From: Yinghuangia soli
GTDB lineage: Bacteria; Actinomycetota; Actinomycetes; Streptomycetales; Streptomycetaceae
Direction: 5' to 3'
Assembly: GCF_021502675.1 (NCBI RefSeq)
Contig: NZ_JAKFHA010000018.1
Coordinates: forward strand, 1 to 64,000
Length of the DNA stretch: 64,000 nt
The notes under the pieces were generated by a model, which ran no database searches, was not told the DNA's origin, and worked only from the letters and a program-made list of their open reading frames with translations. The position numbers and the translations under genes were made by a program. Of the stretch, positions 1 to 64,000 are shown one piece after another; positions within the stretch are counted from its first letter, which is position 1, and every line of letters begins with the position of its first letter.

Positions 1-891
1 TTGAACTCCGGCGTGAACGAGCGGCGAGGCCGAGGCTTCTTCTTCCCCATGCTCTCCATGATGGACATCCTCCCCAGAGAGGCCAAAGCCCCTCATCCAG
101 GGTGTCCGTCAAAGTGGATCAAGCCCACACCGAGACATTCTGCCGCGCCGGAGCGGCCGGGGCAGAAACACCAGACACGGCAGCGGACGGCGACACGGAA
201 CGAGCCTGCCGGACCCGCGACTTCGCCGGCGTCGCCCCCCCACCGGTCCGGACTCCGCCCCCAAGGCCAAGGCGGCGGAACCCACAGCCCGGGTCCTCGC
301 TCGGCACAGCGGTCGGAGCCACGGCGGAACGCACCCGGTCCGCGAATCCCCCGCCGGCACCGACGAGGACGGCTGGGACGGCGCAGCCAGACCAGCGGCT
401 GCGGCCGGGGCGGGTTCCATACCGGCCCGCGAACGTGCCGAAGGCGGAATCGGAGGCCGAGCAGGCACCGGAACCCGGGTCCGCGCCGAAACCGGAGTCC
501 AAGACCACATCGGAGAACAACACCGCCGGGACCGGATCCACCGACCGTTGCGCCGCGCACCGCTCCCCCAGCCCGCCCGAACGGCCCGGCTCGTTGCGCG
601 GCTCGCTGCTCGACTGTCCCGGCTTCACCACGACAGCAACCCCCTGCACGGGCCACGGCGGTGGACACCGCCAAGGAATGTACCGATTAGCCCCGGAGGC
701 ACCGAATGAACCGCACCACCCCAGGGAGGGTGCACACCAGCCCAGAAAGTCGGCATGGGCGCGTCTCCGCCACACAGCCATCGCATCCCTGTCGGCAGTC
801 AAACCGTCACGGAGCCCCGGGCAGCCAAGTCTTTGGATCACCCGTGGCAACGAGTTCGGAACCATGCCGCACCCGCAACGAAAGCCGGCCG
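1..891. other. No confidently assignable gene
   Basis: Long open frames exist on both strands, the best being a plus-strand frame from 102 to 1013, but none matches a family I recognise and none has a convincing ribosome binding site. The plus frame is rich in Pro, Arg and Ala, as expected from random GC-rich DNA read in a favourable frame, although its third positions are fairly GC-rich. It could be a decayed gene or the end of a gene lying outside the window. I treat it as unassigned. Confidence 0.4.
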
Positions 892-1116
892 CTACGTCTG
901 CGGACCGTCGTGCGAGGCGAGCAACCCGAGCTCCGTCATCCGCAGAGTCAGTAGTTCCACACACAGAGGCAACCCCGGGACTGGATCGTCCGCACTATCG
1001 CGCATCAGCTTGATGGCTTTGACCTTTTCGCCCGATCTAATGAGACCGTCTACCTTGTCCTGCGTTTCGACAGAGAGTCGGCCCCACAGTTCCTCTGCCA
1101 TGGAAATACTGGTCAT
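892..1116 (-). CDS. Small hypothetical protein, L7/L12-C-like pattern
   Basis: This encodes a 74-residue acidic, helix-rich protein of unknown function. I chose the ATG at 1116 because GGGGAG lies just upstream; a longer frame runs to 1275. The middle contains a stretch reading IRSGEKVKAIKLMRDSAD, followed by a Leu-rich helix. This faintly recalls the C-terminal helix-turn of ribosomal protein L7/L12 and related small actinomycete proteins, where a G-x-K-I-x-A-I-K-x-x-R pattern is common. The resemblance is by eye only. The gene stands alone on the minus strand in a decayed region, so it may be a relic. No signal peptide or membrane segment is seen. Confidence 0.5.
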   Translation of the reverse strand: MTSISMAEELWGRLSVETQDKVDGLIRSGEKVKAIKLMRDSADDPVPGLPLCVELLTLRMTELGLLASHDGPQT

Positions 1117-1553
1117 ACGCTCCCCAAGATCCGTGACACCACCGACGCCCGTTGAAGGCGCCGCCAGCGCGGAGAGAACGACACTGGGGACGAACATCGG
1201 TACGCCGAAACACATCTGACAGGGGTCGCCTGAACGTCTCCACAGGCCCGGCGGGTGGTCGGCAAAGGCGATCACGGACGAGTCACCCGGTAGTCGCGCG
1301 ACGGCGCTCAGCCTGGCCTTCGTGAGCCGCCGGGCACCATGTCATACGTGGCAACTCAGATTGACTACAAATCCATCTCCTGAAAGTTCTTCTTGGTACC
1401 TATGGATCGCTTGCGGCGAGGGAGCAGCAGGGGCGCGATGAGTGCAACTTGCTGCCTGGGGCAAACTGCGTGAAGCGTCCATCCCTCTTGAGAAATCCAC
1501 CAGCCATCGTCAGTCACCACATCAGTCCAAGGCCAAGCCAGATCGAGATGACC
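1117..1553. other. Intergenic, no gene seen
   Basis: Only short frames without recognisable products are present. Base composition is less GC-rich than the rest of the window from about 1350 onward, matching the neighbouring gene at 1554-2141 and suggesting a single acquired segment. Confidence 0.45.
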
Positions 1554-2141
1554 TTAAATAAAATTGGCTCGACTGACGGCAAGGTCTTCCACGGGATCGC
1601 CAATCCTAAGAAACGCCCCAGAGAAGATCTTCAGAGCTTCGCGAGGGATTCTTCGCGCCGCAAAGCTCTTTATCAGTTCCTGAGATTTGTATTCGTCAAC
1701 AACCTGCTGCCGGTTTTCTCCTTCACGGCTCGAAGCGTAGGAGGACCATGAAGGTACTGGCTCCATGGATCCCTGCAGGTCGCGCCAGAGATCCCAGGTT
1801 GCACCAGCGTAGTCGGCAGCCTCTGCTCTGACCGCCTCGAAGTCAAGGAGGCTTCGCCTGCCTCCGGCACATCTCCTGACAATCCCGGGGCTCCTTGAGC
1901 CGTGCTCCCAAGCGAACTCTGCGGAATTAAGGAGATCCGATGCATTCGCCGCGCCGGCGGCTACTGGGATCCCAGAGCCATCGACTCCCCCTTCGATACT
2001 CCATGAGTCCCAAATCCCAAGCTCTTGGGACTCGGCACGGCCGACTTGGAATGGAGCCATGGCATCAGTGATTAGCTTCAAAAAATCGACGTACTCCCAC
2101 GTCACCCCACCAGAAGCCACTCGAACGGAAACTCCGGCCAT
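1554..2141 (-). CDS. Hypothetical protein of foreign composition
   Basis: This encodes 195 residues with no family I recognise. The start at 2141 is supported by GAAAGG six bases upstream; an in-frame extension reaches 2261 without a better site. The protein is soluble, with no signal peptide or membrane segment. It opens with a hydrophobic/aromatic N-terminal third (VTWEYVDFLKLITDAM), has a Gly/Ala-rich centre and ends with a basic segment (SFAARRIPREALKIF). Codon third positions are clearly less GC-biased than in neighbouring genes, which suggests recent transfer. It sits between the small gene at 892 and the transposase remnant at 2378, consistent with a mobile or decaying locus. Confidence 0.55.
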   Translation of the reverse strand: MAGVSVRVASGGVTWEYVDFLKLITDAMAPFQVGRAESQELGIWDSWSIEGGVDGSGIPVAAGAANASDLLNSAEFAWEHGSRSPGIVRRCAGGRRSLLDFEAVRAEAADYAGATWDLWRDLQGSMEPVPSWSSYASSREGENRQQVVDEYKSQELIKSFAARRIPREALKIFSGAFLRIGDPVEDLAVSRANFI

Positions 2142-2377
2142 TCTAAACCTTTCGATGGATATCCTGATTTTTACCACGGCCCCATGCACTCTGCGTCGAC
2201 TTTTGAAGGCGTGCAGTCTTATGGGTTCAGATCGCTTCATTGCTATTTCCGCAAGGTCCACTCCAAAGACACCGGTCCATCATGCCCAATGGGTCGATCG
2301 TGTCTTTGCCCATTTCCTTCAGCCCTTGCTCCGGGAGTGTCAAGTTCCTGGCGTAAACGGTTAGTTGATGTTGCTGG

Positions 2378-2986
2378 TTAGTGGGTGGTGCGTATGAGGC
2401 GTCCTTCGAAAGTGATTTCGAAGGCGTTGAGGGCGGGTTTCCAGCGTCGGGCCCAGCGGGCTTTGGCGGTGCCGGTGGGGTCGAGCGCTATGAGCGCCAG
2501 GTAGAGGCATTTGAGGGCGGCGGCGTCGCTGGGGAAGTGGCCGCGGGCGCGGACCGCGCGGCGGAGCCCGGCGTTCAGCGATTCGATGGCGTTGGTGGTG
2601 CAGATGATGGCGCGGATCTCGGCGTCGAAGGCGAGGAACGGGACGAACTCGGCCCAGGCCGCTTGCCAGAGCCGGACGATCGCGGGGTACTTCTTCCCCC
2701 ACGTCTCGCCGAACTCCATGAACCGCTCCAGCGCGGCGTCTTCGCTCGGCGCGGTGTAGACGGGCTTGAGGTCGCGGGCGATCTTGTCCCAGTCCTGGCG
2801 GCCGGCGTAGCGGAACGAGTTTCTGAGCAGGTGGATGATGCAGGTCTGGACGACGGCCTGCGGCCAGACCGTGTTGATCGCGTCGGGCAGGCCCTTCAGG
2901 CCGTCGCAGACCACGATGCAGGTGTCCGCGACGCCGCGGTTCTTCAGCTCGGTGAGCACCCGCAGCCAGTACTTGGCGCCCTCGGA
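2378..2986 (-). pseudogene. IS256-family transposase, C-terminal remnant
   Basis: The minus strand encodes about 200 residues matching the C-terminal half of IS256-type DDE transposases. The segment EGAKYWLRVLTELKNRG leads to VCDGLKGLP, which holds the second catalytic aspartate. It is followed by the conserved VQTCIIHLLRNSFRY block and by TTNAIESLNAGLRRA, which carries the catalytic glutamate. A full-length enzyme has about 400 residues, so the N-terminal half, including the first catalytic Asp, is missing. Homology stops near 2986 and the open frame upstream (to 3142) is unrelated sequence. The element is therefore dead. I could not find its terminal inverted repeats. Confidence 0.85.
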
Positions 2987-3010
2987 GCTGCGCGACGTCG
3001 TCGTCGACGG

Positions 3011-3298
3011 GCCTCTTTGCGCGACTGCTTCCGGCCGGTGTACTTCACCAACTACAGCTCCGTGCCAGGACGCGTGGGCAGTGCCCGCGGCGCGCTGTGG
3101 TTCTGCACCGAACACAGCGCACTCGGCGAAGCACGCACGCACATGACCTCCGGCCAGGCTGTGGACGACATCCGCGCCGGTGTGCGCGAAAGCTCGGTCG
3201 CGGGGGATCGCCAGTTGGCACTCCAGGCGACTCGGGATCCGCTATTTGACATAATGCGCATTATCGGCGAACTGCGGGAGCGGGCTGGGAGGGGCTGA
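3011..3298 (+). pseudogene. Coding-looking 3' fragment beside the IS remnant
   Basis: This plus-strand frame of about 95 residues ends at a stop at 3298. It begins where the IS256-type homology ends, and most of it has strongly GC-biased third positions, which is what a real actinomycete gene shows. The sequence (YFTNYSSVPGR, then THMTSGQAVDDIRAGVRES) matches no family I recognise. No start codon with a ribosome binding site is seen, so it looks like the tail of a gene cut by the insertion or by a deletion next to it. A chance frame is possible. Confidence 0.35.
3251..3264. promoter_or_regulatory. 14-bp perfect palindrome next to TTGACA
   Basis: ATAATGCGCATTAT is a perfect palindrome of unusual AT content, immediately after TTTGACA, which resembles a -35 box. 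Such symmetric sites are typical of ArsR- or MarR-type operators, but no regulator or target gene is adjacent. It overlaps the 3' fragment at 3011-3298, so it may be a leftover promoter of a lost gene. Confidence 0.35.
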
Positions 3299-3924
3299 AG
3301 GGGCTTCAGAACGCTTGCTGCAGGCTGCCGTTCGCGCTGGCTCGAGGCGGGCCGCGTCCCGTACGCGTATGCCGCGGTTGCGCGTCGGCGCCGGGCGTTC
3401 GCCACATTGCCCTGGGCGTCGCCCGGTACGAGTGAGCGCACGTGCACCCACGCCGATGCGCACGTCGGTGTATCGGACTTTCCGTACGTACGCCGGCCGT
3501 TCATTTCGGATCGGTCCGTACGCGTCACGCGCCTCCGTACAACCTCCGCTACGTCTTCGGCGTCCGCGTCCGGTGTCAGGATGCTTCCTGGCGAAGCCCC
3601 CGCAGGCCGGCCGGATTTGTCTGAAACGATCGTGAAGAGGCCGTCCCCCGCCACCGGCCCGGAGCTTCGCCCGTACGGCGAATCCTCCGCAAGCCGCCCG
3701 CCCGGTCGTCCGGCGCGCGCACGGCGGGCTTCTGCGGCAGGCTGGAGCAACTCCCCCGCCAGGGGGTTGCTTCGACTCCCCCGAACCATGCCGTGCAATC
3801 AGCATTACACGACATGGTTTGGTGTTGCGCGGCCAACGGCCTTTTCCTGCAAGCGAGTTCGTGCAGGAGCCCAGGCTGCGAACCGACCCGTCGATCCTGC
3901 ATCTGCGCCTCGCGCGCCCGGGGT
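3299..3924. other. Intergenic with one hairpin, no gene seen
   Basis: No frame here looks like a real protein. The one structured item is an inverted repeat at 3784-3795 and 3808-3819 (AACCATGCCGTG against CACGACATGGTT, one mismatch, 12-base loop). It could terminate transcription from the 3' side of the broken hydrolase gene on the minus strand, or mark an old insertion. Confidence 0.4.
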
Positions 3925-4784
3925 TCAGCTCTCCTCCAGCGGCACGAAGCGCACCTCCCCTCCCCTGGTGACCAGGTGCCCCGCCGTCGGCCCCGGGAAA
4001 TGCGTGCCGATGACCAGCACTCCCGTGTCCGCGTAACGCCGCACGAACACACGCCTGGCCTCCGCAGCCAGCACAGCATCGTGATCCGCGGCACTCGCCA
4101 TGCCCGGGACAGTGAACTGCAGCGGATGGTGCACCACATCACCGGTAATCACCGCCCACTCCCCCACAGACTCGATAACGACAGCAACCTGACCGGGCGT
4201 GTGCCCGGGGGTCGGCTCGAGGCGTACGCCGGGGGCGACGACGTGGTCGGCGGGCACCAGGTCCAGGAGTCCGGCTTCGGCGACCGGGTCGAGGGTGTCG
4301 TGGAGCGGGACGAGCCAGGGTTCCTCGGGGCCGGCCTTCCAGTGCTCCCATTCTTCGCGTACGACGAGGTGCCGGGCCTCGGGGAACGTCGGGACCCAGC
4401 GGCCGGCATCGAGGCGGGTGTGCCAGCCGACGTGGTCGAAGTGCAGGTGGGTGCACACGACGGCGTCGATGGCGGCCGGCGGGTAGCCGAGTGCGGCGAG
4501 GTCGTCGGGCCAGGTGGTCTGCAGGCCGGGGAACGGGAGGCGGTCGCCGCGGTCGTTGCCCATGCAGGTGTCGACGAGGATGCGGCGTTCGCCGGTGTCG
4601 ATCAGCAGCCCGTGAAGGACAGGACGAAGGTGCCGCCGGGCTTGGCGAAGTGCGGGAACAGCCAGGGGTGCCGGTCGAGGAGGCCTTCGTCGTCGGTGTC
4701 CAGGGCGCCGATGACGGGGACGTCCGCTTCGGTCTCCAGGATCTTGTGCACCGTGGTCGTGCCGATCCGCCATGCCGACGTCAT
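3925..4784 (-). pseudogene. MBL-fold metallo-hydrolase, frameshifted
   Basis: This metallo-beta-lactamase-fold hydrolase of about 286 residues is split over two frames. The N-terminal part starts at the ATG at 4784 (GGGAG eight bases upstream) and runs through GGTFVLSFT. The remainder continues in another frame from GLLIDTGERRI. One extra G on the plus strand near 4614 (GTGAAGG read as GTGGAAGG) would restore the expected SFHGLLIDTG. The metal site THLHFDHVGWH, the PTPGHTPG loop, the ITGDVVHHP aspartate motif and the final GTHFPGP histidine are all present, so only the frameshift is abnormal. It is divergent from the monooxygenase gene at 5265. A sequencing error in a short homopolymer is as likely as real decay. 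Confidence 0.8.
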
Positions 4785-5204
4785 GTGGTCGCTCCCGTGC
4801 GCTGTCCGATGGGGCCCGGTGGGGTCCCGGAGGGGTGGGCCGAGGGGGTGTTCCCCGGGGGTGCGTCGAGGGCTCGGCAGGGCTCTGCGGAGCCCTCGGC
4901 TCCGGCCCGTGGCGAGTCCGCGCCGGGACACGTTCTCACTCATACGCCTGATTGAAGAAGTGTGCCGCGGCATGACGAGGATCACGCTCCGGCGGCGGTG
5001 CCGGGCGCCCCTGTGAAGCGACGGATGGAGATTCCGGGCAATCCGGTTCCGGGCGGGCGGCGGGTATTCGTGCGAACGGCGGGAAACTCCACAAACCGCC
5101 TGGTCCGGCAACCGGTCCGTCGGGCGGTTGCGGATTCGCGGCGGGCGGCGACTTCGCTTTTCTGCAATACGGCGCGGCGAGGGCCCGGCGAAGCTCTGCC
5201 CTGC
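4785..5204. other. Divergent intergenic region, no gene seen
   Basis: This stretch separates the broken hydrolase (minus) from the monooxygenase (plus). I see no believable protein. Promoters for both sides must lie here or in the palindrome just downstream, but no clear -10/-35 pair could be picked out. Confidence 0.4.
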
Positions 5205-5227
5205 GGATCTGATGACGCGTCAGATCC
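5205..5227. promoter_or_regulatory. Operator-like palindrome before the monooxygenase gene
   Basis: GGATCTGA and TCAGATCC form a perfect 8-bp inverted repeat around TGACGCG. The site lies 38 bases upstream of the start at 5265, well placed for repressor control of the monooxygenase/dioxygenase pair. The regulator is unknown. The TetR and AraC genes at 8.6-10.2 kb are the nearest candidates, but the TetR gene appears linked to a different palindrome. Confidence 0.45.
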
Positions 5228-5264
5228 GGGATGAGGTGTGTACCCGATCTGTCTGGGAGTCCGC

Positions 5265-6386
5265 ATGGAATTCGGTGTCATGATCCTTGGCTACGTTCCC
5301 GAGTTCCGCCGGGTAGGGAATCCGGCGGCCGAGCATCAGGCGCTCATGGCCGAAATCGACGCGTGCATCGCGGCGGACCGGGCCGGCTTCAAGTACATGT
5401 GGGCGACCGAGCACCATTTCCTCGACGAGTACTCGCACATGTCAGCGAACGACGTCGTGCTCGGCTATCTCGCGCATGCCACCGAGCGCATTCACATCGG
5501 TGCGGGCATCTTCAATCCGCTGCCCCAGGTGAACCACCCGGTCCGCGTCGCGGAGCGGGTCGCGATGCTGGACCACCTCGCGGAGGGCCGGTTCGAGTTC
5601 GGCACCGGGCGCGGCGCCGGCTCGCACGAGATCCTGCCGTTCCTGCCCGGCGTGGAGAACCTCGACGAGACGCGGGAGATCTGGCAGGACGTCATCCGCG
5701 AGTTCCCCAAGATGTGGCTCCAGGACGAGTACGAGGGCTACCGCGGCAAGTACTGGCAGATGCCGCCGCGCAAGATCCTCCCCAAGCCGTACAAGCCGTC
5801 GCATCCGGCCATGTGGTACGCGGCCGGCAGTCCGCCGTCGTTCGAGATGGCGGCCCGGATGGGCCTGGGCGTGCTGGGCTTCTCGATCGGCGAGCCGGAG
5901 CTGGCCGAGCAGGCTGTGAAGCTCTACAAGGACACGATCGTGAACGCCGAGCCGATCGGCGACTACGTGAACGACAACGTCATGGTGTGCACGACGGCAT
6001 TCGTGTCGGAGTCGTACCGGCAGGCGGTGTCCAATGCGGTCGCGGCGCGCCCGATGTATGTCACCAGCAATGTGTTCCGGTACCACGACACCATTCCGCA
6101 CGTGGAGGGCATTCCGTTCTGGCCCGAACTGATGCCCGATCTGACCGCGGAAATGGTGGAGTTCGCGTCGGATGCGGGTGCGATGATCTGCGGCGACCCG
6201 GATACGGCGATGCGCACCGTCAAGGAATTCGAGGCGGCCGGCGTCGACCAGCTGGTCCTGGGAATCGGATGCGACACGCCGGAGAACACGCTGGAGACCA
6301 TTCGCCTTTTCGGTGAGCACATCATCCCGAAGTTCGACACCGACCCGGTGCACCGCACCACGCGGTTCCGCGACGCTGCGCGCTGA
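5265..6386 (+). CDS. LLM-class flavin-dependent monooxygenase
   Basis: This is a luciferase-like (bacterial luciferase TIM-barrel) oxidoreductase of 373 residues, expected to use FMN or F420 in the cytoplasm to oxygenate a small organic substrate. The start at 5265 has GGGAG six bases upstream; an in-frame GTG at 5238 lacks one. The N-terminus MEFGVMILGY and the ATEHHF motif at about residues 47-52 are typical. So are the RVAERVAMLDHLAEGRFEFGTGRG region and the late GDPDT segment. The length is normal. The TauD-type dioxygenase gene follows 180 bases downstream in the same direction, suggesting joint action in a catabolic pathway. The substrate cannot be read from the sequence. Confidence 0.88.
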   Translation: MEFGVMILGYVPEFRRVGNPAAEHQALMAEIDACIAADRAGFKYMWATEHHFLDEYSHMSANDVVLGYLAHATERIHIGAGIFNPLPQVNHPVRVAERVAMLDHLAEGRFEFGTGRGAGSHEILPFLPGVENLDETREIWQDVIREFPKMWLQDEYEGYRGKYWQMPPRKILPKPYKPSHPAMWYAAGSPPSFEMAARMGLGVLGFSIGEPELAEQAVKLYKDTIVNAEPIGDYVNDNVMVCTTAFVSESYRQAVSNAVAARPMYVTSNVFRYHDTIPHVEGIPFWPELMPDLTAEMVEFASDAGAMICGDPDTAMRTVKEFEAAGVDQLVLGIGCDTPENTLETIRLFGEHIIPKFDTDPVHRTTRFRDAAR

Positions 6387-6566
6387 CCCGCCCGCCGCGC
6401 ACGGTTCTCCGCTCTCCTGGTCTTCCGGTCTTCCGGTCTTCCGCTCTCCCCGTCCTTCACCGGTTCTCCGCCGTCCTGCCTGTCCTGCCTGTACTCGGCA
6501 GCCCTCGGCTGTTCTCCTCCGTCTTGTCTCCGTCCTTCCACCGTCCATCCTCCGAAAGGCATTGCC

Positions 6567-7562
6567 ATGACCGTCTTCACGCGTACTTCCCGGCGTTCGC
6601 TGGACGTCGGACCGCGCCGGCTGCGCCGGCTGCCGGACTACATCAAGACCCCCGAGTACACGGCGTTCGAGCTGGTGCCGCACGGGCCGCTGATCGGTGC
6701 CGAGATCCGCGGGGTGGACCTGCGGGAGCCGCTGACCGAGGACGTCCGCAAGCAGCTGGACGACGCGCTGCTGGAGTGGAAGGTGATCTTCTTCCGGGAC
6801 CAGCCGGTCACCTCGGAGCAGCAGCGCGACTTCGCGCGGAACTGGGGCGGGCTGGAGGTGAACCCGTACCTGAAGCAGGGCGAGACGCCCGAGGTCGTGC
6901 GGTTCGAGAAGGGCCCGGACTCCCCCGGTCGGGAGAACGTGTGGCACACGGACGTGACGTGGCGTGAGGAGCCGGCGCTGGGGACGGTGCTGCGTGCGGT
7001 GGAGATTCCGGAGGCCGGTGGGGACACGATGTTCGCGGATATGGCGGCGGCGTACGACGGGCTGCCGGCGAAGGTGCGGGCCCGGGTGGACGAGCTGGCC
7101 GCGGTGCACGACTTCGCGTGGGCAGCGCGGCATGCGATGAGCAAGGAGGCGTACGAGAAGCGGAAGGCGGAGTTCCCGCCGGTGGTGCATCCGCTGGTGC
7201 GGGTGCACCCGGTGACCGGGCGCCGGTCGCTGTACCTGAACGAGGTGTTCATCGAGAGCATCCCGGGGCTGGAGCAGGACGAGGCGGAGGACTTGCTGTC
7301 GGTGCTGTTCGCGCAGACGCGGGTGCCGGAGTTCCAGATGCGGTTCCGGTGGGAGGTGGACTCGGTGGTGTTCTGGGACAACCGGGCGGTGCAGCACTAC
7401 GGGGTGAACGACTACTACCCGAACCGGCGGGTGGTGGAGCGGGTGTCGATTCTGGGCGACCGACCGTACGGGCCGTACAACGTGCCGGCGGGGCGGGAGT
7501 TCGATGCGGATGCGGCGGAGCCGGCGGGTGCGGGTGCCGCTGCGGGCGGTGCCGGCCGCTAG
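6567..7562 (+). CDS. TauD/TfdA-family 2-oxoglutarate dioxygenase
   Basis: This 331-residue Fe(II)/2-oxoglutarate-dependent dioxygenase belongs to the family that hydroxylates taurine, sulfonates, 2,4-D and similar acids. The iron ligands are visible as WHTDVTW (His127, Asp129) and the distal His277 in AVQHYG. Arginines at about 288-292 (NRRVVER) would hold 2-oxoglutarate. The start ATG follows CCGAAAGG. It probably works with the flavin monooxygenase just upstream on one substrate, for example by releasing sulfite or an alcohol, but this is inference from position. A strong terminator hairpin follows the gene. The last 20 residues are Ala/Gly-rich and probably disordered. Confidence 0.88.
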   Translation: MTVFTRTSRRSLDVGPRRLRRLPDYIKTPEYTAFELVPHGPLIGAEIRGVDLREPLTEDVRKQLDDALLEWKVIFFRDQPVTSEQQRDFARNWGGLEVNPYLKQGETPEVVRFEKGPDSPGRENVWHTDVTWREEPALGTVLRAVEIPEAGGDTMFADMAAAYDGLPAKVRARVDELAAVHDFAWAARHAMSKEAYEKRKAEFPPVVHPLVRVHPVTGRRSLYLNEVFIESIPGLEQDEAEDLLSVLFAQTRVPEFQMRFRWEVDSVVFWDNRAVQHYGVNDYYPNRRVVERVSILGDRPYGPYNVPAGREFDADAAEPAGAGAAAGGAGR

Positions 7563-7573
7563 CGGTGCGGGGT

Positions 7574-7614
7574 CGCGGGTGCCGTCCGTCCTTTCGGGGC
7601 GGGCGGCACCCGCG
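7574..7614 (+). terminator. Hairpin terminator between convergent genes
   Basis: CGCGGGTGCCG (7574-7584) pairs perfectly with CGGCACCCGCG (7604-7614) and is followed by TTCTTG. It lies 12 bases after the dioxygenase stop, between two genes that converge, and could serve both. Confidence 0.65.
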
Positions 7615-7708
7615 TTCTTGGGCGGGGTGCCGCCCGGGGTGCCGGAGCGGCTGCGGCCGGTGAGCGGTCAGGTGGCCGGTCAGCCGGTCAGCCGGTCAGT
7701 CGGGCCGG

Positions 7709-8458
7709 TCAGCCGGCCGGGCGGGCGGCGGCGTCCTCGGGGGCGAGGCGGAGGGCGTCGACGCAGTGGAAGACGGCTTCGGCCTCGACGAGGGTGGTGC
7801 CGTCCTCGGTGTGGGAGCTGGCGGTGACGCGGAGGCTGCGGCCGTCGGGGAGTTCCTCGGCGACGCGGGCTTCGTAGTGGACGGGGACGTGGAGGGGTGT
7901 GGCGCGGCGGTAGGTGAGGCGGAGTTCGCGGGTGAAGCCGAAGCGTCCGACGGTGGTGGGGGCCATGCCCATGATCTCGTCGAACATGGCGCTGACGATG
8001 CCGCCGTGGGCGCGGCCGAGGGGGCCTTCGTGGAGTTCGCCGAAGACGACGCGGCCGCGGACGGTGTCGCTGCCGCCGGCGACGCGCATGGGCGGGGCGA
8101 GGGTGTTGGCGAGGCCGATGGTGGGGCAGCGGACGGCGGGGCCGAAGTCGTCGGCGCCGCGCTGGGCGGAGTCGGCTTGCGGGACGGCGGCGGCGAGTTC
8201 GGCGTGCAGGGTGCGGAGCTGCTCGGCGGCGGTGTCGAGGGCGGGGACGTGGGTGTCCTGGGGTGCGGCGCGCAGGACGAGGGTGGCGAGGGCGCGGAGT
8301 TCGGCGGCGATGCGGAAGCGCGCGGCTTGTCCGGCGTCGACGGGTTCGGTGCGGGTCCAGAAGATCTGGAGGTCTTCGGCGTGGCCGGGTCGGAAGGTGG
8401 TGGGGGTGGCGGGAGCGGTCGCCGGTGCAGTCGCCGGTGCGGTCGCGGGGGTGGCCAT
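7709..8458 (-). CDS. PaaI-type hotdog-fold thioesterase
   Basis: This 249-residue acyl-CoA thioesterase has the hotdog fold in its C-terminal half. The motif RAHGGIVSAMFDEIM (His151-Gly-Gly, Asp160-Glu161) is the usual PaaI/YbgC-like active-site helix. The N-terminal 25 residues are an Ala/Pro/Thr repeat (ATAPATAP) that is probably a flexible tail. Residues 40-110 form a helical region found in larger members of the family. It likely releases CoA from acyl or aryl-CoA intermediates of the neighbouring catabolic genes. It has its own promoter and operator (8493-8522), and the TetR gene upstream on the same strand is the probable repressor. Confidence 0.82.
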   Translation of the reverse strand: MATPATAPATAPATAPATPTTFRPGHAEDLQIFWTRTEPVDAGQAARFRIAAELRALATLVLRAAPQDTHVPALDTAAEQLRTLHAELAAAVPQADSAQRGADDFGPAVRCPTIGLANTLAPPMRVAGGSDTVRGRVVFGELHEGPLGRAHGGIVSAMFDEIMGMAPTTVGRFGFTRELRLTYRRATPLHVPVHYEARVAEELPDGRSLRVTASSHTEDGTTLVEAEAVFHCVDALRLAPEDAAARPAG

Positions 8459-8492
8459 GGGGACTCCTCGGGGCTGGATGCCGACGCCCCAG

Positions 8493-8522
8493 AAAGTAGA
8501 ATGAAGTTCTACTGTTGGTCAA
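8493..8522 (-). promoter_or_regulatory. Promoter with built-in operator for the thioesterase gene
   Basis: Read on the minus strand, TTGACC (8522-8517) and TACTTT (8498-8493) form -35 and -10 boxes separated by 18 bases. The spacer and the -10 box are overlapped by a perfect inverted repeat, AGTAGAA-N5-TTCTACT at 8495-8513. A bound TetR dimer would block polymerase. The core AGAA-N5-TTCT recurs at 9245-9257 beside the TetR gene. Confidence 0.65.
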
Positions 8523-8585
8523 GGAGTCTTCCGGTTGCTCTCCGCCTTTCGCGCCCCGCGTTCCTGTCGTTCCCGCCGTCGCGGG

Positions 8586-9206
8586 TCAGTCGCGCAGCAG
8601 CCGCACGATGACCGCCTCCAGGTCCCGGACCAGCTCGGGCCACGTCGTGCGTCCCGTGACCCACGCGGTGAGCCCGGCGATCAGCACCGACTGGACCGCG
8701 ACCTGCACGGTGTCGGCGAGCGGGGCGGGGACGTCGTGCATGATCGCCCGCATCGCCCGCGCGGAGGCCGCGTCCATCTCGGCGATGGTCTCGCTGGCGT
8801 ACGGGTCCGGCGAGGCGACCAGCGAGACCACCAGGCGCGCGAAGTTCGGGTGCCGCTGGAAGGCCCGCAGGCCGCGCAGCGAGAACCGCAGGACGCGTAC
8901 GTCGGGGCGGTCCTCCTCGGGGGCCGCGGCGCCGGGCCGGCGGGCGGCGTCCGCGGCGACCTGGCGGACCAGCCGGTCGTGCCAGTCGGCGACCGCGGCG
9001 GCCATCAGGTGGTCCTTGGAGGCGAAGTACCGGTACAGCGTCTTGAGGGCGACGCCGGAGCGGGCCGTGACGTCCTTCATCTGGAAGGCCTCGGGGCCGA
9101 CGTCGGCGACGAGGTCGATCACCGCCTCGGTGATGCGCCGACGTCGCGCGAGCTGTGCGTCGGTCATCGTGTCCACGGCCAGCGGCGGGGCGTCCAGGGT
9201 GTCCAT
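8586..9206 (-). CDS. TetR-family regulator
   Basis: This 206-residue TetR-type repressor has an N-terminal helix-turn-helix at about residues 35-60 (VTARSGVALKTLYRYFASKDHL). A variable ligand-binding domain follows. I chose the ATG at 9206; there is no Shine-Dalgarno, but TAGGCT ends eight bases before it, so the message may be leaderless. The thioesterase gene follows 127 bases downstream on the same strand and an AraC gene diverges at 9309. Palindromes with the same AGAA-N5-TTCT core lie before the thioesterase gene and in the TetR/AraC intergenic region, so autoregulation plus thioesterase control is the simplest model. The ligand may be an acyl-CoA or aromatic compound; this is inference. 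Confidence 0.85.
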   Translation of the reverse strand: MDTLDAPPLAVDTMTDAQLARRRRITEAVIDLVADVGPEAFQMKDVTARSGVALKTLYRYFASKDHLMAAAVADWHDRLVRQVAADAARRPGAAAPEEDRPDVRVLRFSLRGLRAFQRHPNFARLVVSLVASPDPYASETIAEMDAASARAMRAIMHDVPAPLADTVQVAVQSVLIAGLTAWVTGRTTWPELVRDLEAVIVRLLRD

Positions 9207-9244
9207 GCGGAGGAGCCTAGTACCGCCTCCGCACCACCTCAGGA

Positions 9245-9257
9245 AGAACGGTATTCT
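9245..9257. promoter_or_regulatory. Candidate second operator of the TetR protein
   Basis: AGAA-CGGTA-TTCT lies between the divergent TetR (9206) and AraC (9309) genes. Arms and spacing equal the core of the palindrome at 8495-8513. The arms are only four bases long, so the match could be chance, but the position is exactly where an autoregulatory site is expected. Confidence 0.4.
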
Positions 9258-9308
9258 CTCGACGCATCCGGGCAGCCGGGGCGTGCGCCGCGACACTTGG
9301 GAGGGCGG

Positions 9309-10223
9309 ATGGGTACGACCGTCAGGGCCGGCATGCGCGAGTCGCGGTGCCCGGCCGGCAGCTGGGAAGTGGTGGACGGGCGGCCGGACCAGCGGCTGCG
9401 CGGCGGTGTGCGCGGCTACCGGGGGTACCGGTTCGGGGTCGGGCACACGCTGCGCCGGCTGGAGATGCCGATCCAGATGGTGTCGATGGTGGTGCTGTTC
9501 GACGCGCCGATCCGGATGAGCCGCGGCCCGTCGGCGACGCTGCAGTGCGGGGCGGGCGAGATCTTGGTGACCGGGCTGCAGACGCAGGCGGTGTTCGCGG
9601 AGCACAGCGGGCGCATGGAGGCGGTGGAGGTGCTGCTGTCGCCGGGGATGGCGTACCGGCTGCTGGGCATCCCGATGAGCGACATCGCCGAAGCGCATGT
9701 CTCGATCACCGACTTGGTGCGCGGGCGGGATGCGCGGGTGGCGGACCGGCTGGCGGCCGCGCCGGACTGGGCCGCGCGGTTCGACGTGCTGGACGACTTC
9801 CTGCTGCGGCGGTGCGCGGACGGCCGGGATCCGGATGCCCAGGTGATGGAGAGCTGGCGGGCGCTGCAGCGGAGCAGCGGTACGGACCGGATCCGGTTGC
9901 TGCGCGACACGGCGGGGTGGAGCAGCCGGCATCTGGAGAACCGCTTCCGGCAGACGATCGGCCTGGCGCCGAAGAAGGCGGCGCGGGTGTTCCGGTTGCA
10001 GCGGGCGCTGTCGCTGCTGGCGGCCGGCACGCGGCCGAGCCAGGTGGCGATGGGCAGCGGGTTCTCCGACCAGGCGCATTTCAGCCGGGAGTTCAAGGCG
10101 ATGACGGGTCTGACGCCGAGCCAGTTCGTGGCGCACCGGGACGGCGAGCCGGCCGGGTCGCAGCGGTTGGACCGGGTGGACCAGCAGGTCACCAGCTTGA
10201 TGCTGCCGGCGCTGAGTGCCTGA
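9309..10223 (+). CDS. AraC-family transcriptional regulator
   Basis: This 304-residue regulator has a DNA-binding domain of the AraC/XylS type at its C-terminus (about residues 195-285). Two helix-turn-helix units are visible: WSSRHLENRFRQTIG, then the signature MGSGFSDQAHFSREFKAMTGLTPSQF. The N-terminal 190 residues form a sensing domain without close motifs. The ATG at 9309 follows GGGAGGGC. It is divergent from the TetR gene. AraC proteins usually activate nearby catabolic genes, so the dioxygenase/monooxygenase pair or the flavoprotein gene downstream are plausible targets. No effector can be deduced. Confidence 0.87.
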   Translation: MGTTVRAGMRESRCPAGSWEVVDGRPDQRLRGGVRGYRGYRFGVGHTLRRLEMPIQMVSMVVLFDAPIRMSRGPSATLQCGAGEILVTGLQTQAVFAEHSGRMEAVEVLLSPGMAYRLLGIPMSDIAEAHVSITDLVRGRDARVADRLAAAPDWAARFDVLDDFLLRRCADGRDPDAQVMESWRALQRSSGTDRIRLLRDTAGWSSRHLENRFRQTIGLAPKKAARVFRLQRALSLLAAGTRPSQVAMGSGFSDQAHFSREFKAMTGLTPSQFVAHRDGEPAGSQRLDRVDQQVTSLMLPALSA

Positions 10224-10414
10224 GCCGAATGCCTGACCTGAAGGCTCGACCTGAGTGCCCGAGCCGAGTGCCCGACCTGAGGGCTCGACCCGAGTGCCCA
10301 AGCCTTGCCCGGTCGCCTTTGGTAGCGTCCGGACCGGACACCGATGGCCGCGCCTTCGGCTCCCACGCACCGCGTGTGCCGGGGGTTCCCGGCGCCACCC
10401 GTGAGGAGCCGATC

Positions 10415-10876
10415 GTGGCTGCGCCGCCCCGTACCGCCGAACAGCGTTTGCGCGACACTCTGGACCGCCTGGCAGGTGACGTCGACTTGTGGCTGGCCAG
10501 TGCGGACCCGGAGTCCGGGATGCCGTATCTGGTGCCGCTGTCGTTCCTGTGGGACGGCGAGGCCATCGTGTTCGCGACGCCGGCTGCGAGCCGTACTGCG
10601 CGGAACCTCCAGGCCGTGGGCCGGGCCCGTATCGGGGTGGGGCCGACGCGTGACGTGGTGATGGTCGAGGGTGTCGTCGAGGCCGCGGAGCCGGCCGATT
10701 CGGTCGATGCCGAGTTCGGCGACGCGTTCGCCGCCAAGGCGGAGTTCGACCCGCGCCCGCTGGCGACGCCGTACCTGTACTTCCGGATCCGGCCGGTGCG
10801 GGTGCAGGCGTGGCGCGAGGCGAACGAGATCGCGGGGCGCGACCTGATGCGCGACGGGAAGTGGCTGGCCGGCTGA
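10415..10876 (+). CDS. Pyridoxamine-5'-phosphate-oxidase-fold flavoprotein
   Basis: This 153-residue split-barrel protein resembles the PPOX class of F420- or FMN-binding enzymes of actinomycetes. The features are PYLVPLSFLWDGEAIVFATP, followed by SRTARNLQAVGRARIGVG, the strand-loop pattern that binds cofactor phosphate. The start is GTG at 10415 behind GAGGAG; the open frame continues far upstream but only this start has a ribosome binding site. It probably reduces or oxidises a small molecule in the cytoplasm. It is convergent with the TerD gene (stop 22 bases away), and a pair of GC-rich direct repeats (CCTGA-GGCTCGACC types) fills the gap to the AraC gene. Confidence 0.75.
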   Translation: MAAPPRTAEQRLRDTLDRLAGDVDLWLASADPESGMPYLVPLSFLWDGEAIVFATPAASRTARNLQAVGRARIGVGPTRDVVMVEGVVEAAEPADSVDAEFGDAFAAKAEFDPRPLATPYLYFRIRPVRVQAWREANEIAGRDLMRDGKWLAG

Positions 10877-10897
10877 CCGCGCACGAACCGGCCGCGG

Positions 10898-12283
10898 TCA
10901 GCCCTGGGCGAGCGTGATCGGGGCGAGACCCCAGCCGTACTGCAGGGCGATGGCGTCCGGCACGCCCGGCGTCCCGTCCGGGGCGGCCGGGGTGGCGGGA
11001 GTGACGATGTACCGGGCTTCGCGGCGGACGACGAGTTCGCTGCCGGTGTTCTCGATGAGCAGGAGTGCGGCGCCGCGAGCCGGGACGGTGCAGGCGTCGA
11101 GCTGCATCTCGATCGCCGGTCCGCTCTGCGGGTACAGCGTGGCGACGGTGTCGAGGCCGGCGAAGCTGTCCGCGCCCTGGTGGATGGACACGAAGAGCAG
11201 GAGCCGTTTGATCTCGGCGGCGTGGTCGAGGCCGATGGTGAGGCTCTCCCCCACGCCGCGTCCACCGCTGCGGTCGTCGCGTCCGAGGCGGACGTACGGG
11301 GGCGCGTCGAGCGCGCCGTAGAGGCGGCCTGCCGGGTGGACGATGCCCTTGGTGCCGTCGCGGAGCTCCCAGAGGCATTGGAGGTCCAACTCGGCGCTGC
11401 GGGTGGAGACGGCCTGCCGGGCGCGGCGCAGCCAGCCGCGGGCGTCGGCGGGCGGGGCGTCGGTTCGCCGGGCGCTCCAGACGAGTTCGACGCGCAGCGG
11501 GCCGGTGGCGCTGCCGTGGCGGGTGAGGGATGCGGTGGGGGCGTCCTGGGTGAGGGTGGTCTTCGCCTGCGAGGCCGGAGCGGACGCCGGGCGCCGGTCC
11601 TGCTGCGGTGCGCGGCCGAAGGGCGAGGTCGCCGGCCAGGGCGCGGTGGCGAACGGTGACCGGGCCGCCGTCGGCGTCGGGGTCGATGCCGCGGTCGGGG
11701 TCGGGGTCGCCGTGGGGAATGGGCTCGGTGCGGGTGCCGGTACGGGTGCTGCGGGTTCCTCGACGGTGATGCCGAAGTCGGTGGCGAGTCCGGCCAGCCC
11801 GGTGGCGTAGCCCTGGCCGACGGCGCGGAACTTCCAGCCGCCGCCGCGGCGGTAGAGCTCGCCGAGGACGAAGGCGGTCTCGGTGGTGGCGCCGGTGCTG
11901 TCGAAGCGGGCGATCTCGGTGCCGTCGGCGGCGTCCAGGACGCGGATGTGGAGGTCGCGTGCCTGTCCGAAGGTCCCGCCGTCGGCGGAGGCGGCGAGGA
12001 CCACGGTGGCGGTGTCCGCGGGGAGTGCGGCGAGGTCGGCGGTGAGGGTGTCGACGACCTTTCCGTCGGCGTCCTGGTGCTTGCCTTCGTGGCGGACGGC
12101 GCCGCCGGGGTGGGCGGGCTGGTTGTAGAAGACGAAGTCGTCGTCGGAGCGGACTTTTCCGGCGGCGGTGAGCAGGAGTGCCGAGGCGTCGGCGTCGGGG
12201 GTGCCGGGGGCCCGGAGCCAGCCGAGTTCGACGCGTACCCGGTCGGCGGGTACCGGGATGTTGGCGCCTTGGAGCATCGGCAT
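10898..12283 (-). CDS. TerD-family protein with two tellurium-resistance-type domains
   Basis: This 461-residue protein is related to the calcium-binding TerD/TerA stress proteins. The first domain (about 1-175) has the classical features ANIPVP, the acidic [11 protein letters not shown] segment, [22 protein letters not shown] and GLATDFG. A linker of Pro, Ala and Thr repeats (about 176-240) leads to a second, TerA-like domain (about 250-460). That domain has [11 protein letters not shown] and the [23 protein letters not shown] segment. The start ATG at 12283 follows GGGGAG. The family acts in the cytoplasm or at the membrane in stress responses; the biochemical role is unsettled. A related TerD-VWA protein is encoded at 29.5 kb. 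Confidence 0.88.
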
Positions 12284-12392
12284 GAGGTTCTCCCCGAGAT
12301 CGTTTGCGGCAGCGTACCGGGCGGTTCGGGTGCAGTCCGGGGGCGATCCGGGTGCGGTACGGGGCCTGGTCGGGCGCCGGGGCGTCCCCGTC

Positions 12393-13598
12393 CTACGGCA
12401 GGAGGTCGAGGTCGTCCGGTGCCGGGACGGGGCGTTTGACCGGGGCGGGCCCGAACATCTTGCGCATGACGGGTTCGGCGAAGCGGGCGGTGAGGGGCCC
12501 GGCGACGACGAGGATCAGGACGTACGCGGTGGCCAGGGGGCCGAGGCGGGAGTCGGTGCCGGCGGAGACGGCGAGGCCGGCGATGACGATGGAGAACTCG
12601 CCGCGGGCGACGAGTGCGCCGCCGGCGCGGTAGCGGCCGGGTTTGGCGATGCCGGCGCGGCGGGCGGCCCAGTAGCCGGTGGCGATCTTGGTGAGGGCGG
12701 TGACCACCGCGAGGAGGAAGGCCGGGAGCAGGACCGGCGGCAGGTCCGCGGGGTCGGTGGACAGCCCGAAGAAGACGAAGAAGACGGCGGCGAACAGGTC
12801 GCGGAGCGGGGACAGGACGTCGTGGGCGTGTTCGGCGACTTCGTCGGAGATGGCGATGCCGACGAGGAAGGCCCCGACCGCGGCGGACACCTGGAGGCGG
12901 TCGGCGAGTCCGGCGACCAGGACGGTGAGGCCGAGGACGCCCAGGAGCAGGAACTCGTTGTCGTCGCTGGACAGGGCCTTGGAGACGAGCTGGCCGTGGC
13001 GCAGGGCGATCACCAGGACGACGGCGATGGTGCCGAGGGCGATCGCGACGGTGATGCTGCCGCCGAGGAGTCCGACGCCGGCCAGGAGCGCGGTGAGGAT
13101 CGGCAGGTAGAGGGCCATGGCCAGGTCTTCGAGGACGAGGACGCTGAGCACGACGGGGGTTTCGCGGTTGCCGAGGCGGCCGAGGTCGCCGAGGACTTTG
13201 GCGATGACGCCGGACGAGGAGATCCAGGTGACGCCGGCGAGGGCCATGCAGGCGACGGGTTCGAAGCCGAGGATGAGGCCGGCGAGGAATCCGGGGGTGG
13301 CGTTGAGGAGGAAGTCGACGCCGCCGGCGGGGGCTCCGGCGCGGAGGTTGGTGACGAGTTCCCCGGCGTTGTACTCGAGGCCGAGGAGGAGCAGCAGGAG
13401 GATGACGCCGATTTCGGCGCCGACGGAGATGAAGTCGTCGCTTTCGGAGAGGGAGAGCATGCCGCCGTGTCCGAAGGCGAGCCCGCCGAGGAGGTAGAGC
13501 GGGATCGGGGACATTCCGAAGCGGGCGGCGAGGCGGCCGAGGATGCTGAGGCCGAGGATGACGGCGCCGAGTTGGATGAACAGCGTGGCGGGGTGCAT
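12393..13598 (-). CDS. CPA2-type cation:proton antiporter
   Basis: This 401-residue integral membrane protein has about a dozen hydrophobic helices and resembles the KefB/KhtU exchangers that swap K+ or Na+ for H+. Visible signatures are the N-terminal [19 protein letters not shown], the GLEYNAGEL loop, [14 protein letters not shown] (with the acidic pair used in transport) and the [12 protein letters not shown] helix near the end. The length equals the transmembrane domain alone, so a C-terminal RCK domain is absent. Such exchangers normally pair with a separate regulatory subunit. The short KhtT-like protein at 14141 is the nearest candidate, though 540 bases of non-coding DNA separate them. 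Confidence 0.87.
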
Positions 13599-14140
13599 GG
13601 CGGGGGTGCCGGGCTCCGGTTCGGGGGCGGGGGGGTGTGCGGGCGGTGTAGGCGGTACGGGGGCGGGGCGCAGCTTCGGGGTGGGGCGGGGGCGGATGCT
13701 GCGTGCGCGTTGTGGGTGCGGCCTGGTGCGGCGTCGTGCCGTCTGGGTCGGGTGGGTCGGGTGGGTGCAGGTGGCCGGCTCGTGTCCGGCGGCTCGTGTC
13801 CGGCCAGTCGGACGTGGTGTGGCCGGCGCGGTGTGGCCGGCGCGGTGCGGTCGGGCGGTGTCCGGCCGCGGCGGGGCCGCAGGGGCTGTGGGGTGGTCAT
13901 CGGGTGAGGGCTTCGGGCCTGCGGGCGTGGTGGGAGCCGTGGCGGGCGCGCCGCAAACCGCTACGTAGCCGCGGCGATCGCGATGGCTATGGCTGCGGCG
14001 GCGGTTCGGCTGGGTGCGGACCGGTTGCGGCCGGTACGCCGACGCAGCGCCGTAGGCCGGTCGGGCTCGGGCGTACCGGGCTCGGGCGCACGGAATGGCC
14101 CGACTGGGGCGGAGCGGGCCGGAGCGCAGGCTTGCGGGGC
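13599..14140. other. Repetitive non-coding spacer
   Basis: No believable gene is seen. The sequence is G-rich with short imperfect direct repeats, for example GTGTGGCCGGCGCG repeated in tandem around 13817 and GGCTCGTGTCCGGC twice around 13780-13803. In related genomes this interval between a regulatory subunit and its antiporter would be short or absent, so it may be the remains of the missing C-terminal part of the KhtT-like gene; I could not recognise a TrkA-C domain in any frame. Confidence 0.45.
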
Positions 14141-14362
14141 TCAGTCCTCGGTGAGGAGTTCGGCGAGCGCGGCGGCTTCGGCGGGGGTCAGGCGTACGCC
14201 GGGGCCGCAGGCGTCGGGGTCGTCGATCTCGAAGATGGCGAGGCTGCGGCGTCCGTCGCGGGCGGCGACGATGCTGAGGGCGCGGCCGCCTTGGGTCTTG
14301 AGGGTGTACTGGGTGCCGATGCCCGGGAGGGGGGTCGAGGTGATGGGGACTTGGCTGGCCAT
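14141..14362 (-). CDS. KhtT-like N-terminal domain, stand-alone
   Basis: This 73-residue protein matches only the N-terminal module of KhtT-type regulatory subunits of cation:proton antiporters. The pattern TPLPGIGTQYTLKTQGGRALSIVAARDGRR followed by DDPDACGPGVRLTPAEAAALAELL is characteristic when compared piece by piece. Full regulators have about 160 residues and carry a nucleotide-binding TrkA-C domain, which is missing here because a stop codon follows LLTED. GGAGACC precedes the ATG at 14362. It may still bind the antiporter encoded downstream on the same strand at 12393, or it may be a truncated relic. Confidence 0.7.
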   Translation of the reverse strand: MASQVPITSTPLPGIGTQYTLKTQGGRALSIVAARDGRRSLAIFEIDDPDACGPGVRLTPAEAAALAELLTED

Positions 14363-14581
14363 GGCGGGTCTCCTGGTCGGGTGCGCGGTGCGGCGGGCGG
14401 TGCCGCGGGTGGTCCTGCGGGTGGGCTGCCGGATGGTGGCCTTCTCGTCACATTAGTGGCGGGTGGTGCGTTCGGTGGTGATCCACAGGCCGGGTGTGCC
14501 GCAGGTGTGATGGGATGCGCGGTGGACGGGGTCGGTGGGTTCCGGTCGGTTGGCCGGACGGGTAGTCGGCGGGGGTCGGGG

Positions 14582-15436
14582 ATGGGCGACGTGGTCGGTT
14601 CGGGGCCGGCGGATGCGGCCGGTGCGGTTGCGGTCAATGCCGAGGAGCCGTTTTTTGTTCCGCTGGGGGCGGAGCGGTATGCCGCGTCGGAGCTGACGCA
14701 GGGGCCGTGGAGTCTGGAGCAGCAGCACGGGGGTCCGCCGTCGGCGTTGCTGGCGGGGCGGTTGGAGCGGTTGGCGCCGCGTCCGGAGCTGGTGCCGGCG
14801 CGGCTGACGGTGGAGTTCCTGGGCCCGGTGCCGGTCGGCGAGGTGCGGGTGGCCGTGCGGGTGGTGCGGGACGGGCGCAGCGTGCAGCTGGTCGCGGGCG
14901 AGCTGAGTGTGGACGGGCGGGTGTGCCTGTCCGCGCAGTTGTGGCGGGTGCGGGCGGCGAAGGTGCCGGGGCTGCCGGAGGCGGCGATGGTGCCGTCGGA
15001 GGTGCCGGGTCCGGTGCCGGCGGAGCCGCAGGGGCCGTTGGCGCGGCGGTTCGGGTACGGGCGGGCGCTGGACTGGCGGTTCGTGTCGGGGTCGTTCCGG
15101 TATCCGGGTCCGGCGACGGCGTGGGTGCGGTGCGGGCGTCCGCTGGTGGAGGGCGAGGTGCTGGGGGCGCTGGAGCGGGTCGTGCTGGTGGCGGACACCG
15201 GTTCGGGGATCGGTGCGGAGCTGGATTCGCGGCAGTTCGTGTGGCCGAACCTGGATCTGTCGGTGCACTTGATGCGGGTGCCGGTGTCGGAGTGGCTGTG
15301 CTTGTCGTCGGCGACGGAGTTGGGGGACGCGGGCGTCGGTGTGGCGCGTACGCAGTTGTTCGACGAGGCGGGGCTGTTCGGTTCGGTGGCGCAGTCGCTG
15401 TTCGTGGCACCCGTCCCGGGAGCTTCGGCACCGTAG
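14582..15436 (+). CDS. Acyl-CoA thioesterase, TesB-like double hotdog
   Basis: This 284-residue protein looks like the thioesterase-superfamily proteins of actinomycetes that contain two hotdog repeats. The region TQGPWSLEQQHGGPPSALLAGRLE near the N-terminus is the diagnostic HGG-P-x-ALL pattern. RLTVEFLGPVPVG and the second repeat around DLSVHLMRVP follow in the expected order. It would hydrolyse medium or long acyl-CoA in the cytoplasm. The ATG at 14582 sits behind a G-rich stretch (GGGGGTCGGGG). The gene stands alone: it is divergent from the KhtT-like gene and is followed by a 17-bp tandem repeat array. Confidence 0.8.
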   Translation: MGDVVGSGPADAAGAVAVNAEEPFFVPLGAERYAASELTQGPWSLEQQHGGPPSALLAGRLERLAPRPELVPARLTVEFLGPVPVGEVRVAVRVVRDGRSVQLVAGELSVDGRVCLSAQLWRVRAAKVPGLPEAAMVPSEVPGPVPAEPQGPLARRFGYGRALDWRFVSGSFRYPGPATAWVRCGRPLVEGEVLGALERVVLVADTGSGIGAELDSRQFVWPNLDLSVHLMRVPVSEWLCLSSATELGDAGVGVARTQLFDEAGLFGSVAQSLFVAPVPGASAP

Positions 15437-15533
15437 TGCGGGGAACGCCACGCGGTGTTGCGCGGCGCGGTGCGGTCGGATGCCCCGCCCCTCCCACAAC
15501 CCGCGTCCGCCCCCGACTCCCGCCCCCTCGCAC

Positions 15534-15686
15534 AACCCGCGTTCTCCCTCAACCCGCTCCTTCTCCAACCCCGCTCCTTCTCCAACCTCCGCTCGTTCCC
15601 AACCCTGCTCCTTCTCCAACCTCCGCTCGTTCCCAACCCTGGCCCCTTCTCCAACCTCCACTCGTTCCCAACCTCCTTCCCTCCCC
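15534..15686. repeat. Tandem array of about nine 17-bp units
   Basis: Units start at 15534, 15551, 15567, 15584, 15601, 15618, 15635, 15653 and 15670. Two types alternate in the middle: AACCTCCGCTCGTTCCC (15584, 15618, with a variant at 15653) and AACCCTGCTCCTTCTCC (15601, with variants at 15567 and 15635). Thus the higher-order period is 34 bp. One strand is almost purely pyrimidine with A only in the AAC step. It lies in the 466-bp gap between the thioesterase and recombinase genes, where I see no protein. The period is not a multiple of three. Confidence 0.8.
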
Positions 15687-15902
15687 TGGAACTTCGCCCC
15701 TTCCCCATTCGTTTGGCCCGCAGGGGGCCCGCCCTCTTTACCTCCACCAGACCCCGATCTCCACTTCCCGTTGCCATCCCCCCGGCCCCGCCGCGCAGCA
15801 GCGTCCTCCCACCCCTTGTCAGTACGCCATGGTTGGCTTTCTCGGTCGGCCCGTCCGCCGGTTGCCGGGTGCGGGTCGCGGCCGAGGGTGAGGGACGCGG
15901 GT

Positions 15903-16966
15903 GTGGCGGCGCCGAGGGAGTTGCGCCGGGTCGAGGTCGGCGCGGCGGTGCGCGAGTACGCGGATGTGCTGGCGCTGCGTGTGGCGATGGGTGCGCTGGC
16001 CGCGTCGAGCGCGGCTGCGTACGTCCGCGATGTGGAGGAATTCGCACGCCTGGTCGGTGCGGCCGTCGTCCTCGACGACGTGGAGGCGTCGGACGTCGAG
16101 CTGGCCGTGGTCCGGATCGCCAACGCCCCCGACGCCCGGTACTCGCGGCGCCGCAAGCTGGGAGCGGACGGCGAGGACGTGCCCGGTCGGGGCCTGCATG
16201 CACGCGCGCGCTGGCTGGCCTCGGTACGCGGGCTCTTCCGGTGGGCCATCCAGGGGGCTACGTACGCGCGGATCCCATGAAGTTCGTGGCGGGCGTACGC
16301 GTGCCGTCGCGCGCGAAGGGCGCCCGGCTCGGCCTGTCCGTCGAGGAGGCCGTCGCGCTGCGCGAGTCCCCGGGGGCGCTGCCGGGAGCGGTGTCGGGGG
16401 TCGTACGCGCGGATCAGCGCTTGGCGCTGCGCGACGAGGTGATCCTGCGGCTCCTGACGGAGACGGGCCCGCGGGTGTCGGAGATCTGCGCGGCAAATGC
16501 GGACGACGTACGCCGTCTGGAGGACGGCGGCTGGATGCTGCACATACGGCGGGGCAAGGGCGGCCGGTCCCGGCATGTGCCGTTGTCGGAGTCGTTGTTG
16601 GCGGCGCTGGCGGCGTACCGGGAGGGTGAGCGGCCGGCACCTCCCGCGTCGGATCCGGCGGAGGCGCGGGCGGACGCGGCACGGGCGCTGGTGGTGACGG
16701 TACGCGGGCGGCGGATGGCGCCGCGGAACGTGCAGCGGATGGTGCAGCGCCATGTGCGGCTGATGCCGGCCCGGTTGCGGCAGGCGGTGACGCCGCACGG
16801 TCTGCGGCACACGGCCGCGACGGTCCTGCTCCGCCAAGCAGGCGCGGACGTGGGCACGGTCGACGACATCCTGGGCCACGGGGACGTGTCGACCACGTCC
16901 GTCTACCTGGACCCGTCGGCGGTGGCGGCCGCTGAGGCGCTGGGGCGTTCACCGCTCGCGCGGTGA
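15903..16966 (+). pseudogene. Tyrosine recombinase, split by a single missing base
   Basis: This XerC/phage-integrase-type site-specific recombinase would have about 354 residues. The N-terminal part (GTG at 15903, AGGGA seven bases upstream) encodes the SAM-like DNA-binding domain and ends at a stop at 16280. The catalytic domain continues in another frame to 16966. Adding one G to the five-G run at 16253-16257 gives a continuous protein reading WAIQGGYVRADPMK across the joint. All catalytic residues are present: Arg in TGPRVSEI, Lys in RGKGGRSR, His and Arg in HGLRHTAA, His in LGHGD and Tyr in TSVYLD. No excision partner or attachment site was recognised. Sequencing error is possible. Confidence 0.85.
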
Positions 16967-17200
16967 CCCGTAGTCCGGGCACCGGTCGTACGCACAGGCC
17001 CGTCGGACAGGCCCGTCGTACGCACGAACCCGCCGTACCCAGCGCGGCCCCGGTACGCAGGCGGACCGCCAGACGTGCAGCCACGCGGTTGCTCCGTATT
17101 GCGGCGACCGGGTTACGCATGGTGAGTCGGGGCCCTGCGCGCGGGTATCGGCGTCGTCGGGGGATGTCGTCCTGTGCCGTGCGTGTGTGTGGAGGTCGTG

Positions 17201-17374
17201 GTGACGCAACCGCCGAGTCCGCCGGGTCCGCCTGGACCGGGCCCGTGGCCGCCTGATCCGTTTCCGGTGCCGTCCCCGGAGCCGGGGCCCGAGCCGCTGC
17301 CAAACCCGTTCCCGGATCCGCTGCCGCCGGACCCTGCGGGATTCCGTACGGACCGCCCGCCGGCCGCGGGCTGA
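17201..17374 (+). CDS. Small proline-rich protein
   Basis: This encodes 57 residues, almost entirely Pro, Gly, Asp and Glu (TQPPSPPGPPGPGPWPPD then PSPEPGPEPLPNPFPDPLPP). The GTG at 17201 has a perfect GGAGG five bases upstream, which is the main reason to accept it. It has no hydrophobic segment and would be an unfolded acidic peptide. Function unknown. It follows the recombinase gene on the same strand, 234 bases away, and is followed by two strong hairpins. Confidence 0.55.
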   Translation: MTQPPSPPGPPGPGPWPPDPFPVPSPEPGPEPLPNPFPDPLPPDPAGFRTDRPPAAG

Positions 17375-17421
17375 CCGCAGACCCACCACACACCGACCAC
17401 ACACCGACCGGAGACCGGCCA

Positions 17422-17463
17422 CGGCCGGCCGCGAGCCGATCGCGAGCCGATCGCGGCCGGCCG
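17422..17463. terminator. Hairpin downstream of the proline-rich gene
   Basis: CGGCCGGCCGCGA (17422-17434) pairs perfectly with TCGCGGCCGGCCG (17451-17463). The loop contains the direct repeat GCCGATCGCGA/GCCGATCGCG. It is about 50 bases after the small gene's stop. No T-run follows, as is common in actinomycetes. Confidence 0.5.
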
Positions 17464-17482
17464 GAACGCCCCTCGCCAACCG

Positions 17483-17519
17483 CCGCGGAAGAGCCGGACC
17501 GCCACCGGCTCTTCCGCGG
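17483..17519. terminator. 15-bp perfect hairpin just before the MBL hydrolase start
   Basis: CCGCGGAAGAGCCGG (17483-17497) pairs perfectly with CCGGCTCTTCCGCGG (17505-17519) around a 7-base loop. It ends 18 bases before the ATG at 17538, so it either terminates upstream transcription or sits in the leader of the hydrolase message. Confidence 0.5.
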
Positions 17520-17537
17520 CGTGGCAGGATCGCGATC

Positions 17538-18413
17538 ATGTCGCTCAGTGCTCCCCGCCTCCGGGTCGGCCCGACCGAGATCATCGCCCTCGCCGACGCC
17601 GAGGGGCCGTTCTTCGCCCCGCGCGCCGAGGCGTTCCCCGACGCGACGGCGGCGCAGTGGGCCGCGGCCGACCGGTTCGATCCCGGGTCGGTCGACGCCG
17701 GCGGCCGCTGGTGGCTGCAGTTCCGCGCGTACGCGATCCGCAGCGACCAGGGTGTGACCGTGGTGGACGCCGGGATCGGCCCGGCGGACAGCCCGGCCGC
17801 CTCATGGGCGCCGGTGCCTGGCGTGCTGCCTGCGTCCCTCGCCGCCGCGGGCATCGACCCGGCCGAGGTCGACACGGTGGTGCTCACGCACCTGCACACC
17901 GACCACGTCGGGTGGGCCGTGGTGACCGACGCCGCTGTTCCGCCGGCAGAGAGCGCCGCGGGAGCCGCGAGTGCCGCCGGGCGCCGCCGCCCGTACTTCC
18001 CGAACGCCGAGTACCTGCTGCAGCGCGCCGAGTTCGAGGCGCTGGACGCGCTCAACCCGCAGCTTCGCGGGACCTTGACCGACCCGCTCCAGGCCGCCGG
18101 CCGGCTGCGCCTCCTGGACGGGGACACGCCGCTGCGCGCAGGTCGCGTCGTCGCCACGCCCGGGCACACGCCGGGGCACCAGAGCGTGCTGGTCGAGGCC
18201 GGCCGCGAGTCGCTGGTCGTCACCGGCGATCTCCTGGTGCACGCGCTCCAGTTGCTGCACCCCGAGCTGGCGTACGCGCACGAGGAGGACCCCGAGGCGG
18301 CCCGCAGCTCGAGGCAGCGCCTGCTGGACCGCGGCACGGGAACCCCGGGCGGCCCGGGCAGCATCCGGCACTTGGCGACACCGCACCTGACGGAGCCGTT
18401 CCACACTCTCTGA
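17538..18413 (+). CDS. MBL-fold metallo-hydrolase
   Basis: This 291-residue cytoplasmic metallo-beta-lactamase-fold hydrolase is related to lactonases and quorum-quenching-type enzymes, but its substrate is unknown. The metal-binding sequence THLHTDHVGW lies near residue 117. The TPGHTPGHQS histidine loop, TGDLLVHALQL aspartate and a late histidine in ATPHL follow. An Ala/Gly-rich insert follows the HxHxDH motif (AAGAASAAGRRR). The ATG at 17538 follows AGGA at suitable distance. It resembles in layout the broken family member at 3925-4784. Confidence 0.85.
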   Translation: MSLSAPRLRVGPTEIIALADAEGPFFAPRAEAFPDATAAQWAAADRFDPGSVDAGGRWWLQFRAYAIRSDQGVTVVDAGIGPADSPAASWAPVPGVLPASLAAAGIDPAEVDTVVLTHLHTDHVGWAVVTDAAVPPAESAAGAASAAGRRRPYFPNAEYLLQRAEFEALDALNPQLRGTLTDPLQAAGRLRLLDGDTPLRAGRVVATPGHTPGHQSVLVEAGRESLVVTGDLLVHALQLLHPELAYAHEEDPEAARSSRQRLLDRGTGTPGGPGSIRHLATPHLTEPFHTL

Positions 18414-18605
18414 GCGCGCAGCGGAAGCAGCTGTGGTCGCCTTGGTAGGTCATGGCGGCGCGCCCCGTCGACGGCAGTGGCCACCGTGTTCGGTAGCCCC
18501 GTCGGCGTTGGGTGCAGCATCGGCTCGTTTCGTGGATACCGTGCCGCGTGTCGTCCGTGCTGCGCGTAGGTTGCGGAGTACCCACGGCAGCCGGGAGGCG
18601 TAGAG

Positions 18606-19274
18606 GTGCCCGCGAAGGACAGCGACATCACTGTCATCCACCTGATGCGCCATGGCGAGGTGTTCAACCCGGAGGGCGTGCTGTACGGCCGGCTGCCCGG
18701 CTACCACCTGTCCGACCTCGGCGTGAAGATGGCCGAGCAGGTTGCGGATCGCCTCGCCGACCGGGACATCGTGTACGTCGCCGCCTCGCCGCTGGAGCGG
18801 GCGCAGGAGACGGCCGCACCGGTTGCCGCCCGCCACCGCCTCGACGTCGTGGCCGATCCCCGCCTGACGGAGGCGAAGAACAGCTTCGAAGGGAAGACCT
18901 TCGGCGTGGGCGCGGGCGCGCTGCGGAACCCGCGGTATTGGAAGTACCTGCGGAATCCTTTCCGGCCGTCGTGGGGTGAGCCGTACATCGACCAGGTCGT
19001 GCGCATGTCCTCGGCCCTCGATGCAGCGCGGGACAAGGCGCGCGGGCATGAGGCGGTGCTGGTCAGCCACCAGGTGGTGGTGTGGGTTGTGCGTTCGTAC
19101 GTCGAAGGGCGCCGCCTGCTGCATGATCCGCGCAAGCGGCAGTGCTCGCTGGCGTCACTGACGACGTTCACCTACGAGGGCGACCGCGTCGTGTCGGTGG
19201 GCTACAGCGAGCCCGCGAGGGACCTGCTGCCGTCGAAGGCCGAGGCTTCGTCTCGGAGCCAGTTCGGCGCCTGA
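18606..19274 (+). CDS. Histidine phosphatase family protein (phosphoglycerate-mutase-like)
   Basis: This 222-residue cytoplasmic phosphatase belongs to the branch whose catalytic histidine lies in LMRHGE (His16). Other expected residues are Arg in SPLERAQETA, Glu in RLTEAKNSFEG, and the second His in LVSHQVVV. The start is GTG at 18606 behind GGGAGG. Members remove phosphate from sugars, nucleotides or small cofactors; the specific substrate is not apparent. The gene is separated from the MBL hydrolase by 190 bases and ends before a strong hairpin. Confidence 0.88.
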   Translation: MPAKDSDITVIHLMRHGEVFNPEGVLYGRLPGYHLSDLGVKMAEQVADRLADRDIVYVAASPLERAQETAAPVAARHRLDVVADPRLTEAKNSFEGKTFGVGAGALRNPRYWKYLRNPFRPSWGEPYIDQVVRMSSALDAARDKARGHEAVLVSHQVVVWVVRSYVEGRRLLHDPRKRQCSLASLTTFTYEGDRVVSVGYSEPARDLLPSKAEASSRSQFGA

Positions 19275-19360
19275 CGCAAAGGTGCCGAACTCATCGCTTG
19301 TGGGGTGGTGTCGGCGTCGTCGTGGTAGTCACGCCGGATCGCCGCGGGGCCACACGCAAC

Positions 19361-19414
19361 GGCCGCATGCGAAGGGCCGCACGGCACAAGCCGCGCGGGC
19401 CTTCGCATGCGGCC
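19361..19414. terminator. Hairpin terminator, 15-bp stem
   Basis: GGCCGCATGCGAAGG (19361-19375) pairs with CCTTCGCATGCGGCC (19400-19414). It lies between the convergent phosphatase and acyl-CoA dehydrogenase genes. Confidence 0.65.
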
Positions 19415-19428
19415 AGACGCCCCCTCAT

Positions 19429-19493
19429 CGGGCGCCCGACTTCACCGGGCGCCCGAGTTCACCCGACCCGGTTCAACGGACCCGGTTCAACGG
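19429..19493. repeat. Two adjacent tandem duplications
   Basis: A 17-bp unit CGGGCGCCCGACTTCAC is repeated at 19446 with one change. A 14-bp unit ACCCGGTTCAACGG at 19466 is repeated exactly at 19480. Related GGTTCAACG and GGGTTCAGCGG words follow at 19520-19545, where they run into the stop of the dehydrogenase gene. The region is non-coding. Confidence 0.7.
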
Positions 19494-19539
19494 AAGCCAG
19501 GCATCACCGGATGCCCGTCGGGTTCAACGTTGCCCGGGT

Positions 19540-20760
19540 TCAGCGGATGGGGATGCCGCTGATGGTCCGGGCGATCACCAGGCGCTGGATTTCGCTCGTG
19601 CCTTCGAAGATCGTGTAGATGGCGCTGTCGCGGTGCATGCGCTCGACGGGGTACTCGCGGGTGAAGCCGTTGCCGCCGAGGATCTGCATGGCGTTGGTGG
19701 TGACCCATTTGGCGGTCTCGCCGGCGTACAGCTTGGACATGGAGCCCTCCGCGGCCTCGAACGGCTGGCCGGTGGTGGCCATCCAGGAGGCGCGCCAGAC
19801 GAGCAGGCGGGCGGCGTCGATGCGGGTGCGCATGTCGGCGAGGGTGAAGGCGACGCCCTGGTTGTCGATGATGGGGCGGCCGAACTGCTCGCGGGTCTTG
19901 GCGTAGTCGAGGGCGTACTCGTACGCGGCGCGGGCGATGCCGACGGCCTGGGCGCCGACCGCCGGGCGGGACGATTCGAAGGTGGCCATCGCGGCGTTGG
20001 CGCGGCCGCCGGTGCGGCCGCCTTCGCGGGCGCGGGCGATGCGTTCGTCGAGCTTGTCCTTGCCGCCGAGGAGGCAGTCGCCGGGGATGCGGACGTTGTC
20101 GAGGATGACCTCGGCGGTGTGCGAGGCGCGGATGCCGTGCTTCTTGAACTTCTGGCCCTGGGTGAGGCCGGGGGTGTTCGGCGGGACGACGAAACTGGCC
20201 TGGCCGCGGGCGCCGAGGGTGGGGTCGACGGTGGCGACGACCACGTGGATGTGCGCGATGCCGCCGTTGGTGGCCCAGGTCTTGACGCCGTTGAGGACCC
20301 ATTCGCCGGTGATGTCGTCGTACGTGGCGCGGGTGCGCATGGCGGAGACGTCGGATCCGGCGTCGGGTTCGCTGGAGCAGAACGCGGCGACCTTGACGTC
20401 GTCGGGGGTGCCGAACATCCGGGGCGCCCAGAGGCCGACCTGCTCGGGGGTGCCGTTGGCGACGACGCCGGCGGCGGCGAGGGTGGTGCCGGTGATGGCG
20501 AGTCCGAGGCCGGCGTCGCCCCAGAAGAGTTCTTCCATGGTGAGGGGTATGCCGAGGCCGGTGGGGTCGAAGGCCTGGGTGGAGAAGAAGTCGAGGGAGT
20601 AGAGGCCGATCTTGGCGGCTTCCTGGAGGATGGGCCAGGGGGTTTCTTCGCGTTCGTCCCATTCTGCGGCGGCCGGGCGGAGGACGTCGGCCGCGAAGGT
20701 GTGGACCCAGTCGCGGACGGTGCGCTGGTCGTCGGTGAGTTGGAGGGAGAATGCGCTCAT
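19540..20760 (-). CDS. Acyl-CoA dehydrogenase
   Basis: This 406-residue FAD-dependent acyl-CoA dehydrogenase performs the first step of a beta-oxidation-type pathway in the cytoplasm. It has the usual order of an N-terminal helical domain, a middle beta domain (AAFCSSEPDAGSD, then WVLNGVKTWATNG) and a C-terminal helical domain. The catalytic base is Glu386 in IYTIFEGTSEIQR, and the FAD-binding TREQFGRPI and QILGGNGFTREYP segments are present. GGGAG precedes the ATG at 20760. The divergent TetR gene and two palindromes in the intergenic space suggest repression relieved by an acyl-CoA or fatty acid. Confidence 0.93.
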   Translation of the reverse strand: MSAFSLQLTDDQRTVRDWVHTFAADVLRPAAAEWDEREETPWPILQEAAKIGLYSLDFFSTQAFDPTGLGIPLTMEELFWGDAGLGLAITGTTLAAAGVVANGTPEQVGLWAPRMFGTPDDVKVAAFCSSEPDAGSDVSAMRTRATYDDITGEWVLNGVKTWATNGGIAHIHVVVATVDPTLGARGQASFVVPPNTPGLTQGQKFKKHGIRASHTAEVILDNVRIPGDCLLGGKDKLDERIARAREGGRTGGRANAAMATFESSRPAVGAQAVGIARAAYEYALDYAKTREQFGRPIIDNQGVAFTLADMRTRIDAARLLVWRASWMATTGQPFEAAEGSMSKLYAGETAKWVTTNAMQILGGNGFTREYPVERMHRDSAIYTIFEGTSEIQRLVIARTISGIPIR

Positions 20761-20902
20761 CGGGTCTGGCTCCCTGCGGTGGTTGGTGGTGTGATGCCGT
20801 GCCGGGGTCGGCGGGCTTCCTGGCGGGTGGTGCCGTGCGGGTGTGCGGGAGGTGCGGGGTGTGCGGTGCGGTGGCACGGGGTGGTGCGGGGACCATCTAC
20901 GT

Positions 20903-20942
20903 GTTACCGGTTGGTAACCCGCAGTGTGTTACTCCTGGTAAC
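20903..20942. promoter_or_regulatory. Twin TetR operators between the dehydrogenase and TetR genes
   Basis: GTTACCGGTTGGTAAC (20903-20918) and GTTACTCCTGGTAAC (20928-20942) share the arms GTTAC and GTAAC, with centres about 25 bases apart. They occupy the divergent region between 20760 and 21101. TTGACA on the minus strand (20951-20946) is next to the second site and may be the -35 box of the dehydrogenase gene. No other gene in the interval could use them. Confidence 0.65.
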
Positions 20943-21100
20943 ATCTGTCAAGGTCCAGGGCGCTTCCACCTACTGTCGGTAGTGGACCGCACCGGCGGCC
21001 CGCCCGGCCGCGCCGCAGCCGGCACACGGCAGGCAGCAGCGCACGCACGGGCAGTCGGAACAGCAGACGGAACAGAAGCAAAGGTTCGGCGAAGGGTCGC

Positions 21101-21919
21101 ATGACGCACAACGAAGCCGCTGCCGCCGGGACGACCGGACCGGCCGCGGACTCCCCCGCAACACCCGGCGCGGGCGCAGCAGCGGGCTCCGGCACCGGGG
21201 CCCCGCAAGGCAGCGCGCAGGGCACCGCGCACAGCGGCCGCTCCGCGCTGCGCCGCCTGGAACTCCTGGACGCCGCGGACCGCGTGGTGATGCGCGACGG
21301 CCCCGACGCGTCGATGAACACCATCGCCGCCGAGGCCGGCATCACCAAGCCCATCCTCTACCGGCACTTCGGCGACAAGGACGGCCTCTACCGGGCGCTC
21401 GCCGAACGCCACACCGAGGAACTGGCGCTCGCCATCCGCGCCGCCGTCGACCCCGGCCCCGGCGGCGCCCGCACCCCGCGCGGCCGCGTGCAGGCCACCA
21501 TCGACACCTACCTGGCGCACATCGAGGCCAACCCGCAGGTGTACCGGTTCCTGCTGCACCGCGCCGGCGCCGAATCCGCGGACGTGCACGGCCATGTGAC
21601 GGCCTACCAGCGCCGCGTCGGCGAGGAACTGGCCCGCTCCTTCGACCCGCTGGGCGCCACCGGCGTCCTGGCCCGGGCGTGGGCGCACGGCATCGTCGGC
21701 ATGGTGCAGGCCTGCGGCGACTGGTGGCTCGACGAGCACCCGTGCGAGCGCGCCGAGCTGACCGTCTACCTCACCGAACTCCTGTGGGGCGCGCTGCCGA
21801 CCGCGCTGGCCGCCGCCGCAGACGCCGTCGAGGCAGCCGAGGCAGCCCGCCCGGGCCGCGGCCCCCGTCCCGAGGGAACGGACGCGGCGGACGGTACGGG
21901 CGGGGACGCGCAGGGCTGA
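21101..21919 (+). CDS. TetR-family regulator of fatty-acid type
   Basis: This 272-residue protein begins with a 45-residue Ala/Gly/Ser/Thr-rich tail. The DNA-binding domain follows (about 50-100; TIAAEAGITKPILYRHFGDKDGLYRALAERH). The ligand-binding domain resembles actinomycete regulators of lipid metabolism (RVQATIDTYLAHIEANPQVYRFLLH; residues QACGDWWLDE later). The ATG follows GAAGGGT. It is divergent from the acyl-CoA dehydrogenase gene, and the twin palindromes in between are its likely binding sites. The C-terminal 35 residues are again low-complexity. Confidence 0.88.
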   Translation: MTHNEAAAAGTTGPAADSPATPGAGAAAGSGTGAPQGSAQGTAHSGRSALRRLELLDAADRVVMRDGPDASMNTIAAEAGITKPILYRHFGDKDGLYRALAERHTEELALAIRAAVDPGPGGARTPRGRVQATIDTYLAHIEANPQVYRFLLHRAGAESADVHGHVTAYQRRVGEELARSFDPLGATGVLARAWAHGIVGMVQACGDWWLDEHPCERAELTVYLTELLWGALPTALAAAADAVEAAEAARPGRGPRPEGTDAADGTGGDAQG

Positions 21920-22051
21920 CCTGCCCGATGCGGCGCGGGCCGCGCGGGCCGCGCCAGGGACGGACACGTGTCACCGCCGACAGGCACCAGGGCCCGAGTC
22001 AGCGCGTACGTCACCGGCCGCCCCCGGGCGGCCGAGCCCTCGAATCCTCGG

Positions 22052-23668
22052 CTACCGCCCCGCGCGGTAGATCTCGACGCCCCGCACGACCGTGCGCTCG
22101 CACACCGGCAGTTCGGCGTCCGGCGACAGGTCCGGCAGCCCCGGAGTTCCCGAGCTCGGGTCCGTCGACCACGCGGACAGGCGCTGGTCGGGGGCCTGGA
22201 CGGTCAGCTCGCCGGTCCGCCACACCGCGTACGTCGCCGGCGCGCCCGGCACCAGCACTCCCTCGTCGTCGCGCCCCAGCGACCGGTGGCCGCCGCGGGT
22301 GTGCGCGTTGAACGCGGCGCGCACCGAGATGCGCTGCTCCGCGGTGCGGTGGAACGCGGCCGCGCGGACCGTGCCCCACGGGTCCAGCGGCGTCACCGGC
22401 GCGTCCGAGCCGAACGCGAGCGGCACCCCGGCGCGGTTGAGGGTGGCGAACGGGTTCATGCGGGCCGCCCGTTCGGCGCCCAGGCGGCGTGCGTACATGC
22501 CGTCCGGGCCGCCCCACGCCGCATCGAAGCCGGGCTGCACGGACGCCACCAGGCCGAGGTCGGCAAACGCTGCCACCGCCGCGTCGCCCACCAGTTCGGC
22601 GTGCTCGACGCGGTGCCGCAGCGCCCGTACCGGTCCCGCGCCGAAGCGGTCCGCGGCGGCGCGCGCACCGGCGACGACCGCGTCGACTGCGGCGTCGCCG
22701 ATCGCGTGGAACCCGGCCTGCACACCTGCCTCGGTGCACGCCGCCAGGTGCGCGGCGATCGCGTCCGGGCCCAGGTGCGCCAGACCGTGCGTGCCGGGGC
22801 GGTCGGTGTAGGGGGCGTGCAGGCAGGCGGTGTGCGAGCCGAGCGAACCGTCCGCGAACAGGTCGCCGCCGAGGCCGTGCGCGCCGTGCCGGGCCATCAG
22901 CTCGCGGGCCTGCGCGGCGGTCTCCACGGCCTCGCCCCAGTACGCCACGACCTCGGGGCCGGCCTCCTCGGCGGCCAGCTTGAGCAGCAGCGCCGGGTCC
23001 TCCTCGCCGGCGATCTCCGGTCCGGCGCACTCCACGAGCGTGCCGATGCCCAGCCGGGCGGCCTCGGCACGGGCCGCGCGCTGGGCCGCGACGCGCTGCC
23101 CGGAGGTGAGCGCGGCGTGCGCGGCGGCACGGACGGCGTGGTGCGCGGCGCCGGTCAGCGGGCCCGCCGGGTCGTACCCGTCCAGGCCTGCCAGGCCGGG
23201 GACGGCGGCGCGCAGCGCCGAGGACGCCAGCGCGGAGTGCACGTCGATGCGCGACAGGTACGCGGGGCGGTCGCCGACCGCACGGTCCAGCGCTGCGATG
23301 TCCGGGACGCCGGACGCGAACGCCGGTTCGTCCCAGCCCTGGCCGAGGACGACCGCGTCGGCGGGCAGCGTGCGGGCGTGCGCCGCGATCCGGTCCAGTC
23401 CGTCGCCGGGGCCGCCGGCGCGCAGGCCGGAAAGGTCCAGGCCGGACAGCGCGAGGCCGGTGGCGGTGGCGTGCACGTGCGCGTCGACGAACGCCGGGAC
23501 CACCAGCGCGCCGGCCAGGTCCACGATCTCGTCGGCGGAGGACGTGTGCGCCTCGGCGGCGCCCTCGGCGCCGATCCACGCGATGGTGCCGTCCTCGACG
23601 ACCATCGCGGTCGCGAACGGATCGGCGGGGCTGTAGACGTTGCCGTTGCGCAGCAGGATCACGGTCAT
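22052..23668 (-). CDS. Amidohydrolase family protein (YtcJ-like)
   Basis: This 538-residue metal-dependent hydrolase has the composite beta-sandwich/TIM-barrel architecture. The N-terminal sandwich strand (LLRNGNVYSPADPF) leads to VVPAFVDAHVHATATG with metal ligands His64 and His66. Later signature pieces are ALRHRVEHAELV and the final PFATLNRAGVPLAFGSDAPV aspartate. Related enzymes hydrolyse N-formyl, amide or cyclic amide bonds. The ATG at 23668 is the first start consistent with the domain. It is the last gene of a minus-strand run that includes the two cysteine-rich paralogues, with a 98-bp gap, so joint transcription is possible. Confidence 0.88.
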   Translation of the reverse strand: MTVILLRNGNVYSPADPFATAMVVEDGTIAWIGAEGAAEAHTSSADEIVDLAGALVVPAFVDAHVHATATGLALSGLDLSGLRAGGPGDGLDRIAAHARTLPADAVVLGQGWDEPAFASGVPDIAALDRAVGDRPAYLSRIDVHSALASSALRAAVPGLAGLDGYDPAGPLTGAAHHAVRAAAHAALTSGQRVAAQRAARAEAARLGIGTLVECAGPEIAGEEDPALLLKLAAEEAGPEVVAYWGEAVETAAQARELMARHGAHGLGGDLFADGSLGSHTACLHAPYTDRPGTHGLAHLGPDAIAAHLAACTEAGVQAGFHAIGDAAVDAVVAGARAAADRFGAGPVRALRHRVEHAELVGDAAVAAFADLGLVASVQPGFDAAWGGPDGMYARRLGAERAARMNPFATLNRAGVPLAFGSDAPVTPLDPWGTVRAAAFHRTAEQRISVRAAFNAHTRGGHRSLGRDDEGVLVPGAPATYAVWRTGELTVQAPDQRLSAWSTDPSSGTPGLPDLSPDAELPVCERTVVRGVEIYRAGR

Positions 23669-23766
23669 GGGCCCCAGTCTGCCGCGTCCGGCGCGGGACT
23701 CCGGCCACGGCTCCCTGCCGCGCCCGGCGGCAGGGAGCCGTGGGGCAGGCCGCAGGAGCGGTCGCC

Positions 23767-24870
23767 TCAGGGGAAGTACGCGTACGGGCGCCGCCGTACC
23801 CGCTCGGCAAGCGCGGCCAGGTGCGGTTCGCGTGCCTCGGGCAGACGGGCGAACGTGGCGAGGAACACCTGCCAGCCGGGCCGGAACGGCCGTGTCGGAC
23901 GTGCCGGTTGCGGATGGTCGCGGGCCACGCCGTCCGGCAGGTTCCCGGACGCGGGCCACCACGGCATGGCGGTGTGGCGTCCGAACGCGAGGTACCGCCA
24001 GACGTCGGTCTCCACGGGTACGGCCCGGCCCCCGGAAGGCGGTTGCCACGCTTGTCCGGTGCGCGGGTGGCGGGGCACGAGGTCGATGCGGCGGCGCGGT
24101 CCGGGATCCGCGTCCGGCAGACCGGGACCGGCGACGGCCAGTATCGGCAGATCCGGCGCGGACGGTACCTCCACCGGTGCATCCGCCCGTACGTCCGGGC
24201 CACGCAGGCCCGGCGCACCCGGCATGGCCGGTGCCGCAGGCGTCGCCGGTACTGATCCCGACCCGGGGACGAGGTTCCGCAGAGCCGGGACGAGCATCGT
24301 GGTGAGCAGCCCGTCCGGAACACCCACCGGCCTGCCTTCGGCAGCGGCTACGACGTGCGCCAGGACCGCCCCGGCGCTCAGCTCCCAGCGGGGACACCAC
24401 GCCCCGGGTTCCGCGTGCCACGCCGGCCCGGGGAGGTCGTCCACGTTCGGGTCGGCCACCGAGGACCAGTGCAGGCTTGCGCCGCCGGCGTCGGCCGGAG
24501 AGTCGCGCGCGGTCCGGACGTGCCGGACCGCGTCGGGCTCGAACCGGACTTCCTGCCACAGCGAGCAGTCGTCCACCCGGGTCGCCACGGGCTGTCCGCA
24601 TCCCGCGCAGGCGAGGTTCGGGCCGTCCCGCCCGTCCAGTCCGCAGCAGAACCCTCCGGCGCGCTCCGGGATGAACACGGCTCCGGCGACCGCACCCGGC
24701 GGTATGACCACCGTGCCCGAAGCCGGGTCGGCGGCGAAGGTCCCGGGCCCCAGCAGGGGCGGCAAGAGGACGCCGTTGCCGTACAGATGTCCGGCGTACA
24801 CGGGCAGCACCACCTCGTCCACGTCGACAGTCAGCACGGTCCCGCAGGCTGCGCACGCGAACACGGCCAC
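23767..24870 (-). CDS. Cysteine-rich putative zinc-ribbon protein, paralogue 1
   Basis: This 367-residue protein is of unknown function. It starts with a zinc-ribbon-like Cys pair (MAVFACAACG, Cys6 and Cys9). A second cysteine cluster at about residues 75-100 follows (GGFCCGLDGRDGPNLACAGCG, with VATRVDDCS after it). The C-terminal half contains a conserved LVPRHPRTGQ.WQPP.. element and a final WRYLAF segment. The start is GTG at 24870 with GAGGAGG nine bases upstream; the open frame continues further but without a site. It is translated 14 bases after the stop of paralogue 2, so the two form an operon. I know of similar uncharacterised proteins in streptomycetes but no established role. Confidence 0.75.
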   Translation of the reverse strand: MAVFACAACGTVLTVDVDEVVLPVYAGHLYGNGVLLPPLLGPGTFAADPASGTVVIPPGAVAGAVFIPERAGGFCCGLDGRDGPNLACAGCGQPVATRVDDCSLWQEVRFEPDAVRHVRTARDSPADAGGASLHWSSVADPNVDDLPGPAWHAEPGAWCPRWELSAGAVLAHVVAAAEGRPVGVPDGLLTTMLVPALRNLVPGSGSVPATPAAPAMPGAPGLRGPDVRADAPVEVPSAPDLPILAVAGPGLPDADPGPRRRIDLVPRHPRTGQAWQPPSGGRAVPVETDVWRYLAFGRHTAMPWWPASGNLPDGVARDHPQPARPTRPFRPGWQVFLATFARLPEAREPHLAALAERVRRRPYAYFP

Positions 24871-24884
24871 AGGGGTGTTCCTCC

Positions 24885-26057
24885 TCAGGGGGTGAGGGCG
24901 AAGTCGTCCAACAGACCGAGGGCCTCGAACGTCCGGCGTTGGCGCAGCCGGTCGTATCGAGCCCGGAGCCAGGGTTCGCGTACTTGGGGCAGGCGGGCGA
25001 GGGTTGCGAGGAACGGGTCCTCGTACGGCCGGAAGGGGTACGCCGGGCGTTGCGGCAGCGGGTGGTCGCGCTCGACACCGTCCCGCACCGTCCCGCGGGC
25101 GCTCCGCCACGTTGCGGGTACGGGCGGGGCGAAGGCGAGGAACCGCCAGATCTCCGTGTCCACCGGAACGGTGGCGTGCAGGCCGGTCCTGGTGGGCGGC
25201 TGCCAGGTCCGTCCGGTGCGGGGATGGCGGGGCACCAGGGCGATGACGGCCGCGCCCTTGCCGGCACCGGGCACGTCGGCGGGTCGACCAGGGCCGACCA
25301 CGGCCAGCCTCTTCACGTCACGGCGGTACGCCTGGCGTGAGCCCGGCGCCGGGAGCAGCCGCGCAAGCGTCCGCCGGAACATCGCCGCGAGCAGACCGTC
25401 CGGAACGTCCACCGGTCTGCCGCCCGAGGCGGCGGCGATGTGCGCGAGCATCGACCCGGCGGCCATCTCCCAGCGCGGGCACCAGCGGTCGTGCCGTTCC
25501 TGCCGGATGGGTCCCGTCCCGGCCGGGTCGGCCAAGTGTCCGTCGCCGACCGCGTCCCAGTCCTCGTCCTTGCCCTCGTCGGCTGGTTCGGTGTCGCCCC
25601 CGAGACGCCGTACCGCGTCTGCCTCGAACCGTGCTTCCCGCCAGTAGCCGCAGTCGTCCGTGAGGGTCGCGACCGGGCGGCCGCACTGCGTGCAGGCCAG
25701 GTTGGGGCCGTCTCGTCCGTCGAGTCCGCAGCAGCTGCCGTCGCAGCGGTCCGGGATCAGCACCGTCCCGACGGCGTCGCCCGGGCCGATGAGAACTGCT
25801 CCCGGGGCGGCGAAGGAGAGGCTCCCGACGGGTGCGAATATCCCGCGGGCCTCCGCGACTTCGTCCGCGTTCTCGATGTCCGCCCAGCGGCGCCACGGCC
25901 ATCCGGAGGGTTCCGGGATCACCGCGTACGTCTTGGGTTCCAGGGACGGGGGCATCACGTCGTAGCCGCTGTGGCCCCCGGCGTGTGCGGGCAGCGCCAC
26001 CTGTTCGACCTCGGCGGTGAGCTCCGCTCCGCATCCCGAACACACGAACACGGCCAA
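24885..26057 (-). CDS. Cysteine-rich putative zinc-ribbon protein, paralogue 2
   Basis: This 390-residue paralogue of the downstream protein has the same order of elements: MAVFVCSGCG at the N-terminus and a double-cysteine block near residues 125-155 (CCGLDGRDGPNLACTQCG). IALVPRHPRTGRTWQPP and IWRFLAF follow near the end. Compared with paralogue 1 it has an extra segment around residues 45-85 (EPSGWPWRRWADIEN). The start appears to be TTG at 26057, because GGAGGG lies at the right distance and the N-terminus aligns exactly with the paralogue. A third, shorter member of the family is encoded at 59675. Tandem duplication is clear; the function is unknown. Confidence 0.75.
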   Translation of the reverse strand: MAVFVCSGCGAELTAEVEQVALPAHAGGHSGYDVMPPSLEPKTYAVIPEPSGWPWRRWADIENADEVAEARGIFAPVGSLSFAAPGAVLIGPGDAVGTVLIPDRCDGSCCGLDGRDGPNLACTQCGRPVATLTDDCGYWREARFEADAVRRLGGDTEPADEGKDEDWDAVGDGHLADPAGTGPIRQERHDRWCPRWEMAAGSMLAHIAAASGGRPVDVPDGLLAAMFRRTLARLLPAPGSRQAYRRDVKRLAVVGPGRPADVPGAGKGAAVIALVPRHPRTGRTWQPPTRTGLHATVPVDTEIWRFLAFAPPVPATWRSARGTVRDGVERDHPLPQRPAYPFRPYEDPFLATLARLPQVREPWLRARYDRLRQRRTFEALGLLDDFALTP

Positions 26058-26162
26058 GCGGTCCCCCTCCGACGCCCCACGCGGCCGGGCAGGGCCGCCG
26101 CGTGATTGTCCCGCCCGGGGGCAGGACGGCCAACCGGTTTTCCGCCGTTGCCTGCTCCGGGC

Positions 26163-26522
26163 CTACCGCGTAGTTCCGGTGCCGCGTACGACCGCGGGCC
26201 CGGCTGGGACCGGCGCCGACTGGTCGCCGACTGCGGCGAACACGTTCACGAACACCAGGAACCCGCCGATCAGCAGGGCGCACATGGCGACCAGGGCGAC
26301 CACGAAGCCGAGCCCGGCGAACGCGTTGAGCGTCCCGACACCGCGTATGAGCGGATCGGAGTCGCACTCCGAATCCGCAGCCGGGGCCGGATCCGGGGCC
26401 AGATCCGGGTCCGGGTCCGTGCGCTGACTCGTGCTCGGACCCGCGTCCCGGAGTCCGCCGCTCATGGCCGGGCGCCCGCCAGGGACGCGGTGACCGGACG
26501 CGGCAAAGGGGCGGCGAGGCAT
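26163..26522 (-). CDS. Small membrane protein
   Basis: This 119-residue protein has a Pro/Asp-rich N-terminal half (DPDPDLAPDPAPAADSE). One long hydrophobic stretch follows (about residues 70-100, FAGLGFVVALVAMCALLIGG), long enough for one membrane span or a tight hairpin. The ATG at 26522 has GGAG seven bases upstream; an internal ATG at 26465 is an alternative. No family is recognised. It lies 105 bases upstream of the cysteine-rich pair on the same strand and may be transcribed with them. With the acidic low-complexity N-terminus outside the hydrophobic part, it could be a membrane anchor. Confidence 0.55.
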   Translation of the reverse strand: MPRRPFAASGHRVPGGRPAMSGGLRDAGPSTSQRTDPDPDLAPDPAPAADSECDSDPLIRGVGTLNAFAGLGFVVALVAMCALLIGGFLVFVNVFAAVGDQSAPVPAGPAVVRGTGTTR

Positions 26523-26741
26523 GACGTGCTCCGGAGCGGACCGACGCGGAACTGACGCAAGATGAGGGCGCCTCAGCGTAGAGGCCCCATCCAACGACCC
26601 GGTCGCCACCCCCGCGGCCGTATCCGCGCTGTATCCATGCCATCCATGCCGTATCGCACGCCGCGCCCGCGCCGTGCCCGCATCCTGTCCGCGACGTCTC
26701 CACGTCGGCTCCCCCTGACCACGTCCCCTCACCACCCCCTG

Positions 26742-26797
26742 GTCGCTTCCTCCCCGTCGCTTCCTCCCCGTCGCTTCCTCCCCGTCGCTTCCTCCCT
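26742..26797. repeat. Four tandem 14-bp units
   Basis: GTCGCTTCCTCCCC starts at 26742 and repeats at 26756, 26770 and 26784 (last base changed). It is a pyrimidine-rich tract in the 333-bp gap between the membrane-protein gene and the Ada-AlkA gene, about 60 bases before the latter's start. The rest of the gap shows no gene. Confidence 0.8.
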
Positions 26798-26855
26798 CAC
26801 CGCCGTGTCCGAAATCCGCCAGTCGTTTGTCGGGCGGACGACGCATGATGGACGG

Positions 26856-28376
26856 GTGCCCGAGACCTTCACCGCCCGCTATCAGGCGATCAGCAGCCGC
26901 GACTCGCGTTTCGACGGGAGCTTCTACACGGCCGTGTCCAGCACCGGCATCTACTGCCGTCCGAGCTGCCCGGCCCGCACCCCCAAGCCCGAGAACGTGT
27001 CCTTCTACACCACCGCCGCGGCCGCGCAGGCCGCCGGGTTCCGGGCCTGCAAGCGCTGCCGCCCCGAGGCCAGCCCGGGCTCCCCGGACTGGGACATCCG
27101 TGCGGACCTGGTCGGCCGGGCGCTGCGCCTGATCGCGGACGGCGTGGTGGACGAGGGCGGCGTGACGGCCCTGGCGCGGCGTCTGGCCGTCTCGGAGCGG
27201 CACCTGCACCGGCAGATGGTCGGCGAGGTCGGCACCGGGCCCCTCGCGCTCGCCCGCATGCGCCGCGCGCAGACCGCCCGCATGCTGCTCGAGGCCACCG
27301 ACCTGCCGGTCACGCAGATCGCGTTCGCCGCGGGCTACTCGAGCGTGCGGCAGTTCAACGAGTCGATGGCCGAGGCGTTCGGATGCGCCCCGACCGAGCT
27401 GCGGCGCCGGCGGCGCCCGACCGGGCCGGGGGCGGACGGCGAGGGCGACATCGTGCTGCGCCTGCAGCACCGGCGCCCGTTCGCGCACGACGCGATCCTG
27501 GAGTTCCTGGGCGCGCGGGCGATCGGCGGCGTCGAGGAGGTCGCGTACGCGCGGACCTCGGACGCGCCGGGCGGGGCCGGGGAGGCGCTGTCGTACCGGC
27601 GGAGCCTGCGCCTGCCGCGCCGCACCGGCACCATGACGCTGACCCCGCACCCGGATTCGGGCTTCGCGACGCTGCGGCTGCGCCTGGAGGACCTGCGCGA
27701 CCTGACCGCGGCGGTGCAGCGCTGCCGCCGCCTGTTCGACCTGGACGCGGACCCGCAAGGCGTGGACGAAGTGCTGGGCGCCGACGAGCTGCTGGGCCCG
27801 CTGGTCGCCAAGCGGCCCGGCCTGCGCGTCCCCGGGCACGTCGACGGCTTCGAACTGGCCGTACGCGCAGTCCTCGGGCAGCAGGTCACGGTGAAGGGCG
27901 CGCGGACTCTCGCCGAGCGCCTGGTCCGCAAGGTCGGCTGCCCCCTCGCTGCACCCGACGGCACGCTCACCCACATGTTCCCGAGCGCCGCGCAGGTGGC
28001 CGAGGACGACCTGGCGGGCATCGGCCTGACTGGCGCCCGCGCCAAGGCCCTGCGCGCGGTCGCGGCGGCGGTCGCGAACGGCACGGTCGTCCTGGACGCG
28101 GGCGCCGACCGCGAGGAGACCGAGCGCGGCCTGCTCGCCCTGCCCGGGATCGGCCCGTGGACCGCGTCGTACATCGCGATGCGCGCCCTCGGCGACCCCG
28201 ACGCCGTACCGCTCACCGACCTGGGCGTCCGCCACGCCCTGCGCGCCCTGGGCGCCGACGACAGCCCGGCCGCGGTCGCCGAACGCGCCGAGGCCTGGCG
28301 CCCGTGGCGCGCGTACGCCGCGATGCACTTGTGGACGCACCTGTCCGACATCCAGGGCGGCGCATCGGGCGGCTGA
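26856..28376 (+). CDS. Ada-type regulator fused to AlkA DNA-3-methyladenine glycosylase
   Basis: This 506-residue DNA-repair protein joins three modules. Residues 1-80 are the Ada N-terminal zinc domain, with Cys34, Cys38, Cys65 and Cys68 (YCRPSC and ACKRC); one cysteine accepts methyl groups from phosphotriesters. Residues 85-185 are an AraC-type DNA-binding domain (AFAAGYSSVRQFNESM). The rest is an AlkA glycosylase with the helix-hairpin-helix LLALPGIGPWTASY and the catalytic Asp in PLTDLGVRHAL. This gives methylation sensing, likely self-activation and base excision in one protein. The O6-methyltransferase domain of E. coli Ada is absent. GTG at 26856 is the best start; an earlier ATG is out of frame. 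Confidence 0.93.
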   Translation: MPETFTARYQAISSRDSRFDGSFYTAVSSTGIYCRPSCPARTPKPENVSFYTTAAAAQAAGFRACKRCRPEASPGSPDWDIRADLVGRALRLIADGVVDEGGVTALARRLAVSERHLHRQMVGEVGTGPLALARMRRAQTARMLLEATDLPVTQIAFAAGYSSVRQFNESMAEAFGCAPTELRRRRRPTGPGADGEGDIVLRLQHRRPFAHDAILEFLGARAIGGVEEVAYARTSDAPGGAGEALSYRRSLRLPRRTGTMTLTPHPDSGFATLRLRLEDLRDLTAAVQRCRRLFDLDADPQGVDEVLGADELLGPLVAKRPGLRVPGHVDGFELAVRAVLGQQVTVKGARTLAERLVRKVGCPLAAPDGTLTHMFPSAAQVAEDDLAGIGLTGARAKALRAVAAAVANGTVVLDAGADREETERGLLALPGIGPWTASYIAMRALGDPDAVPLTDLGVRHALRALGADDSPAAVAERAEAWRPWRAYAAMHLWTHLSDIQGGASGG

Positions 28377-28574
28377 CCGCAGCCTGGAGGCCAGGGCCGC
28401 GTAGCCCTGCGCGGTCCCGCTAGTTCCGGTCCTGCTCGTTCCGGCACACGTACGCACCGAGGTACCCGCTCGGCGCGCCGGGCCGAGCGGACGCAATGAT
28501 GGCCTGCCGCTGATCCGGGGCACCTCCGTTGCCAGGGCAGAGTGTGCGGCGCCGGCCGGGGAGGAGGGCGGGCC

Positions 28575-29453
28575 ATGGTGGCAGTCGGACCCGATGCGGC
28601 GTTCGGTGTCCACAAGGCCGGCCAGGCGGGCCGCTCGTTCCCGTTGTCCTTCAGCGTGCGGGAGCAGGCGGGCGCGTGGCTGGTCACCGGCACCGCCGCC
28701 CGGGCAGCCGACATCGCCGATGTCCTGGCGCGCGGCATGGCGAACGACACGGTCCTGATCCACTCCATGGAGACGACTGCGTTCTACGACGAGGACAACA
28801 CGCCGTGGCCGCTGTCGCGGGTCCTGGCCGAGTACGGAGTCGCGGGCACCGTCCACCCGATGCCCGCGTGGGCGGCCGGCGGTGTCGGCCTCGGCACCGA
28901 CCTCCTGGTGCTGCACCGCGACGACCTGGGCCGGCTTCTCGCCGACGACTGGTCGCCGTACGGGCTGGGGTTCATCGACCTACCGGGCCCGCCGTCGCCG
29001 GCTCGGCTCGACGAACTCGCCCTGGCCATCGGGACGACCTCCTACCCCGAGCCGCTCGTACCGGCCCTGGACGGGACGAGCCTGCGCTTCTCCGGCCACG
29101 ACGACTGCTACCTGCTCGTCGAGTCCACCGTTCCCGGCTTCCCCGGCGCAGTGTTGGGCCGCCTGCTTGCACTGCTCGTCGGCTCGGCGCTGCTGGGCCT
29201 GCGGGCGGCGGACCGTGTCGAGGCCCCAGCGCCGATCGAGGTCCCCGAACCCGCCCCCGAACTGCCCGCACAGCTGATCGCGGACAGCCCGTACTGGATC
29301 GGTGTCCTCGGCCCGCGCACCGAGACCACCGTCGCCGTCCACCTCACGGCCGTGTCGGAGTCGTGGCGTCTGAGCGAGGAACTCCCCACGGAACCCGCCC
29401 ACATCGCGACCCTGCACGTGCCCACCGGCACCTGGCGCCTCGCGCCCGCATGA
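28575..29453 (+). CDS. Hypothetical protein
   Basis: This 292-residue soluble protein has no recognised family. The ATG at 28575 has GGGGAGGAGG upstream; an in-frame GTG at 28542 is weaker. The sequence is regular, without signal peptide; a hydrophobic helix around residue 200 (LGRLLALLVGSALLGLRA) is short and probably buried. A Pro/Glu-rich stretch (PAPIEVPEPAPELP) separates it from the C-terminal 60 residues. It is convergent with the TerD-VWA gene, whose stop is 28 bases downstream. Confidence 0.6.
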   Translation: MVAVGPDAAFGVHKAGQAGRSFPLSFSVREQAGAWLVTGTAARAADIADVLARGMANDTVLIHSMETTAFYDEDNTPWPLSRVLAEYGVAGTVHPMPAWAAGGVGLGTDLLVLHRDDLGRLLADDWSPYGLGFIDLPGPPSPARLDELALAIGTTSYPEPLVPALDGTSLRFSGHDDCYLLVESTVPGFPGAVLGRLLALLVGSALLGLRAADRVEAPAPIEVPEPAPELPAQLIADSPYWIGVLGPRTETTVAVHLTAVSESWRLSEELPTEPAHIATLHVPTGTWRLAPA

Positions 29454-29480
29454 GGATCGGAACCGCCGGCAGCTGCACAC

Positions 29481-30794
29481 TCACCGGACGATGCCGCAGG
29501 CACGTGCGGCGGCCAGCCAGTGCGGGAACTCGCCCAAGAGCCGGTCGTACAGCTCGGCGTCGCCCACCTGGTCGACGTCGTCGACGCTGAAGAACCCGGC
29601 GTTGTCCACCGCGCGCCCGCGCAGTGTGTCGAACCGCTCCAGAACCCCGTAGTCGGCGTTACCGAGGCCGACGAACTGCCAGAAGATCGGCAGTACGGAC
29701 GCCGACTTGAGGTGCGCGCCGATCTTGGTGCCCTTCGTGATGCCGCCGTCAGAGAAGAACAGGACCAGAACCGGGTCGCCAGGGTGGGCGGAGTAGTAGT
29801 CAATGATGTCGCGGATCACCGGCGGCTCGTTGTTTCCCCCGAACACGTGCGCGAGGTCGTCCGGGTGGCGCTCGCCGCCGCCAGGCAGCGGCGGCAACTG
29901 CCTGCCCTTGGAGGAGATGTACACATGCGTCTCGATCCAGCGGGCCAGGTCGGGCACCCGCACCGACGGAAGGCGAGCGAATCGATCAGCGAAGATCCAC
30001 GCATCCAGCGACCCGTCCGAGTCGAGCTTGGCCGCCACCGGCGCCATGCGCTCGATGAGCCGCCCGACCGTGCCCTCCCCATACAGGTTCTTCATCGAGC
30101 CTGATCGGTCCAGCACCACGGCGACGCGGGCCCGCACCCCGCCGATGCCTTTCTTCTCCAGCGTGAGCTGGACCGTCTCCTTGCGCGGCGACACCATCGC
30201 GCCCATCTGCGGCGGCAGTCCCGCGGTGTCCGCGTCGCCGGGTGCGGCCGGGTGCTCGGCTCGCGGCTCTCCATCGCCGATCGTCACGCCGTAGTCGGTC
30301 GCCAGCCCGGCGAGGCCCGAGTCGTAGCCCTGTCCGATGGCGCGCAGCTTCCAGCCGCCCTGGCGGCGATAGAGCTCGCCCAGCACCAGCACGGCCTCCG
30401 TGCCACGCGCCCCGACCGGGTACGTCGCCACCGGCGTGCCCGACGCGTCCACCAGGTCCAGCGCGAGCCCCACGACTGAGCCGAAGGTGCCGCTGCGCAC
30501 CGAGGCGGCGACCACCAGGCGGTCGATGTCGCCCGGCAGCGCGTCCGGACGCACCGTCAGGTACTCGGTGCCGGCCTGCCCTGCGTGGTGCGCGACGGCT
30601 CCGCCCGCGGCCTGGGGACGGTTGCACGAGACGAAGTCGTCGTCGGTGCGCACCCGTCCGGCGGCGGTGACAAGGAGTGCGGAGGCGTCGACGGCCGGGC
30701 CGCCGTGCGGATGCGGGTCCGCGGCCCAGCGGACCACAAGGGTGAGGTTCCCGGCGGGGACCGGGACATTGGCCCCGGCGGTGAGGGTCGTCAT
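29481..30794 (-). CDS. TerD-like protein fused to a VWA (TerF-type) domain
   Basis: This 437-residue cytoplasmic protein combines a TerD domain (residues 1-175) with a von Willebrand A domain (about 205-437). The TerD domain shows [39 protein letters not shown] and GLATDYGVTIGD. The VWA domain has the metal-binding motif VVLDRSGSMKN, then YEGEGTVGR-type loop sequence and VLVLFFSDGGITKGT. This architecture corresponds to TerF-like proteins in the tellurite/stress operons of actinomycetes, which are proposed to act with TerD and calcium. The first start is ATG at 30794 with no obvious Shine-Dalgarno. A second TerD protein is encoded at 10.9 kb, but neither is in a ter operon here. Confidence 0.88.
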   Translation of the reverse strand: MTTLTAGANVPVPAGNLTLVVRWAADPHPHGGPAVDASALLVTAAGRVRTDDDFVSCNRPQAAGGAVAHHAGQAGTEYLTVRPDALPGDIDRLVVAASVRSGTFGSVVGLALDLVDASGTPVATYPVGARGTEAVLVLGELYRRQGGWKLRAIGQGYDSGLAGLATDYGVTIGDGEPRAEHPAAPGDADTAGLPPQMGAMVSPRKETVQLTLEKKGIGGVRARVAVVLDRSGSMKNLYGEGTVGRLIERMAPVAAKLDSDGSLDAWIFADRFARLPSVRVPDLARWIETHVYISSKGRQLPPLPGGGERHPDDLAHVFGGNNEPPVIRDIIDYYSAHPGDPVLVLFFSDGGITKGTKIGAHLKSASVLPIFWQFVGLGNADYGVLERFDTLRGRAVDNAGFFSVDDVDQVGDAELYDRLLGEFPHWLAAARACGIVR

Positions 30795-30991
30795 GCACAG
30801 CAGTGTGGCCGTGAACCGGATCGCGGCGCCGGTGAAGCCGAAGCGGGACCTCGTCACCGGCCGCCGCGATCCGGTTGTCCCAGACGCGGTCCAGGCACCC
30901 TCGATACCGGTTCGAGGGGCCGGAGCAGGGACGGCCTTCAGCGGTTGAACGAGGACGTGTGCCCCGAGGCCTTGACGATCATTTGCGTGGC

Positions 30992-31087
30992 ATGAACAAC
31001 ACCCGGCGCGTCCTCGCCGCCCTCGCATTGACCAGCGCGCTGGTGGGACTGACCGGACGCCACGCACCGCCCGGCGAGGCCTTGTGA
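30992..31087 (+). CDS. Possible 31-residue secreted peptide
   Basis: This short frame begins MNNTRRVLAALALTSALVG, which reads like a bacterial signal peptide (two Arg, then a hydrophobic core), but ends 12 residues later. It may be the surviving 5' end of a secreted-protein gene. No ribosome binding site is visible. It ends ten bases before the stop of the convergent HxlR gene. Confidence 0.3.
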   Translation: MNNTRRVLAALALTSALVGLTGRHAPPGEAL

Positions 31088-31096
31088 TCCCTGGCC

Positions 31097-31585
31097 TCAG
31101 CCCGCGTCGCGGGTACGGGCCTCGGCCTGCGCGTCGAGGTAGGCCTCCCGTGCCGCGAGGACGTCGGGCAGGTTCGCTTCGGCCCATTCACGGCAGGCGT
31201 GCATCATCGCGAACAGCGAGCGGCCGAGGTCGGTCAGCGCGTACTCCACACGCGGCGGCATCTCGTCGTACGCGGTGCGCGTGATCATGCCGTCCCGCTC
31301 GAGGGCGCGCAGGGTCTCGGTGAGCACCTTGGGCGTGACGCCGCGCAGCGGCACCTTCAACTCGGAGAAGCGGCGCGGCCCGTCGGCCAGGCAGACCAGG
31401 ACCATGCCGGCCCACTTCTCGCCGATCCGGATCGGGACGGCGCTGCTCGGGCACCCCTCGGCGAACATGTCGGCACGCAGCGGCGGCAGCCCGCGAGGCG
31501 CCGCGCCGGAAGCCGTTCCGGCGGCGGCGATCGCGGACGCGTCGGTCTCCTGGCGGGCGGCGAGGTCGGTGTCTGCGGACGGCAT
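31097..31585 (-). CDS. HxlR-family transcriptional regulator
   Basis: This 162-residue winged-helix regulator belongs to the HxlR (DUF24) family, whose members often sense electrophiles or redox state through a cysteine. Cys45 in EGCPSS occupies the family's conserved place before GEKWAGMVL. The DNA-recognition helix and wing are visible in RRFSELKVPLRGVTPKVLTETLRALERDGMI. The N-terminal 35 residues are an Ala-rich extension. The gene lies between the small peptide frame (convergent side) and the lipoprotein gene, which precedes it on the same strand by 22 bases, so the two are probably cotranscribed. Confidence 0.87.
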   Translation of the reverse strand: MPSADTDLAARQETDASAIAAAGTASGAAPRGLPPLRADMFAEGCPSSAVPIRIGEKWAGMVLVCLADGPRRFSELKVPLRGVTPKVLTETLRALERDGMITRTAYDEMPPRVEYALTDLGRSLFAMMHACREWAEANLPDVLAAREAYLDAQAEARTRDAG

Positions 31586-31607
31586 GCCCCGACGCTACCC
31601 GTTCGGA

Positions 31608-32675
31608 CTATCCGTTGCGGAGCTGCTCGGCAGGCGGCTCGGCGACGTCCACGGGCTTGCGCCAGCCGCTGTACGTGATGGAGACGGTGAAGGCGAGCGG
31701 CGCCGGCGGGTCCAGAGACCCGGTTCCGGTCCCGGACTCGCTTCCGGGGTCGGAGCCCGGGTCGGAGCCGGAGCCCGGGTCGGTGTCGGTCGATTCGGTT
31801 GCCGGAGGGGTCGTACGGTCGGCAGCGGGGTCGTACCGGCTCGCCACGTCCTGCCTGACCGGCAGCCGGTCCGGGCCGAGCCAGATGTCGACCTGGATCG
31901 ACGTCGGCCGGTTGTCGCGGAAGTCGGTCGCGAGGCGCTGGAACTGGCTCTCCGTCAGGCCGAGCGAGGCGGCGGTCGCGGAGGCGAGCGCGGAGGCCGG
32001 GAAGACGCCCTGGTAGTGCACGGCGTCCTTGCCGTCGATCTTCTCGCTGCCGATGCGCCGGGCGTCGGGCGCGGCGGCCAGGACGGCGAGCCCGGTCAGC
32101 GGGTCGAGCAGGGCAAGGTGGGCGTCGGGGGCGGCCGACAGCGGCGGGCGGTCGCCAGGGTCGATCCCAAGGCCGTCAGGTCCGTCGGGTATGTCGAGGA
32201 CTCCGGACGGAGGCAGGCTCGTCCACAGCGACAGCGCATCGTCCGACATCTGGTCGGCGCCGGGCATGTCGCCGCCGTCGAGGACGCGCATGTAGAGGCG
32301 GGATTCCGTGGCGAGGTACTCGAACAAGGGAAGCTCTGCGCCTGCATTCGCTCCCGCCGGGGCGACCTCCGTGGACCGTAGGGCCGGCGACGGGCCGTAC
32401 GCGAACGCCGCGTCCACCCTCTTGTCCGCAGGGCCTTCGCCAATACCGAGCACGCCTTTGCCCGAGACGGTCCGTGCCGCTGCCGTGGCGTCCTTCGCGG
32501 CGCGCAGCACCTGCAACACGTCGGTGCCGCCGGCCGCTGCGTCCGGTGCGGAGCCTGTGCCGCCGTCGTTCCGGCAAGCGGCCGCCCCGAGCACAACAGC
32601 CGCGAGGCAGGCCGCGACCACAGTCGTGGCCCGTCCGGCCAGGGGTCTCCGGCTGTGCTGCGGTCGTGATCGCAC
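31608..32675 (-). CDS. Putative lipoprotein, LolA/LppX-like
   Basis: This 355-residue exported lipoprotein starts at the GTG at 32675, behind GGAGG nine bases upstream. It has a signal sequence with Arg residues, a hydrophobic core (TTVVAACLAAVVLG) and the probable lipidated Cys34 in GAAACRNDG. The mature part has alternating strands, and DAAFAYGPSP and DIWLGPDRLPVRQD motifs recall LppX/LolA-like lipid-binding proteins of actinomycetes. A Ser/Gly/Asp-rich insert (about 305-330, DPGSGSDPGSDPGSE) lies before the last strand. It probably binds a hydrophobic ligand outside the membrane. An 18-bp perfect hairpin lies immediately upstream of its leader. Confidence 0.72.
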   Translation of the reverse strand: MRSRPQHSRRPLAGRATTVVAACLAAVVLGAAACRNDGGTGSAPDAAAGGTDVLQVLRAAKDATAAARTVSGKGVLGIGEGPADKRVDAAFAYGPSPALRSTEVAPAGANAGAELPLFEYLATESRLYMRVLDGGDMPGADQMSDDALSLWTSLPPSGVLDIPDGPDGLGIDPGDRPPLSAAPDAHLALLDPLTGLAVLAAAPDARRIGSEKIDGKDAVHYQGVFPASALASATAASLGLTESQFQRLATDFRDNRPTSIQVDIWLGPDRLPVRQDVASRYDPAADRTTPPATESTDTDPGSGSDPGSDPGSESGTGTGSLDPPAPLAFTVSITYSGWRKPVDVAEPPAEQLRNG

Positions 32676-32694
32676 GTGTGCGGGTCCTCCGTGT

Positions 32695-32734
32695 CGTTCT
32701 GGCTGGCCGACCGAGCGGTCGGCCAGCCAGAACG
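32695..32734. promoter_or_regulatory. Perfect 18-bp inverted repeat with a 4-base loop
   Basis: CGTTCTGGCTGGCCGACC (32695-32712) pairs without a mismatch with GGTCGGCCAGCCAGAACG (32717-32734); the loop is GAGC. It sits 20 bases upstream of the lipoprotein start on the minus strand, in a divergent intergenic region, so no gene ends here that would need a terminator. A -35-like TTGACC (minus strand, 32750-32745) is ten bases away. It may be an operator, an attenuator in the leader, or a stabilising 5' hairpin. Confidence 0.6.
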
Positions 32735-32933
32735 CTAACCGGCAGGTCAACCTCTTTTCGGCGTACCGATGCGCGATCTCCCTTGTCCAGTAAGGATGTT
32801 CGGCGCGGCGTCACGCGGCCCGCGGAGGTCCCGGTACGTCGGTATCGTTGCGGTAACCGGCACCCCCGCACGTAGCGTCCGAGGTCCGGTCGGCGGTCCT
32901 GCCGCCCGGTGGATCTCGGACGGAGCAACCGGC

Positions 32934-33614
32934 ATGGGCAAGATCGCAGTGTTCGGAGCAGGCGGGCGCGCGGGGCGCAGGACGGTCGCGGAGGCGGCGT
33001 CCCGAGGCCATCAAGTGACCGCGGTGGTCCGCAACCCGGCGCAGCACACGGGCCTCGCCGCACTCGCCACGACCGGCGCAAGCGGCGGCGGCACGGTGGC
33101 CGTGGTCGCAGGGGACGTGACCGACGCCGCGTCGGTGGCCGCGGCGGCCGCCGGGCACGATGCCGTCGTCAACGCGGCCGCCCGCCTGGACGTCCCGTCC
33201 GTGGAGTTCTTCCCCGCGGCGGCCCGGGCGCTGATCGCCGGGCTGCGCGAAGCGGGCGTGGCGCGGCTTGTGCTGGTCGGCATCGGGACGACGCTCGAGG
33301 TCGCCCCGGGCGTCGCGGTTCACGATGCCCCGGACTTCCCTCCCGCCAACCGCGCCTTCTCCCTGGGCCACACCGCCGAACTGGACGTCCTGCGCGCCGC
33401 GGACGCCGACCTGGACTGGCTGGTGCTCGCCCCGCCCCCGGTGATGCTCGACGACACCGCTCCCGGCACCCGCACGTACCGCATCGGCGACCACCGCCTG
33501 CTCCCGGAGCCGGACGGCACCCCGCCGTTCGCGTACGCGGACCTGGCAGCGGCGCTGGTCGACGAGGCCGAGAAGCCCGAGCACCACCGCATGCTGGCGG
33601 CCGTCGCGTACTGA
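32934..33614 (+). CDS. NAD(P)-binding Rossmann protein, atypical SDR
   Basis: This 226-residue protein belongs to the NmrA/YwnB-like atypical short-chain dehydrogenases. The dinucleotide loop is FGAGGRAGRR near the N-terminus. AVVRNP (phosphate-binding Arg), GDVTDAAS and the ARLVLVGIGTTLE strand follow. DLDWLVLAPPPVMLDD occupies the substrate region. The catalytic Tyr-x-x-x-Lys of classical members is not evident. The ATG at 32934 follows GGAG. Such proteins reduce small molecules or act as redox sensors in the cytoplasm. It is divergent from the lipoprotein gene and monocistronic. Confidence 0.82.
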   Translation: MGKIAVFGAGGRAGRRTVAEAASRGHQVTAVVRNPAQHTGLAALATTGASGGGTVAVVAGDVTDAASVAAAAAGHDAVVNAAARLDVPSVEFFPAAARALIAGLREAGVARLVLVGIGTTLEVAPGVAVHDAPDFPPANRAFSLGHTAELDVLRAADADLDWLVLAPPPVMLDDTAPGTRTYRIGDHRLLPEPDGTPPFAYADLAAALVDEAEKPEHHRMLAAVAY

Positions 33615-34116
33615 CCCGCTGTCGAAGTTGCCGTGCCCCATGTCGTACTACTGCGTTCGCGGGGCGGGGTGGCCGACGGCGAAGTCCACGACGACAGGTA
33701 CGGTGCAGCCCCGCTGTTCCAGAGCGACGGTGCTCCGAGCTGATCGGCCGACCCTCGGAGTACGCGGCGGCCAGCCGACCCTCGGAGTACGCGTCTGCCA
33801 TCGCCCGCGTGGTCGCGGGCGATGGCAGACGCATGCCCAGGTCATCGTCGGAAGGACGTCCTAGTCGGGCCGCCGATTGAAGCGGTCGAAGCTGGCCTTT
33901 CAGTGTGGTTGCCGGGGCATCGTCTCGTTCATCGGCAAGGCTCGTACGAGCTCTGCTGCCTGCCCGGTTCGGGCCTGACGTCCGCCTGGTACGGGGGCAT
34001 CGGCTGCCTCAGTACGTCGCCTGACGCGGCGCGGCCGCGGCTTCATGGGCACACGGACCCGGGCAATGCCCGTGATACGGGCGATCCAATGTGCATGATT
34101 CCCGGCCGAATTCGCC
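33615..34116. other. Repeat- and hairpin-containing intergenic region
   Basis: No convincing gene is present. An 18-bp unit CCGACCCTCGGAGTACGC occurs at 33748-33765 and again at 33775-33792. Directly after it, a perfect 19-bp inverted repeat (33791-33809 with 33814-33832, loop TGGT) forms a very stable hairpin that could terminate transcription of the reductase gene, although it is 177 bases downstream. The remaining 280 bases hold only frames that resemble no protein. Confidence 0.5.
33791..33832. terminator. Perfect 19-bp hairpin
   Basis: Arms GCGTCTGCCATCGCCCGCG and its exact complement flank the tetraloop TGGT. There is no T-tract. It lies between the reductase gene (plus) and a hypothetical gene (minus), which converge, so a bidirectional terminator is the simplest reading. 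Confidence 0.6.
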
Positions 34117-34971
34117 TCAGCGGGCCCAGGGGAGGCGGACGGATTCGAGTTCGGGGTCGGACAGGAGCGCCTCGATAAGGGCGGACGGGCCGGCGATCTT
34201 GGTGCCCCAGAGGTCGTAGTCGGTGCAGAGCACCCACGAGCGGTCCTGGGCCCAGAGGTTCGACGGACTGAAGTCGGCGTCGGGAGTGTCGTACAGGATT
34301 GCCGCGTCGCCGAGCCGTCCCGCGCGTACGTGCAGGTCGTCGAAGTCCTCGCAGCCCAGCATCAGGGGGTTGTAGTACGCCAGGCAGCGGGTGTCCGCTC
34401 CGTCCGGCGAGTTCTCCGCGAGCACGGCGGTGACGCGGTTCCACGTCGCACGGTCCATGCTTCCCTCGGTGGGCGGCCGGATGCCGAGCGGCCAACTACT
34501 GGCGATCTTCGCGGACGGGAAGCAGCGGAAGCACGGCAGCATGCCCTCGGGCACCACCGGATCGCCGACCCGGCCGGCGAGTTCCGCCCACCGGAGCCGT
34601 CGCCACCCGGGACCGGGATGCTCGGCGCGGCCCAGGCCGCCGCCGGTCGCGGTGCCGATGGTGTTCAGGTCCATGTCGCCGATCATGCGCGTCGGGACGA
34701 GGCCTTCCGCGACCCGCGCGCGGTGCAGATCGTCGTAGGTCGCGTCGGTCGGCCCGCTCTCATGCTCGTACATCGCGTTCAGGACCCAGGCAGCGTCCGG
34801 CATCGGCGGCGGCATGAAGCCGGTGACTCCGCTGCCCGCCAGCTCTTCCAGCCACGCCGTCTCAGTGGACGCGGCTCGCGGCCAGAGCACGGCGAAGTCG
34901 TCGGACGGTCCTGTGCTGTCGAGGCCGGCGGGGCGGGCGAGCCGGGCGGGCACGCCGGAGTGATCGGTCAC
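34117..34971 (-). CDS. Hypothetical protein
   Basis: This 284-residue soluble protein starts at GTG 34971. It is Trp-rich with a clear domain-like composition (ETAWLEELAGSGVTGFMPPPM; PCFRCFPSAKIASSWPLG; WVLCTDYDLWGTKI), but no family is recognised. Similar uncharacterised proteins exist in streptomycetes, as far as I can recall, without assigned function. No signal peptide. The last third (SWVLCTDYDLWGTKIAGPSALIEALLSDPELESV) has the acidic, Trp-rich look of immunity or SMI1-associated proteins; this is a weak impression. The gene is isolated between a repeat region and a DUF1963 remnant. Confidence 0.6.
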   Translation of the reverse strand: MTDHSGVPARLARPAGLDSTGPSDDFAVLWPRAASTETAWLEELAGSGVTGFMPPPMPDAAWVLNAMYEHESGPTDATYDDLHRARVAEGLVPTRMIGDMDLNTIGTATGGGLGRAEHPGPGWRRLRWAELAGRVGDPVVPEGMLPCFRCFPSAKIASSWPLGIRPPTEGSMDRATWNRVTAVLAENSPDGADTRCLAYYNPLMLGCEDFDDLHVRAGRLGDAAILYDTPDADFSPSNLWAQDRSWVLCTDYDLWGTKIAGPSALIEALLSDPELESVRLPWAR

Positions 34972-35059
34972 CCGGCCACGATCGCAGGTACGGGCCGGGC
35001 CCTGCGCAGCGGCACTGCCGTCCGGGCAGGCCCGTCCCGTTCTCCCGTCGCGGCCGGGG

Positions 35060-35236
35060 CGAGTCGCAGAGTCCACCAGCGGATTGCCGGGCGGGCCGCG
35101 CCGGCTTCAGCTGCAGCTGGAGTCCGAGGCCGGCACCGAGTGGGCGGAGATCGTCAACGTCGCCTTCTGGATCCGCGACGAAGACCTGCAGTCCGGCGAG
35201 CTCCGGCACGTCCGCCGGTTTTACGAAGTCACTTGA
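35060..35236 (+). pseudogene. C-terminal remnant of a DUF1963 (YwqG-like) protein
   Basis: The plus strand reads RRLQLQLESEAGTEWAEIVN then VAFWIRDEDLQSGELRHVRRF to a stop at 35236. In DUF1963 proteins the end has the same pattern: Leu-Gln-Leu-Asp-Ser-acidic, a Trp-containing loop, then FWIR-x-EDL-x-x-x-x-x-x-V. About 50 residues remain of a protein normally over 200 long, and no start codon or N-terminal part is upstream. It points to deletion of the 5' portion of a gene that once lay here. Confidence 0.55.
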
Positions 35237-35295
35237 GACGCCGCCGGCACCGGCAAGGCCGACGATCCAGGCCGGCCTTGCCGCCGTCGCCGCGG

Positions 35296-35760
35296 TCAGT
35301 CGCCGGACCGGCCCCAGATGAACAGCTCGTGCGGGTGGCCGTCCCGGTAGAGCACGATGCAGCGGCCGTTCCACTTGGTGAGGCTCGGGTCCGCGGCGGA
35401 GAGCTCCAGGAAGTCGAACGCTTCGACGTCCGCACCCGTGGGCTCGCCGGTGCCGAACACCTCGGTGACCTTGGCCTTCGGCCACAGGCGCAGTACGCCG
35501 TGGTCCCCGAAGCGGATGTTGGGCGCCGCGTCCTCGGCGAGGAACGTGTCGACGTCGAGGATCGAATGGGTGCCTTCGGTGCCGAGGTACTCGCCGTACA
35601 CCTGGTCGTACAGATCGTCGAGCGACGCGGGCACCGGGCATCCCCATTCCTCGACGTCGCTGAAGTCGTACGCGGCGAACGTCTGCTCGCGCAGCAGTCT
35701 CAGCGACGTCGCGGGGTCGTCGACGTACGGGGTGGTGTAGCTCCAGCCGGAGGCGCCCAC
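35296..35760 (-). CDS. Hypothetical protein
   Basis: This 154-residue acidic soluble protein starts with GTG at 35760 behind GGAAAGG. Tyr/Trp/Asp content is high (SYTTPYVDDPATS; DLYDQVYGEYLGTEGTHS; KWNGRCIVLYRDGHPHELFIWGRS). No family is recognised. The C-terminal IVLYRDGHPHELFIWG strand-turn-strand may form part of a small beta sheet. It is 106 bases upstream (in DNA order) of the peptidase stop on the same strand, but the two run separately. No signal peptide or membrane segment. Confidence 0.6.
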   Translation of the reverse strand: MGASGWSYTTPYVDDPATSLRLLREQTFAAYDFSDVEEWGCPVPASLDDLYDQVYGEYLGTEGTHSILDVDTFLAEDAAPNIRFGDHGVLRLWPKAKVTEVFGTGEPTGADVEAFDFLELSAADPSLTKWNGRCIVLYRDGHPHELFIWGRSGD

Positions 35761-35865
35761 GGTGGTGCCCTTTCCTTGTTCATGACCAAGGGCAACGGAT
35801 CCTGGCCACGCAGGGCGACACGCCACGGCTGGAGGTTCGCCGCGCAGGGCCCAGGAGCAGGGGTC

Positions 35866-37605
35866 TCAGGAGCAGGTCAGCGGCGCCGCCGGGAGTTTGC
35901 CGGTGGTCAGGAAGGTGACGACCGCGCCGTCGACGCAGGCCGGGCCGCCGAAGGCGACGTGGCCGTCGCCGTCGTAGGTGACCAGGACCGACTTGGGGAG
36001 TTGGGCGGCGACGCGCGGGGCGTTGACGTGGGGGGTAGCCGGGTCGCGGGTAGTGCTGATGAGGAGCATGCCGGGGAGGTCGGCGCCGGCGATGGGGCGG
36101 GCGCGGTCCGGGCCGGGGGCGGGGCAGTCGGCGGCCCAACTCCAGACGACGCCGGGGCCGAGGACAGGGGCGGTGGCCATGATGTCGCGGGTGAGGTCGG
36201 CGGCTTCGGCGGCGGTGAGGGTCTGGCCGTCGGCGCAGCTGATCTCGAAGTAGCCGGGGAGGGTGGAGTCCCGGTACGCGCCGTCGCGGCCGCGGTCGGC
36301 GTAGGAGTCGAAGGCGTCGAGCAGGGGGCGTGGGCTGCCGGTGAAGAGCGAACCGATGAGGATGCGCAGCGGCTCCCACGCCGATCGGCTGTAGAGGTAG
36401 CTGCCGATGACGCTGGCGGCCATGCCTTCGTCGAGGCGGCGGACGCCGATCTTGGCGGGATTGCGGTCCAGTTCGTCGAGGGCGCGGCGCATGCGGACGG
36501 TGGCGTCGGCGACGGTGCCGGTGAAGGGGCAGTCGGCGAGTTGCAGGCAGTCGGCGGCGAAGGCGCGGAACGCCAGGTCGAATGCCTCGGCCTGTTCGCG
36601 GGCCATGGTGATGCGGTCGACGGAGGAGTCGACGAGGCCGTCGAGGACGAAGCGTCCGACGTGGGAGGGGTGGCGTTCGGCGTAGTGGCTGCCGAGCCGG
36701 GTGCCGTACGACATGCCGAGGTAGTTGAGCTTGTCCTCGCCGAGCGCGGCGCGGAAGACGTCCATGTCGTCGATGGCGGTGGCGGTGCCGATGTGCGGGA
36801 GGAGGTCGCCCATGCGGGACGCGCAGCCCTGGCCGAATTCCTTGAGGACGCCGGCCGCGGAGGCGACCTCGGCGGCGTCGGCGGGGGTCGGGTCGATGGA
36901 CTGGAGGCGGTCCATGAGCGGCCCGTCGGCGCACACGATGCGGCTGCTGCGGCCCGAGCCGCGCGGGTCGAAGCCGACGATGTCGTAGCGCTCGGCCAGT
37001 TTGGGCTGATTGCCGGCGATGCGCTCGACCAGGCCGCCGACGCCGCTGCCGGGGCCGCCGGGGTTGACCGCGAGGCTGCCGATCCGGGCGGACGGCGCGC
37101 CGGTCGCGGGGGCGCGGTAAACGGCGAGGCGGATGGTCTTGCCGGTCGGGGCGGCGTAGTCGAGGGGGACCTGGAGCGCGGCGCACTGCAGGACGGGGGC
37201 GGCCGAACCGCTCGAGGGGCAGGGCTGCCACTGGAGTTTCTGGGCGTAGAAGTCCTTGAGTGCGGGGTTGTCCTGGCCGTACGCCGTGCCGGCGGGCGGC
37301 GGGTTCCCGGTGCCGGTCCCGGTTCCGTTCCCGGGCGGGGTGCCCGGGGCGCCTGAAGTGCCGGGGGCGGCGCTGGTGTTGCCGCCCTTGGCGGTGTCGG
37401 GGCCGTCGTCGGAGGTGCAGCCGGCGGCCAGGACCGCGAGTGCGATCGCAGGGGCGAGCAGGGCCGGGATCCCGTGTCTCCGTCGGGCGGTGCGTCCGCG
37501 CGGGGCGGCCGCCGGGGCCTGCGGCTGCGGCGGCTGGAGAGGCCGGAGCTGCGGTATCGGCGGCGTGGGCGACGGTCGGTGCGCGGCGGAGCGGGAGGGA
37601 TTCAC
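35866..37605 (-). CDS. Secreted lipoprotein alpha/beta-hydrolase, tripeptidyl-aminopeptidase-like
   Basis: This exported peptidase-like protein of about 579 residues has the alpha/beta-hydrolase fold with a TAP-type C-terminal domain. A basic stretch (RGRTARRR) precedes a hydrophobic core and the lipobox LAVLAAGC, followed by a Gly/Thr/Pro-rich linker. The nucleophile is the Ser in NYLGMSYGTRLGS; the charge-relay Asp and His are in STTRDPATP and DGDGHVAFG. The oxyanion region is NPGGPGSGVGG. It should remove short peptides or hydrolyse esters outside the membrane. The GTG at 37605 is a guess; 37623 is also possible. The divergent pirin gene starts at 37770. Confidence 0.88.
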   Translation of the reverse strand: MNPSRSAAHRPSPTPPIPQLRPLQPPQPQAPAAAPRGRTARRRHGIPALLAPAIALAVLAAGCTSDDGPDTAKGGNTSAAPGTSGAPGTPPGNGTGTGTGNPPPAGTAYGQDNPALKDFYAQKLQWQPCPSSGSAAPVLQCAALQVPLDYAAPTGKTIRLAVYRAPATGAPSARIGSLAVNPGGPGSGVGGLVERIAGNQPKLAERYDIVGFDPRGSGRSSRIVCADGPLMDRLQSIDPTPADAAEVASAAGVLKEFGQGCASRMGDLLPHIGTATAIDDMDVFRAALGEDKLNYLGMSYGTRLGSHYAERHPSHVGRFVLDGLVDSSVDRITMAREQAEAFDLAFRAFAADCLQLADCPFTGTVADATVRMRRALDELDRNPAKIGVRRLDEGMAASVIGSYLYSRSAWEPLRILIGSLFTGSPRPLLDAFDSYADRGRDGAYRDSTLPGYFEISCADGQTLTAAEAADLTRDIMATAPVLGPGVVWSWAADCPAPGPDRARPIAGADLPGMLLISTTRDPATPHVNAPRVAAQLPKSVLVTYDGDGHVAFGGPACVDGAVVTFLTTGKLPAAPLTCS

Positions 37606-37736
37606 GGGCCCAAGGGGTATCACCTGAGGCGTGCTGCGACGACGCAAGGGGCGTTTTCCGGACAGTCGGACGAGGGCCGACGGCCCGCCGACCGGCCCCC
37701 GCCCCGCCGGAATAGGGAGCCCCGCCCCACAGTTAT

Positions 37737-37750
37737 GTTGACCGTTCAAC
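37737..37750. promoter_or_regulatory. Operator-like palindrome before the pirin gene
   Basis: GTTGA-CCGT-TCAAC is a perfect inverted repeat 20 bases before the pirin start. It could control the pirin gene, the divergent peptidase gene, or both. Its TTGA/TCAA arms recall the twin sites at 38727-38775 downstream. Confidence 0.5.
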
Positions 37751-37769
37751 CAAATCTTGGAGGTGTGGG

Positions 37770-38693
37770 ATGACCGCGCAGACCCCGACCGCACGCCGCG
37801 TGGCCGCCGTGACCGACCGCCGCATGCTCGGCGGCGACGCGCAGGTCGACGACAAGGCGATGGTCCTCGAGCCGGGCCGCCCGACCCGGCACGACCCGTT
37901 CCTGTTCCTCGCCGAGGACTGGTTCAGCACGGTCGGCTTCGACTGGCACCCGCACCGCGGCCAGGAGACCGTCACCCTCGTCCTGGAAGGCCGGGCCGAG
38001 CATCGCGACAACCGCGGCGGACACGGCGTCCTGGGCCCCGGCGACGTCCAGTGGATGACCGCCGGACGCGGCCTCTTCCATGCCGAGAAGGCCTACCGCG
38101 GCGAACCCGTCCACCTCCTGCAGCTGTGGGTCAACCTCCCGGCCGCGCACAAGATGGACGAGCCGCGCTACCAGGACCTGCGCGCCGACGCGATGCCCGT
38201 ACGCCGCGAGGACGGCGTCGCGGTACGCGTCTTCTCCGGCCGCTCCGGCGACGCCGTCGGCCCCGCGGTCAACGTCGTCCCGGTCACCATGGCCGACGCG
38301 ACGGTCCGCCCGGGTGCCTCGTACGCCCAGGAAATCCCGTCCGACCAGGACGGCTTCGTGTACGTACTGGCCGGCTCCGGCACCTTCGGTCCGGACGCCA
38401 CCCCGGCCCGCGCAGGACAGGTCGTCCACCTCGCCCCGTCGCCCCGCACCCCCGCGGATACCGGGGCAGGTGCGGATGGGGAAGGGGCGGACGGGGCGCC
38501 GGTCGACGGCGTGCTCGCGGTCACCGCCGACCCGGACCAGGCGCAGGACCTGCGCTTCGTGCTGTGGACCGGCCGCCCGGTCCGCGAACCGGTCGCGCAC
38601 TACGGCCCGTTCGTCATGAACACCCGCCGCGAACTGGAGCAGGCCGTCGCGGACGTCCAGTCCGGCGCCTTCGGCGAGATCCCGGCCGACTGA
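37770..38693 (+). CDS. Pirin family protein
   Basis: This 307-residue bicupin has the pirin metal site in the N-terminal cupin: His60 and His62 in FDWHPHRGQETVT, His104 and Glu106 in GLFHAEK. Pirins bind iron; some are quercetin dioxygenases and others act as redox-sensitive cofactors of regulators. The C-terminal cupin (about 180-290) follows the usual pattern, with an inserted Gly/Ala-rich loop near 235-250. GGAGG seven bases before the ATG supports the start. A palindrome in the promoter suggests dedicated control. The gene stands alone between two operator regions. Confidence 0.93.
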   Translation: MTAQTPTARRVAAVTDRRMLGGDAQVDDKAMVLEPGRPTRHDPFLFLAEDWFSTVGFDWHPHRGQETVTLVLEGRAEHRDNRGGHGVLGPGDVQWMTAGRGLFHAEKAYRGEPVHLLQLWVNLPAAHKMDEPRYQDLRADAMPVRREDGVAVRVFSGRSGDAVGPAVNVVPVTMADATVRPGASYAQEIPSDQDGFVYVLAGSGTFGPDATPARAGQVVHLAPSPRTPADTGAGADGEGADGAPVDGVLAVTADPDQAQDLRFVLWTGRPVREPVAHYGPFVMNTRRELEQAVADVQSGAFGEIPAD

Positions 38694-38726
38694 CGCGCGG
38701 GGCGGAGGATCGCCCCGAGGTCATGG

Positions 38727-38775
38727 TTGAGCGGGTGCTCAAAATCGTCTACGGTCGATTTGAGCACCCGCTCAA
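38727..38775. promoter_or_regulatory. Twin 16-bp TetR-type operators
   Basis: TTGAGCGGGTGCTCAA (38727-38742) and TTGAGCACCCGCTCAA (38760-38775) are each palindromic, and the second is the exact reverse complement of the first. Centres are 33 bases apart. They lie immediately upstream of the gene at 38812, the first of four plus-strand genes that include a TetR regulator at 40750. The arrangement fits repression by that TetR protein. Confidence 0.7.
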
Positions 38776-38811
38776 ACCCATGTCCTCGGACCTTCCGCAG
38801 GGGACTCCGCC

Positions 38812-39750
38812 ATGCACGCACGTCCACACCGCCCCCCGCAGCCGAGCCGACAGCCGCTCCGGCTCCCTCGGCTGCTCCCGCACCTGCGCCTTGAGGGCCG
38901 ATCGCGCCGCCGCGCCCGACCCCGCCCTCTCTACATCGAGACCCTCGTCCGCACCCACCCCTACGAACTGTGGCGCCACACCCAGGACCCCGCCCTCCAC
39001 CAACGCTGGGACCTGCGCTTCACCGAGATCCGCGACCTCGACACCGTCCCCGCCCGCGGCACCACCCCGAAGCCGGAGCCGACCTGCGGCGCCACCCCGC
39101 AGCCAGAGCCAGAACCAGGGCCAGGGGCAGAGCCAGGGCGAGAGCCGGACCCGGAAAGCGAACCCGCCGCCCCCGCACCTGGCCGCCGCTTCCGCTACGC
39201 CACCCGCCCGTTCCCCGGCCTGACCATCGCCGGCACCGGCACCACCACCGGCGAACGCCTCCGCCCCGACGGCACCGCGACCTCCGCCCTGCGCTTCGCG
39301 TCCGCCCACCCGCTCTCCCCGATCCGGTACGGACGCGGCTACTGGCGGTACGTCCCCACCCCCGACGGCATCCGCTTCCTCACCGGCTACGACTACACGC
39401 CCGGCTTCGGCGGCCGCCGCCTCGGACGCACCGCGGACCGGCTCTTCCGCCCCCTCATGGGCTGGGCCACCGCCTGGTCCTTCGACCGCCTCCGCCTGTG
39501 GCTGGAGACCGGCGCCGCCCCGTCCGCGACGCTGCACCGCGCACTCGCCGAGACAGCCGCCCGCACCGCGGCCGTCGCCGCCGTCATCGCCGGCACCCGC
39601 TCCTGGGCGCTCGCCGCCGGGACCGGCGTGCTCGCCCTGCTCCTTCCGCCGCTGCCCGGCACCCCGTCGGCACGCCGCTGCCTGCGCCGCCCGCCGGACC
39701 GGCGCGCCGCCACCCCGCCCGAGACCCTCGCCCGCCTGGAGATGCCATGA
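38812..39750 (+). CDS. START/SRPBCC-like protein with membrane-associated C-terminus
   Basis: This 312-residue protein has a ligand-pocket fold resembling START/polyketide-cyclase proteins. PLYIETLVRTHPYELWRHTQDP is the characteristic first strand and helix. Later pieces are RRFRYATRPFPGLTIAGTGT, SALRFASAHPLSPI and the closing helix LFRPLMGWATAWSFDRLRLWLE. A Pro/Glu/Gly insert sits in the middle. After the fold comes a hydrophobic segment (AAVAAVIAGTRSWALAAGTGVLALLLPPLPG) that could cross or dip into the membrane. The N-terminal 38 residues are Arg/Pro-rich. The next gene overlaps by four bases (ATGA), so translation is coupled. Probable role: binding or carrying a hydrophobic molecule. Confidence 0.7.
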   Translation: MHARPHRPPQPSRQPLRLPRLLPHLRLEGRSRRRARPRPLYIETLVRTHPYELWRHTQDPALHQRWDLRFTEIRDLDTVPARGTTPKPEPTCGATPQPEPEPGPGAEPGREPDPESEPAAPAPGRRFRYATRPFPGLTIAGTGTTTGERLRPDGTATSALRFASAHPLSPIRYGRGYWRYVPTPDGIRFLTGYDYTPGFGGRRLGRTADRLFRPLMGWATAWSFDRLRLWLETGAAPSATLHRALAETAARTAAVAAVIAGTRSWALAAGTGVLALLLPPLPGTPSARRCLRRPPDRRAATPPETLARLEMP

Positions 39751-40604
39751 CCCCGCACGCCCCGAGCACCGTGTCCGCCTCTCACACCGCCACTGCCTCT
39801 CACACCGCCTCCGCCTCGGGCTCCGGCACCGAGTCCCCATCCGCCCACGCGTCCGCCCCGAACACCCCAGGTACGCAAAGCGCCGCGCCCGCACGCCCGG
39901 CGCACCGCACCCACTCGATGTTCCAGCGCGCCATGGGCGCCCGCGAGTTCGGCCGCCTCCACCCGGAGCTCCGCCGCCGCTTCGGCGTCGGACTCGACGC
40001 CGGCGAGTCCTGCGTCGGCACCGGCACCATGGGCCGCATCTGGCACGGCACGCCCCGCACCCGCCCGCTGCTGCGCCCGTTCCTCGCGTTCGGCGACCGC
40101 CGGCACGTCCTGCTCGCCGAGACCGGCACCGACGTGCCGTTCACCATCGAGAACTACCCGTACCTCGACTCGTTCGGCCGCGAGACCGTCACCTTCGTCC
40201 GCACCTTCCGCCTGCCGCGCCGGCACCGCCGCTTCGACGCCACCATGGTCTACAGCGAACGCCGCGGCTGCGTCGTCGACTACCTCGGCACCCACCAGCA
40301 CCTCGCCGTGGACCTGCGGTTCGCCGCCACGCCCCGCGGCGGCCTGGAGATCCGCTCCGGCGCCTACCGGCTGTACGAGGGGATCCTCGGCGTCCGCCTG
40401 CCGCGCCCGGTCGTCGGGCAGGCGCTGGTGCGCGAGTCGTTCGACGACGGGGCCGGCGTGTTCCGGATCAGCGTCCGGGTGGTGAATCCGCTCGTCGGAC
40501 CGGTGTTCGGGTACGACGGCAGCTTCACCGCCGCCTACACCTCGCTCGGCAGCACCTCTGTGCCCGCTAGCGTTAGGCCGGTACGGGAGGAATCCCGCCA
40601 CTGA
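39747..40604 (+). CDS. DUF4166 domain protein
   Basis: This 285-residue protein has a Ser/Thr/Ala-rich N-terminal tail of about 55 residues. The body has the pattern of DUF4166: MFQRAMGAREFGRLHPELRRRFG at the start, then FTIENYPYLDSFGRETVTFVRTF. FDATMVYSERRGCVVDYLGTHQHLAVDL and the end LVGPVFGYDGSF complete it. DUF4166 proteins are uncharacterised but often sit next to START-like proteins or SDR enzymes, as here. The start overlaps the stop of the preceding gene, so the two proteins are likely made together and may act on the same ligand. Confidence 0.8.
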   Translation: MTPHAPSTVSASHTATASHTASASGSGTESPSAHASAPNTPGTQSAAPARPAHRTHSMFQRAMGAREFGRLHPELRRRFGVGLDAGESCVGTGTMGRIWHGTPRTRPLLRPFLAFGDRRHVLLAETGTDVPFTIENYPYLDSFGRETVTFVRTFRLPRRHRRFDATMVYSERRGCVVDYLGTHQHLAVDLRFAATPRGGLEIRSGAYRLYEGILGVRLPRPVVGQALVRESFDDGAGVFRISVRVVNPLVGPVFGYDGSFTAAYTSLGSTSVPASVRPVREESRH

Positions 40605-40749
40605 CCGCAGCACGACCCCGGCCACGACTCCTGCACGACTCCCGGCCGCGCCCGCGCCGCGAGCCCGGCCGCGCCCGGACCCGCGGAAGCGGAACGCGCG
40701 GCGCCGTGCCGCCGCCGTGGCCCGACGAAGCACGGAGAACCCGTCCCAG

Positions 40750-41736
40750 ATGAGCAGCGACACGCGGGCCAAGCTGATGCAGGGCGCGTTGGACACCCTG
40801 CGGGCGCACGGCATCGCCGGCACGTCCGCCCGTACCATCGCCGCCGCCGCGGGCGTGAACCAGGCGCTGGTCTTTTACCACTTCGGCACCGTCGACGACC
40901 TCCTGTCCGCGGCCTGCGCGCACGGCGCCGAACAGCATGTGGCCGCGTACCGCGAGCGGTTCGCCGCGGTCGGCTCCGTCCGCGAGCTGCTCGACCTGAG
41001 CCGCGAACTGCACGAGGACGGCCAGGCCGACATGATCGTCCTCGCCCACCTGCTGGCCGGCGCGCAGACCGACCCGGCACTCGCCCCCGCGACCGCCGCC
41101 GGGCTGGGGATGTGGATCGACGAGATCGAGACCGTACTCGCGCGCGTCCTCGCCGACACCCCGCTCGCCGAGGTCGTCGACGCACCCGGCCTCGCGCGCG
41201 CCGTCGCGTCCGCGTTCATCGGCCTGGAACTGTACGGCGGCGTCGACCGCGCGGGCGCGGACCGCGCCCTGGACGCCCTCGAACAACTCGGTGCCCTGGT
41301 CGGCCTCCTCGAAGACCTCGGCCCGCTGACCCAGCGCGCGGTCCGCAGCCGCCTGCGGCGCACCGCGCAGACACCGCGGGCCGCCAGGGCCTCCCGTACG
41401 GCGGCATCCGCCCCGTCGTCACCAGCGACGGCAGCACGAACCGGGGCAGGGACGGGAACGGGGAAGTCGACCCGGCCCGCCAAGGATGCCGCCACGGACA
41501 CCGCCGCGAACGCAGCCGACTCCTCCGGCGACCCCGCCCGCCGCAAATCAGCCGACAAGCCTGCGAAGCGGACCCCGGCTTCCAAAGCCGCCGCCAAGAA
41601 AGCCGGGCCTGCGTCCCGTTCTGCCAAGACGGCAGGCCCCGCACCCGGCAATACTGTCGCCCCCGACAGCAACACCGGCAGCAACACCGGCACCGGCACG
41701 AGCACCGCCCCCGACTCCGACACCAGCCGGTCCTGA
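40750..41736 (+). CDS. TetR-family regulator with a long low-complexity tail
   Basis: This 328-residue protein's first 200 residues form a TetR repressor; the helix-turn-helix lies at about residues 25-50 (TSARTIAAAAGVNQALVFYHFGTVDDLL). The remaining 120 residues are disordered, with Lys/Ala-rich (KRTPASKAAAKKAG) then Thr/Gly/Ser/Asp-rich repeats. The Lys/Ala part looks like histone-H1-type tails known from some actinomycete DNA-binding proteins. I chose ATG 40750; an in-frame GTG at 40717 is possible. It likely controls the twin operators at 38727-38775. It is followed 31 bases later by the leucine-rich-repeat gene. Confidence 0.85.
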   Translation: MSSDTRAKLMQGALDTLRAHGIAGTSARTIAAAAGVNQALVFYHFGTVDDLLSAACAHGAEQHVAAYRERFAAVGSVRELLDLSRELHEDGQADMIVLAHLLAGAQTDPALAPATAAGLGMWIDEIETVLARVLADTPLAEVVDAPGLARAVASAFIGLELYGGVDRAGADRALDALEQLGALVGLLEDLGPLTQRAVRSRLRRTAQTPRAARASRTAASAPSSPATAARTGAGTGTGKSTRPAKDAATDTAANAADSSGDPARRKSADKPAKRTPASKAAAKKAGPASRSAKTAGPAPGNTVAPDSNTGSNTGTGTSTAPDSDTSRS

Positions 41737-41767
41737 GCACCCCACCGGTCCAGGAGGCCGTCCGCGC

Positions 41768-42580
41768 ATGAACAGCACCGGCATCCCGCAGCCGCCCCCG
41801 GCCCCGACTTCCGCCCTGGCCACGGTTCCCGCCCCGGCCCCGCCGCGCGGCCCGTCCGGCACCCCGCCCCGTCTCGACCTGTGGCGCCGCCACCTCGGCC
41901 GGGTGCCCGACGAGGTGTGGGCGCGCGACGACTGGCAGGAACTGATCCTCGCCGAGAACGACCTGGCCGCGGTGCCGCCCCGGATCGGCACCCTGCAGCA
42001 CCTGCGGACCCTGGACCTCGGCCACAACCACCTCGCCGAACTCCCCGACGAACTCGGCGACCTGGCCGGCCTGAGCGACTTCCTCTACCTGCACGACAAC
42101 CGGCTCGCCAAGCTCCCCGAGGCACTCGGACGCCTCACCGCGCTGCGCTACCTCAACGTCGCCGAGAACCGCCTCACCGAGCTCCCGCACAACCTCGGGG
42201 CGATGGCGGCCCTGGTCGAACTCCGGGCCGAGCACAACCGGCTGACCGGCCTGCCCGACTCCCTCGGCGACCTCACCGCCCTGCGTGAACTGTGGCTGCG
42301 CGGCAACGACCTGACCAGCCTCCCGGAGCGCACGGCCGGCCTGGCCGACCTGCGGCACCTGGACCTGCGCGAGAACGCGTTCGACCACGTCCCCGAAACT
42401 CTCGCCGCGCTCCCCCGGCTCCGCCACGTCGACCTGCGGGCCAACCGCATCGAACACCTCCCGGCCTGGGCCGCCGACCTGCCCGCCCTGGAAAAGCTCG
42501 ACCTGCGCTGGAACCCGCTCACCCCTGCCCCGGACATCACCGCCCGCCTGGAACGGCGCGGCTGCATCGTCCTGTCCTGA
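41768..42580 (+). CDS. Leucine-rich-repeat protein
   Basis: This 270-residue protein is made mostly of eight or nine leucine-rich repeats of about 23 residues from residue 55 to 255 (pattern L-x-x-L-x-L-x-x-N-x-L-x-x-L-P). Such repeats form a curved solenoid for protein binding. A Pro/Ala-rich N-terminus of 35 residues precedes. There is no signal peptide, so it acts in the cytoplasm. The capping element at the end reads LRWNPLTPAPDITARLERRGC. It lies 31 bases after the TetR gene on the same strand, so it is probably part of the same transcription unit. Its partner is unknown. LRR proteins are uncommon in actinomycetes. Confidence 0.9.
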   Translation: MNSTGIPQPPPAPTSALATVPAPAPPRGPSGTPPRLDLWRRHLGRVPDEVWARDDWQELILAENDLAAVPPRIGTLQHLRTLDLGHNHLAELPDELGDLAGLSDFLYLHDNRLAKLPEALGRLTALRYLNVAENRLTELPHNLGAMAALVELRAEHNRLTGLPDSLGDLTALRELWLRGNDLTSLPERTAGLADLRHLDLRENAFDHVPETLAALPRLRHVDLRANRIEHLPAWAADLPALEKLDLRWNPLTPAPDITARLERRGCIVLS

Positions 42581-42941
42581 CCGAGGCAGGCCGGCTGGGC
42601 ACCGCTCCTGGGCACCGCGTCCTGGACGCTGCACCCCCACGCCGCTTCGGCACGCCGGCCGCCCCGCCCCCGCAGCCGCAGCCGCAGCCGCAGCCGCACA
42701 ACGGGCCTGCCCCGCACAGCCCGTCGAGCCCGCACGATCCGTAACGCCCGGGCGGCCTGTACGGCGCACACAGCGAGCCACCCGCAGCCCCCGAACCCCC
42801 GTCGGCAGAGCGCCACGTCCGCTCGCCTCGCCGCGGCCTGGTTCCCGACCCCGCAAATCCCGAATGGCGTTGTTCATGAGAAGTGAAGGCGCTGGTACGC
42901 GGGGTCGAGGGTCACCCGGATCCGCCAAGGGTTGATGTTCC
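42581..42941. other. Convergent intergenic region with hexamer repeats
   Basis: No gene is seen. CAGCCG is repeated five times in tandem around 42670-42698. No clear terminator hairpin was found, although two genes converge here. Confidence 0.45.
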
Positions 42942-43769
42942 TCAAGGCCGGAAGGCATCGGCGTGTGCGGCGGCCCACTGCGCAAAGGTCCGGGGCGGGC
43001 GGCCGATGAGTTCCTCGACCGTTGACGTCACCGAGGCCACCGAGTCGGGCACGGTCGCCCACATGTGGAGCATGAACTCGATGCCTTCCGCGGGCCAACC
43101 CTCGGCGCGCCACTGCAGGCGCGCCTGGTCGTCGGTGAGTTCGGTGAACCGGATCTCACGGCCGGTCGCGGTTGCGATGGCAGCGACCTTGTCGGCCGGG
43201 GTGAGTGCTTCGGGGCCCGTCAAGGTGAGGCTCCTTCCCGCGTGCCCGCCTTCGGCGAGCAGGGTCGCGACCACGGCTGCGGCGTCGGCTTCGTCGACCG
43301 AGGCGGTGCTGCGCCCGCCGTAGGGCTCGCGGACCTGCGCGGTCTTGCGGATGGCCTCGGCCCATCCGAGCGCGTTGGACATGAAGTCGATCGGCCAGAC
43401 GAACGTCCACTCCAGCCCGCTGTCACGCACGGCCTGTTCCAGGTCGCCTTCTTCACCAGGTGACAGAACCGTCAGCCGCTGCACGCCCGCTTCGACGGCC
43501 ATTGCCACGATCTGCGGCCCTGCTGCGCCCAAGGGGGTGTGGTCGTGGCCGACGGCTCCCAGGAGGTGAACGGCGGAAACCCTGTCGAAAGCCGCCGCCA
43601 GCGTGAGCGGCCTCGTGAGGTCGCCCCCGACCACCTCCACTCCGTCAGGCAGACCCGTGACCCCTGCCGGGGTACGCGTGAGTGCCCGAACCGGGTGTCC
43701 GGCGCGCCGAAGGCACCTGACTACGTGGCGCCCCAGAGTTCCCGTCGCACCGGTCACCAGAATCGTCAT
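42942..43769 (-). CDS. NmrA-like NAD(P)-binding reductase
   Basis: This 275-residue atypical short-chain dehydrogenase is related to NmrA and quinone/isoflavone reductases. Its N-terminus MTILVTGATGTLGRHVV carries the dinucleotide motif GATGTLG, followed by ALTRTPAG (NADP phosphate site) and GDLTRP. The core continues through AVHLLGAVGH and WTFVWPIDFMSNAL, where these enzymes position the substrate. No catalytic Tyr-Lys pair is seen. GAGGGGCGAC before the ATG at 43769 supports the start. Probable cytoplasmic reductase or redox sensor; the substrate is unknown. The short frame at 43859 diverges. Confidence 0.87.
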   Translation of the reverse strand: MTILVTGATGTLGRHVVRCLRRAGHPVRALTRTPAGVTGLPDGVEVVGGDLTRPLTLAAAFDRVSAVHLLGAVGHDHTPLGAAGPQIVAMAVEAGVQRLTVLSPGEEGDLEQAVRDSGLEWTFVWPIDFMSNALGWAEAIRKTAQVREPYGGRSTASVDEADAAAVVATLLAEGGHAGRSLTLTGPEALTPADKVAAIATATGREIRFTELTDDQARLQWRAEGWPAEGIEFMLHMWATVPDSVASVTSTVEELIGRPPRTFAQWAAAHADAFRP

Positions 43770-43858
43770 GTCGCCCCTCGCTCGCTCTGTCTTGCCGGGC
43801 TTTCCGCTGCCCGGCTGCAGACGACCGTAGGCGGCATATAGGTCGACTTCATTCCGCA

Positions 43859-44041
43859 ATGCGACAGCCCAGGCCCGGCCCCGCTACGCGGAGCCGGCCA
43901 GGCGCGACCGCCTTCAGGCGCGACGTGCTGCACCAGAACGTCGCCCGGGTCCGCGCGACGCTGGACTGGGTGGAGACCGCGGTCGACACCGGCAAGGTCG
44001 ACATGGACGACGCGCTGGCGCGTCTGCTGCGGGGCGAGTAG
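43859..44041 (+). CDS. Short protein or fragment upstream of the winged-helix gene
   Basis: This encodes 60 residues ending two bases before the start of the next gene. The C-terminal 35 residues (VLHQNVARVRATLDWVETAV then DTGKVDMDDALARLLRGE) look like an ordered helix pair, while the N-terminal part is random-looking. No ribosome binding site is seen before the ATG, so this may be the tail of a longer gene cut by a rearrangement next to the reductase gene. Confidence 0.4.
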   Translation: MRQPRPGPATRSRPGATAFRRDVLHQNVARVRATLDWVETAVDTGKVDMDDALARLLRGE

Positions 44042-44043
44042 CC

Positions 44044-44469
44044 GTGCCGCGGGCCTCGCGTCGCCGGGGCCAGGCCGCCGAACGGCACGCGGACTCCATC
44101 CGGTTCGTGCTGTTCGAGGCGCGTCCTGCCGGGCTGACCTCTTTCCAGCTCCAGCGCGCCACGGAGCTTTCGCCCAGCCAGTTCCGGTCAGGGCTGGCCC
44201 GGTTGCGCGACATCATCGCCGAGCGCGGCTGGCCGCCGATCATCTGGACCAGGGCCGACGGCGACCGCTTCGGGGTGTCGGCCGAGGACGTCGAGCAGTA
44301 CATCCGCGGGCAGGTGCGCGAGCAGCTCGGGGAGATCCGGCGGCTGGTGACCGGCACGGTCGCGCCGCAGCTGGCGGAGACGCCGAGGGCGAGGTGGATC
44401 GGTTACGCCAGCGCCATGCTCAGCGCGATCGAGACCAACCTCGACATGCTCGACACCTCCGACTCCTGA
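44044..44469 (+). CDS. Small winged-helix protein
   Basis: This 141-residue basic protein starts with GTG at 44044, two bases after the preceding stop. The N-terminal half reads as a winged helix: ADSIRFVLFEARPAGLTSFQLQ and SPSQFRSGLARLRDIIAERGWP place the helix and wing, then IIWTRADGDRFGVSAEDVEQYI. The C-terminal half is helical. It resembles small replication or regulation proteins carried on actinomycete mobile elements, in my memory sometimes called RacP; the similarity is uncertain. A very stable terminator follows and an IS5-type element lies beyond, so the locus may be a relic of an integrated element. Confidence 0.55.
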   Translation: MPRASRRRGQAAERHADSIRFVLFEARPAGLTSFQLQRATELSPSQFRSGLARLRDIIAERGWPPIIWTRADGDRFGVSAEDVEQYIRGQVREQLGEIRRLVTGTVAPQLAETPRARWIGYASAMLSAIETNLDMLDTSDS

Positions 44470-44488
44470 ACCTGTTGCCGCTCCCCAC

Positions 44489-44523
44489 CCGGGGCGGGGG
44501 CCGCTGCACGGCCCCCGCCCCGG
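44489..44523 (+). terminator. 15-bp perfect terminator hairpin
   Basis: CCGGGGCGGGGGCCG (44489-44503) pairs perfectly with CGGCCCCCGCCCCGG (44509-44523) around CTGCA, 20 bases after the winged-helix gene's stop and before the transposase start. Confidence 0.75.
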
Positions 44524-44553
44524 ATCCGGCTTCCGGGAGGAGGAACCGACCGA

Positions 44554-45410
44554 TGCGCCGCAGTTGCTACCCCTCGGACATGACGAACGCCGAATGGGCC
44601 CTGATCGAACCGCTGTTGCCGGTCCCGGCCTGCGAGACGCCGAAGGGCGGGCGGCCGGAGCAGCACCCGCGCCGCGAGACCGTCGACGCGATCCGCTACG
44701 TCGTCGACACCGGCTGCAAGTGGCGCGCCTTGCCGCGTGACTTCCCGCCCTGGAAGACGTGCTACGGGTTCATGGCCAGGTGGGCGGCAGCCGGAGTGGT
44801 CGGGCAGATCCGCGACCAGCTCCGCCGGCAAGTGCGGCGGCAGATGGGCCGCGCGCCGCGCGCGGTCGCCACCGTGATCGACTCCCAGAGCGTCCGCGCG
44901 GCAGAGACCGTGGGAAAGGACTCGCGCGGCTACGACGCCGCAAAGAAGGTCAACGGGAGGAAGCGGCACCTGGTGGTGGACACACACGGGCTGCTGCTGT
45001 TCGTCATGGTCACCCCCGCCGACGTCACCGACCGCGACGCGGCCAAGCAGGTCCTGTTCCGGCTGCGGCTGATGCACCCCGAGATCACCATCGTCTGGGC
45101 CGACTCCGCCTACGGCGGATAGCTGGTCCACTGGGCCAAGAAGTGGCTCGGGCTGACCTTGAAGACGGTCAACCGGCCCAAGGACGCGGTCGGGTTCGTG
45201 GTGCTGCCGCGTCGTTGGGTCGTGGAAAGGTCACTGGCCTGGCTCATGCACGCCCTTCGGCACGCACGGGACTACGAACGGCTGATCCAACACGCCGAGA
45301 GCCTTCTGACCTGGGCCGCGATCTCCCTGATGACCCGCCGCCTCACCCGCCGCAGCACCGTCCAGGCCGGGCGGCCGGCGCCTGCGGCGCCGCCCGCCCG
45401 CGCGGCGTGA
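44554..45410 (+). pseudogene. IS5-family transposase with an in-frame amber codon
   Basis: This DDE transposase of about 285 residues carries a premature stop. The ATG at 44554 has AGGAGG upstream, and the reading frame runs to TAG at 45120-45122, then continues in the same frame to 45410. The N-terminal domain MTNAEWALIEPLLP and CKWRALPRDFPPW, the first Asp in VATVIDSQSVR, the second Asp in VWADSAYGG and the Glu in WVVERSLAWL are all intact. The stop replaces a residue where related enzymes often have Gln, so a single C-to-T change (CAG to TAG) explains it. Terminal inverted repeats were not located. Confidence 0.85.
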
Positions 45411-45533
45411 TCGCCCGGCGTCGTCTCCGCCAACGCCGTCCGGGCCGTCGCCGAACTGTCCCTGCCGGCGGGCCTGGGCACGCACCGCTGGCCTGGGTCC
45501 GGCCCAGACCAGCTGCTCCGTCATCCGACCCGG

Positions 45534-45827
45534 TCAGCCGAACTGACCCCAGTCGATGTCATCCCCCTTGTGCTCCTTGGAATGAATATTGCGGTACAGC
45601 TTCTTCTGGGCCTTGCTTCGGGTGTCCGGATCCGCATCGAACCGCTCCTCGAAGTGCTGGCCCACAACAAACACCAGGAACCCGGCGCCGAAGAATCCGA
45701 GGATGTAGACCACCGCTTCCTGCCAAAAGTGCCGGTACCCGAAGTCGAGGAAGACCTCCACCCACACGAACAAGGCCAATCCGCAGAGCTTGAAGAACAC
45801 GGCCAACGCCCACCAGACCCATCTCAT
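45534..45827 (-). CDS. Small membrane protein
   Basis: This 97-residue protein has two hydrophobic helices (residues 5-28, WALAVFFKLCGLALFVWVEV; and 38-58, VVYILGFFGAGFLVFVVG). A charged tail of 40 residues (HFEERFDADPDTRSKAQKKL) would lie in the cytoplasm. No family is recognised. Its base composition and aromatic content differ from the rest of the window, so it may be acquired along with the adjacent transposon. The start ATG at 45827 is the only reasonable one. Confidence 0.6.
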   Translation of the reverse strand: MRWVWWALAVFFKLCGLALFVWVEVFLDFGYRHFWQEAVVYILGFFGAGFLVFVVGQHFEERFDADPDTRSKAQKKLYRNIHSKEHKGDDIDWGQFG

Positions 45828-46374
45828 GCCGCGAGTATGACCAGGTCGGAGAAGCTGGAGAAGACTGAGTACCCTCGGCTCGCAAGCAGGAAGCCCAACG
45901 GTGTTCATGCCAGACCGTCTACCCAACTCCTAGGACCAGCACCTGGGTTCAGGAACAGATACTCACGGCTCGTGAACGATCCGGCGACAGCGGCTCCCTC
46001 AATGCCTTCCGAACTCCTCAACATCTGCCACCCGAACTCGTGGACACAGCCAATCCCGACATCCCGAACCCGGGTCGGTTTTATCCAAGACGCCTGGCGC
46101 CCGGACCGACACCGTGGACACCTGCTGTCCGCCGTCCCGCCACCCAGGCCCAGGCTCGATCCGGCTCGGTCCGGCGCCGTCCGTCCATACGCCGTCCATA
46201 CGCCGCCCGTACGCCATCCGTTCGCCCGCCTGAGTCGTCTGCCCGGGTGGCGCCCGCCACCGCCGTCCGCTGCCCGTCCCGCCGCGGTCCGCCGGTCCGG
46301 CTCGGGGAGTTCCGCGCCCCGGGCCCGACCGCGGCTGTCCGCGTGCCGGCCTGCGCCCCCCGGAAGGAACGCCC
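45828..46374. other. Intergenic, no gene seen
   Basis: No believable frame on either strand. A short tandem repeat (GTCCATACGCC at about 46185 and 46196, then the related GCCCGTACGCC) is the only regularity. The protease promoter should lie in the last 150 bases, but I could not identify it. Confidence 0.45.
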
Positions 46375-47664
46375 GTGCGACGTCCCTTGCGCCACCTGCT
46401 CACCGCCGCGCTGATCGCCGCGGCCGCCGTACTGCCCGTGTCCGTACCCGCGCCCGCCGGGGCCACCGCCCCGCCGCCCGCGCCGGTCTATCCGCAGTGG
46501 TGGGCGGACACCCCGGCCAAGCAGTTCGCCGTCTTGGACTACTGGACCGGCGACGACTTCGCGCGCTGGGATTTCACGATCACCCAGTACCCGGAGGGTC
46601 CGTACTTCACCGACACCGACCGCGGCCGGAAGTGGTCGGCCGTCGACCCGCAAGGGAACGCGGCCGTCACCGACACTGTCGGACGGGTGTTCGCCCGCCA
46701 GACCGCGACCTGGCAGGCCGTGACGCGGCCCTCGGTCGCGGGCGACGCGGTCGGCGCGGTCCGCGAGACCGGTGCGTTCAAGTCCTGGGACGCCGACGCA
46801 AAGGCGTTCGTCCCGGCGGACCCCGTGGTCCCGGCGGAGCGGCACTTCATCGAGACGCAGGAGATCATCAAGGTCGAGAACGGCCAGACCACCGAGTACC
46901 GGCATATCTCCTGGCCCACCACGTGCAGCGCGAACTCGGTGGACAGCGCCAACGGCCGCACGATCGTCACCGCCGGCCACTGCACGCTCGTCCCGGTCCC
47001 GATGATCGCCAAGGCCGCGGGCGACAAGAACGGCTTCGCCCAGGACGCCATCGACCTCACCAACGACAAGATGATCTTCGTGCCCGGGTACCGGGGCGAC
47101 GCCCCGGACCTGGCGTCCCAGGCCCCGCACGGCCTGTGGGTGGTCGACAAGATCTACACGACCGGGCAGTGGTCCGCGTTCGGCCAGGTCGGCGTGTCCG
47201 CGCTCAACCTGTTCAACTTCCAGTACGACGTGGCGATGATGACCGTCGTCGACCCGCACCGCCCCGGCGTGCGGCTCGCGGACGAGGTCGGCGCGCAGCA
47301 CATCGCGTTCCGGCCCATCGCCGCCAAGGAGACGTACGCGTTCGGCTACCCGGCCGCCCCGTCGTTCGGGTCGGGTCCGGTCGCCCGCTACGACGGCACC
47401 AGCCTCGTGTACGCCAAGAACATCGCCAAGAAGGACTGGACGATGTCGCTCAACTACACCCTGGACGCCAACCTCTCCGGCGGCGCCAGCGGCGGCCCGA
47501 TGCTGCAGGACTTCGACCCGGTGGCCGGCATCGGCACCCAGGTCTCGCTCAACTCCTTCAACTACAGCCAGTTCCTCGGATCGCTGGGCAACGCGCAGAA
47601 CATCGTCGGCCCGTCCTTCACCGAGGACACGCGCATCCTCTACAACCTGGTCCAGATGTCCTGA
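46375..47664 (+). CDS. Secreted trypsin-fold serine protease
   Basis: This 429-residue exported protease has an N-terminal signal peptide (two Arg, core LLTAALIAAAAVLPVSV, cut near PAGATA). A pro-region of about 100 residues lies before the catalytic domain. The triad is visible: His202 in IVTAGHC, Asp285 in QYDVAMM and Ser372 in SGGASGGPM. The arrangement resembles the V8/trypsin-type peptidases of Streptomyces. Two cysteines flank the His (Cys184 and Cys203), fitting one disulfide. GTG at 46375 follows AAGGAA. Probable role: extracellular protein degradation. It is monocistronic. Confidence 0.88.
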   Translation: MRRPLRHLLTAALIAAAAVLPVSVPAPAGATAPPPAPVYPQWWADTPAKQFAVLDYWTGDDFARWDFTITQYPEGPYFTDTDRGRKWSAVDPQGNAAVTDTVGRVFARQTATWQAVTRPSVAGDAVGAVRETGAFKSWDADAKAFVPADPVVPAERHFIETQEIIKVENGQTTEYRHISWPTTCSANSVDSANGRTIVTAGHCTLVPVPMIAKAAGDKNGFAQDAIDLTNDKMIFVPGYRGDAPDLASQAPHGLWVVDKIYTTGQWSAFGQVGVSALNLFNFQYDVAMMTVVDPHRPGVRLADEVGAQHIAFRPIAAKETYAFGYPAAPSFGSGPVARYDGTSLVYAKNIAKKDWTMSLNYTLDANLSGGASGGPMLQDFDPVAGIGTQVSLNSFNYSQFLGSLGNAQNIVGPSFTEDTRILYNLVQMS

Positions 47665-47980
47665 CCCGGCCCGACCGAGGGAACACCTCCCCGGTCACCT
47701 CTACCGGCCGCCGGTCCACCGCCCGTCCTCGCATGGGGATCCGGGACGGACGGGGACCGGCGGCCCGCACCGCCGCGGACGAGGGGCGCCACACGCCGGA
47801 CCCCGAACCCCGGAGCACACCGGCACCGCCCGCCCGATGACGGCTGCGGCCTCCTTGCAGGGCCTGGCAGGCGCTTGGCCGGCCCGACAGCCTCCCCCTG
47901 CCGACGACGCCTTGAGACTCGCACAATGAGGGCGACGACGTTTGCGCCGTCCGCATAGCCGGGACAATCGGAGGCGTTCC
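47665..47980. other. Intergenic, no gene seen
   Basis: The stretch between protease and methyltransferase genes holds no credible frame. No terminator hairpin with a long stem was recognised. Confidence 0.4.
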
Positions 47981-49006
47981 ATGCCCGCCAGTGACGATCA
48001 CCATGCCGCGCTCGATCGACGGCCGGGGCCCTTCGACACACTGACCGGGGTGCTCGGAGGCCTGTTTGTCGGGCACTGCCTGGCCGCCGTGGCCAGATTC
48101 GGCATCGCCGATGCGCTCGACGACACGCCGCGGACGGCCGAGGAGCTGGCCGAAGCCACCGGAGTGAATCCCGAGGCCCTCGGCCGTGTACTACGCCTCC
48201 TGGCTGCCCATGGCGTCTTCGCAGCCGACTCCGACCGCTTCACCCATACCGGCGCGTCGCGAATGCTCCGTTCCGACCATCCCCAGTCTTGGCGTGACTT
48301 CGCGGCGACATTCGGATCCGAAAGCACTGTGAAGCGACTGGCCTACTTCGACTACTCACTCCAGACCGGACTCCCGGTCACGAACAAGCTGAATCCGGAC
48401 GGGTTCTTCGCCATCCTCGACAGCGACCCCGAGGCGGGCCGGGTTTTCGACGCCGCGATGGCCTCCAAGGCACGCATCCAGGTCGCGAGTGTCCTGGCCG
48501 CCTACGACTTCTCGGACTGCGGCACGATCGCCGACATCGGCGGCGGCCAGGGACACCTACTCCAGGCAGTGGTGGACGCGGCCGAGCGAACCACGGGCAT
48601 CCTCTTTGACCTGCCCCCGGTGATCGAGCGTGCCGCGGAGATCGCCTCAGATCGGCTCACACTGCAACCTGGCGACTTCTTCAAGGACCCGCTGCCGGCC
48701 TGCGACACCTACATGCTCATGGACGTGATCCACGACTGGGACGTCGAACGGGCCACCGCGATCCTGGCCGCCGTACGGAAGGCCGCCCCACCGCATGCGC
48801 GGCTGTTGCTGGTGGAAAGTGTCATCCCCGACGATCCCGGGCCCGACTGGTCCAAGGCCATGGACATCGTGATGCTCATCCACACCGGGGGCAGGCAACG
48901 CACCCGCGGGGAACACGAGTCGCTGTTGCACACCTGCGGTTTCCGGCTCAAGCGGGTCATCGCGACGGCATCAGATGTGTCGATCATCGAGGCGGCGTGT
49001 GCCTGA
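47981..49006 (+). CDS. SAM-dependent O-methyltransferase
   Basis: This 341-residue class-I methyltransferase has the architecture of plant/actinomycete small-molecule O-methyltransferases. An N-terminal winged-helix dimerisation domain comes first (about 20-95; LAEATGVNPEALGRVLRLLAAHGVF). The SAM-binding domain carries DIGGGQG (185-191), and MDVIHDWD includes the likely catalytic His. The ATG at 47981 is preceded by GGAGG with a six-base gap; the earlier GTG is less likely. Similar enzymes methylate phenolic or polyketide hydroxyls. No biosynthetic genes surround it, so its substrate may be scavenged or foreign. Confidence 0.9.
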   Translation: MPASDDHHAALDRRPGPFDTLTGVLGGLFVGHCLAAVARFGIADALDDTPRTAEELAEATGVNPEALGRVLRLLAAHGVFAADSDRFTHTGASRMLRSDHPQSWRDFAATFGSESTVKRLAYFDYSLQTGLPVTNKLNPDGFFAILDSDPEAGRVFDAAMASKARIQVASVLAAYDFSDCGTIADIGGGQGHLLQAVVDAAERTTGILFDLPPVIERAAEIASDRLTLQPGDFFKDPLPACDTYMLMDVIHDWDVERATAILAAVRKAAPPHARLLLVESVIPDDPGPDWSKAMDIVMLIHTGGRQRTRGEHESLLHTCGFRLKRVIATASDVSIIEAACA

Positions 49007-49075
49007 CCGGGCACGGGTGACCCGGCTTGACGCGTGCCCGAGATACTGCGGCAGCAGATGCCAAGGGAGCAGCAC

Positions 49076-49546
49076 ATGGACGACACGTTCGAAGACGAGG
49101 ACTACTTCACCGGTCCGACCCTGCGCGTCTGTATGGCCGAACGCGCTCAGGAATCGCTCGGTGTGGTGCTGCCCCGGCGGTACCTGGATCTGCTGGCGGT
49201 GCGCAATGGCGGCCTTCTGCGCCGCCGCGTCTGCCCGACGCCGTTCCGGACCTCCTGGGCCGGCGACCATTTCGAGGTGCAGCAGCTCTACGGGATCGGC
49301 GGCGACAACGGCATCGACGCAGAGACGGGCAGCGCCTATCTCATCGACGAGTGGGACTATCCGCCCATCGGAGTCGTGCTCTTCGGTACACCCTCGGGCG
49401 GGCACGACACCGTCATGCTCGACTACTCCGTCTGCGGGCCAGGCGGCGAGCCTTCGGTCGCATACGTCGACGAGGACCGCGTACCGCGCACTGTTGCGGG
49501 GTCGTTCGGCGCGTTCCTCGATCTGCTCCGGCCCGCACAGGGCTGA
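49076..49546 (+). CDS. SMI1/KNR4-like protein
   Basis: This 156-residue acidic protein has an SMI1/KNR4 fold. The pattern is ERAQESLGVVLPRRYLDLLAVRNGG near the N-terminus and GDNGIDAETGSAYLIDEWDYP, with VLFGTPSGGHDTVMLDYS in the middle. AGSFGAFLDLLR closes it. The start at 49076 has AAGGGAG seven bases upstream. Proteins of this family often serve as immunity factors for secreted nuclease toxins, but no toxin gene is adjacent. It is 69 bases downstream of the methyltransferase and might be cotranscribed. Confidence 0.82.
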   Translation: MDDTFEDEDYFTGPTLRVCMAERAQESLGVVLPRRYLDLLAVRNGGLLRRRVCPTPFRTSWAGDHFEVQQLYGIGGDNGIDAETGSAYLIDEWDYPPIGVVLFGTPSGGHDTVMLDYSVCGPGGEPSVAYVDEDRVPRTVAGSFGAFLDLLRPAQG

Positions 49547-49604
49547 GCGGCCGGTCGCCTCGTCACACCCCCGACCCCGACTCCGGCCCCGACCCAGGCC
49601 CGGA

Positions 49605-50255
49605 TCACGCTCCCGCGAGTAGGCCGGGAAGGGCGCGCATGTCGTCGAAGACCGTGGTGGACGGGCCCTCGAGCCAGGACGCCGGAGTGAGGCCGCCGCA
49701 GTAGCCGAAGGCGCGCATGCCGGCGGCGCGTGCTGCGGCGACGCCGTGGCGGCTGTCCTCGATCACCGCGCAGGCCGCCGGGTCGACGCCCAGCGTCTTG
49801 GCGGCGTGCAGGAATACGTCAGGGGCGGGCTTGCCGCGGGCGACTTCGGTGGCGCTGAAGATCCGGCCGGTGAAGCGGTCGAGGAGGCCGGTCTGCCCGA
49901 GGTACGTGCGGAGGTGGTGGTGGTCGCTACTGGACGCGACGCAGCTGGGCAGCGTGATGGCGTCCAGGGCGTCGACGATGCCGTCGACCGGGGTGAGTTC
50001 GTCGCGCAGGGCCTTCTCGTACAGCGGGCGGAACTCGTCGGCCCAGTCCTCGGGCAGCGGCCGACCGAGGTAGGCCTCGATGTCCGCGGCGAAGTCGGCG
50101 GTCGTACGGCCGACGAACCGGTCGACGACCTCCTCCTCGGTCATCGGCCAGCCCAGCGCGGCCAGGACGACCACATCGACCCGTACCGCGATGCGCTCGC
50201 TGTCGATGAGCACACCGTCGCAGTCGAAGATCACCAGTTCGATCGGCTTGTCCAT
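49605..50255 (-). CDS. HAD-superfamily phosphatase, beta-phosphoglucomutase-like
   Basis: This 216-residue cytoplasmic phosphohydrolase of the haloacid dehalogenase superfamily has motif I as VIFDCDGVLIDSE with the nucleophile Asp11 and acid Asp13. The cap domain is helical (about 18-85). Motif II is near VASSSD, the Lys in ARGKPAPDVF is motif III and VIEDSRHGV is motif IV. The final EGPSTTVFDDM is normal for the subfamily. Substrates are usually sugar phosphates. It ends 21 bases after the next minus-strand gene begins its stop, so its transcription runs separately. Confidence 0.9.
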   Translation of the reverse strand: MDKPIELVIFDCDGVLIDSERIAVRVDVVVLAALGWPMTEEEVVDRFVGRTTADFAADIEAYLGRPLPEDWADEFRPLYEKALRDELTPVDGIVDALDAITLPSCVASSSDHHHLRTYLGQTGLLDRFTGRIFSATEVARGKPAPDVFLHAAKTLGVDPAACAVIEDSRHGVAAARAAGMRAFGYCGGLTPASWLEGPSTTVFDDMRALPGLLAGA

Positions 50256-50276
50256 GCCGTGAGACTAGCGGCGCCG

Positions 50277-50873
50277 CTATGCGGACGCCGGGCTCGGTGC
50301 CGGTGCGCCATCCGGCTGTTCGGCCTGATCGGCCTGATCGGGCGGTCCGGCCTGATCGGGCGGTCCGGGTTCTTCGGCGAGTTGTTTGACGGCGGCCAGG
50401 TTCGCCGCGATGCCGCGTTCGAACTCGCGCATGCGGACGAACACGATCTGCTGCTCCTTGTCGGGCATGCGGGCGATCGCCTGGCTCAATCGCGACGGCG
50501 CGGGACCGAGCCGCACCCACTGCTCCACCACGCATCCCGCGCCTTCCGGCCGCACGGTGAAGCGCCACGTCGCGACCGGCGTCTCCGGGTCCTCCACCGC
50601 CCACGCGAAACGGTACGGACGCTCGCACTCGACCACGTACGACGTCGTGCTCCACCGGCCGATCGCCTGGTGCTCGTTGTGCCCGGCGAAGCGGTGCCCG
50701 ACCGCCGGGCCGGTCGCGCCGTCGAGCCATGCGACGGTCTGCAGTTCGCCGCTGATCCTCGCCATGAGGTGGATGTCGCCGACCAGGTCCCACACGCGCT
50801 CGGGCGGCGCCGCGACGTACGCCTCCAGCGCGACGGTCGGACCGTCCGCGTACCGCTGGCCCGTCCACTCCAT
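50277..50873 (-). CDS. SRPBCC (START-like) family protein
   Basis: This 198-residue protein folds as a helix-grip ligand-binding domain. It starts MEWTGQRYADG and has the family elements TVALEAYVAAPPERVWDLVGDIHLMARISGEL. The RFAGHNEHQAIGRWSTTSYVVECERPYRFAW and VATWRFTVRPEGAGCVVEQWVRL strands follow, and a long helix ends the domain. Family members act as polyketide cyclases, lipid carriers or Aha1-like cofactors. GGAGGAGGCGGCAT precedes the ATG at 50873. The C-terminal 35 residues (GPPDQAGPPDQADQAEQPDG) are a low-complexity repeat. One copy of a 70-bp repeated element lies 35 bases upstream. Confidence 0.85.
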   Translation of the reverse strand: MEWTGQRYADGPTVALEAYVAAPPERVWDLVGDIHLMARISGELQTVAWLDGATGPAVGHRFAGHNEHQAIGRWSTTSYVVECERPYRFAWAVEDPETPVATWRFTVRPEGAGCVVEQWVRLGPAPSRLSQAIARMPDKEQQIVFVRMREFERGIAANLAAVKQLAEEPGPPDQAGPPDQADQAEQPDGAPAPSPASA

Positions 50874-50907
50874 ATGCCGCCTCCTCCTGCCGGACCCGCG
50901 ACCGCCT

Positions 50908-50979
50908 AACGCACGCCGTGGCCAGCAGACTTGCCCGTGCGGACGCCCCAGGTCAATGTGGCGCGCCCGCACGGTCGGC
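50908..50979. repeat. First copy of a 70-bp intergenic element
   Basis: It aligns with 52858-52928 in the same orientation, with one gap; AACGCACGCCGTGGCC, TTGCCCG, TCAATG and GGCGCGCC are shared. CCGTGCGG (50934-50942) pairs with CCGCACGG (50967-50974). In both copies the strand toward the adjacent minus-strand gene carries the element upstream of that gene's start. Confidence 0.65.
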
Positions 50980-51093
50980 CCACACGGTCGACCCGCAAGG
51001 CGACCCGCACCCACTTGGGCACAGGCCGCTGCGGCGCAAGCGGGTTTACAGCATCGTCTCCTTCCGGTCGGGTCGTCCGGGCCTAAGGCCGTC

Positions 51094-52188
51094 TCAGGCC
51101 GTCGGGCCGAACTGGCCGATGAAGCGTGCGGTGAACAGGTCGGCGCCCTTGAACTCCGAGACCATGGCCGTCGGTGCCGTGAACGGCCCTTCGGGAGAAG
51201 GGAGCTGGCCGACGCCGCCGGTAGTACCGAGGGGCAGCAGGATCATGGGGAAGGCCAGCGGTCGGTACGTGGCGGCGGGCTGCTCGCCCTTGAGCTGCGC
51301 GGCGATGTTGGCGGCGACCACTTCGGCGTGCTGCATCGCGTAGCCCGCCATTTTGGCCTCGGGGACGTCGGTGAGGTCGCCGACCGCGTAGACGTGCTCG
51401 TACCCCTGCACGTTGAGGGATGCGGTGACCGGCACGCGGCCCTGCGGTGTCAGCGTGGTCAGCGCGCCGTCGGCGAGGTAGCTGCTGTTGGTGGTCGTGC
51501 CGTAGGCCCGGAACCAGATGTCGGCCTCGATGGCGTCCCCGGAGGCGGTGGTGACGGTGAACACGCCGGCGTGGCCCGGCTCGGTCCCGGGTGCGGCCGT
51601 CAGAGCCGTGCCCAGGCGTACGTCGACACCCAGTGCGTCGAGTTGGTCGTGCAGGTCCGCGACCACGTCCGGCGCGAAACCGGGAAGGAGTTCCCCGGCG
51701 GGGTCGACGACCGTCACGTGCTTGTCCGGCCAGACCTCCTTGATCTCTCCGGCCAGCTCCAGCCCGACCGGGCCCGCGCCGAGGACCAGTACGCGGTCGG
51801 CCTGCCGGAGTTCCTTGTGCGTCGCACGAAGGTCGTCCATGGCCTCCGCGGCCGAGGTCGACACGGGCTTGGCCGGGTAGGCGTAGTCGGAGCCGGTGGC
51901 GAGGACGATGTAGTCGGCGTCGACGCGGCCGCCGGAAGCCAGCGTGATGCCGTCCGGGTCCACCGAGGCCGCGCGGTCGCGCACCAGCCTTCCGCGGGCC
52001 AGCAGGGTCTCGAACGGGAAGAACATGTTGTTCGCCCAGTCGGGCCGGGTGACCGCGCGCAGCGACCCGGCCGCGTTGACGAACGCGTCGCGCGGATCGA
52101 CGAGGACGACGTCCGCCTCGGACTCCAGCGCCTTGGCGACCGCGGCTCCGCCGTAGCCTCCACCGACGATCACGACAGTACGGCTCAT
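51094..52188 (-). CDS. NAD(P)/FAD-dependent oxidoreductase, AIF/FSP1-like
   Basis: This 364-residue flavoprotein has two Rossmann domains. The FAD motif VVIVGGGYGGAAVA is at the N-terminus; the second nucleotide motif VLVLGAGPVGLELAGE lies near residue 145. The FAD-binding DLTDVPEAKMAGYAMQHAE segment follows. It resembles type-II NADH dehydrogenases and ferroptosis-suppressor-like quinone reductases, and would transfer electrons from NAD(P)H to a quinone or electrophile at the membrane. GGGAG precedes the ATG at 52188. Two 15-bp palindromes just upstream and a MarR gene before it indicate inducible control by oxidative or electrophilic stress. Confidence 0.9.
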   Translation of the reverse strand: MSRTVVIVGGGYGGAAVAKALESEADVVLVDPRDAFVNAAGSLRAVTRPDWANNMFFPFETLLARGRLVRDRAASVDPDGITLASGGRVDADYIVLATGSDYAYPAKPVSTSAAEAMDDLRATHKELRQADRVLVLGAGPVGLELAGEIKEVWPDKHVTVVDPAGELLPGFAPDVVADLHDQLDALGVDVRLGTALTAAPGTEPGHAGVFTVTTASGDAIEADIWFRAYGTTTNSSYLADGALTTLTPQGRVPVTASLNVQGYEHVYAVGDLTDVPEAKMAGYAMQHAEVVAANIAAQLKGEQPAATYRPLAFPMILLPLGTTGGVGQLPSPEGPFTAPTAMVSEFKGADLFTARFIGQFGPTA

Positions 52189-52218
52189 GATGAAACGCTC
52201 CCGAGAAACGAAATTGAA

Positions 52219-52255
52219 GTTCGTAGTACGAACCATAGTAGTTCGTACTACGAAC
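52219..52255. promoter_or_regulatory. Twin MarR operators
   Basis: GTTCGTAGTACGAAC (52219-52233) and GTTCGTACTACGAAC (52241-52255) are perfect 15-base palindromes, 22 bases centre to centre (two helical turns). They lie 30-67 bases upstream of the FAD-oxidoreductase start. An imperfect relative, GTAATTCG-N5-CGAACTAC (52781-52801), lies 28 bases upstream of the MarR gene itself. Confidence 0.75.
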
Positions 52256-52288
52256 TGCAATCCCGTTTGCGGATGGGGAAACGCGGCG

Positions 52289-52753
52289 TCACTCCCCGCC
52301 GGTCGACTCCGTGAACACCTCCGGAGCCTCGTTGTCCGCCACGACGCGGCCCAGCAGCCCCGCGAGTGCGTCCTTGTCGGCGGGCGGCAGCCCGGCAGCC
52401 AGGTTCTCGATCCGTCGGCAGGCGTCGGCGTAGAAGTCGTCGGCGAGCCGGCCCCCCTCCTCGGTGAGCGCGACACGTACGGCGCGTGTGTCTCGCGCGT
52501 CCGGCTCCCGCCTGACCAGGCCATTGCGCTCGGTGCGATCCACCAGGCCGGTCATGCTCGACTTGGCCAGCCCGAGCATCGCGCCCAACTCGCCCATGCC
52601 GTACGGCTGCGCCATCAGGACGCACAGCAACTGCCCCTGCTGCGGCGTCAAGCCGTGCTCGCGAGCCGCGTCCGCATACGCGGCATTCACCAGGAACGTC
52701 GAGCGCACCATCGCCGCCACAAGCCCGACCGGGCCATCCTCATACTTAGCCAC
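52289..52753 (-). CDS. MarR-family transcriptional regulator
   Basis: This 154-residue winged-helix repressor has its recognition region in MGELGAMLGLAKSSMTGLVDRTERNGLVRREPDARDTRAVRVALTEEG, the classical MarR wing with the D-x-R-D motif. The dimerisation helices occupy both ends. There is one Cys in the DNA-binding half (LLCVLMAQP) and one near the C-terminus (DACRRIENL), so thiol sensing is possible. It is 33 bases upstream of the FAD-oxidoreductase operators on the same strand. Palindromes before both genes suggest that it represses the oxidoreductase and itself. Confidence 0.88.
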   Translation of the reverse strand: MAKYEDGPVGLVAAMVRSTFLVNAAYADAAREHGLTPQQGQLLCVLMAQPYGMGELGAMLGLAKSSMTGLVDRTERNGLVRREPDARDTRAVRVALTEEGGRLADDFYADACRRIENLAAGLPPADKDALAGLLGRVVADNEAPEVFTESTGGE

Positions 52754-53056
52754 GCGGCCAGGCTAACACCGGAATCTTCGGTAATTCGCGGCACGAACTA
52801 CGCAAGATGCGCAGGCCGCCGAGCGACGGCGGGTCGGCCGTCCGCAGCCCCGACCAGAACGCACGCCGTGGCCCGGCAGGCTTGCCCGCGCGTACACCGC
52901 ACTTCAATGCGGCGCGCCTACGTACGGCCTCCCCCGGGGGGACGGCGTGCCGGTGGGCGGACTGACGTGTCCGTTCCGCTTGCGCCGACAGCGGACAACC
53001 GCCGAAGCTGCGCGGCCGCGAGGGCAGCGCGCCCGGCGCCGGGGCAGGCACCACCC
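52754..53056. other. Divergent intergenic region with a repeated element
   Basis: This region separates the MarR gene (minus) and the phosphodiesterase gene (plus). It contains the MarR half-site palindrome at 52781-52801 and the second copy of the 70-bp element at 52858-52928. No gene is seen. Confidence 0.5.
52858..52928. repeat. Second copy of the 70-bp intergenic element
   Basis: It aligns with 50908-50979. Its own pairing is CCGCGCGTA with TACGTACGG (one mismatch, one wobble) outside and CCGCA with TGCGG inside, around a CTTCAA loop. The outer helix is kept as a helix although bases differ from the first copy, which is typical of structured RNA. Confidence 0.65.
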
Positions 53057-53887
53057 ATGACGAACACGTCCGTTGCCCACCTCAGCGACCCGCACCTCGT
53101 CACCGGACCCCTGGCCGGCGAGCCCGCCGCCGGCCTGCACCGCGCCCTCGGCCGCGTCCTGTCCCTGCGCCCGCGCCCCGCCTGCGTCGTGATCACCGGC
53201 GACCTCGTCGACCGCGGCCGCCCCGACGGCTACCCGGTGCTCGCCGAACTCCTGCGCGGCTACCCGCTGCCCGTCCACCTCGCGGCCGGCAACCACGACA
53301 ACCACAAGGCCCTGCTCGACACGTTCGGCGGTACGCGCTTCCTCGCCGACGGGAACGCCACGAACTACGCAGCCGTCCACCCGGGCGTCACGGTCATCGT
53401 CCTCGACTCCTCCCGCAGCGCCCCCGACCCGCAGAGCGGCAGCCTGGACGCCGGGCAACTCGCCTGGCTCGACGCCACCCTGGCCCGGCACACCGACCGC
53501 CCCGCCCTGGTCTGCCTGCACCATCCGCCGGTCCCGGTCGGCATCCCGTTCCTGGACGGCATGCGGGTGGCCCCGCAGGACGCCGACGCCCTCGCCGCGA
53601 CCATCGCCCGCCACCCGCACACCGCGCGCATCCTCGCCGGCCACGTCCACCGGCCCATCACCGCGGCCTTCGCCGGCACCACCGTGGCCATCGCCCCCAG
53701 TACCTACCGCCAGACCGACCTGGCGATGTGCGACGAGCACCCCATCGGCTACGTCCACGAACCCACCGCGTTCCTACTGCACCTTGTCGCGGACCGCACC
53801 CCGACCCCGGACGACCCGTCCCGCAGCAGCTGCGTCACCCACACGGTCGCCGTGAGCCATACGACCGCCCCCACCGGCCACTTCTGA
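53057..53887 (+). CDS. Metallophosphoesterase, CpdA-like
   Basis: This 276-residue calcineurin-type phosphoesterase resembles 3',5'-cyclic-AMP phosphodiesterases. Its metal ligands appear in order: Asp and His in VAHLSDPHLV, Asp in VVITGDLVDRG, Asn and His in HLAAGNHDNH, His in LVCLHHPPV, and the final His pair in LAGHVHRPI. The length is normal. It would hydrolyse cyclic nucleotides or phosphodiesters in the cytoplasm. The ATG at 53057 is the first in the frame consistent with the domain. It is divergent from the MarR gene and followed by a hairpin terminator. Confidence 0.9.
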   Translation: MTNTSVAHLSDPHLVTGPLAGEPAAGLHRALGRVLSLRPRPACVVITGDLVDRGRPDGYPVLAELLRGYPLPVHLAAGNHDNHKALLDTFGGTRFLADGNATNYAAVHPGVTVIVLDSSRSAPDPQSGSLDAGQLAWLDATLARHTDRPALVCLHHPPVPVGIPFLDGMRVAPQDADALAATIARHPHTARILAGHVHRPITAAFAGTTVAIAPSTYRQTDLAMCDEHPIGYVHEPTAFLLHLVADRTPTPDDPSRSSCVTHTVAVSHTTAPTGHF

Positions 53888-53901
53888 CCTGCCGCCGAAG
53901 A

Positions 53902-53933
53902 CCGCGGCCACCGCGCGCCGTGGTGGGCCGCGG
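53902..53933. terminator. Hairpin between convergent genes
   Basis: CCGCGGCCACC (53902-53912) pairs with GGTGGGCCGCGG (53922-53933; one bulged G), followed by CTGTTTG. It sits between the phosphodiesterase gene and the hypothetical gene at 53954. Confidence 0.6.
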
Positions 53934-53953
53934 CTGTTTGCTCCCGGCCGGGT

Positions 53954-54457
53954 TCAGCCCGCCGCCACGAACTCCCGCGCCGCCCGCACGACCCTGCCCG
54001 CGATGTCCGCCTTGGCGCTCGACGACGAGGAATCGTGATCGGGGTCGGTGGCGGCCATGGCTGCGTCGAAGAAGGGCTCCAGCGCAGCCGGGTGGCCCAA
54101 CTCGGTGGCCACCTGGAACCCGATCAGCATGGCCCCCTCAAGCGGCTCGAGACGCCCGGCCGCGATCTCACCGATCCACCACCGCGCCACGATCCAGCGC
54201 GCATCCGCCAGCGTGTCCCCGGTCAGCGGGACCAGCCCCAGCTCGTCCAGGACGCACACGAACAAGTCCCGCGCCTCGCCGTACTCGTTCCGCCCGAGCC
54301 CCGCCAACTGCGCGAGCGAGGGGGAATCCACCCCCGCACAGAGCGCGTCGACGCCGAGTCGGACGAGTTGCGCATCGGGCGGCTGCCCCCAGCCCACCGC
54401 GGGCAGCATGTCCGCAGCCGCCATCCGGATCAGGCTGAGTGCCACACGTTCGTCCAC
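53954..54457 (-). CDS. Hypothetical helical protein
   Basis: This 167-residue, mostly helical, soluble protein has no recognised family. The start is GTG at 54457 with GGGGAA close upstream. Repetitive helices (MAAADMLPAVGWG; GRNEYGEARDLFVCVLDELG; ARWIVARWWIGEIAAGRLEPLEGAMLIGFQ) and a short Asp/Ser-rich loop (PDHDSSSSSAKAD) near the end are visible. It may form a helical bundle. The SMI1-like gene that diverges at 54647 suggests a small locus of toxin-immunity type proteins, but no toxin is present. Confidence 0.6.
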   Translation of the reverse strand: MDERVALSLIRMAAADMLPAVGWGQPPDAQLVRLGVDALCAGVDSPSLAQLAGLGRNEYGEARDLFVCVLDELGLVPLTGDTLADARWIVARWWIGEIAAGRLEPLEGAMLIGFQVATELGHPAALEPFFDAAMAATDPDHDSSSSSAKADIAGRVVRAAREFVAAG

Positions 54458-54646
54458 GCTTCGCTTCCCCCACGACTACCGCGCTGATGCTCCGACCGGA
54501 CTACAGTGGCTCAGCCCTCAGGCCCGGCAGCTCAGGCCTGCCACCTCTTGTGCCAATGGATGTGACCGGTCAGCGACCGGCGCTCCTCGACATCCCAGTC
54601 CACCCTGGACTCGGCCACCACCACGGCGGCTACCGCGGAGGCCCGC

Positions 54647-55147
54647 TTGGAAGCCGACTGGCTGTTCCCCCTATTCGGTGCGCCCCGCCGAACCGGACCG
54701 GGCGTTGAGGTCTGGGAGCACATCGAGCAACAACTGGGCCAGGCCCTCCCTCAGGATTACAAAGACCTCGCGAGCGGATACGGCGACGGGATCCTGGGAG
54801 GCTACCTGCACGTACCGCATCCCCAAGGCTGCCCGCCGTTGCTCAGCTGGATGGAGGAGCAGACCGCCGGTCTGCGCCAAGTGTTCGGCGACCACCCACC
54901 CGGAAACATCGACGGCGGAGTAGCAAGCCTGGTGCCCTGGGGCTACCACAACTACGACGGAGACGGCCTCTACCTCTGCTCTGGAGAAGCCTCCGAGTGG
55001 TCGGTCGCGGTCGACTTCCGGCAGTGGGGGCAGGTCGTCGATATGGACGTCTCGCTACGCCGGTTCGTCACCGACTTCGTGAGCGGCGAGCGTGTCCCGA
55101 ACGGCTGGCCGCAGCCCACCGAACCCTGGGTGAGCGGAGACGCCTGA
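54647..55147 (+). CDS. SMI1/KNR4-like protein
   Basis: This 166-residue acidic protein has the SMI1/KNR4 fold: VEVWEHIEQQLGQALPQDYK then GYGDGILGGYLHVPHPQGCP. SLVPWGYHNYDGDGLYLC and EWSVAVDFRQ follow, with a final helix DVSLRRFVTDFVSGE. The start is TTG at 54647, supported by GGAGG five bases upstream; no ATG or GTG with a site is available. The family includes immunity proteins against polymorphic toxins and also regulatory proteins. No toxin gene is adjacent, so the role is open. It is the second SMI1-like protein in the window (first at 49076). Confidence 0.75.
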   Translation: MEADWLFPLFGAPRRTGPGVEVWEHIEQQLGQALPQDYKDLASGYGDGILGGYLHVPHPQGCPPLLSWMEEQTAGLRQVFGDHPPGNIDGGVASLVPWGYHNYDGDGLYLCSGEASEWSVAVDFRQWGQVVDMDVSLRRFVTDFVSGERVPNGWPQPTEPWVSGDA

Positions 55148-55307
55148 CTCCCGGGAGAGCCCATGGCCGGCGCGGCTTGGCCGGCTCGCCATGGGGCGAG
55201 CAGGCGGTCAGGAACTTCGACGCCCTCCGGAAGTTCCTCACCGTAGCCGCGTAGCCGCGCAGGACGGGGACGCCGTGGTCACGCGGCTTTCCTGCTGACT
55301 CGCGCCA

Positions 55308-56363
55308 TCACGGCGGGGGCGGGACCGCCAGTACCGCGGCCAAGTGCTCCGGGTCGGCGTGCAGGTCGATCGCCGTGATGCGGTCCCCGGCGAACGTGAA
55401 GCGGTATACGGCCCGCGGGCGTCCGTCCGGGGACCAGACCAGCACCTCGGCGCCGTCGACCGTGGCCGGACGGGACGCTGCCACCCGAAGCGCGCATGCC
55501 TCGGCGACGGCCCGGGCTCCGCGTACGACGCCGAGACCGCCGGATTCGAGCGTTGCGAGGTCGGCACGCAACACGGCGTCCGGGTCCAGGAGTTTCTGCA
55601 GCGCCGGGACGTCGGCACGGCGGGCCGCTGCCTGGAAGGCGGCGATGAGGGCGCGGTGCCGGGAGGGGGACCCGTCGCCGTCCCGAACCGGGCCATCGGG
55701 GTCCGGGGCGGTCGGATCGGGGGCGGTCGAGCGGAGGTTCCGGCGTGCACGGCCGGCGAGTTCCCGCGCGGACGCCGCTGTGGTGCCCGTGTCCGCCGCG
55801 ACGTCGTCGAACGGCAGAGCGAAGACATCGTGCAGGACGAACGCCAGGCGCTCGGCCGGCCCGAGCGCCTCGAGTGCCCCGACCAGGGCGCGCCCGATCG
55901 CGTCGGCGAGCAGGGCCTGTTCGCCCGGGTCGGCGACGGTGCCGATCAAGTCGACCGGAGGAAACTCGGCGGGCGACGCAGGCGGGGTGGCAGAGGCGGT
56001 CAACGGCGTCGAGCCTGTCGAGCCGGTCAAGGCCGTCGAGGCGGTCGACCTGACTGAGGAGGCCGAAGTGCCAGACGCGCCTGAGGTGACCGGAGCCGCC
56101 GGGTCCTCCGTACGCTTCGTGTCCCTCGTACGCAGCGCATCGAGGCATATGCGCCCGACGACCGCGGTTAGCCACCCGCCCGCGCTGTCGAGGGCGGGGA
56201 CGGCGTCAGAGCAAGGGGCGACGAGGCGTTGGCGCGCTTTCGCCAGCGCCTCGTCCACCTCCTCCTCGCCGCAGTCGCCGAGCACGCGGCGCGCGACCCC
56301 GCGCAGGCGTTCGTGCTCCGCGTCGAAGCGGGCCGCCAGGTATTTGTCGTCCACCGTGCTCAC
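55308..56363 (-). CDS. ECF41-type sigma factor with SnoaL-like C-terminal domain
   Basis: This 351-residue extracytoplasmic-function sigma factor of the SigJ/ECF41 type has region 2 at about residues 10-80 and region 4 at about 160-225 (RLAFVLHDVFALPFDDVAADTGTTAASARELAGRARRNL). A SnoaL-like domain at about 245-350 stands in for an anti-sigma factor. The linker between regions 2 and 4 is unusually long and Ser/Thr/Ala-rich (SGASGTSASSVRSTASTALTG). The conserved C-terminal motifs are altered (ESGGLGVVRGARAVAEA). GTG at 56363 follows GGAGG. An 8-bp palindrome lies just upstream. Its regulon cannot be predicted; self-regulation is typical for the group. Confidence 0.88.
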   Translation of the reverse strand: MSTVDDKYLAARFDAEHERLRGVARRVLGDCGEEEVDEALAKARQRLVAPCSDAVPALDSAGGWLTAVVGRICLDALRTRDTKRTEDPAAPVTSGASGTSASSVRSTASTALTGSTGSTPLTASATPPASPAEFPPVDLIGTVADPGEQALLADAIGRALVGALEALGPAERLAFVLHDVFALPFDDVAADTGTTAASARELAGRARRNLRSTAPDPTAPDPDGPVRDGDGSPSRHRALIAAFQAAARRADVPALQKLLDPDAVLRADLATLESGGLGVVRGARAVAEACALRVAASRPATVDGAEVLVWSPDGRPRAVYRFTFAGDRITAIDLHADPEHLAAVLAVPPPP

Positions 56364-56381
56364 GCACCTCCGTCCGGATCC

Positions 56382-56401
56382 TCCGTCATATCAATGACGG
56401 A
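56382..56401. promoter_or_regulatory. Palindrome before the sigma-factor gene
   Basis: TCCGTCAT-ATCA-ATGACGGA is a perfect inverted repeat 19 bases upstream of the sigma-factor start. It may be an operator. The AT-rich loop is notable in GC-rich surroundings. Confidence 0.5.
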
Positions 56402-56461
56402 CACCGGGTGGCGGACGTGACCAAGCCCGCCCCTTCCCCACGACGCCACTTCGCGGACACG

Positions 56462-57586
56462 TCAGCACACGGCCGGGGCGTCCTCCCGCACAGGCGCCGC
56501 GTCGGCAGCCTCCACCGCGGCCAGTTCCGCGAGCGCGCGTTCGACCGCGCCTGCCGAGGCCGGCAGCAGCGGCAGCCGTACCGCCGCGCTCGGGATGCGG
56601 CCGAGGGCGTGCAGAACGCCCTTGATCACGACCGGGTTCGGCTCTGCGAACAGCGCCGCCGACAGCCCCACCAGGCGATGCCCCAGCTCCCGCCCGCGCG
56701 CGACGTCCCCGCGCCGCCACGCCGCGGTCAGCTCCACGAACACCCCGGTGGCAACGTGCGCCGACGCCAGGATCCCGCCCGCCGCGCCGAGCGCGAGCAG
56801 CGGCGAGCAAACGGTGTCGTCCCCCGCGAACACCCGGAACCCGGAGCCGCCGCCCGAGCCGCCCGAGCCCGCTGCGCCGGACGCCCCGGACGCCCCGGAC
56901 CGCGCGTCCAACTCCGGTGCCGCGAGAAGCTCGACGGTGTCCTGGTCGATCCCGCCCGGCGAGTGCTTGATCCCCGCGACCCCGGGGATGGCCGCCAGCG
57001 CACGCAGCGTCGCCGACGACAGCGCCCGGCCCGTGCGATAGGGGACGTGGTACACCACCAGCGGCACCGGACTCCCCGCCGCCAGGTGCGCAAAGTGCGC
57101 GACGACGCCCGCCTCCGTGGGCCGCGTGAAGTACGGGACGGGGACCAGCGCGGCCACCGTCCCGCCACCGCCACTACCCGGACGCCCGCCCGCACCCGTT
57201 CCCGCGGCAACCAGGTCCGGCAGCGCGGCAAGCTCTTCCGCCGCCTTGCGCGTGTCGTTCGTGCCCAGCCCCACCGTCAGACCGATGCCTCGCTCGCGAG
57301 CCACCCGCGCGCACACGCCGACGACCGCGCGCCGCTCGGCGGCGTCGAGGCTCGCCGACTCGGCGGTCGTCCCCAGCGCGACGAGGCCTGCTGCGCCCGC
57401 GTCGGCCATCGCGAACGCAAGCTGCTCCAGCGCCTCGACGTCCACCCGGCTGCCGTCCGCGTCGAACGGAGTGACGAGCGGGACGTGGATGCCGCGCGGC
57501 ACCTGCCCCGCGTCGCCGCGGTGCCGTACATGCCCGGAGGATCCGTACGCGGGGGGTTCGGCGCCGGCCGAGTTCTCTGAGGTCAT
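56462..57586 (-). CDS. Dihydrodipicolinate-synthase-family aldolase
   Basis: This 374-residue protein has the DapA/NAL TIM-barrel fold. A Ser/Gly-rich N-terminal tail of about 30 residues precedes IHVPLVTPFDADGSRVD. The substrate loop GTTAESASLDAAERR, the catalytic Tyr in VYHVPYRTG and the Schiff-base Lys in GVAGIKHSPG are all present, so it should be active as a pyruvate or 2-oxo-acid aldolase/lyase. It contains two Gly/Ser/Ala-rich inserts (about 130-145 and 235-260). A divergent LysR gene 71 bases away is the usual arrangement for a regulated catabolic enzyme. The ATG at 57586 is the first consistent start. Confidence 0.88.
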   Translation of the reverse strand: MTSENSAGAEPPAYGSSGHVRHRGDAGQVPRGIHVPLVTPFDADGSRVDVEALEQLAFAMADAGAAGLVALGTTAESASLDAAERRAVVGVCARVARERGIGLTVGLGTNDTRKAAEELAALPDLVAAGTGAGGRPGSGGGGTVAALVPVPYFTRPTEAGVVAHFAHLAAGSPVPLVVYHVPYRTGRALSSATLRALAAIPGVAGIKHSPGGIDQDTVELLAAPELDARSGASGASGAAGSGGSGGGSGFRVFAGDDTVCSPLLALGAAGGILASAHVATGVFVELTAAWRRGDVARGRELGHRLVGLSAALFAEPNPVVIKGVLHALGRIPSAAVRLPLLPASAGAVERALAELAAVEAADAAPVREDAPAVC

Positions 57587-57657
57587 GGCACGAGCGTCGC
57601 CCGCTCCGACCCGGTAGGTCCAGTTCGCTTTCGTACACCTGGGCATAAGCTGGACTG

Positions 57658-58692
57658 ATGCTCGACGTACGCCGCCTGCGCCTGCTGCGCGAACTCGCCC
57701 ACCGCGGCACCATCGCCGCCGTCGCGGACGCACTCGCCTTCACCCCTTCGGCGGTGTCCCAGCAACTGTCCGCTCTGGAACGCGAAGCCGGGCTGCCGCT
57801 CCTCGAGCGCACCGGGCGCAGCGTCGCCCTCACCCCCGCGGGCGCGGCACTCGCCGCCCACGCCGAAGCCGTCCTGGCCCGCCTCGAAGAAGCCGAGACC
57901 GACCTCGCCGCCCGCCGAGGAGCCCCGGCCGGGCCGCTGCGCATCGGTACGTTCTCCTCGGGCGCGCGGTCCCTGCTGCCCGACGCGCTGGCCCGGCTGG
58001 CCGCGGAGCATCCCGCGCTCGAACCGCGCGTCGCCGAACTCGACCCGGTCGAGGCCGCGGACCGGCTGCGCGCCGGCGAACTGGACGTCGCACTCCTGCA
58101 CCGCTACGACTTCGCACCGCGGATCAGCGTCCCGGGCGTGCAGTCGCGCGCGTTGTTCACCGAGGCGCTTCACCTTGCCGAACCTGACTCCGCGTCGGCC
58201 GGCGCCGACGCCGGCGCCGGCGACACCGCTACCACCTCCGCATCCGCATCGGCGTACGCACACGCGTCCAGAAGATCCGCAGAGGCATCAGTCGAGGCAC
58301 CTGCAGAAACGCCCGCAGGGGCGTCCGAATCGCCCCTCGCCGCCTGCCGCGACGCCGCCTGGATCCTGGCCACCCCCGGCACGCTCTGCCACACGATGAC
58401 CGTCCGGGCCTGCGAGGCGGCCGGGTTCACCCCGCAAGCCCGCCACCACGTCGACGACTTCGCGGCCGTGCTCAGCATGGTCGCGGCCGGCCTGGGCGTG
58501 GCGCTCGTCCCCGAGTTGGGCATCGCGCACACTCCGGCGGAGACCGTACGCCGGACCCGGCTGACCCGCCTCCCGCTGGCCCGCGAGACCCAGGTGGCCT
58601 ACCGCGCGGGTGCCGGACGGCACCCGGCGATCCGGGCGTTCGCCGAAGCGCTGCGCGCCACGGCACCGCCGGCGCTCACTCCGCTCGGCTGA
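57658..58692 (+). CDS. LysR-family regulator
   Basis: This 344-residue regulator has the winged-helix domain at residues 1-60 (GTIAAVADALAFTPSAVSQQLSALEREAGLPLLERTGR). The substrate-binding domain follows. That domain is interrupted by a 55-residue Ser/Ala/Thr/Glu-rich insertion (about residues 175-230), which is rare in the family and probably forms a loop. The start ATG at 57658 lies 71 bases from the divergent DapA-like gene, and GTCCAG/CTGGAC half-sites are present in the shared intergenic DNA. Probable role: activation of the aldolase gene in response to its substrate. The gene's last 17 bases overlap the convergent kinase gene. Confidence 0.9.
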   Translation: MLDVRRLRLLRELAHRGTIAAVADALAFTPSAVSQQLSALEREAGLPLLERTGRSVALTPAGAALAAHAEAVLARLEEAETDLAARRGAPAGPLRIGTFSSGARSLLPDALARLAAEHPALEPRVAELDPVEAADRLRAGELDVALLHRYDFAPRISVPGVQSRALFTEALHLAEPDSASAGADAGAGDTATTSASASAYAHASRRSAEASVEAPAETPAGASESPLAACRDAAWILATPGTLCHTMTVRACEAAGFTPQARHHVDDFAAVLSMVAAGLGVALVPELGIAHTPAETVRRTRLTRLPLARETQVAYRAGAGRHPAIRAFAEALRATAPPALTPLG

Positions 58693-59482
58693 CCTCGGCT
58701 CGGGCGCAGGCGCAGGCGTCGGCTCCCGCGCCTGCGCCTGCGCCGGTGCCGCTGCCAGTCCCGGTGCCGACGCCTGCGCGCCCGGACGTCCCAGCCGCCG
58801 CGCGGGGCGGCGTCCGTACCGTCCACTCCGGCCGGTTCGGCACCGCGTTGCGTACGACCACGTCTGCAAGCCCGACCGGGCCGATCGTGTCGAGGTAGTA
58901 CTGCTGTGAACGGATGTACCGGCTGCGGTAGCGCCGCTCGACCTCCGCCGCGGGCCGGGACGCGTTCGTGTCGCGCACCCGCGCGCGGGCCAGCGTCGTC
59001 TCGAACGGGACGGACAGGAAGACCCGCAGGTCCCAGGCGTCGATCAGTTCGGGGCGCATGAGGAAGACGCCGTCGAAGAGCAGGACCGCATCCGGCGGCG
59101 CCGTACGCAGGGGCTCCGCGACGGCCGCGTCGGCGTACCGGTCGTAGACCGCGCACCGGAACTTCCGGTCGCCGCCCGCCCCCAGCGGTCCGAGGAGTGA
59201 CCGGTGGAGACCGTCGAAGTCGAAGCTGTCGTGGAAGCACCCTTCGGGGTCGTCCTTGCCGCGCCGGAAGCGGATGGCCTCGGGGAGCAGGAAGTCCTCG
59301 ATCTGCGCACGGACGACGAAGCGGCCGCGCGCCCGCAGTACATCGCCGAGTTCGTCGGCAAGGGTCGTCTTGCCGGCCGCCGGAGGGCCGTCGATGCCGA
59401 CGCGCGTCGGGTGGGGATGCGCGATCGCGGCCACCGAGTCCGCCAAGAGCTCCAGCAGTTCGCCGCGTGTGCCCGTCCCCAT
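58676..59482 (-). CDS. Uridine-kinase-like P-loop protein
   Basis: This 268-residue cytoplasmic kinase has the Walker A motif GIDGPPAAGKTTLADEL (about 29-45). DFDGLHRSLLGPLG and VLLFDGVFLMRPELIDAWDLRVFL follow, the latter carrying the Walker B-like and phosphate-transfer residues typical of uridine kinase and related enzymes. The lid region is RVRDTNASRPAAEVERRYRSRYIRSQQ. The C-terminal 40 residues are a low-complexity Gly/Thr/Ala/Cys tail that arises where the gene overlaps the 3' end of the LysR gene. The substrate may be a nucleoside or another small alcohol. The ATG at 59482 follows a weak site. Confidence 0.85.
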   Translation of the reverse strand: MGTGTRGELLELLADSVAAIAHPHPTRVGIDGPPAAGKTTLADELGDVLRARGRFVVRAQIEDFLLPEAIRFRRGKDDPEGCFHDSFDFDGLHRSLLGPLGAGGDRKFRCAVYDRYADAAVAEPLRTAPPDAVLLFDGVFLMRPELIDAWDLRVFLSVPFETTLARARVRDTNASRPAAEVERRYRSRYIRSQQYYLDTIGPVGLADVVVRNAVPNRPEWTVRTPPRAAAGTSGRAGVGTGTGSGTGAGAGAGADACACARAEVSRAE

Positions 59483-59525
59483 CGCGCCTCCGTCCGCCTG
59501 CCTGCCATTCGCTTGCTCGGCATGT

Positions 59526-59553
59526 TATATCGATCCGATATATCGAGTCGATA
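59526..59553. promoter_or_regulatory. Overlapping AT-rich palindromes
   Basis: TATATCG-ATC-CGATATA (59526-59542) is a perfect 17-base palindrome, and TATCGA-G-TCGATA (59541-59553) overlaps it by two bases. The intergenic region holds the kinase start (minus, 59482) and the small cysteine-rich protein (plus, 59675), either of which could be the target. No regulator gene is adjacent. The motif is strikingly AT-rich for this genome. Confidence 0.55.
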
Positions 59554-59674
59554 CATCAGAGCGCGCACATGCAGCGCCCGCAAGCGCACTGCGGCGTTGC
59601 GGCCGGACGGAAGCCGGACACGCACGGCCAGGCCGACGCACACGTCCGGGCGTACGCCTCGTACGGTGGTCCGC

Positions 59675-60196
59675 ATGGGCGACCGGCAGCAGACCCACCA
59701 AGACGACGGCGACGCCGAGGCGGTGGTCTTCGTCTGCGCAGCCTGCGACTCCGTGCTCACCGCCCCGCTCGCACCGCTGCCCGCAGTCCCCGAACCGCCC
59801 TACTACGAATGGTGGAACGCCGAGCACCCCGGCCCGTCGCCCGCCACGATCTCGGCCGGCCGCTACGCCGTGGAGACCGAGCCGTACGGCGCTCCTCTGG
59901 TCGTCTCCGCGACGCCCGGCGTCGAAGTGATGCCGCGCCACGGGCCTATGTCGGACGGGCAGGGACAGATGCTGGTGTCGCGGGGGCCGCGCGGCAACAT
60001 CGTGGTGGATCCCGCCGACGCGCGCGGCCTGGAACTGCGCCATGTGTCGGCGGCCTGCTGCGGGGCGACGCCGTACGGCGGCATGAACCAGGCCTGCGCC
60101 GCGTGCGGCACGCTCGTCGCGACCTTGTGCTCGGACTGCTGCCTGCCCCACGAACTCCACTTCTCGGCCGGCCACGTGCGCGGGGTCCGCCCCTGA
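59675..60196 (+). CDS. Cysteine-rich putative zinc-ribbon protein, short paralogue 3
   Basis: This 173-residue member of the family is encoded also at 23767 and 24885. It aligns with their N-terminal halves: VVFVCAACDSVLTAPLAPLP corresponds to their first Cys pair. NQACAACGTLVATLCSDCCLPHELHFSAGHVRGVRP corresponds to their second cysteine block. The C-terminal half (PRHPRTG element) is missing. The ATG at 59675 is the first start in frame and is preceded by a GGTGG stretch. So the family exists in a long and a short form. Function unknown. Confidence 0.75.
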   Translation: MGDRQQTHQDDGDAEAVVFVCAACDSVLTAPLAPLPAVPEPPYYEWWNAEHPGPSPATISAGRYAVETEPYGAPLVVSATPGVEVMPRHGPMSDGQGQMLVSRGPRGNIVVDPADARGLELRHVSAACCGATPYGGMNQACAACGTLVATLCSDCCLPHELHFSAGHVRGVRP

Positions 60197-60466
60197 CTCC
60201 TGCCGGAGGCGGAACCCGCGCACGCAGCAAACGCACCTGGCCGACGCATGTGGCGAACGCCGATCAGCAGCTCACGGACGCGACGCGCTGTGGACCTTCA
60301 GGCCTGCGGTGCTCCTGATGCCCCGACGCCCGCAGGGACCCGGAAGCCCACACCGCCGGGTGGCCGCACAGGCACGGAATCGCACCGCCGCTGAGTCACC
60401 GAGCCGAGAAGTCACAGTCCGCGAGAGCCCCACGCGCCGCCTTACCCGCTCCCCATCTCCGCCCGC

Positions 60467-61834
60467 TCACGGGCTCAGCCGGTGGATGTCGCGCGGGAAC
60501 AGCGCCGTGCGGCGGATGTTGTCGGCGCCGATCAGCCGGGCTGTCCAGCGCTCCAGCCCCAGCGCGAACCCGCCGTGCGGGGGCATGCCGTGCCGGAACG
60601 CCGCCAGGTAGCCCTCGTACGGCTCCGGCGACAGGCCGCGGGCGGCGAGCGCCGCGAGGTAGTCGTCGTGGCGGTGCAGGCGCTGGCCGCCGGTGACCAG
60701 TTCGAGGCCGCGGAACAGCAGGTCGAAGCTGTTGGAGTACTCCGGGCGGCCGGGTTGGGGGTGGGTGTAGAAGGGCCGCTTGGCCATCGGGTAGCCGGTG
60801 ACGAACAGGAACTCGCTGCCGTGCTCGCGTACCGCCCACGCGGACAGCCAGCGCTCGTGCGCGGGGGCGAGGTCGGGTTCGCCGCGCGGGTCCTCGTCGG
60901 TGTGCGCGGCGATCAGCTCTTGCGCGTCGGCGAAGTGGATCTCGGGGATGTGCGCCGGGACGTCGGGGAGTTCGACGTCCAGCAGTGCGCACGCCTCGCC
61001 GGCCCGGGTGCGTACGGATGCGGTCATCCCGGCCAGGACGTGCCGGACGACGGCCATGACGTCGCGGTGGTCGGCGATGAAGCCGAGTTCGGCGTCGAGC
61101 GAGGTGTACTGCGCGAGATGGCGTGCGGTGTCGTGCGGTTCGGCCCGGAACACCGGCCCGGTCTCGTACACCCGCTCGAACACGCCGACCATCGACTGCT
61201 TGAAGAACTGCGGCGACTGCGCCAGGTACGCGGGGCTGCCGAACCAGTCGACGGAGAACACCTCCGCGCCGGACTCCGTGGCGGTGCCGACCACCTTCGG
61301 CGTGTGGACCTCGGTGAACGCCAGTTCGTCCAGCGCCGCCCGGAACCCGGCCACCGATGCCGCCGAGACCAGGTGCGGGGCGCGCAGCCTGGGATGGCGC
61401 AGCGCGACCGGCGCGTGGTCGAGGATCGTCGGCAGCGCGGCGGGGACGTCGGGCCGGTACAGGTCGAACGGCCCGGGTGCGGCGGGCCCGGACAGCGCGG
61501 TGACCGTCGGGGACGTCACCTCCACCCCGCCGGGCGCCTGCGTGCTCGCGGTCGCGAGGCCCTCGACCTGCAGGACGGTCTCCTCGGGGAACCCGGCCAC
61601 GGCCGCGGCGGTCCGGGGGTCGGTGACGACGGTCTGGGACAGCCCGGAACGGTCGCGCAGCACGAGGAAGGTGGCCGTCTTCAGCGCGCGCCTGCGGTGC
61701 AGCCAGCCCTGCAGGGTGACGTGGCGGCCGACGTGCTGCGGGAGTTCCGCGGCCAGGACGCGCGGGACCGCAGGCGAACCCGCAGGCGGGGCTGCGGAAG
61801 GGGCCGCGGAAGGGGTAGTCGGCTTGGAGATCAT
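60467..61834 (-). CDS. aspS: Aspartyl-tRNA synthetase, archaeal (non-discriminating) type
   Basis: This 455-residue class-II aminoacyl-tRNA synthetase of the archaeal/eukaryotic-like AspRS type lacks the bacterial GAD insertion. Its OB-fold N-terminal domain reads HVGRHVTLQGWLHRRRALKT. Class-II motif 2 is GPVFRAEPHDTARH; motif 3 is GGFALGLERWTARL. The ATG at 61834 has AGAGG nearby; the preceding GTG at 61837 is less likely. Such enzymes often charge both tRNA-Asp and tRNA-Asn and are followed by GatCAB amidation. Here it is preceded by a T-box leader with GAC as the inferred specifier. A second, bacterial-type AspRS would be expected elsewhere in the genome, so this may be an inducible duplicate. 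Confidence 0.9.
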   Translation of the reverse strand: MISKPTTPSAAPSAAPPAGSPAVPRVLAAELPQHVGRHVTLQGWLHRRRALKTATFLVLRDRSGLSQTVVTDPRTAAAVAGFPEETVLQVEGLATASTQAPGGVEVTSPTVTALSGPAAPGPFDLYRPDVPAALPTILDHAPVALRHPRLRAPHLVSAASVAGFRAALDELAFTEVHTPKVVGTATESGAEVFSVDWFGSPAYLAQSPQFFKQSMVGVFERVYETGPVFRAEPHDTARHLAQYTSLDAELGFIADHRDVMAVVRHVLAGMTASVRTRAGEACALLDVELPDVPAHIPEIHFADAQELIAAHTDEDPRGEPDLAPAHERWLSAWAVREHGSEFLFVTGYPMAKRPFYTHPQPGRPEYSNSFDLLFRGLELVTGGQRLHRHDDYLAALAARGLSPEPYEGYLAAFRHGMPPHGGFALGLERWTARLIGADNIRRTALFPRDIHRLSP

Positions 61835-61865
61835 CACGAACCTCTGTCGAGTGTGCGGTGGTGAT

Positions 61866-62120
61866 CCCTTGGGAGTGCGGGCGAGAAGGGAACTCGCGGT
61901 GCCACCGCACTTTCACCACCTCCGTCATGACGACGGCGGCGGCCTCGACAGGCCCGGTCACGGGGGCCGGCCGGCGGGGCATTCGGGCCGCTGCCCCTGT
62001 GTGGGCGCGGCCGTTCCTCCCCGCACTCGGGAGGGTCTTCACCACCGGGGACAGGTCCGCCTTTCCAGCTTCCGGCGGCTCTCTCGTACCTGCCCGATCC
62101 GGTGACTACTTGTCTCCGTC
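61866..62120 (-). promoter_or_regulatory. T-box riboswitch leader for the aspartyl-tRNA synthetase gene
   Basis: Read on the minus strand, the leader begins near 62120 with GACGGAGACAAGTAG (the AG-bulge region of stem I). It continues with AGAGAGCCGCCGG and GCTGGAAAGGCGG, then GACCCTCCCGAGT at 62037-62025, where the first triplet GAC (62037-62035) is in the position of the specifier and GAGT is the conserved downstream signal. The T-box GGTGGCACCGCG spans 61906-61895, flanked by AGTGCGG, which can pair with CCGCACT (61880-61874) in the alternative fold. No T-tract follows the hairpin, so control may be translational. GAC matches Asp, the substrate of the gene. Confidence 0.78.
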
Positions 62121-62370
62121 GACGCGTTGCCCGGGAGGCTATGCGCACGCCGCCGCGCTCGGCAACCAGAAAATCCGCGCCGCGCACGGCGGCTGCACAT
62201 CCCGGCACACCCGGCCCCAAACCCGCCCGACGTCGACCCGACGCCGCCCGGATGCCACCCGCACGCCCGCCTCCGGCCTACCTCCAACCCCACCTCCAGC
62301 CCACCTCCAGCCCACCTCCGGTCCCGTCCCACGCCGACTCCACGAGGCTTCGACGCGCCCCGACTCGATC

Positions 62371-62401
62371 TTGACTGATCGTTCCATAATCGAGATAGGG
62401 T
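62371..62401 (+). promoter_or_regulatory. Promoter for a leaderless TetR message
   Basis: TTGACT (62371-62376) and TAGGGT (62396-62401) are separated by 19 bases. The ATG at 62408 is seven bases after the -10 box, exactly where transcription would start, and there is no Shine-Dalgarno. CTCGAT and ATCGAG (62364-62369, 62389-62394) flank the spacer and may be an operator. Confidence 0.5.
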
Positions 62402-62407
62402 TCCCTC

Positions 62408-63007
62408 ATGGCACGCACCAGGGAGTTCGACACCGCAGCCGCGGTCGACCAGGCGATGCACGTCTTCTGGCGGAAAGGCTACGAAGCGACGTCCATCCAG
62501 GACCTCGTCGACGCCACCGGCATCGGCCGCGGATCGCTGTACGCCGCCTTCGGCAGCAAGGACGGCCTGTACGAAGCCGCCCTCGCCCGCTACGCGGCGC
62601 AGGCCGCCACCGTCAACACCGGCGTCCTGCAGCGCCCCGCCCCGATCCGCGAACTCCTCCGCGACCTGCTGCTCGGCATGGTCGACGAGACCGTCGACGA
62701 CCCCGAACGGCGCGGCTGCCTCATCACCAACACCGCCGTCGAACGCGCCCCCCGCGACCCGACCGCGGGCCGCATCGTCGGCACCGCCCTCGACGCCCTC
62801 GCCGACGCGGTCACCGCCGCCCTGCGCCGCGCCCGCGACCAGGGCGAACTCCCCGCCGACACCGACCTGACCGCGTACGCCGACCTGATCGTCACCACCG
62901 TCCAGGGACTGCGCGTCCAGGGCAAAGCCGGCGCGGACCGGCGGCGCCTGGCCTCAGTCGTCGCCCTCACTCTTTCTGTACTGCCCGTTCACGATAGGAC
63001 GTCTTGA
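62408..63007 (+). CDS. TetR-family regulator
   Basis: This 199-residue repressor has the helix-turn-helix near residues 27-50 (SIQDLVDATGIGRGSLYAAFGSKDGLYEAAL). The ligand domain contains ERRGCLITNTAVERAPRDP, a pattern common in the YcdC/TetR regulators next to oxidoreductase genes. Its message appears leaderless. The stop codon overlaps the ATG of the next gene (TGATG), so the dehydrogenase is translationally coupled and the two form one operon. The ligand may be a reactive carbonyl or the substrate of that enzyme. Confidence 0.9.
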   Translation: MARTREFDTAAAVDQAMHVFWRKGYEATSIQDLVDATGIGRGSLYAAFGSKDGLYEAALARYAAQAATVNTGVLQRPAPIRELLRDLLLGMVDETVDDPERRGCLITNTAVERAPRDPTAGRIVGTALDALADAVTAALRRARDQGELPADTDLTAYADLIVTTVQGLRVQGKAGADRRRLASVVALTLSVLPVHDRTS

Positions 63008-63915
63008 TGGCCACGCCCGCACACCTGACCGCCCATCTGACCGTCGCTGTACTGGGCACCGGCATCATGGGCTCCGGCATGGCCCGCAACCTCGTCAGGG
63101 CCGGCCACACCGTACGCGTGTGGAACCGCACCCCGGGCAAGGCGTTGCTGCTCGAGGCGGACGGCGCAACAGCCGCCGCCGACCCGGCCGAAGCGGTCGC
63201 CGGAGCCGATGTCATCGTCACCATGCTCAGCGACGGCGACGCCGTCCACGCCGCGATCACCGCCGCTGCACCCGCCCTGCGCGCAGGCCAGGCCTGGGCC
63301 CAGATGAGCACCGTCGGCACCACCGCGCTGGACCGCCTCGCCGACCTCGCGGACACCCATCACCTGCTCTTCGCCGACGCCCCGGTCCAGGGCACCCGCC
63401 AACCCGCCGAAGCCGGAACGCTCGTCGTCCTCGCATCCGGCCCCGAACCCGCCCGCACCGACCCACGCCTGGCCGCGGTCTTCGACGCCGTCGGCAGCGA
63501 CACCGTGTGGGTCGGCACCACCGGGGCCGCCACCCGCCTCAAGCTCGCCACCGTCGGCTTCGCCGTCACGCTCACCTCGGTGCTGGCCGAGTCCCTCGCA
63601 CTCGCCGCGGGCCTGGGCATCGACCTCTCCCTGTTCGCCCGCGCGGTCAGCGGCGGACCGATGGACAGCCCGTACGTGCAGGCCAAGATGGGCGCGATCC
63701 TCGGCGGCGACTACGCGCCGAGCTTCTCCGTCCGCAACGCCGAAAAGGACACCCGGCTCATCGCCGAGGCCGCCGCCGAAGCCGGCGTACCCGTCGACCT
63801 GGCCACCGCGGCAGGGGACCGCTTCCGCCGCGCCGCGGCCCAGGGCCACGCCGACGACGACATGGCCGCCACGTACTTCGCGGGCCTCCCTGCCGTGGAG
63901 CCTTCGCAGCACTGA
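63007..63915 (+). CDS. NAD(P)-dependent beta-hydroxyacid dehydrogenase
   Basis: This 302-residue enzyme belongs to the 3-hydroxyisobutyrate/6-phosphogluconate dehydrogenase family. The nucleotide site is VAVLGTGIMGSGMARNLV. FADAPVQGTRQPAEAGTLVVLASG is the substrate-loop segment. The catalytic Lys lies in RLKLATVGFAVTLTSVLAESLALA. The C-terminal helical domain ends in SFSVRNAEKDTRLIAEAA. It would oxidise a small hydroxyacid or reduce a semialdehyde in the cytoplasm. Translation is coupled to the upstream TetR gene, so it is likely induced by its own substrate. A long terminator hairpin follows. Confidence 0.9.
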   Translation: MATPAHLTAHLTVAVLGTGIMGSGMARNLVRAGHTVRVWNRTPGKALLLEADGATAAADPAEAVAGADVIVTMLSDGDAVHAAITAAAPALRAGQAWAQMSTVGTTALDRLADLADTHHLLFADAPVQGTRQPAEAGTLVVLASGPEPARTDPRLAAVFDAVGSDTVWVGTTGAATRLKLATVGFAVTLTSVLAESLALAAGLGIDLSLFARAVSGGPMDSPYVQAKMGAILGGDYAPSFSVRNAEKDTRLIAEAAAEAGVPVDLATAAGDRFRRAAAQGHADDDMAATYFAGLPAVEPSQH

Positions 63916-63949
63916 CGGCGGTGAGCGCGGGCTCGGCGCTGCGCTCCTG

Positions 63950-63994
63950 CCCGTTCCCCCGGTGCGGTCGGTTCGTCCACGCTGGGGGAACGGG
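63950..63994 (+). terminator. Terminator after the dehydrogenase gene
   Basis: CCCGTTCCCCC (63950-63960) pairs exactly with GGGGGAACGGG (63984-63994) across a 23-base loop, about 35 bases beyond the stop codon. Confidence 0.6.
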
Positions 63995-64000
63995 CGTTCC

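Follow-up and report, generated by a model that had tools for sequence, protein, structure and literature searches.

A small operon of Yinghuangia soli encodes a START-like pocket protein, a DUF4166 protein and a TetR-family regulator, and lies behind two copies of a palindromic DNA site that the regulator is predicted to read. The operon is small and widely scattered among bacteria. Comparison across genomes supports the operon itself, the link between TetR and the site, the geometry of the putative promoter, the pairing of START with DUF4166 and the existence of a second target. We infer repression, induction by a ligand, the lipophilic nature of that ligand, a membrane location in this genome and separate roles for the START and DUF4166 proteins. 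Taken as a whole, the reading of a repressor-controlled operon that handles a lipophilic ligand has, in our judgement, about an even chance of being right.

The window is the whole stretch of DNA that was analysed (64,000 nucleotides). The features discussed below are the following:

38727..38742, no strand: operator O1, TTGAGCGGGTGCTCAA, predicted binding site; the left half doubles as the predicted -35
38727..38732, + strand: predicted -35 hexamer TTGAGC, within O1
38750..38755, + strand: predicted -10 hexamer TACGGT, in the gap that separates the two operators, at 17 bp from the -35
38760..38775, no strand: operator O2, TTGAGCACCCGCTCAA, predicted binding site; covers the predicted transcription start
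38715..38789, no strand: extended, near-symmetric dyad around O1, promoter and O2; outer arms 92% complementary
38812..39750, + strand: START/SRPBCC-like protein, 312 aa (alignment, structure model, Foldseek)
39747..40604, + strand: DUF4166 protein, 285 aa (PF13761, full-length, E 3e-60); start codon overlaps the START stop by 4 bp
40717..41736, + strand: TetR-family regulator (PF00440, E 2e-9), predicted reader of O1 and O2
41365..41736, + strand: Ala/Lys/Pro/Thr-rich low-complexity TetR tail, about residues 217-339, lineage-specific
41768..42580, + strand: leucine-rich-repeat (LRR) protein (PF13855, E 7e-37), a neighbour judged to lie outside the system

Palindromic sites and the predicted promoter

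The site follows the pattern TTGAGC-N4-GCTCAA, and each 16-bp copy is palindromic by itself except for its 4-bp centre. The original prediction of exactly complementary 16-bp palindromes in front of a coupled START-like/DUF4166 gene pair holds: O1 and O2 are exact reverse complements (17-nt arms, 100% complementary), and the two genes overlap by 4 bp. Exact matches to the pattern number two in the window versus none in 100 dinucleotide shuffles; at up to two mismatches, about one site is expected in the window by chance. Throughout the 9.7-Mb genome there are three exact sites, and a reversed control pattern occurs once.

O1 and O2 are predicted to bracket a promoter. The assignment of the -10 hexamer comes from conservation, in that a TANNNT hexamer follows TTGAGC after 17-18 bp in all 23 twin sites with a spacing of 31-35 bp. 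A strict consensus promoter scan called no sigma-70 promoter at O1/O2. Upstream of START, a twin site is present in 30 and a single site in one of 80 DUF4166 loci (at most one mismatch per site; the best 80 of 128 found). The sequence flanking the Yinghuangia site L010 shows no evident extended dyad.

Co-occurrence of the regulator with its sites

Repressors of the TetR family that have operators at the promoter of their own gene form a general class, and the present regulator resembles them in its N-terminal TetR_N helix-turn-helix (PF00440, 37.7 bits against a cut-off of 24), in a palindromic site over its own promoter and in a local operon. In most loci the two sites are also about three helical turns apart. 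No characterised regulator resembles it closely: its PDB matches are all weak, the best being 2dg8, a putative regulator (E 4e-9), and all NCBIfam matches fall far below cut-off. Among the titles listed by a literature search on the half-site motifs and TetR, none concerned the present system. Comparison with Yinghuangia makes ATG 40750 the more likely start codon.

Co-occurrence strongly supports a link between TetR and the twin sites, as already put forward in the original prediction. We scored 80 DUF4166 loci (L010-L089, the best 80 of 128 found), in which genes were called by open reading frame heuristics. A TetR gene accompanies a twin site in 25 and a single site in one, twin sites occur without an adjacent TetR in five, neither is present in 49, and TetR without a site is found in none; an adjacent TetR is therefore matched by a site (at most one mismatch) in 26 of 26 loci. 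Where a site has no adjacent TetR, the regulator is encoded elsewhere in the genome (5/5), and it is absent from the five genomes checked among those with the 49 site-less loci.

A further search was blind to gene content. Among 394 genomes, an even draw from the larger class, the exact twin site is present in 21, and the reversed control pattern in none. A TetR match at E <= 1e-20 is found in each of the 21, that of G195 being just 33% identical and no better than the TetRs of site-less genomes. The twin site precedes START and/or DUF4166 in 16 of these genomes, and in the remaining five it lies beside a TetR gene or in a TetR operon. In all eight genomes with a strong TetR match but no exact twin, one or more sites with 0-1 mismatch lie within the 6-8 kb taken around TetR.

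The window regulator ends in an Ala/Lys/Pro/Thr-rich stretch that had been described as a histone-like tail. The tail is real, but it is absent from 28 of 28 orthologues, which end 16-29 residues past a conserved GP as against 138 in the window protein (the window protein and the unrelated TetR rows L047, L052 and L060 are not counted). We thus rejected it as a functional element and regard it as lineage-specific low complexity.

Pairing of START with DUF4166

START adjoins DUF4166 in every one of the 80 loci, and a 4-bp NTGA overlap of the two genes is available in 64 of them. START and DUF4166 are a coupled unit, probably at the level of translation. In the 394 genomes, START is found in 23 of the 24 with a strong DUF4166 and in one of the 370 others; the protein searches across these genomes scored no more than the seven best first-look candidates in each, so that absences are soft. 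Exceptions are G229, with START and no DUF4166, and L006 and G272, where the site precedes DUF4166 and START is lacking. A second DUF4166 subfamily (for example in G077, G186 and G205) was seen in genomes without a START match.

The pair appears to work without TetR, because 49 of the 80 loci have neither TetR nor site. Paenibacillus, Cohnella and Pontibacter have the pair as well, in other gene surroundings. DUF4166 itself is found in Actinobacteria, Firmicutes (including the B. subtilis control genome) and Bacteroidota (Pontibacter), and its distribution is patchy (8 of 100 relatives); in G002, of the same genus as the window, neither DUF4166 nor the 4-TM gene described below was found. Candidate names for the B. 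subtilis genes are yndG, yndH and yndJ, on whose function none of the literature matches listed evidently reports. A literature search found no paper naming DUF4166 or PF13761, and an NCBIfam search assigned neither START nor DUF4166 to a family.

The window START has no relevant Pfam match, with no SRPBCC-clan model above cut-off, and its sequence profile gave no useful match in the PDB. Its fold is assigned from a structure model (pLDDT 86), a helix-grip with a long C-terminal helix, for which Foldseek places TcmN ARO/CYC first (E 5e-5). In all, 22 PDB entries match at E <= 0.001, and most of the 50 listed are START, SRPBCC or Bet v 1 proteins. Polyketide_cyc2 (PF10604), TcmN ARO/CYC and the Xanthomonas STAR protein 3qsz would share this fold over the first ~200 residues. 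PF10604 scores below cut-off in the START proteins of L010 (24.9 against 27.4 bits) and L062. Compared with known START/SRPBCC proteins, the window type adds a C-terminal region that is hydrophobic in many relatives and bears a conserved P-x-A-x-R-C motif (alignment of 57 sequences, the window plus 56 of 76 usable).

The moderately hydrophobic C-terminal helices could possibly serve as a membrane attachment. The highest 19-residue hydropathy of the window protein is 1.41, under the usual transmembrane threshold of 1.6, and among 76 homologues just 37 exceed 1.6, with 18 borderline and 21 clearly lacking such a segment. (Rows L013, L051, L061 and L068, with a wrong start call or runs of N, are left out of the alignment and this count and kept in the locus counts.) Membrane anchoring was accordingly dropped as a description of START. 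The modelled fold agrees with the earlier suggestion of a pocket protein: START is, by its model, a lipid-pocket fold with a membrane link that is clear only in some relatives. A Pro/Glu insertion in the window START is taken as lineage-specific low complexity.

DUF4166 is assigned at 203.5 bits against a curated PF13761 cut-off of 23. Its model (pLDDT 87) is a calycin-like beta barrel, which may be likened, among the families in a VIA listing, to nitrobindin, Rv0813, DUF3598 and spirocyclases; the likeness is moderate (Z 9-10, rmsd ~4 over 135-153 residues for the top rows). Foldseek gave no match at E <= 0.001, and profile comparison with the PDB yielded no sequence homology to solved calycin-like barrels (best E 0.87, not meaningful). 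The alignment of 52 sequences (the window plus 51 of 75; rows L039, L042, L047, L068 and L072 are left out and kept in the locus counts) reveals many invariant polar residues, among them N136, D141, R145, D164, D178 and H185, a feature that would suit catalysis on a substrate other than a lipid as well. An enzymatic role, as the original prediction had it, is no more than possible. The Ser/Ala/Thr-rich N-terminus is taken as lineage-specific low complexity.

Other clients of the regulator

The original prediction regarded the system as self-contained, which proves too narrow: within this genus the operator also precedes small membrane proteins at other places in the genome, and in other genera the regulator accompanies other proteins. 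Two genomes of the genus carry homologous 4-TM genes (own1 and Y6; 38% identity over 122 residues, genome-wide E 1.5e-10). Their surroundings differ, and each gene comes immediately after a site and the repeated half-sites that follow it. Comparison supports a conserved second target of TetR in own1 and Y6. A second 4-TM paralogue (the 'third paralogue') found nothing in G001 when used as query, where the first did find its match. The C7 site of G001 (L144:2813) precedes a small membrane ORF without clear similarity to other 4-TM proteins, so only own1/Y6 is counted.

Off-locus sites occur at background number, and three of them (in G035, G406 and G227) lie inside ORFs as called here and were taken as chance; for these reasons only this genus and Actinoplanes flavus offer a convincing case for a wider regulon, and single sites outside the genus were rejected as evidence for one. 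DUF2071, or a TM-START together with a methyltransferase (PEMT)-DCC1 fusion, accompanies this regulator in other genera. In L142 and L176, a multi-TM methyltransferase-like protein with a C-terminal, CGPC-bearing DCC1-like domain is encoded in the TetR operon behind a twin site; the DCC1 matches of both fusions and the PEMT match of L176 are below the Pfam cut-off. These other clients of TetR are membrane or pocket proteins.

Discussion

In the mechanism that we propose, TetR would bind O1, over the -35, and O2, over the transcription start, and so keep its own operon off. A small, probably lipophilic inducer would bind TetR and release it from the DNA. The freed operon would make the START pocket protein, probably acting at the membrane, together with the translationally coupled DUF4166 barrel, and also more TetR, which would close the loop. 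START may take up or present a lipophilic molecule that DUF4166 binds or modifies, and in this genus TetR would in addition control small 4-TM membrane proteins in trans.

More tentatively, START-DUF4166 may be a widespread two-protein lipophile machine, in which a START pocket, membrane-tethered in many lineages, acts with a calycin barrel and, in Firmicutes, with DoxX_3/DCC1-type redox partners. In Actinobacteria its control would have passed to a portable cassette of TetR and twin operators, which would govern small 4-TM proteins, a TM-START/methyltransferase-DCC1 operon and DUF2071 as well and so define a previously undescribed response regulon for membrane lipophiles of the quinone or isoprenoid type. 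We regard this broader proposal as possible, and appreciably less secure than the reading of the operon.

Somewhat less probable again is a membrane module for redox or thiol maintenance, in which a quinone-like or oxidised lipid would pass from START to a DoxX-type membrane partner and to a thioredoxin-fold protein of the DCC1 type, with DUF4166 as the receiving barrel. Such a module would account for the fusion of START to DoxX_3 (PF13781) in all five Firmicutes/Bacteroidota homologues tested (L030, L036, L062, L075 and L081), for a DCC1-like gene directly upstream in four of seven loci of these phyla (L062, L066, L075 and L086, Pfam-confirmed in L075 and L086), for the CGPC-bearing fusions of L142 and L176 and for the conserved Arg-Cys motif of START. 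However, no Pfam match to DoxX_3 or DCC1 (PF04134) was found at the window locus, START included, the START homologues without any hydrophobic segment (21/76) do not fit, and the fusion matches are the sub-threshold ones given above.

Unlikely, in our estimate, is a role in specialised metabolism, with START as an aromatase/cyclase, DUF4166 as a second cyclase and a diffusible metabolite that doubles as inducer of TetR. The closest solved START folds are indeed the TcmN and WhiE aromatase/cyclases, the spirocyclases OssO and OlmO are among the closest DUF4166 folds, and both the invariant polar residues of DUF4166 and a window START that is not clearly a membrane protein would suit such tailoring. 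Against it, a Pfam scan detects no synthase among the nine neighbouring ORFs, and the pair recurs in Paenibacillus, Cohnella and Pontibacter beside other genes, with START there fused to a membrane domain.

The LRR gene had been proposed as a fourth member of one signalling or modification system. It begins 31 bp past the TetR stop on the same strand, and the transcript may be common, but we rejected its membership, and a four-gene system is very improbable. Of the 89 loci searched, just one has LRR, that of the window itself (in this set L001 corresponds to the third site, another search supplied L002-L009, and L003, L004 and L005 duplicate L010, L011 and the window). It is absent from the congeneric G001, which has the rest of the operon, and its orthologues occur in four genomes of the family where no DUF4166 was found (G003, G004, G006 and G012).

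We also rejected, as having next to no chance, the idea that the inverted repeat is an RNA hairpin, a terminator or attenuator of the pirin gene whose stop codon lies 34 bp upstream: 38710-38795 does fold as a single long hairpin far better than shuffles (z -10.9), but a terminator scan calls none at the repeat, the sites track TetR, and in most other loci the two sites differ in their centres, are spaced 27-50 bp and are not exact inverted copies, while each 16-bp site is kept.

With the repressor-controlled operon as the preferred reading, DUF4166, a family without known function, gains a constant partner, a guess at its fold, a regulator of its own and a precisely defined DNA site, which together make the question of its ligand testable. 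The TetR protein would be a ready biosensor for the compound that the pair handles, and a single site sequence points to the targets of the regulator in a genome.

Layout of the locus

The actinobacterial genome that holds the window (9.7 Mb; same genus as genome G001) carries three exact copies of the palindrome TTGAGC-N4-GCTCAA. Two of these form a twin site of putative TetR operators upstream of a gene for a START-like pocket protein (START), and the original prediction had correctly described them as exactly complementary 16-bp palindromes. No exact match arose by chance in 100 shuffles of the window. The locus is arranged as follows:

37770-38693: pirin gene, upstream of the twin sites
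38727-38742: palindrome, copy 1; exact reverse complement of copy 2
38760-38775: palindrome, copy 2; exact reverse complement of copy 1
38812-39750, + strand: START-like gene
39747-40604, + strand: DUF4166 gene (PF13761, E 3e-60)
40717 or 40750 (two candidate starts) to 41736, + strand: TetR gene (PF00440)
41768-42580, + strand: leucine-rich-repeat (LRR) gene (PF13855)

A pirin gene (80% identity to that of the window) also lies upstream of the Yinghuangia seranimata locus (L010), and the match statistics of the START/DUF4166/TetR locus are identical for L010 and G001. Symmetry around the operators reaches 38715-38789, with outer arms that are 92% complementary. Because this dyad is wider than both operators, the segment could fold as a single long hairpin or cruciform (z -10.9); around the L010 twin site the flanking sequence shows no evident extension of this kind. 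Each of the window's START, DUF4166 and TetR proteins (38812-41736) has a low-complexity Pro/Ala/Ser/Thr/Lys-rich insertion, N-terminus or tail, mostly missing from the relatives read, and the histone-like tail originally ascribed to TetR is absent from all 28 TetR orthologues examined. The LRR gene, which had been proposed as a member of the system, is a bystander: among 89 loci it was found at a single one, that of the window, and it is absent from G001. Its orthologues (50-63% identity) are found in four genomes of the same family (G003, G004, G006 and G012) independently of the operon, and no DUF4166 was found in these four. An IS4/5-family transposase gene (PF13340, PF01609) lies downstream of the START/DUF4166/TetR locus at 44394-45122.

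START and DUF4166 are encoded as a pair

A scan of genome contigs yielded 128 DUF4166 relatives, and the locus counts rest on the 80 best of them. In 80/80 of these loci, START is the gene immediately before DUF4166 and is read in the same direction; the loci come from Actinobacteria, Paenibacillus, Cohnella and Pontibacter. In 64 of them the start and stop codons can overlap by 4 bp, and in the remaining 16 a start codon lies within 60 bp. We made a second test, independent of this selection, with 394 class genomes. START (E <= 1e-15) was present in 24, and 23 of these were among the 24 genomes with a strong DUF4166 (E < 1e-54); START misses are possible because scoring was limited to the seven best first-look candidates per genome. 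The two genes are neighbours in 21 of the 23 genomes and lie on separate contigs in two (G198, G375).

There are exceptions. G229 has START without DUF4166, the lone homologue being L180:1864-2676, and the 6 kb read around it holds no DUF4166, TetR match or site. G272 has DUF4166 and TetR behind a twin site, and L006 has DUF4166 and TetR, both without START. DUF4166 itself is patchy, occurring in 8/100 relatives and in 41/394 class genomes (39 above cut-off), some of them as members of a divergent subfamily. This subfamily is seen in other actinobacterial families (L007:1408-2178 and similar genes; G077, G186, G205), and the genomes concerned yielded no START match. In Microbispora and G365 (L014, L018, L020, L022, L157) an opposite-strand gene, whose product was judged by eye to be protein-kinase-like, sits between DUF4166 and TetR.

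TetR is the putative reader of the sites

The strongest result of our analysis is the co-occurrence of TetR and the site across the sequences compared. With adjacency defined as within 4.5 kb and up to one mismatch allowed per site, the 80 DUF4166 loci comprise 25 with TetR and twin sites, one with TetR and a single site, five with twin sites and no adjacent TetR (L027, L037, L061, L068, L082), 49 with neither, and none with TetR and no site. The link originally drawn between sites, START/DUF4166 pair and TetR is correct, and 26/26 loci with an adjacent TetR have a site. TetR is found elsewhere in the genome for all five twin-site loci that lack it nearby (E 3e-44 to 3e-75), and no TetR at E <= 1e-20 was found in five of five site-less genomes checked (L028, L030, L044, L055, L062).

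Searched blind to genes, the exact twin site occurs in 21/394 class genomes, and a reversed control pattern in 0/394. Each of the 21 also encodes a TetR that matches at E <= 1e-20. The match is strong in 19 (above 180 bits), middling in G416 (132 bits) and weak in G195, where 84 bits and 33% identity do not raise it above TetRs from site-less genomes. Conversely, a strong TetR is present in 27 class genomes, 19 of which have the exact twin. In each of the other eight, the 6-8 kb fetched around TetR include one or more sites with 0-1 mismatch, and in six of these genomes such a site belongs to a degenerate twin spaced 31-34 bp (the L155 partner site has two mismatches).

Promoter geometry

Site starts are 34 bp apart in 16 loci, 33 in four, 27 in three and 28 in two; distances of 31, 35, 43, 46 and 50 bp occur in one locus each. 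Where the twin sites are 31-35 bp apart (22 loci plus the window), and with spacers of 16-18 bp allowed, a TANNNT hexamer follows the first TTGAGC in 23/23, at 17 bp (16 sites) or 18 bp (7 sites). This conservation argues for a predicted promoter in which the first half-site would also serve as the -35 element, the -10 would fall in the gap that separates the two sites, and the transcription start would lie under the second one. A strict consensus promoter scan made no call there. TetR bound at sites that bracket such a promoter would be expected to repress by occlusion.

Properties of the START and DUF4166 proteins

No sequence relative of known structure was found for either protein. The PDB folds closest to the START model (pLDDT 86), at E 5e-5 or weaker, are those of the TcmN and WhiE aromatase/cyclases, a STAR protein from Xanthomonas and relatives of Bet v 1. 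Two further helices come after the long C-terminal helix, and in the window's START this pair is only moderately hydrophobic (peak 1.41, Kyte-Doolittle scale). Among 76 homologues the peak exceeds 1.6 in 37 and is 1.0-1.6 in 18; 21 are clearly not membrane proteins, including the Amycolatopsis and Microbacterium ones read. A terminal motif, P-x-A-x-R-C, is conserved at >=90% per position in 57 aligned sequences. All five Firmicutes/Bacteroidota homologues tested carry a full DoxX_3 membrane domain (E 5e-14 to 6e-22), and in 4/7 loci from these phyla a DCC1-like thiol-disulfide protein gene lies directly upstream. The DUF4166 model (pLDDT 87) is a barrel that at Z 9-10 and an rmsd of about 4 resembles BFA1, DUF3598, Rv0813, nitrobindin and the spirocyclase OssO; Foldseek gave it no match at E <= 0.001. 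The protein has numerous invariant polar residues.

Other putative clients of the regulator

The third exact site of the window's genome (C9:15698) immediately precedes three genes in tandem (L001:6737-8111) that encode small membrane proteins with no Pfam family above cut-off. These proteins are related, the second and third being 64% identical. In G001 a site precedes a homologue of the first, in a different neighbourhood (38% identity over residues 6-127, genome-wide E 1.5e-10; 37% over 121 aa when the two proteins are compared directly). The two sites share an unusual layout: the complete palindrome comes first, and behind it stand additional 13-bp repeats that end in GCTCAA, one in the window's genome and two in G001. 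The third paralogue had no match in G001, and the search for small membrane proteins had none in the congeneric G002. Comparison supports these proteins as a probable second target of TetR in the genus. By contrast, sites found away from the locus in three other genera fall within ORFs, and apart from the twin, sites are about as numerous as matches to the control pattern.

Elsewhere, twin site and TetR accompany small membrane proteins in L145, L146, L147 and L148, and also in L159, where one site is exact and the other has one mismatch. They likewise go with DUF2071 in L146, L150 and L156 (by Pfam) and L151 (by likeness of translation), and with 7-10-TM proteins in L152 (single site) and L154 (degenerate twin). 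A further group, in L142 and L176, has a TM-START protein followed by a multi-TM protein (L142:5159-6526 and L176:2599-3894) with two domains: a PEMT methyltransferase domain, above cut-off in L142 and below it in L176, and a DCC1-like domain at the C-terminus, which bears CGPC and is below cut-off in both. Actinoplanes flavus (G462) has a twin site before START-DUF4166 and another before a TM-START/methyltransferase-DCC1 operon. The common theme of these clients is membrane and pocket proteins.

Proposed function

TetR autoregulation and START pockets are already known. Our title-level literature search found no account of this regulator, its site, the START-DUF4166 pairing or the swappable client set. 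Comparison of sequences supports the pairing, the TetR-site link, the predicted promoter geometry and the second target in the genus; repression, induction, ligand, location and chemistry are inferred. A lipophilic molecule that enters the cell or accumulates there would bind TetR, and START, the pocket protein, would be switched on together with DUF4166, the barrel. From the redox partners seen in Firmicutes and from the methyltransferase-like protein with its DCC1-like domain, our guess is that this ligand is of quinone or isoprenoid type. START and DUF4166 would then bind, move or modify the same molecule, probably at the membrane.
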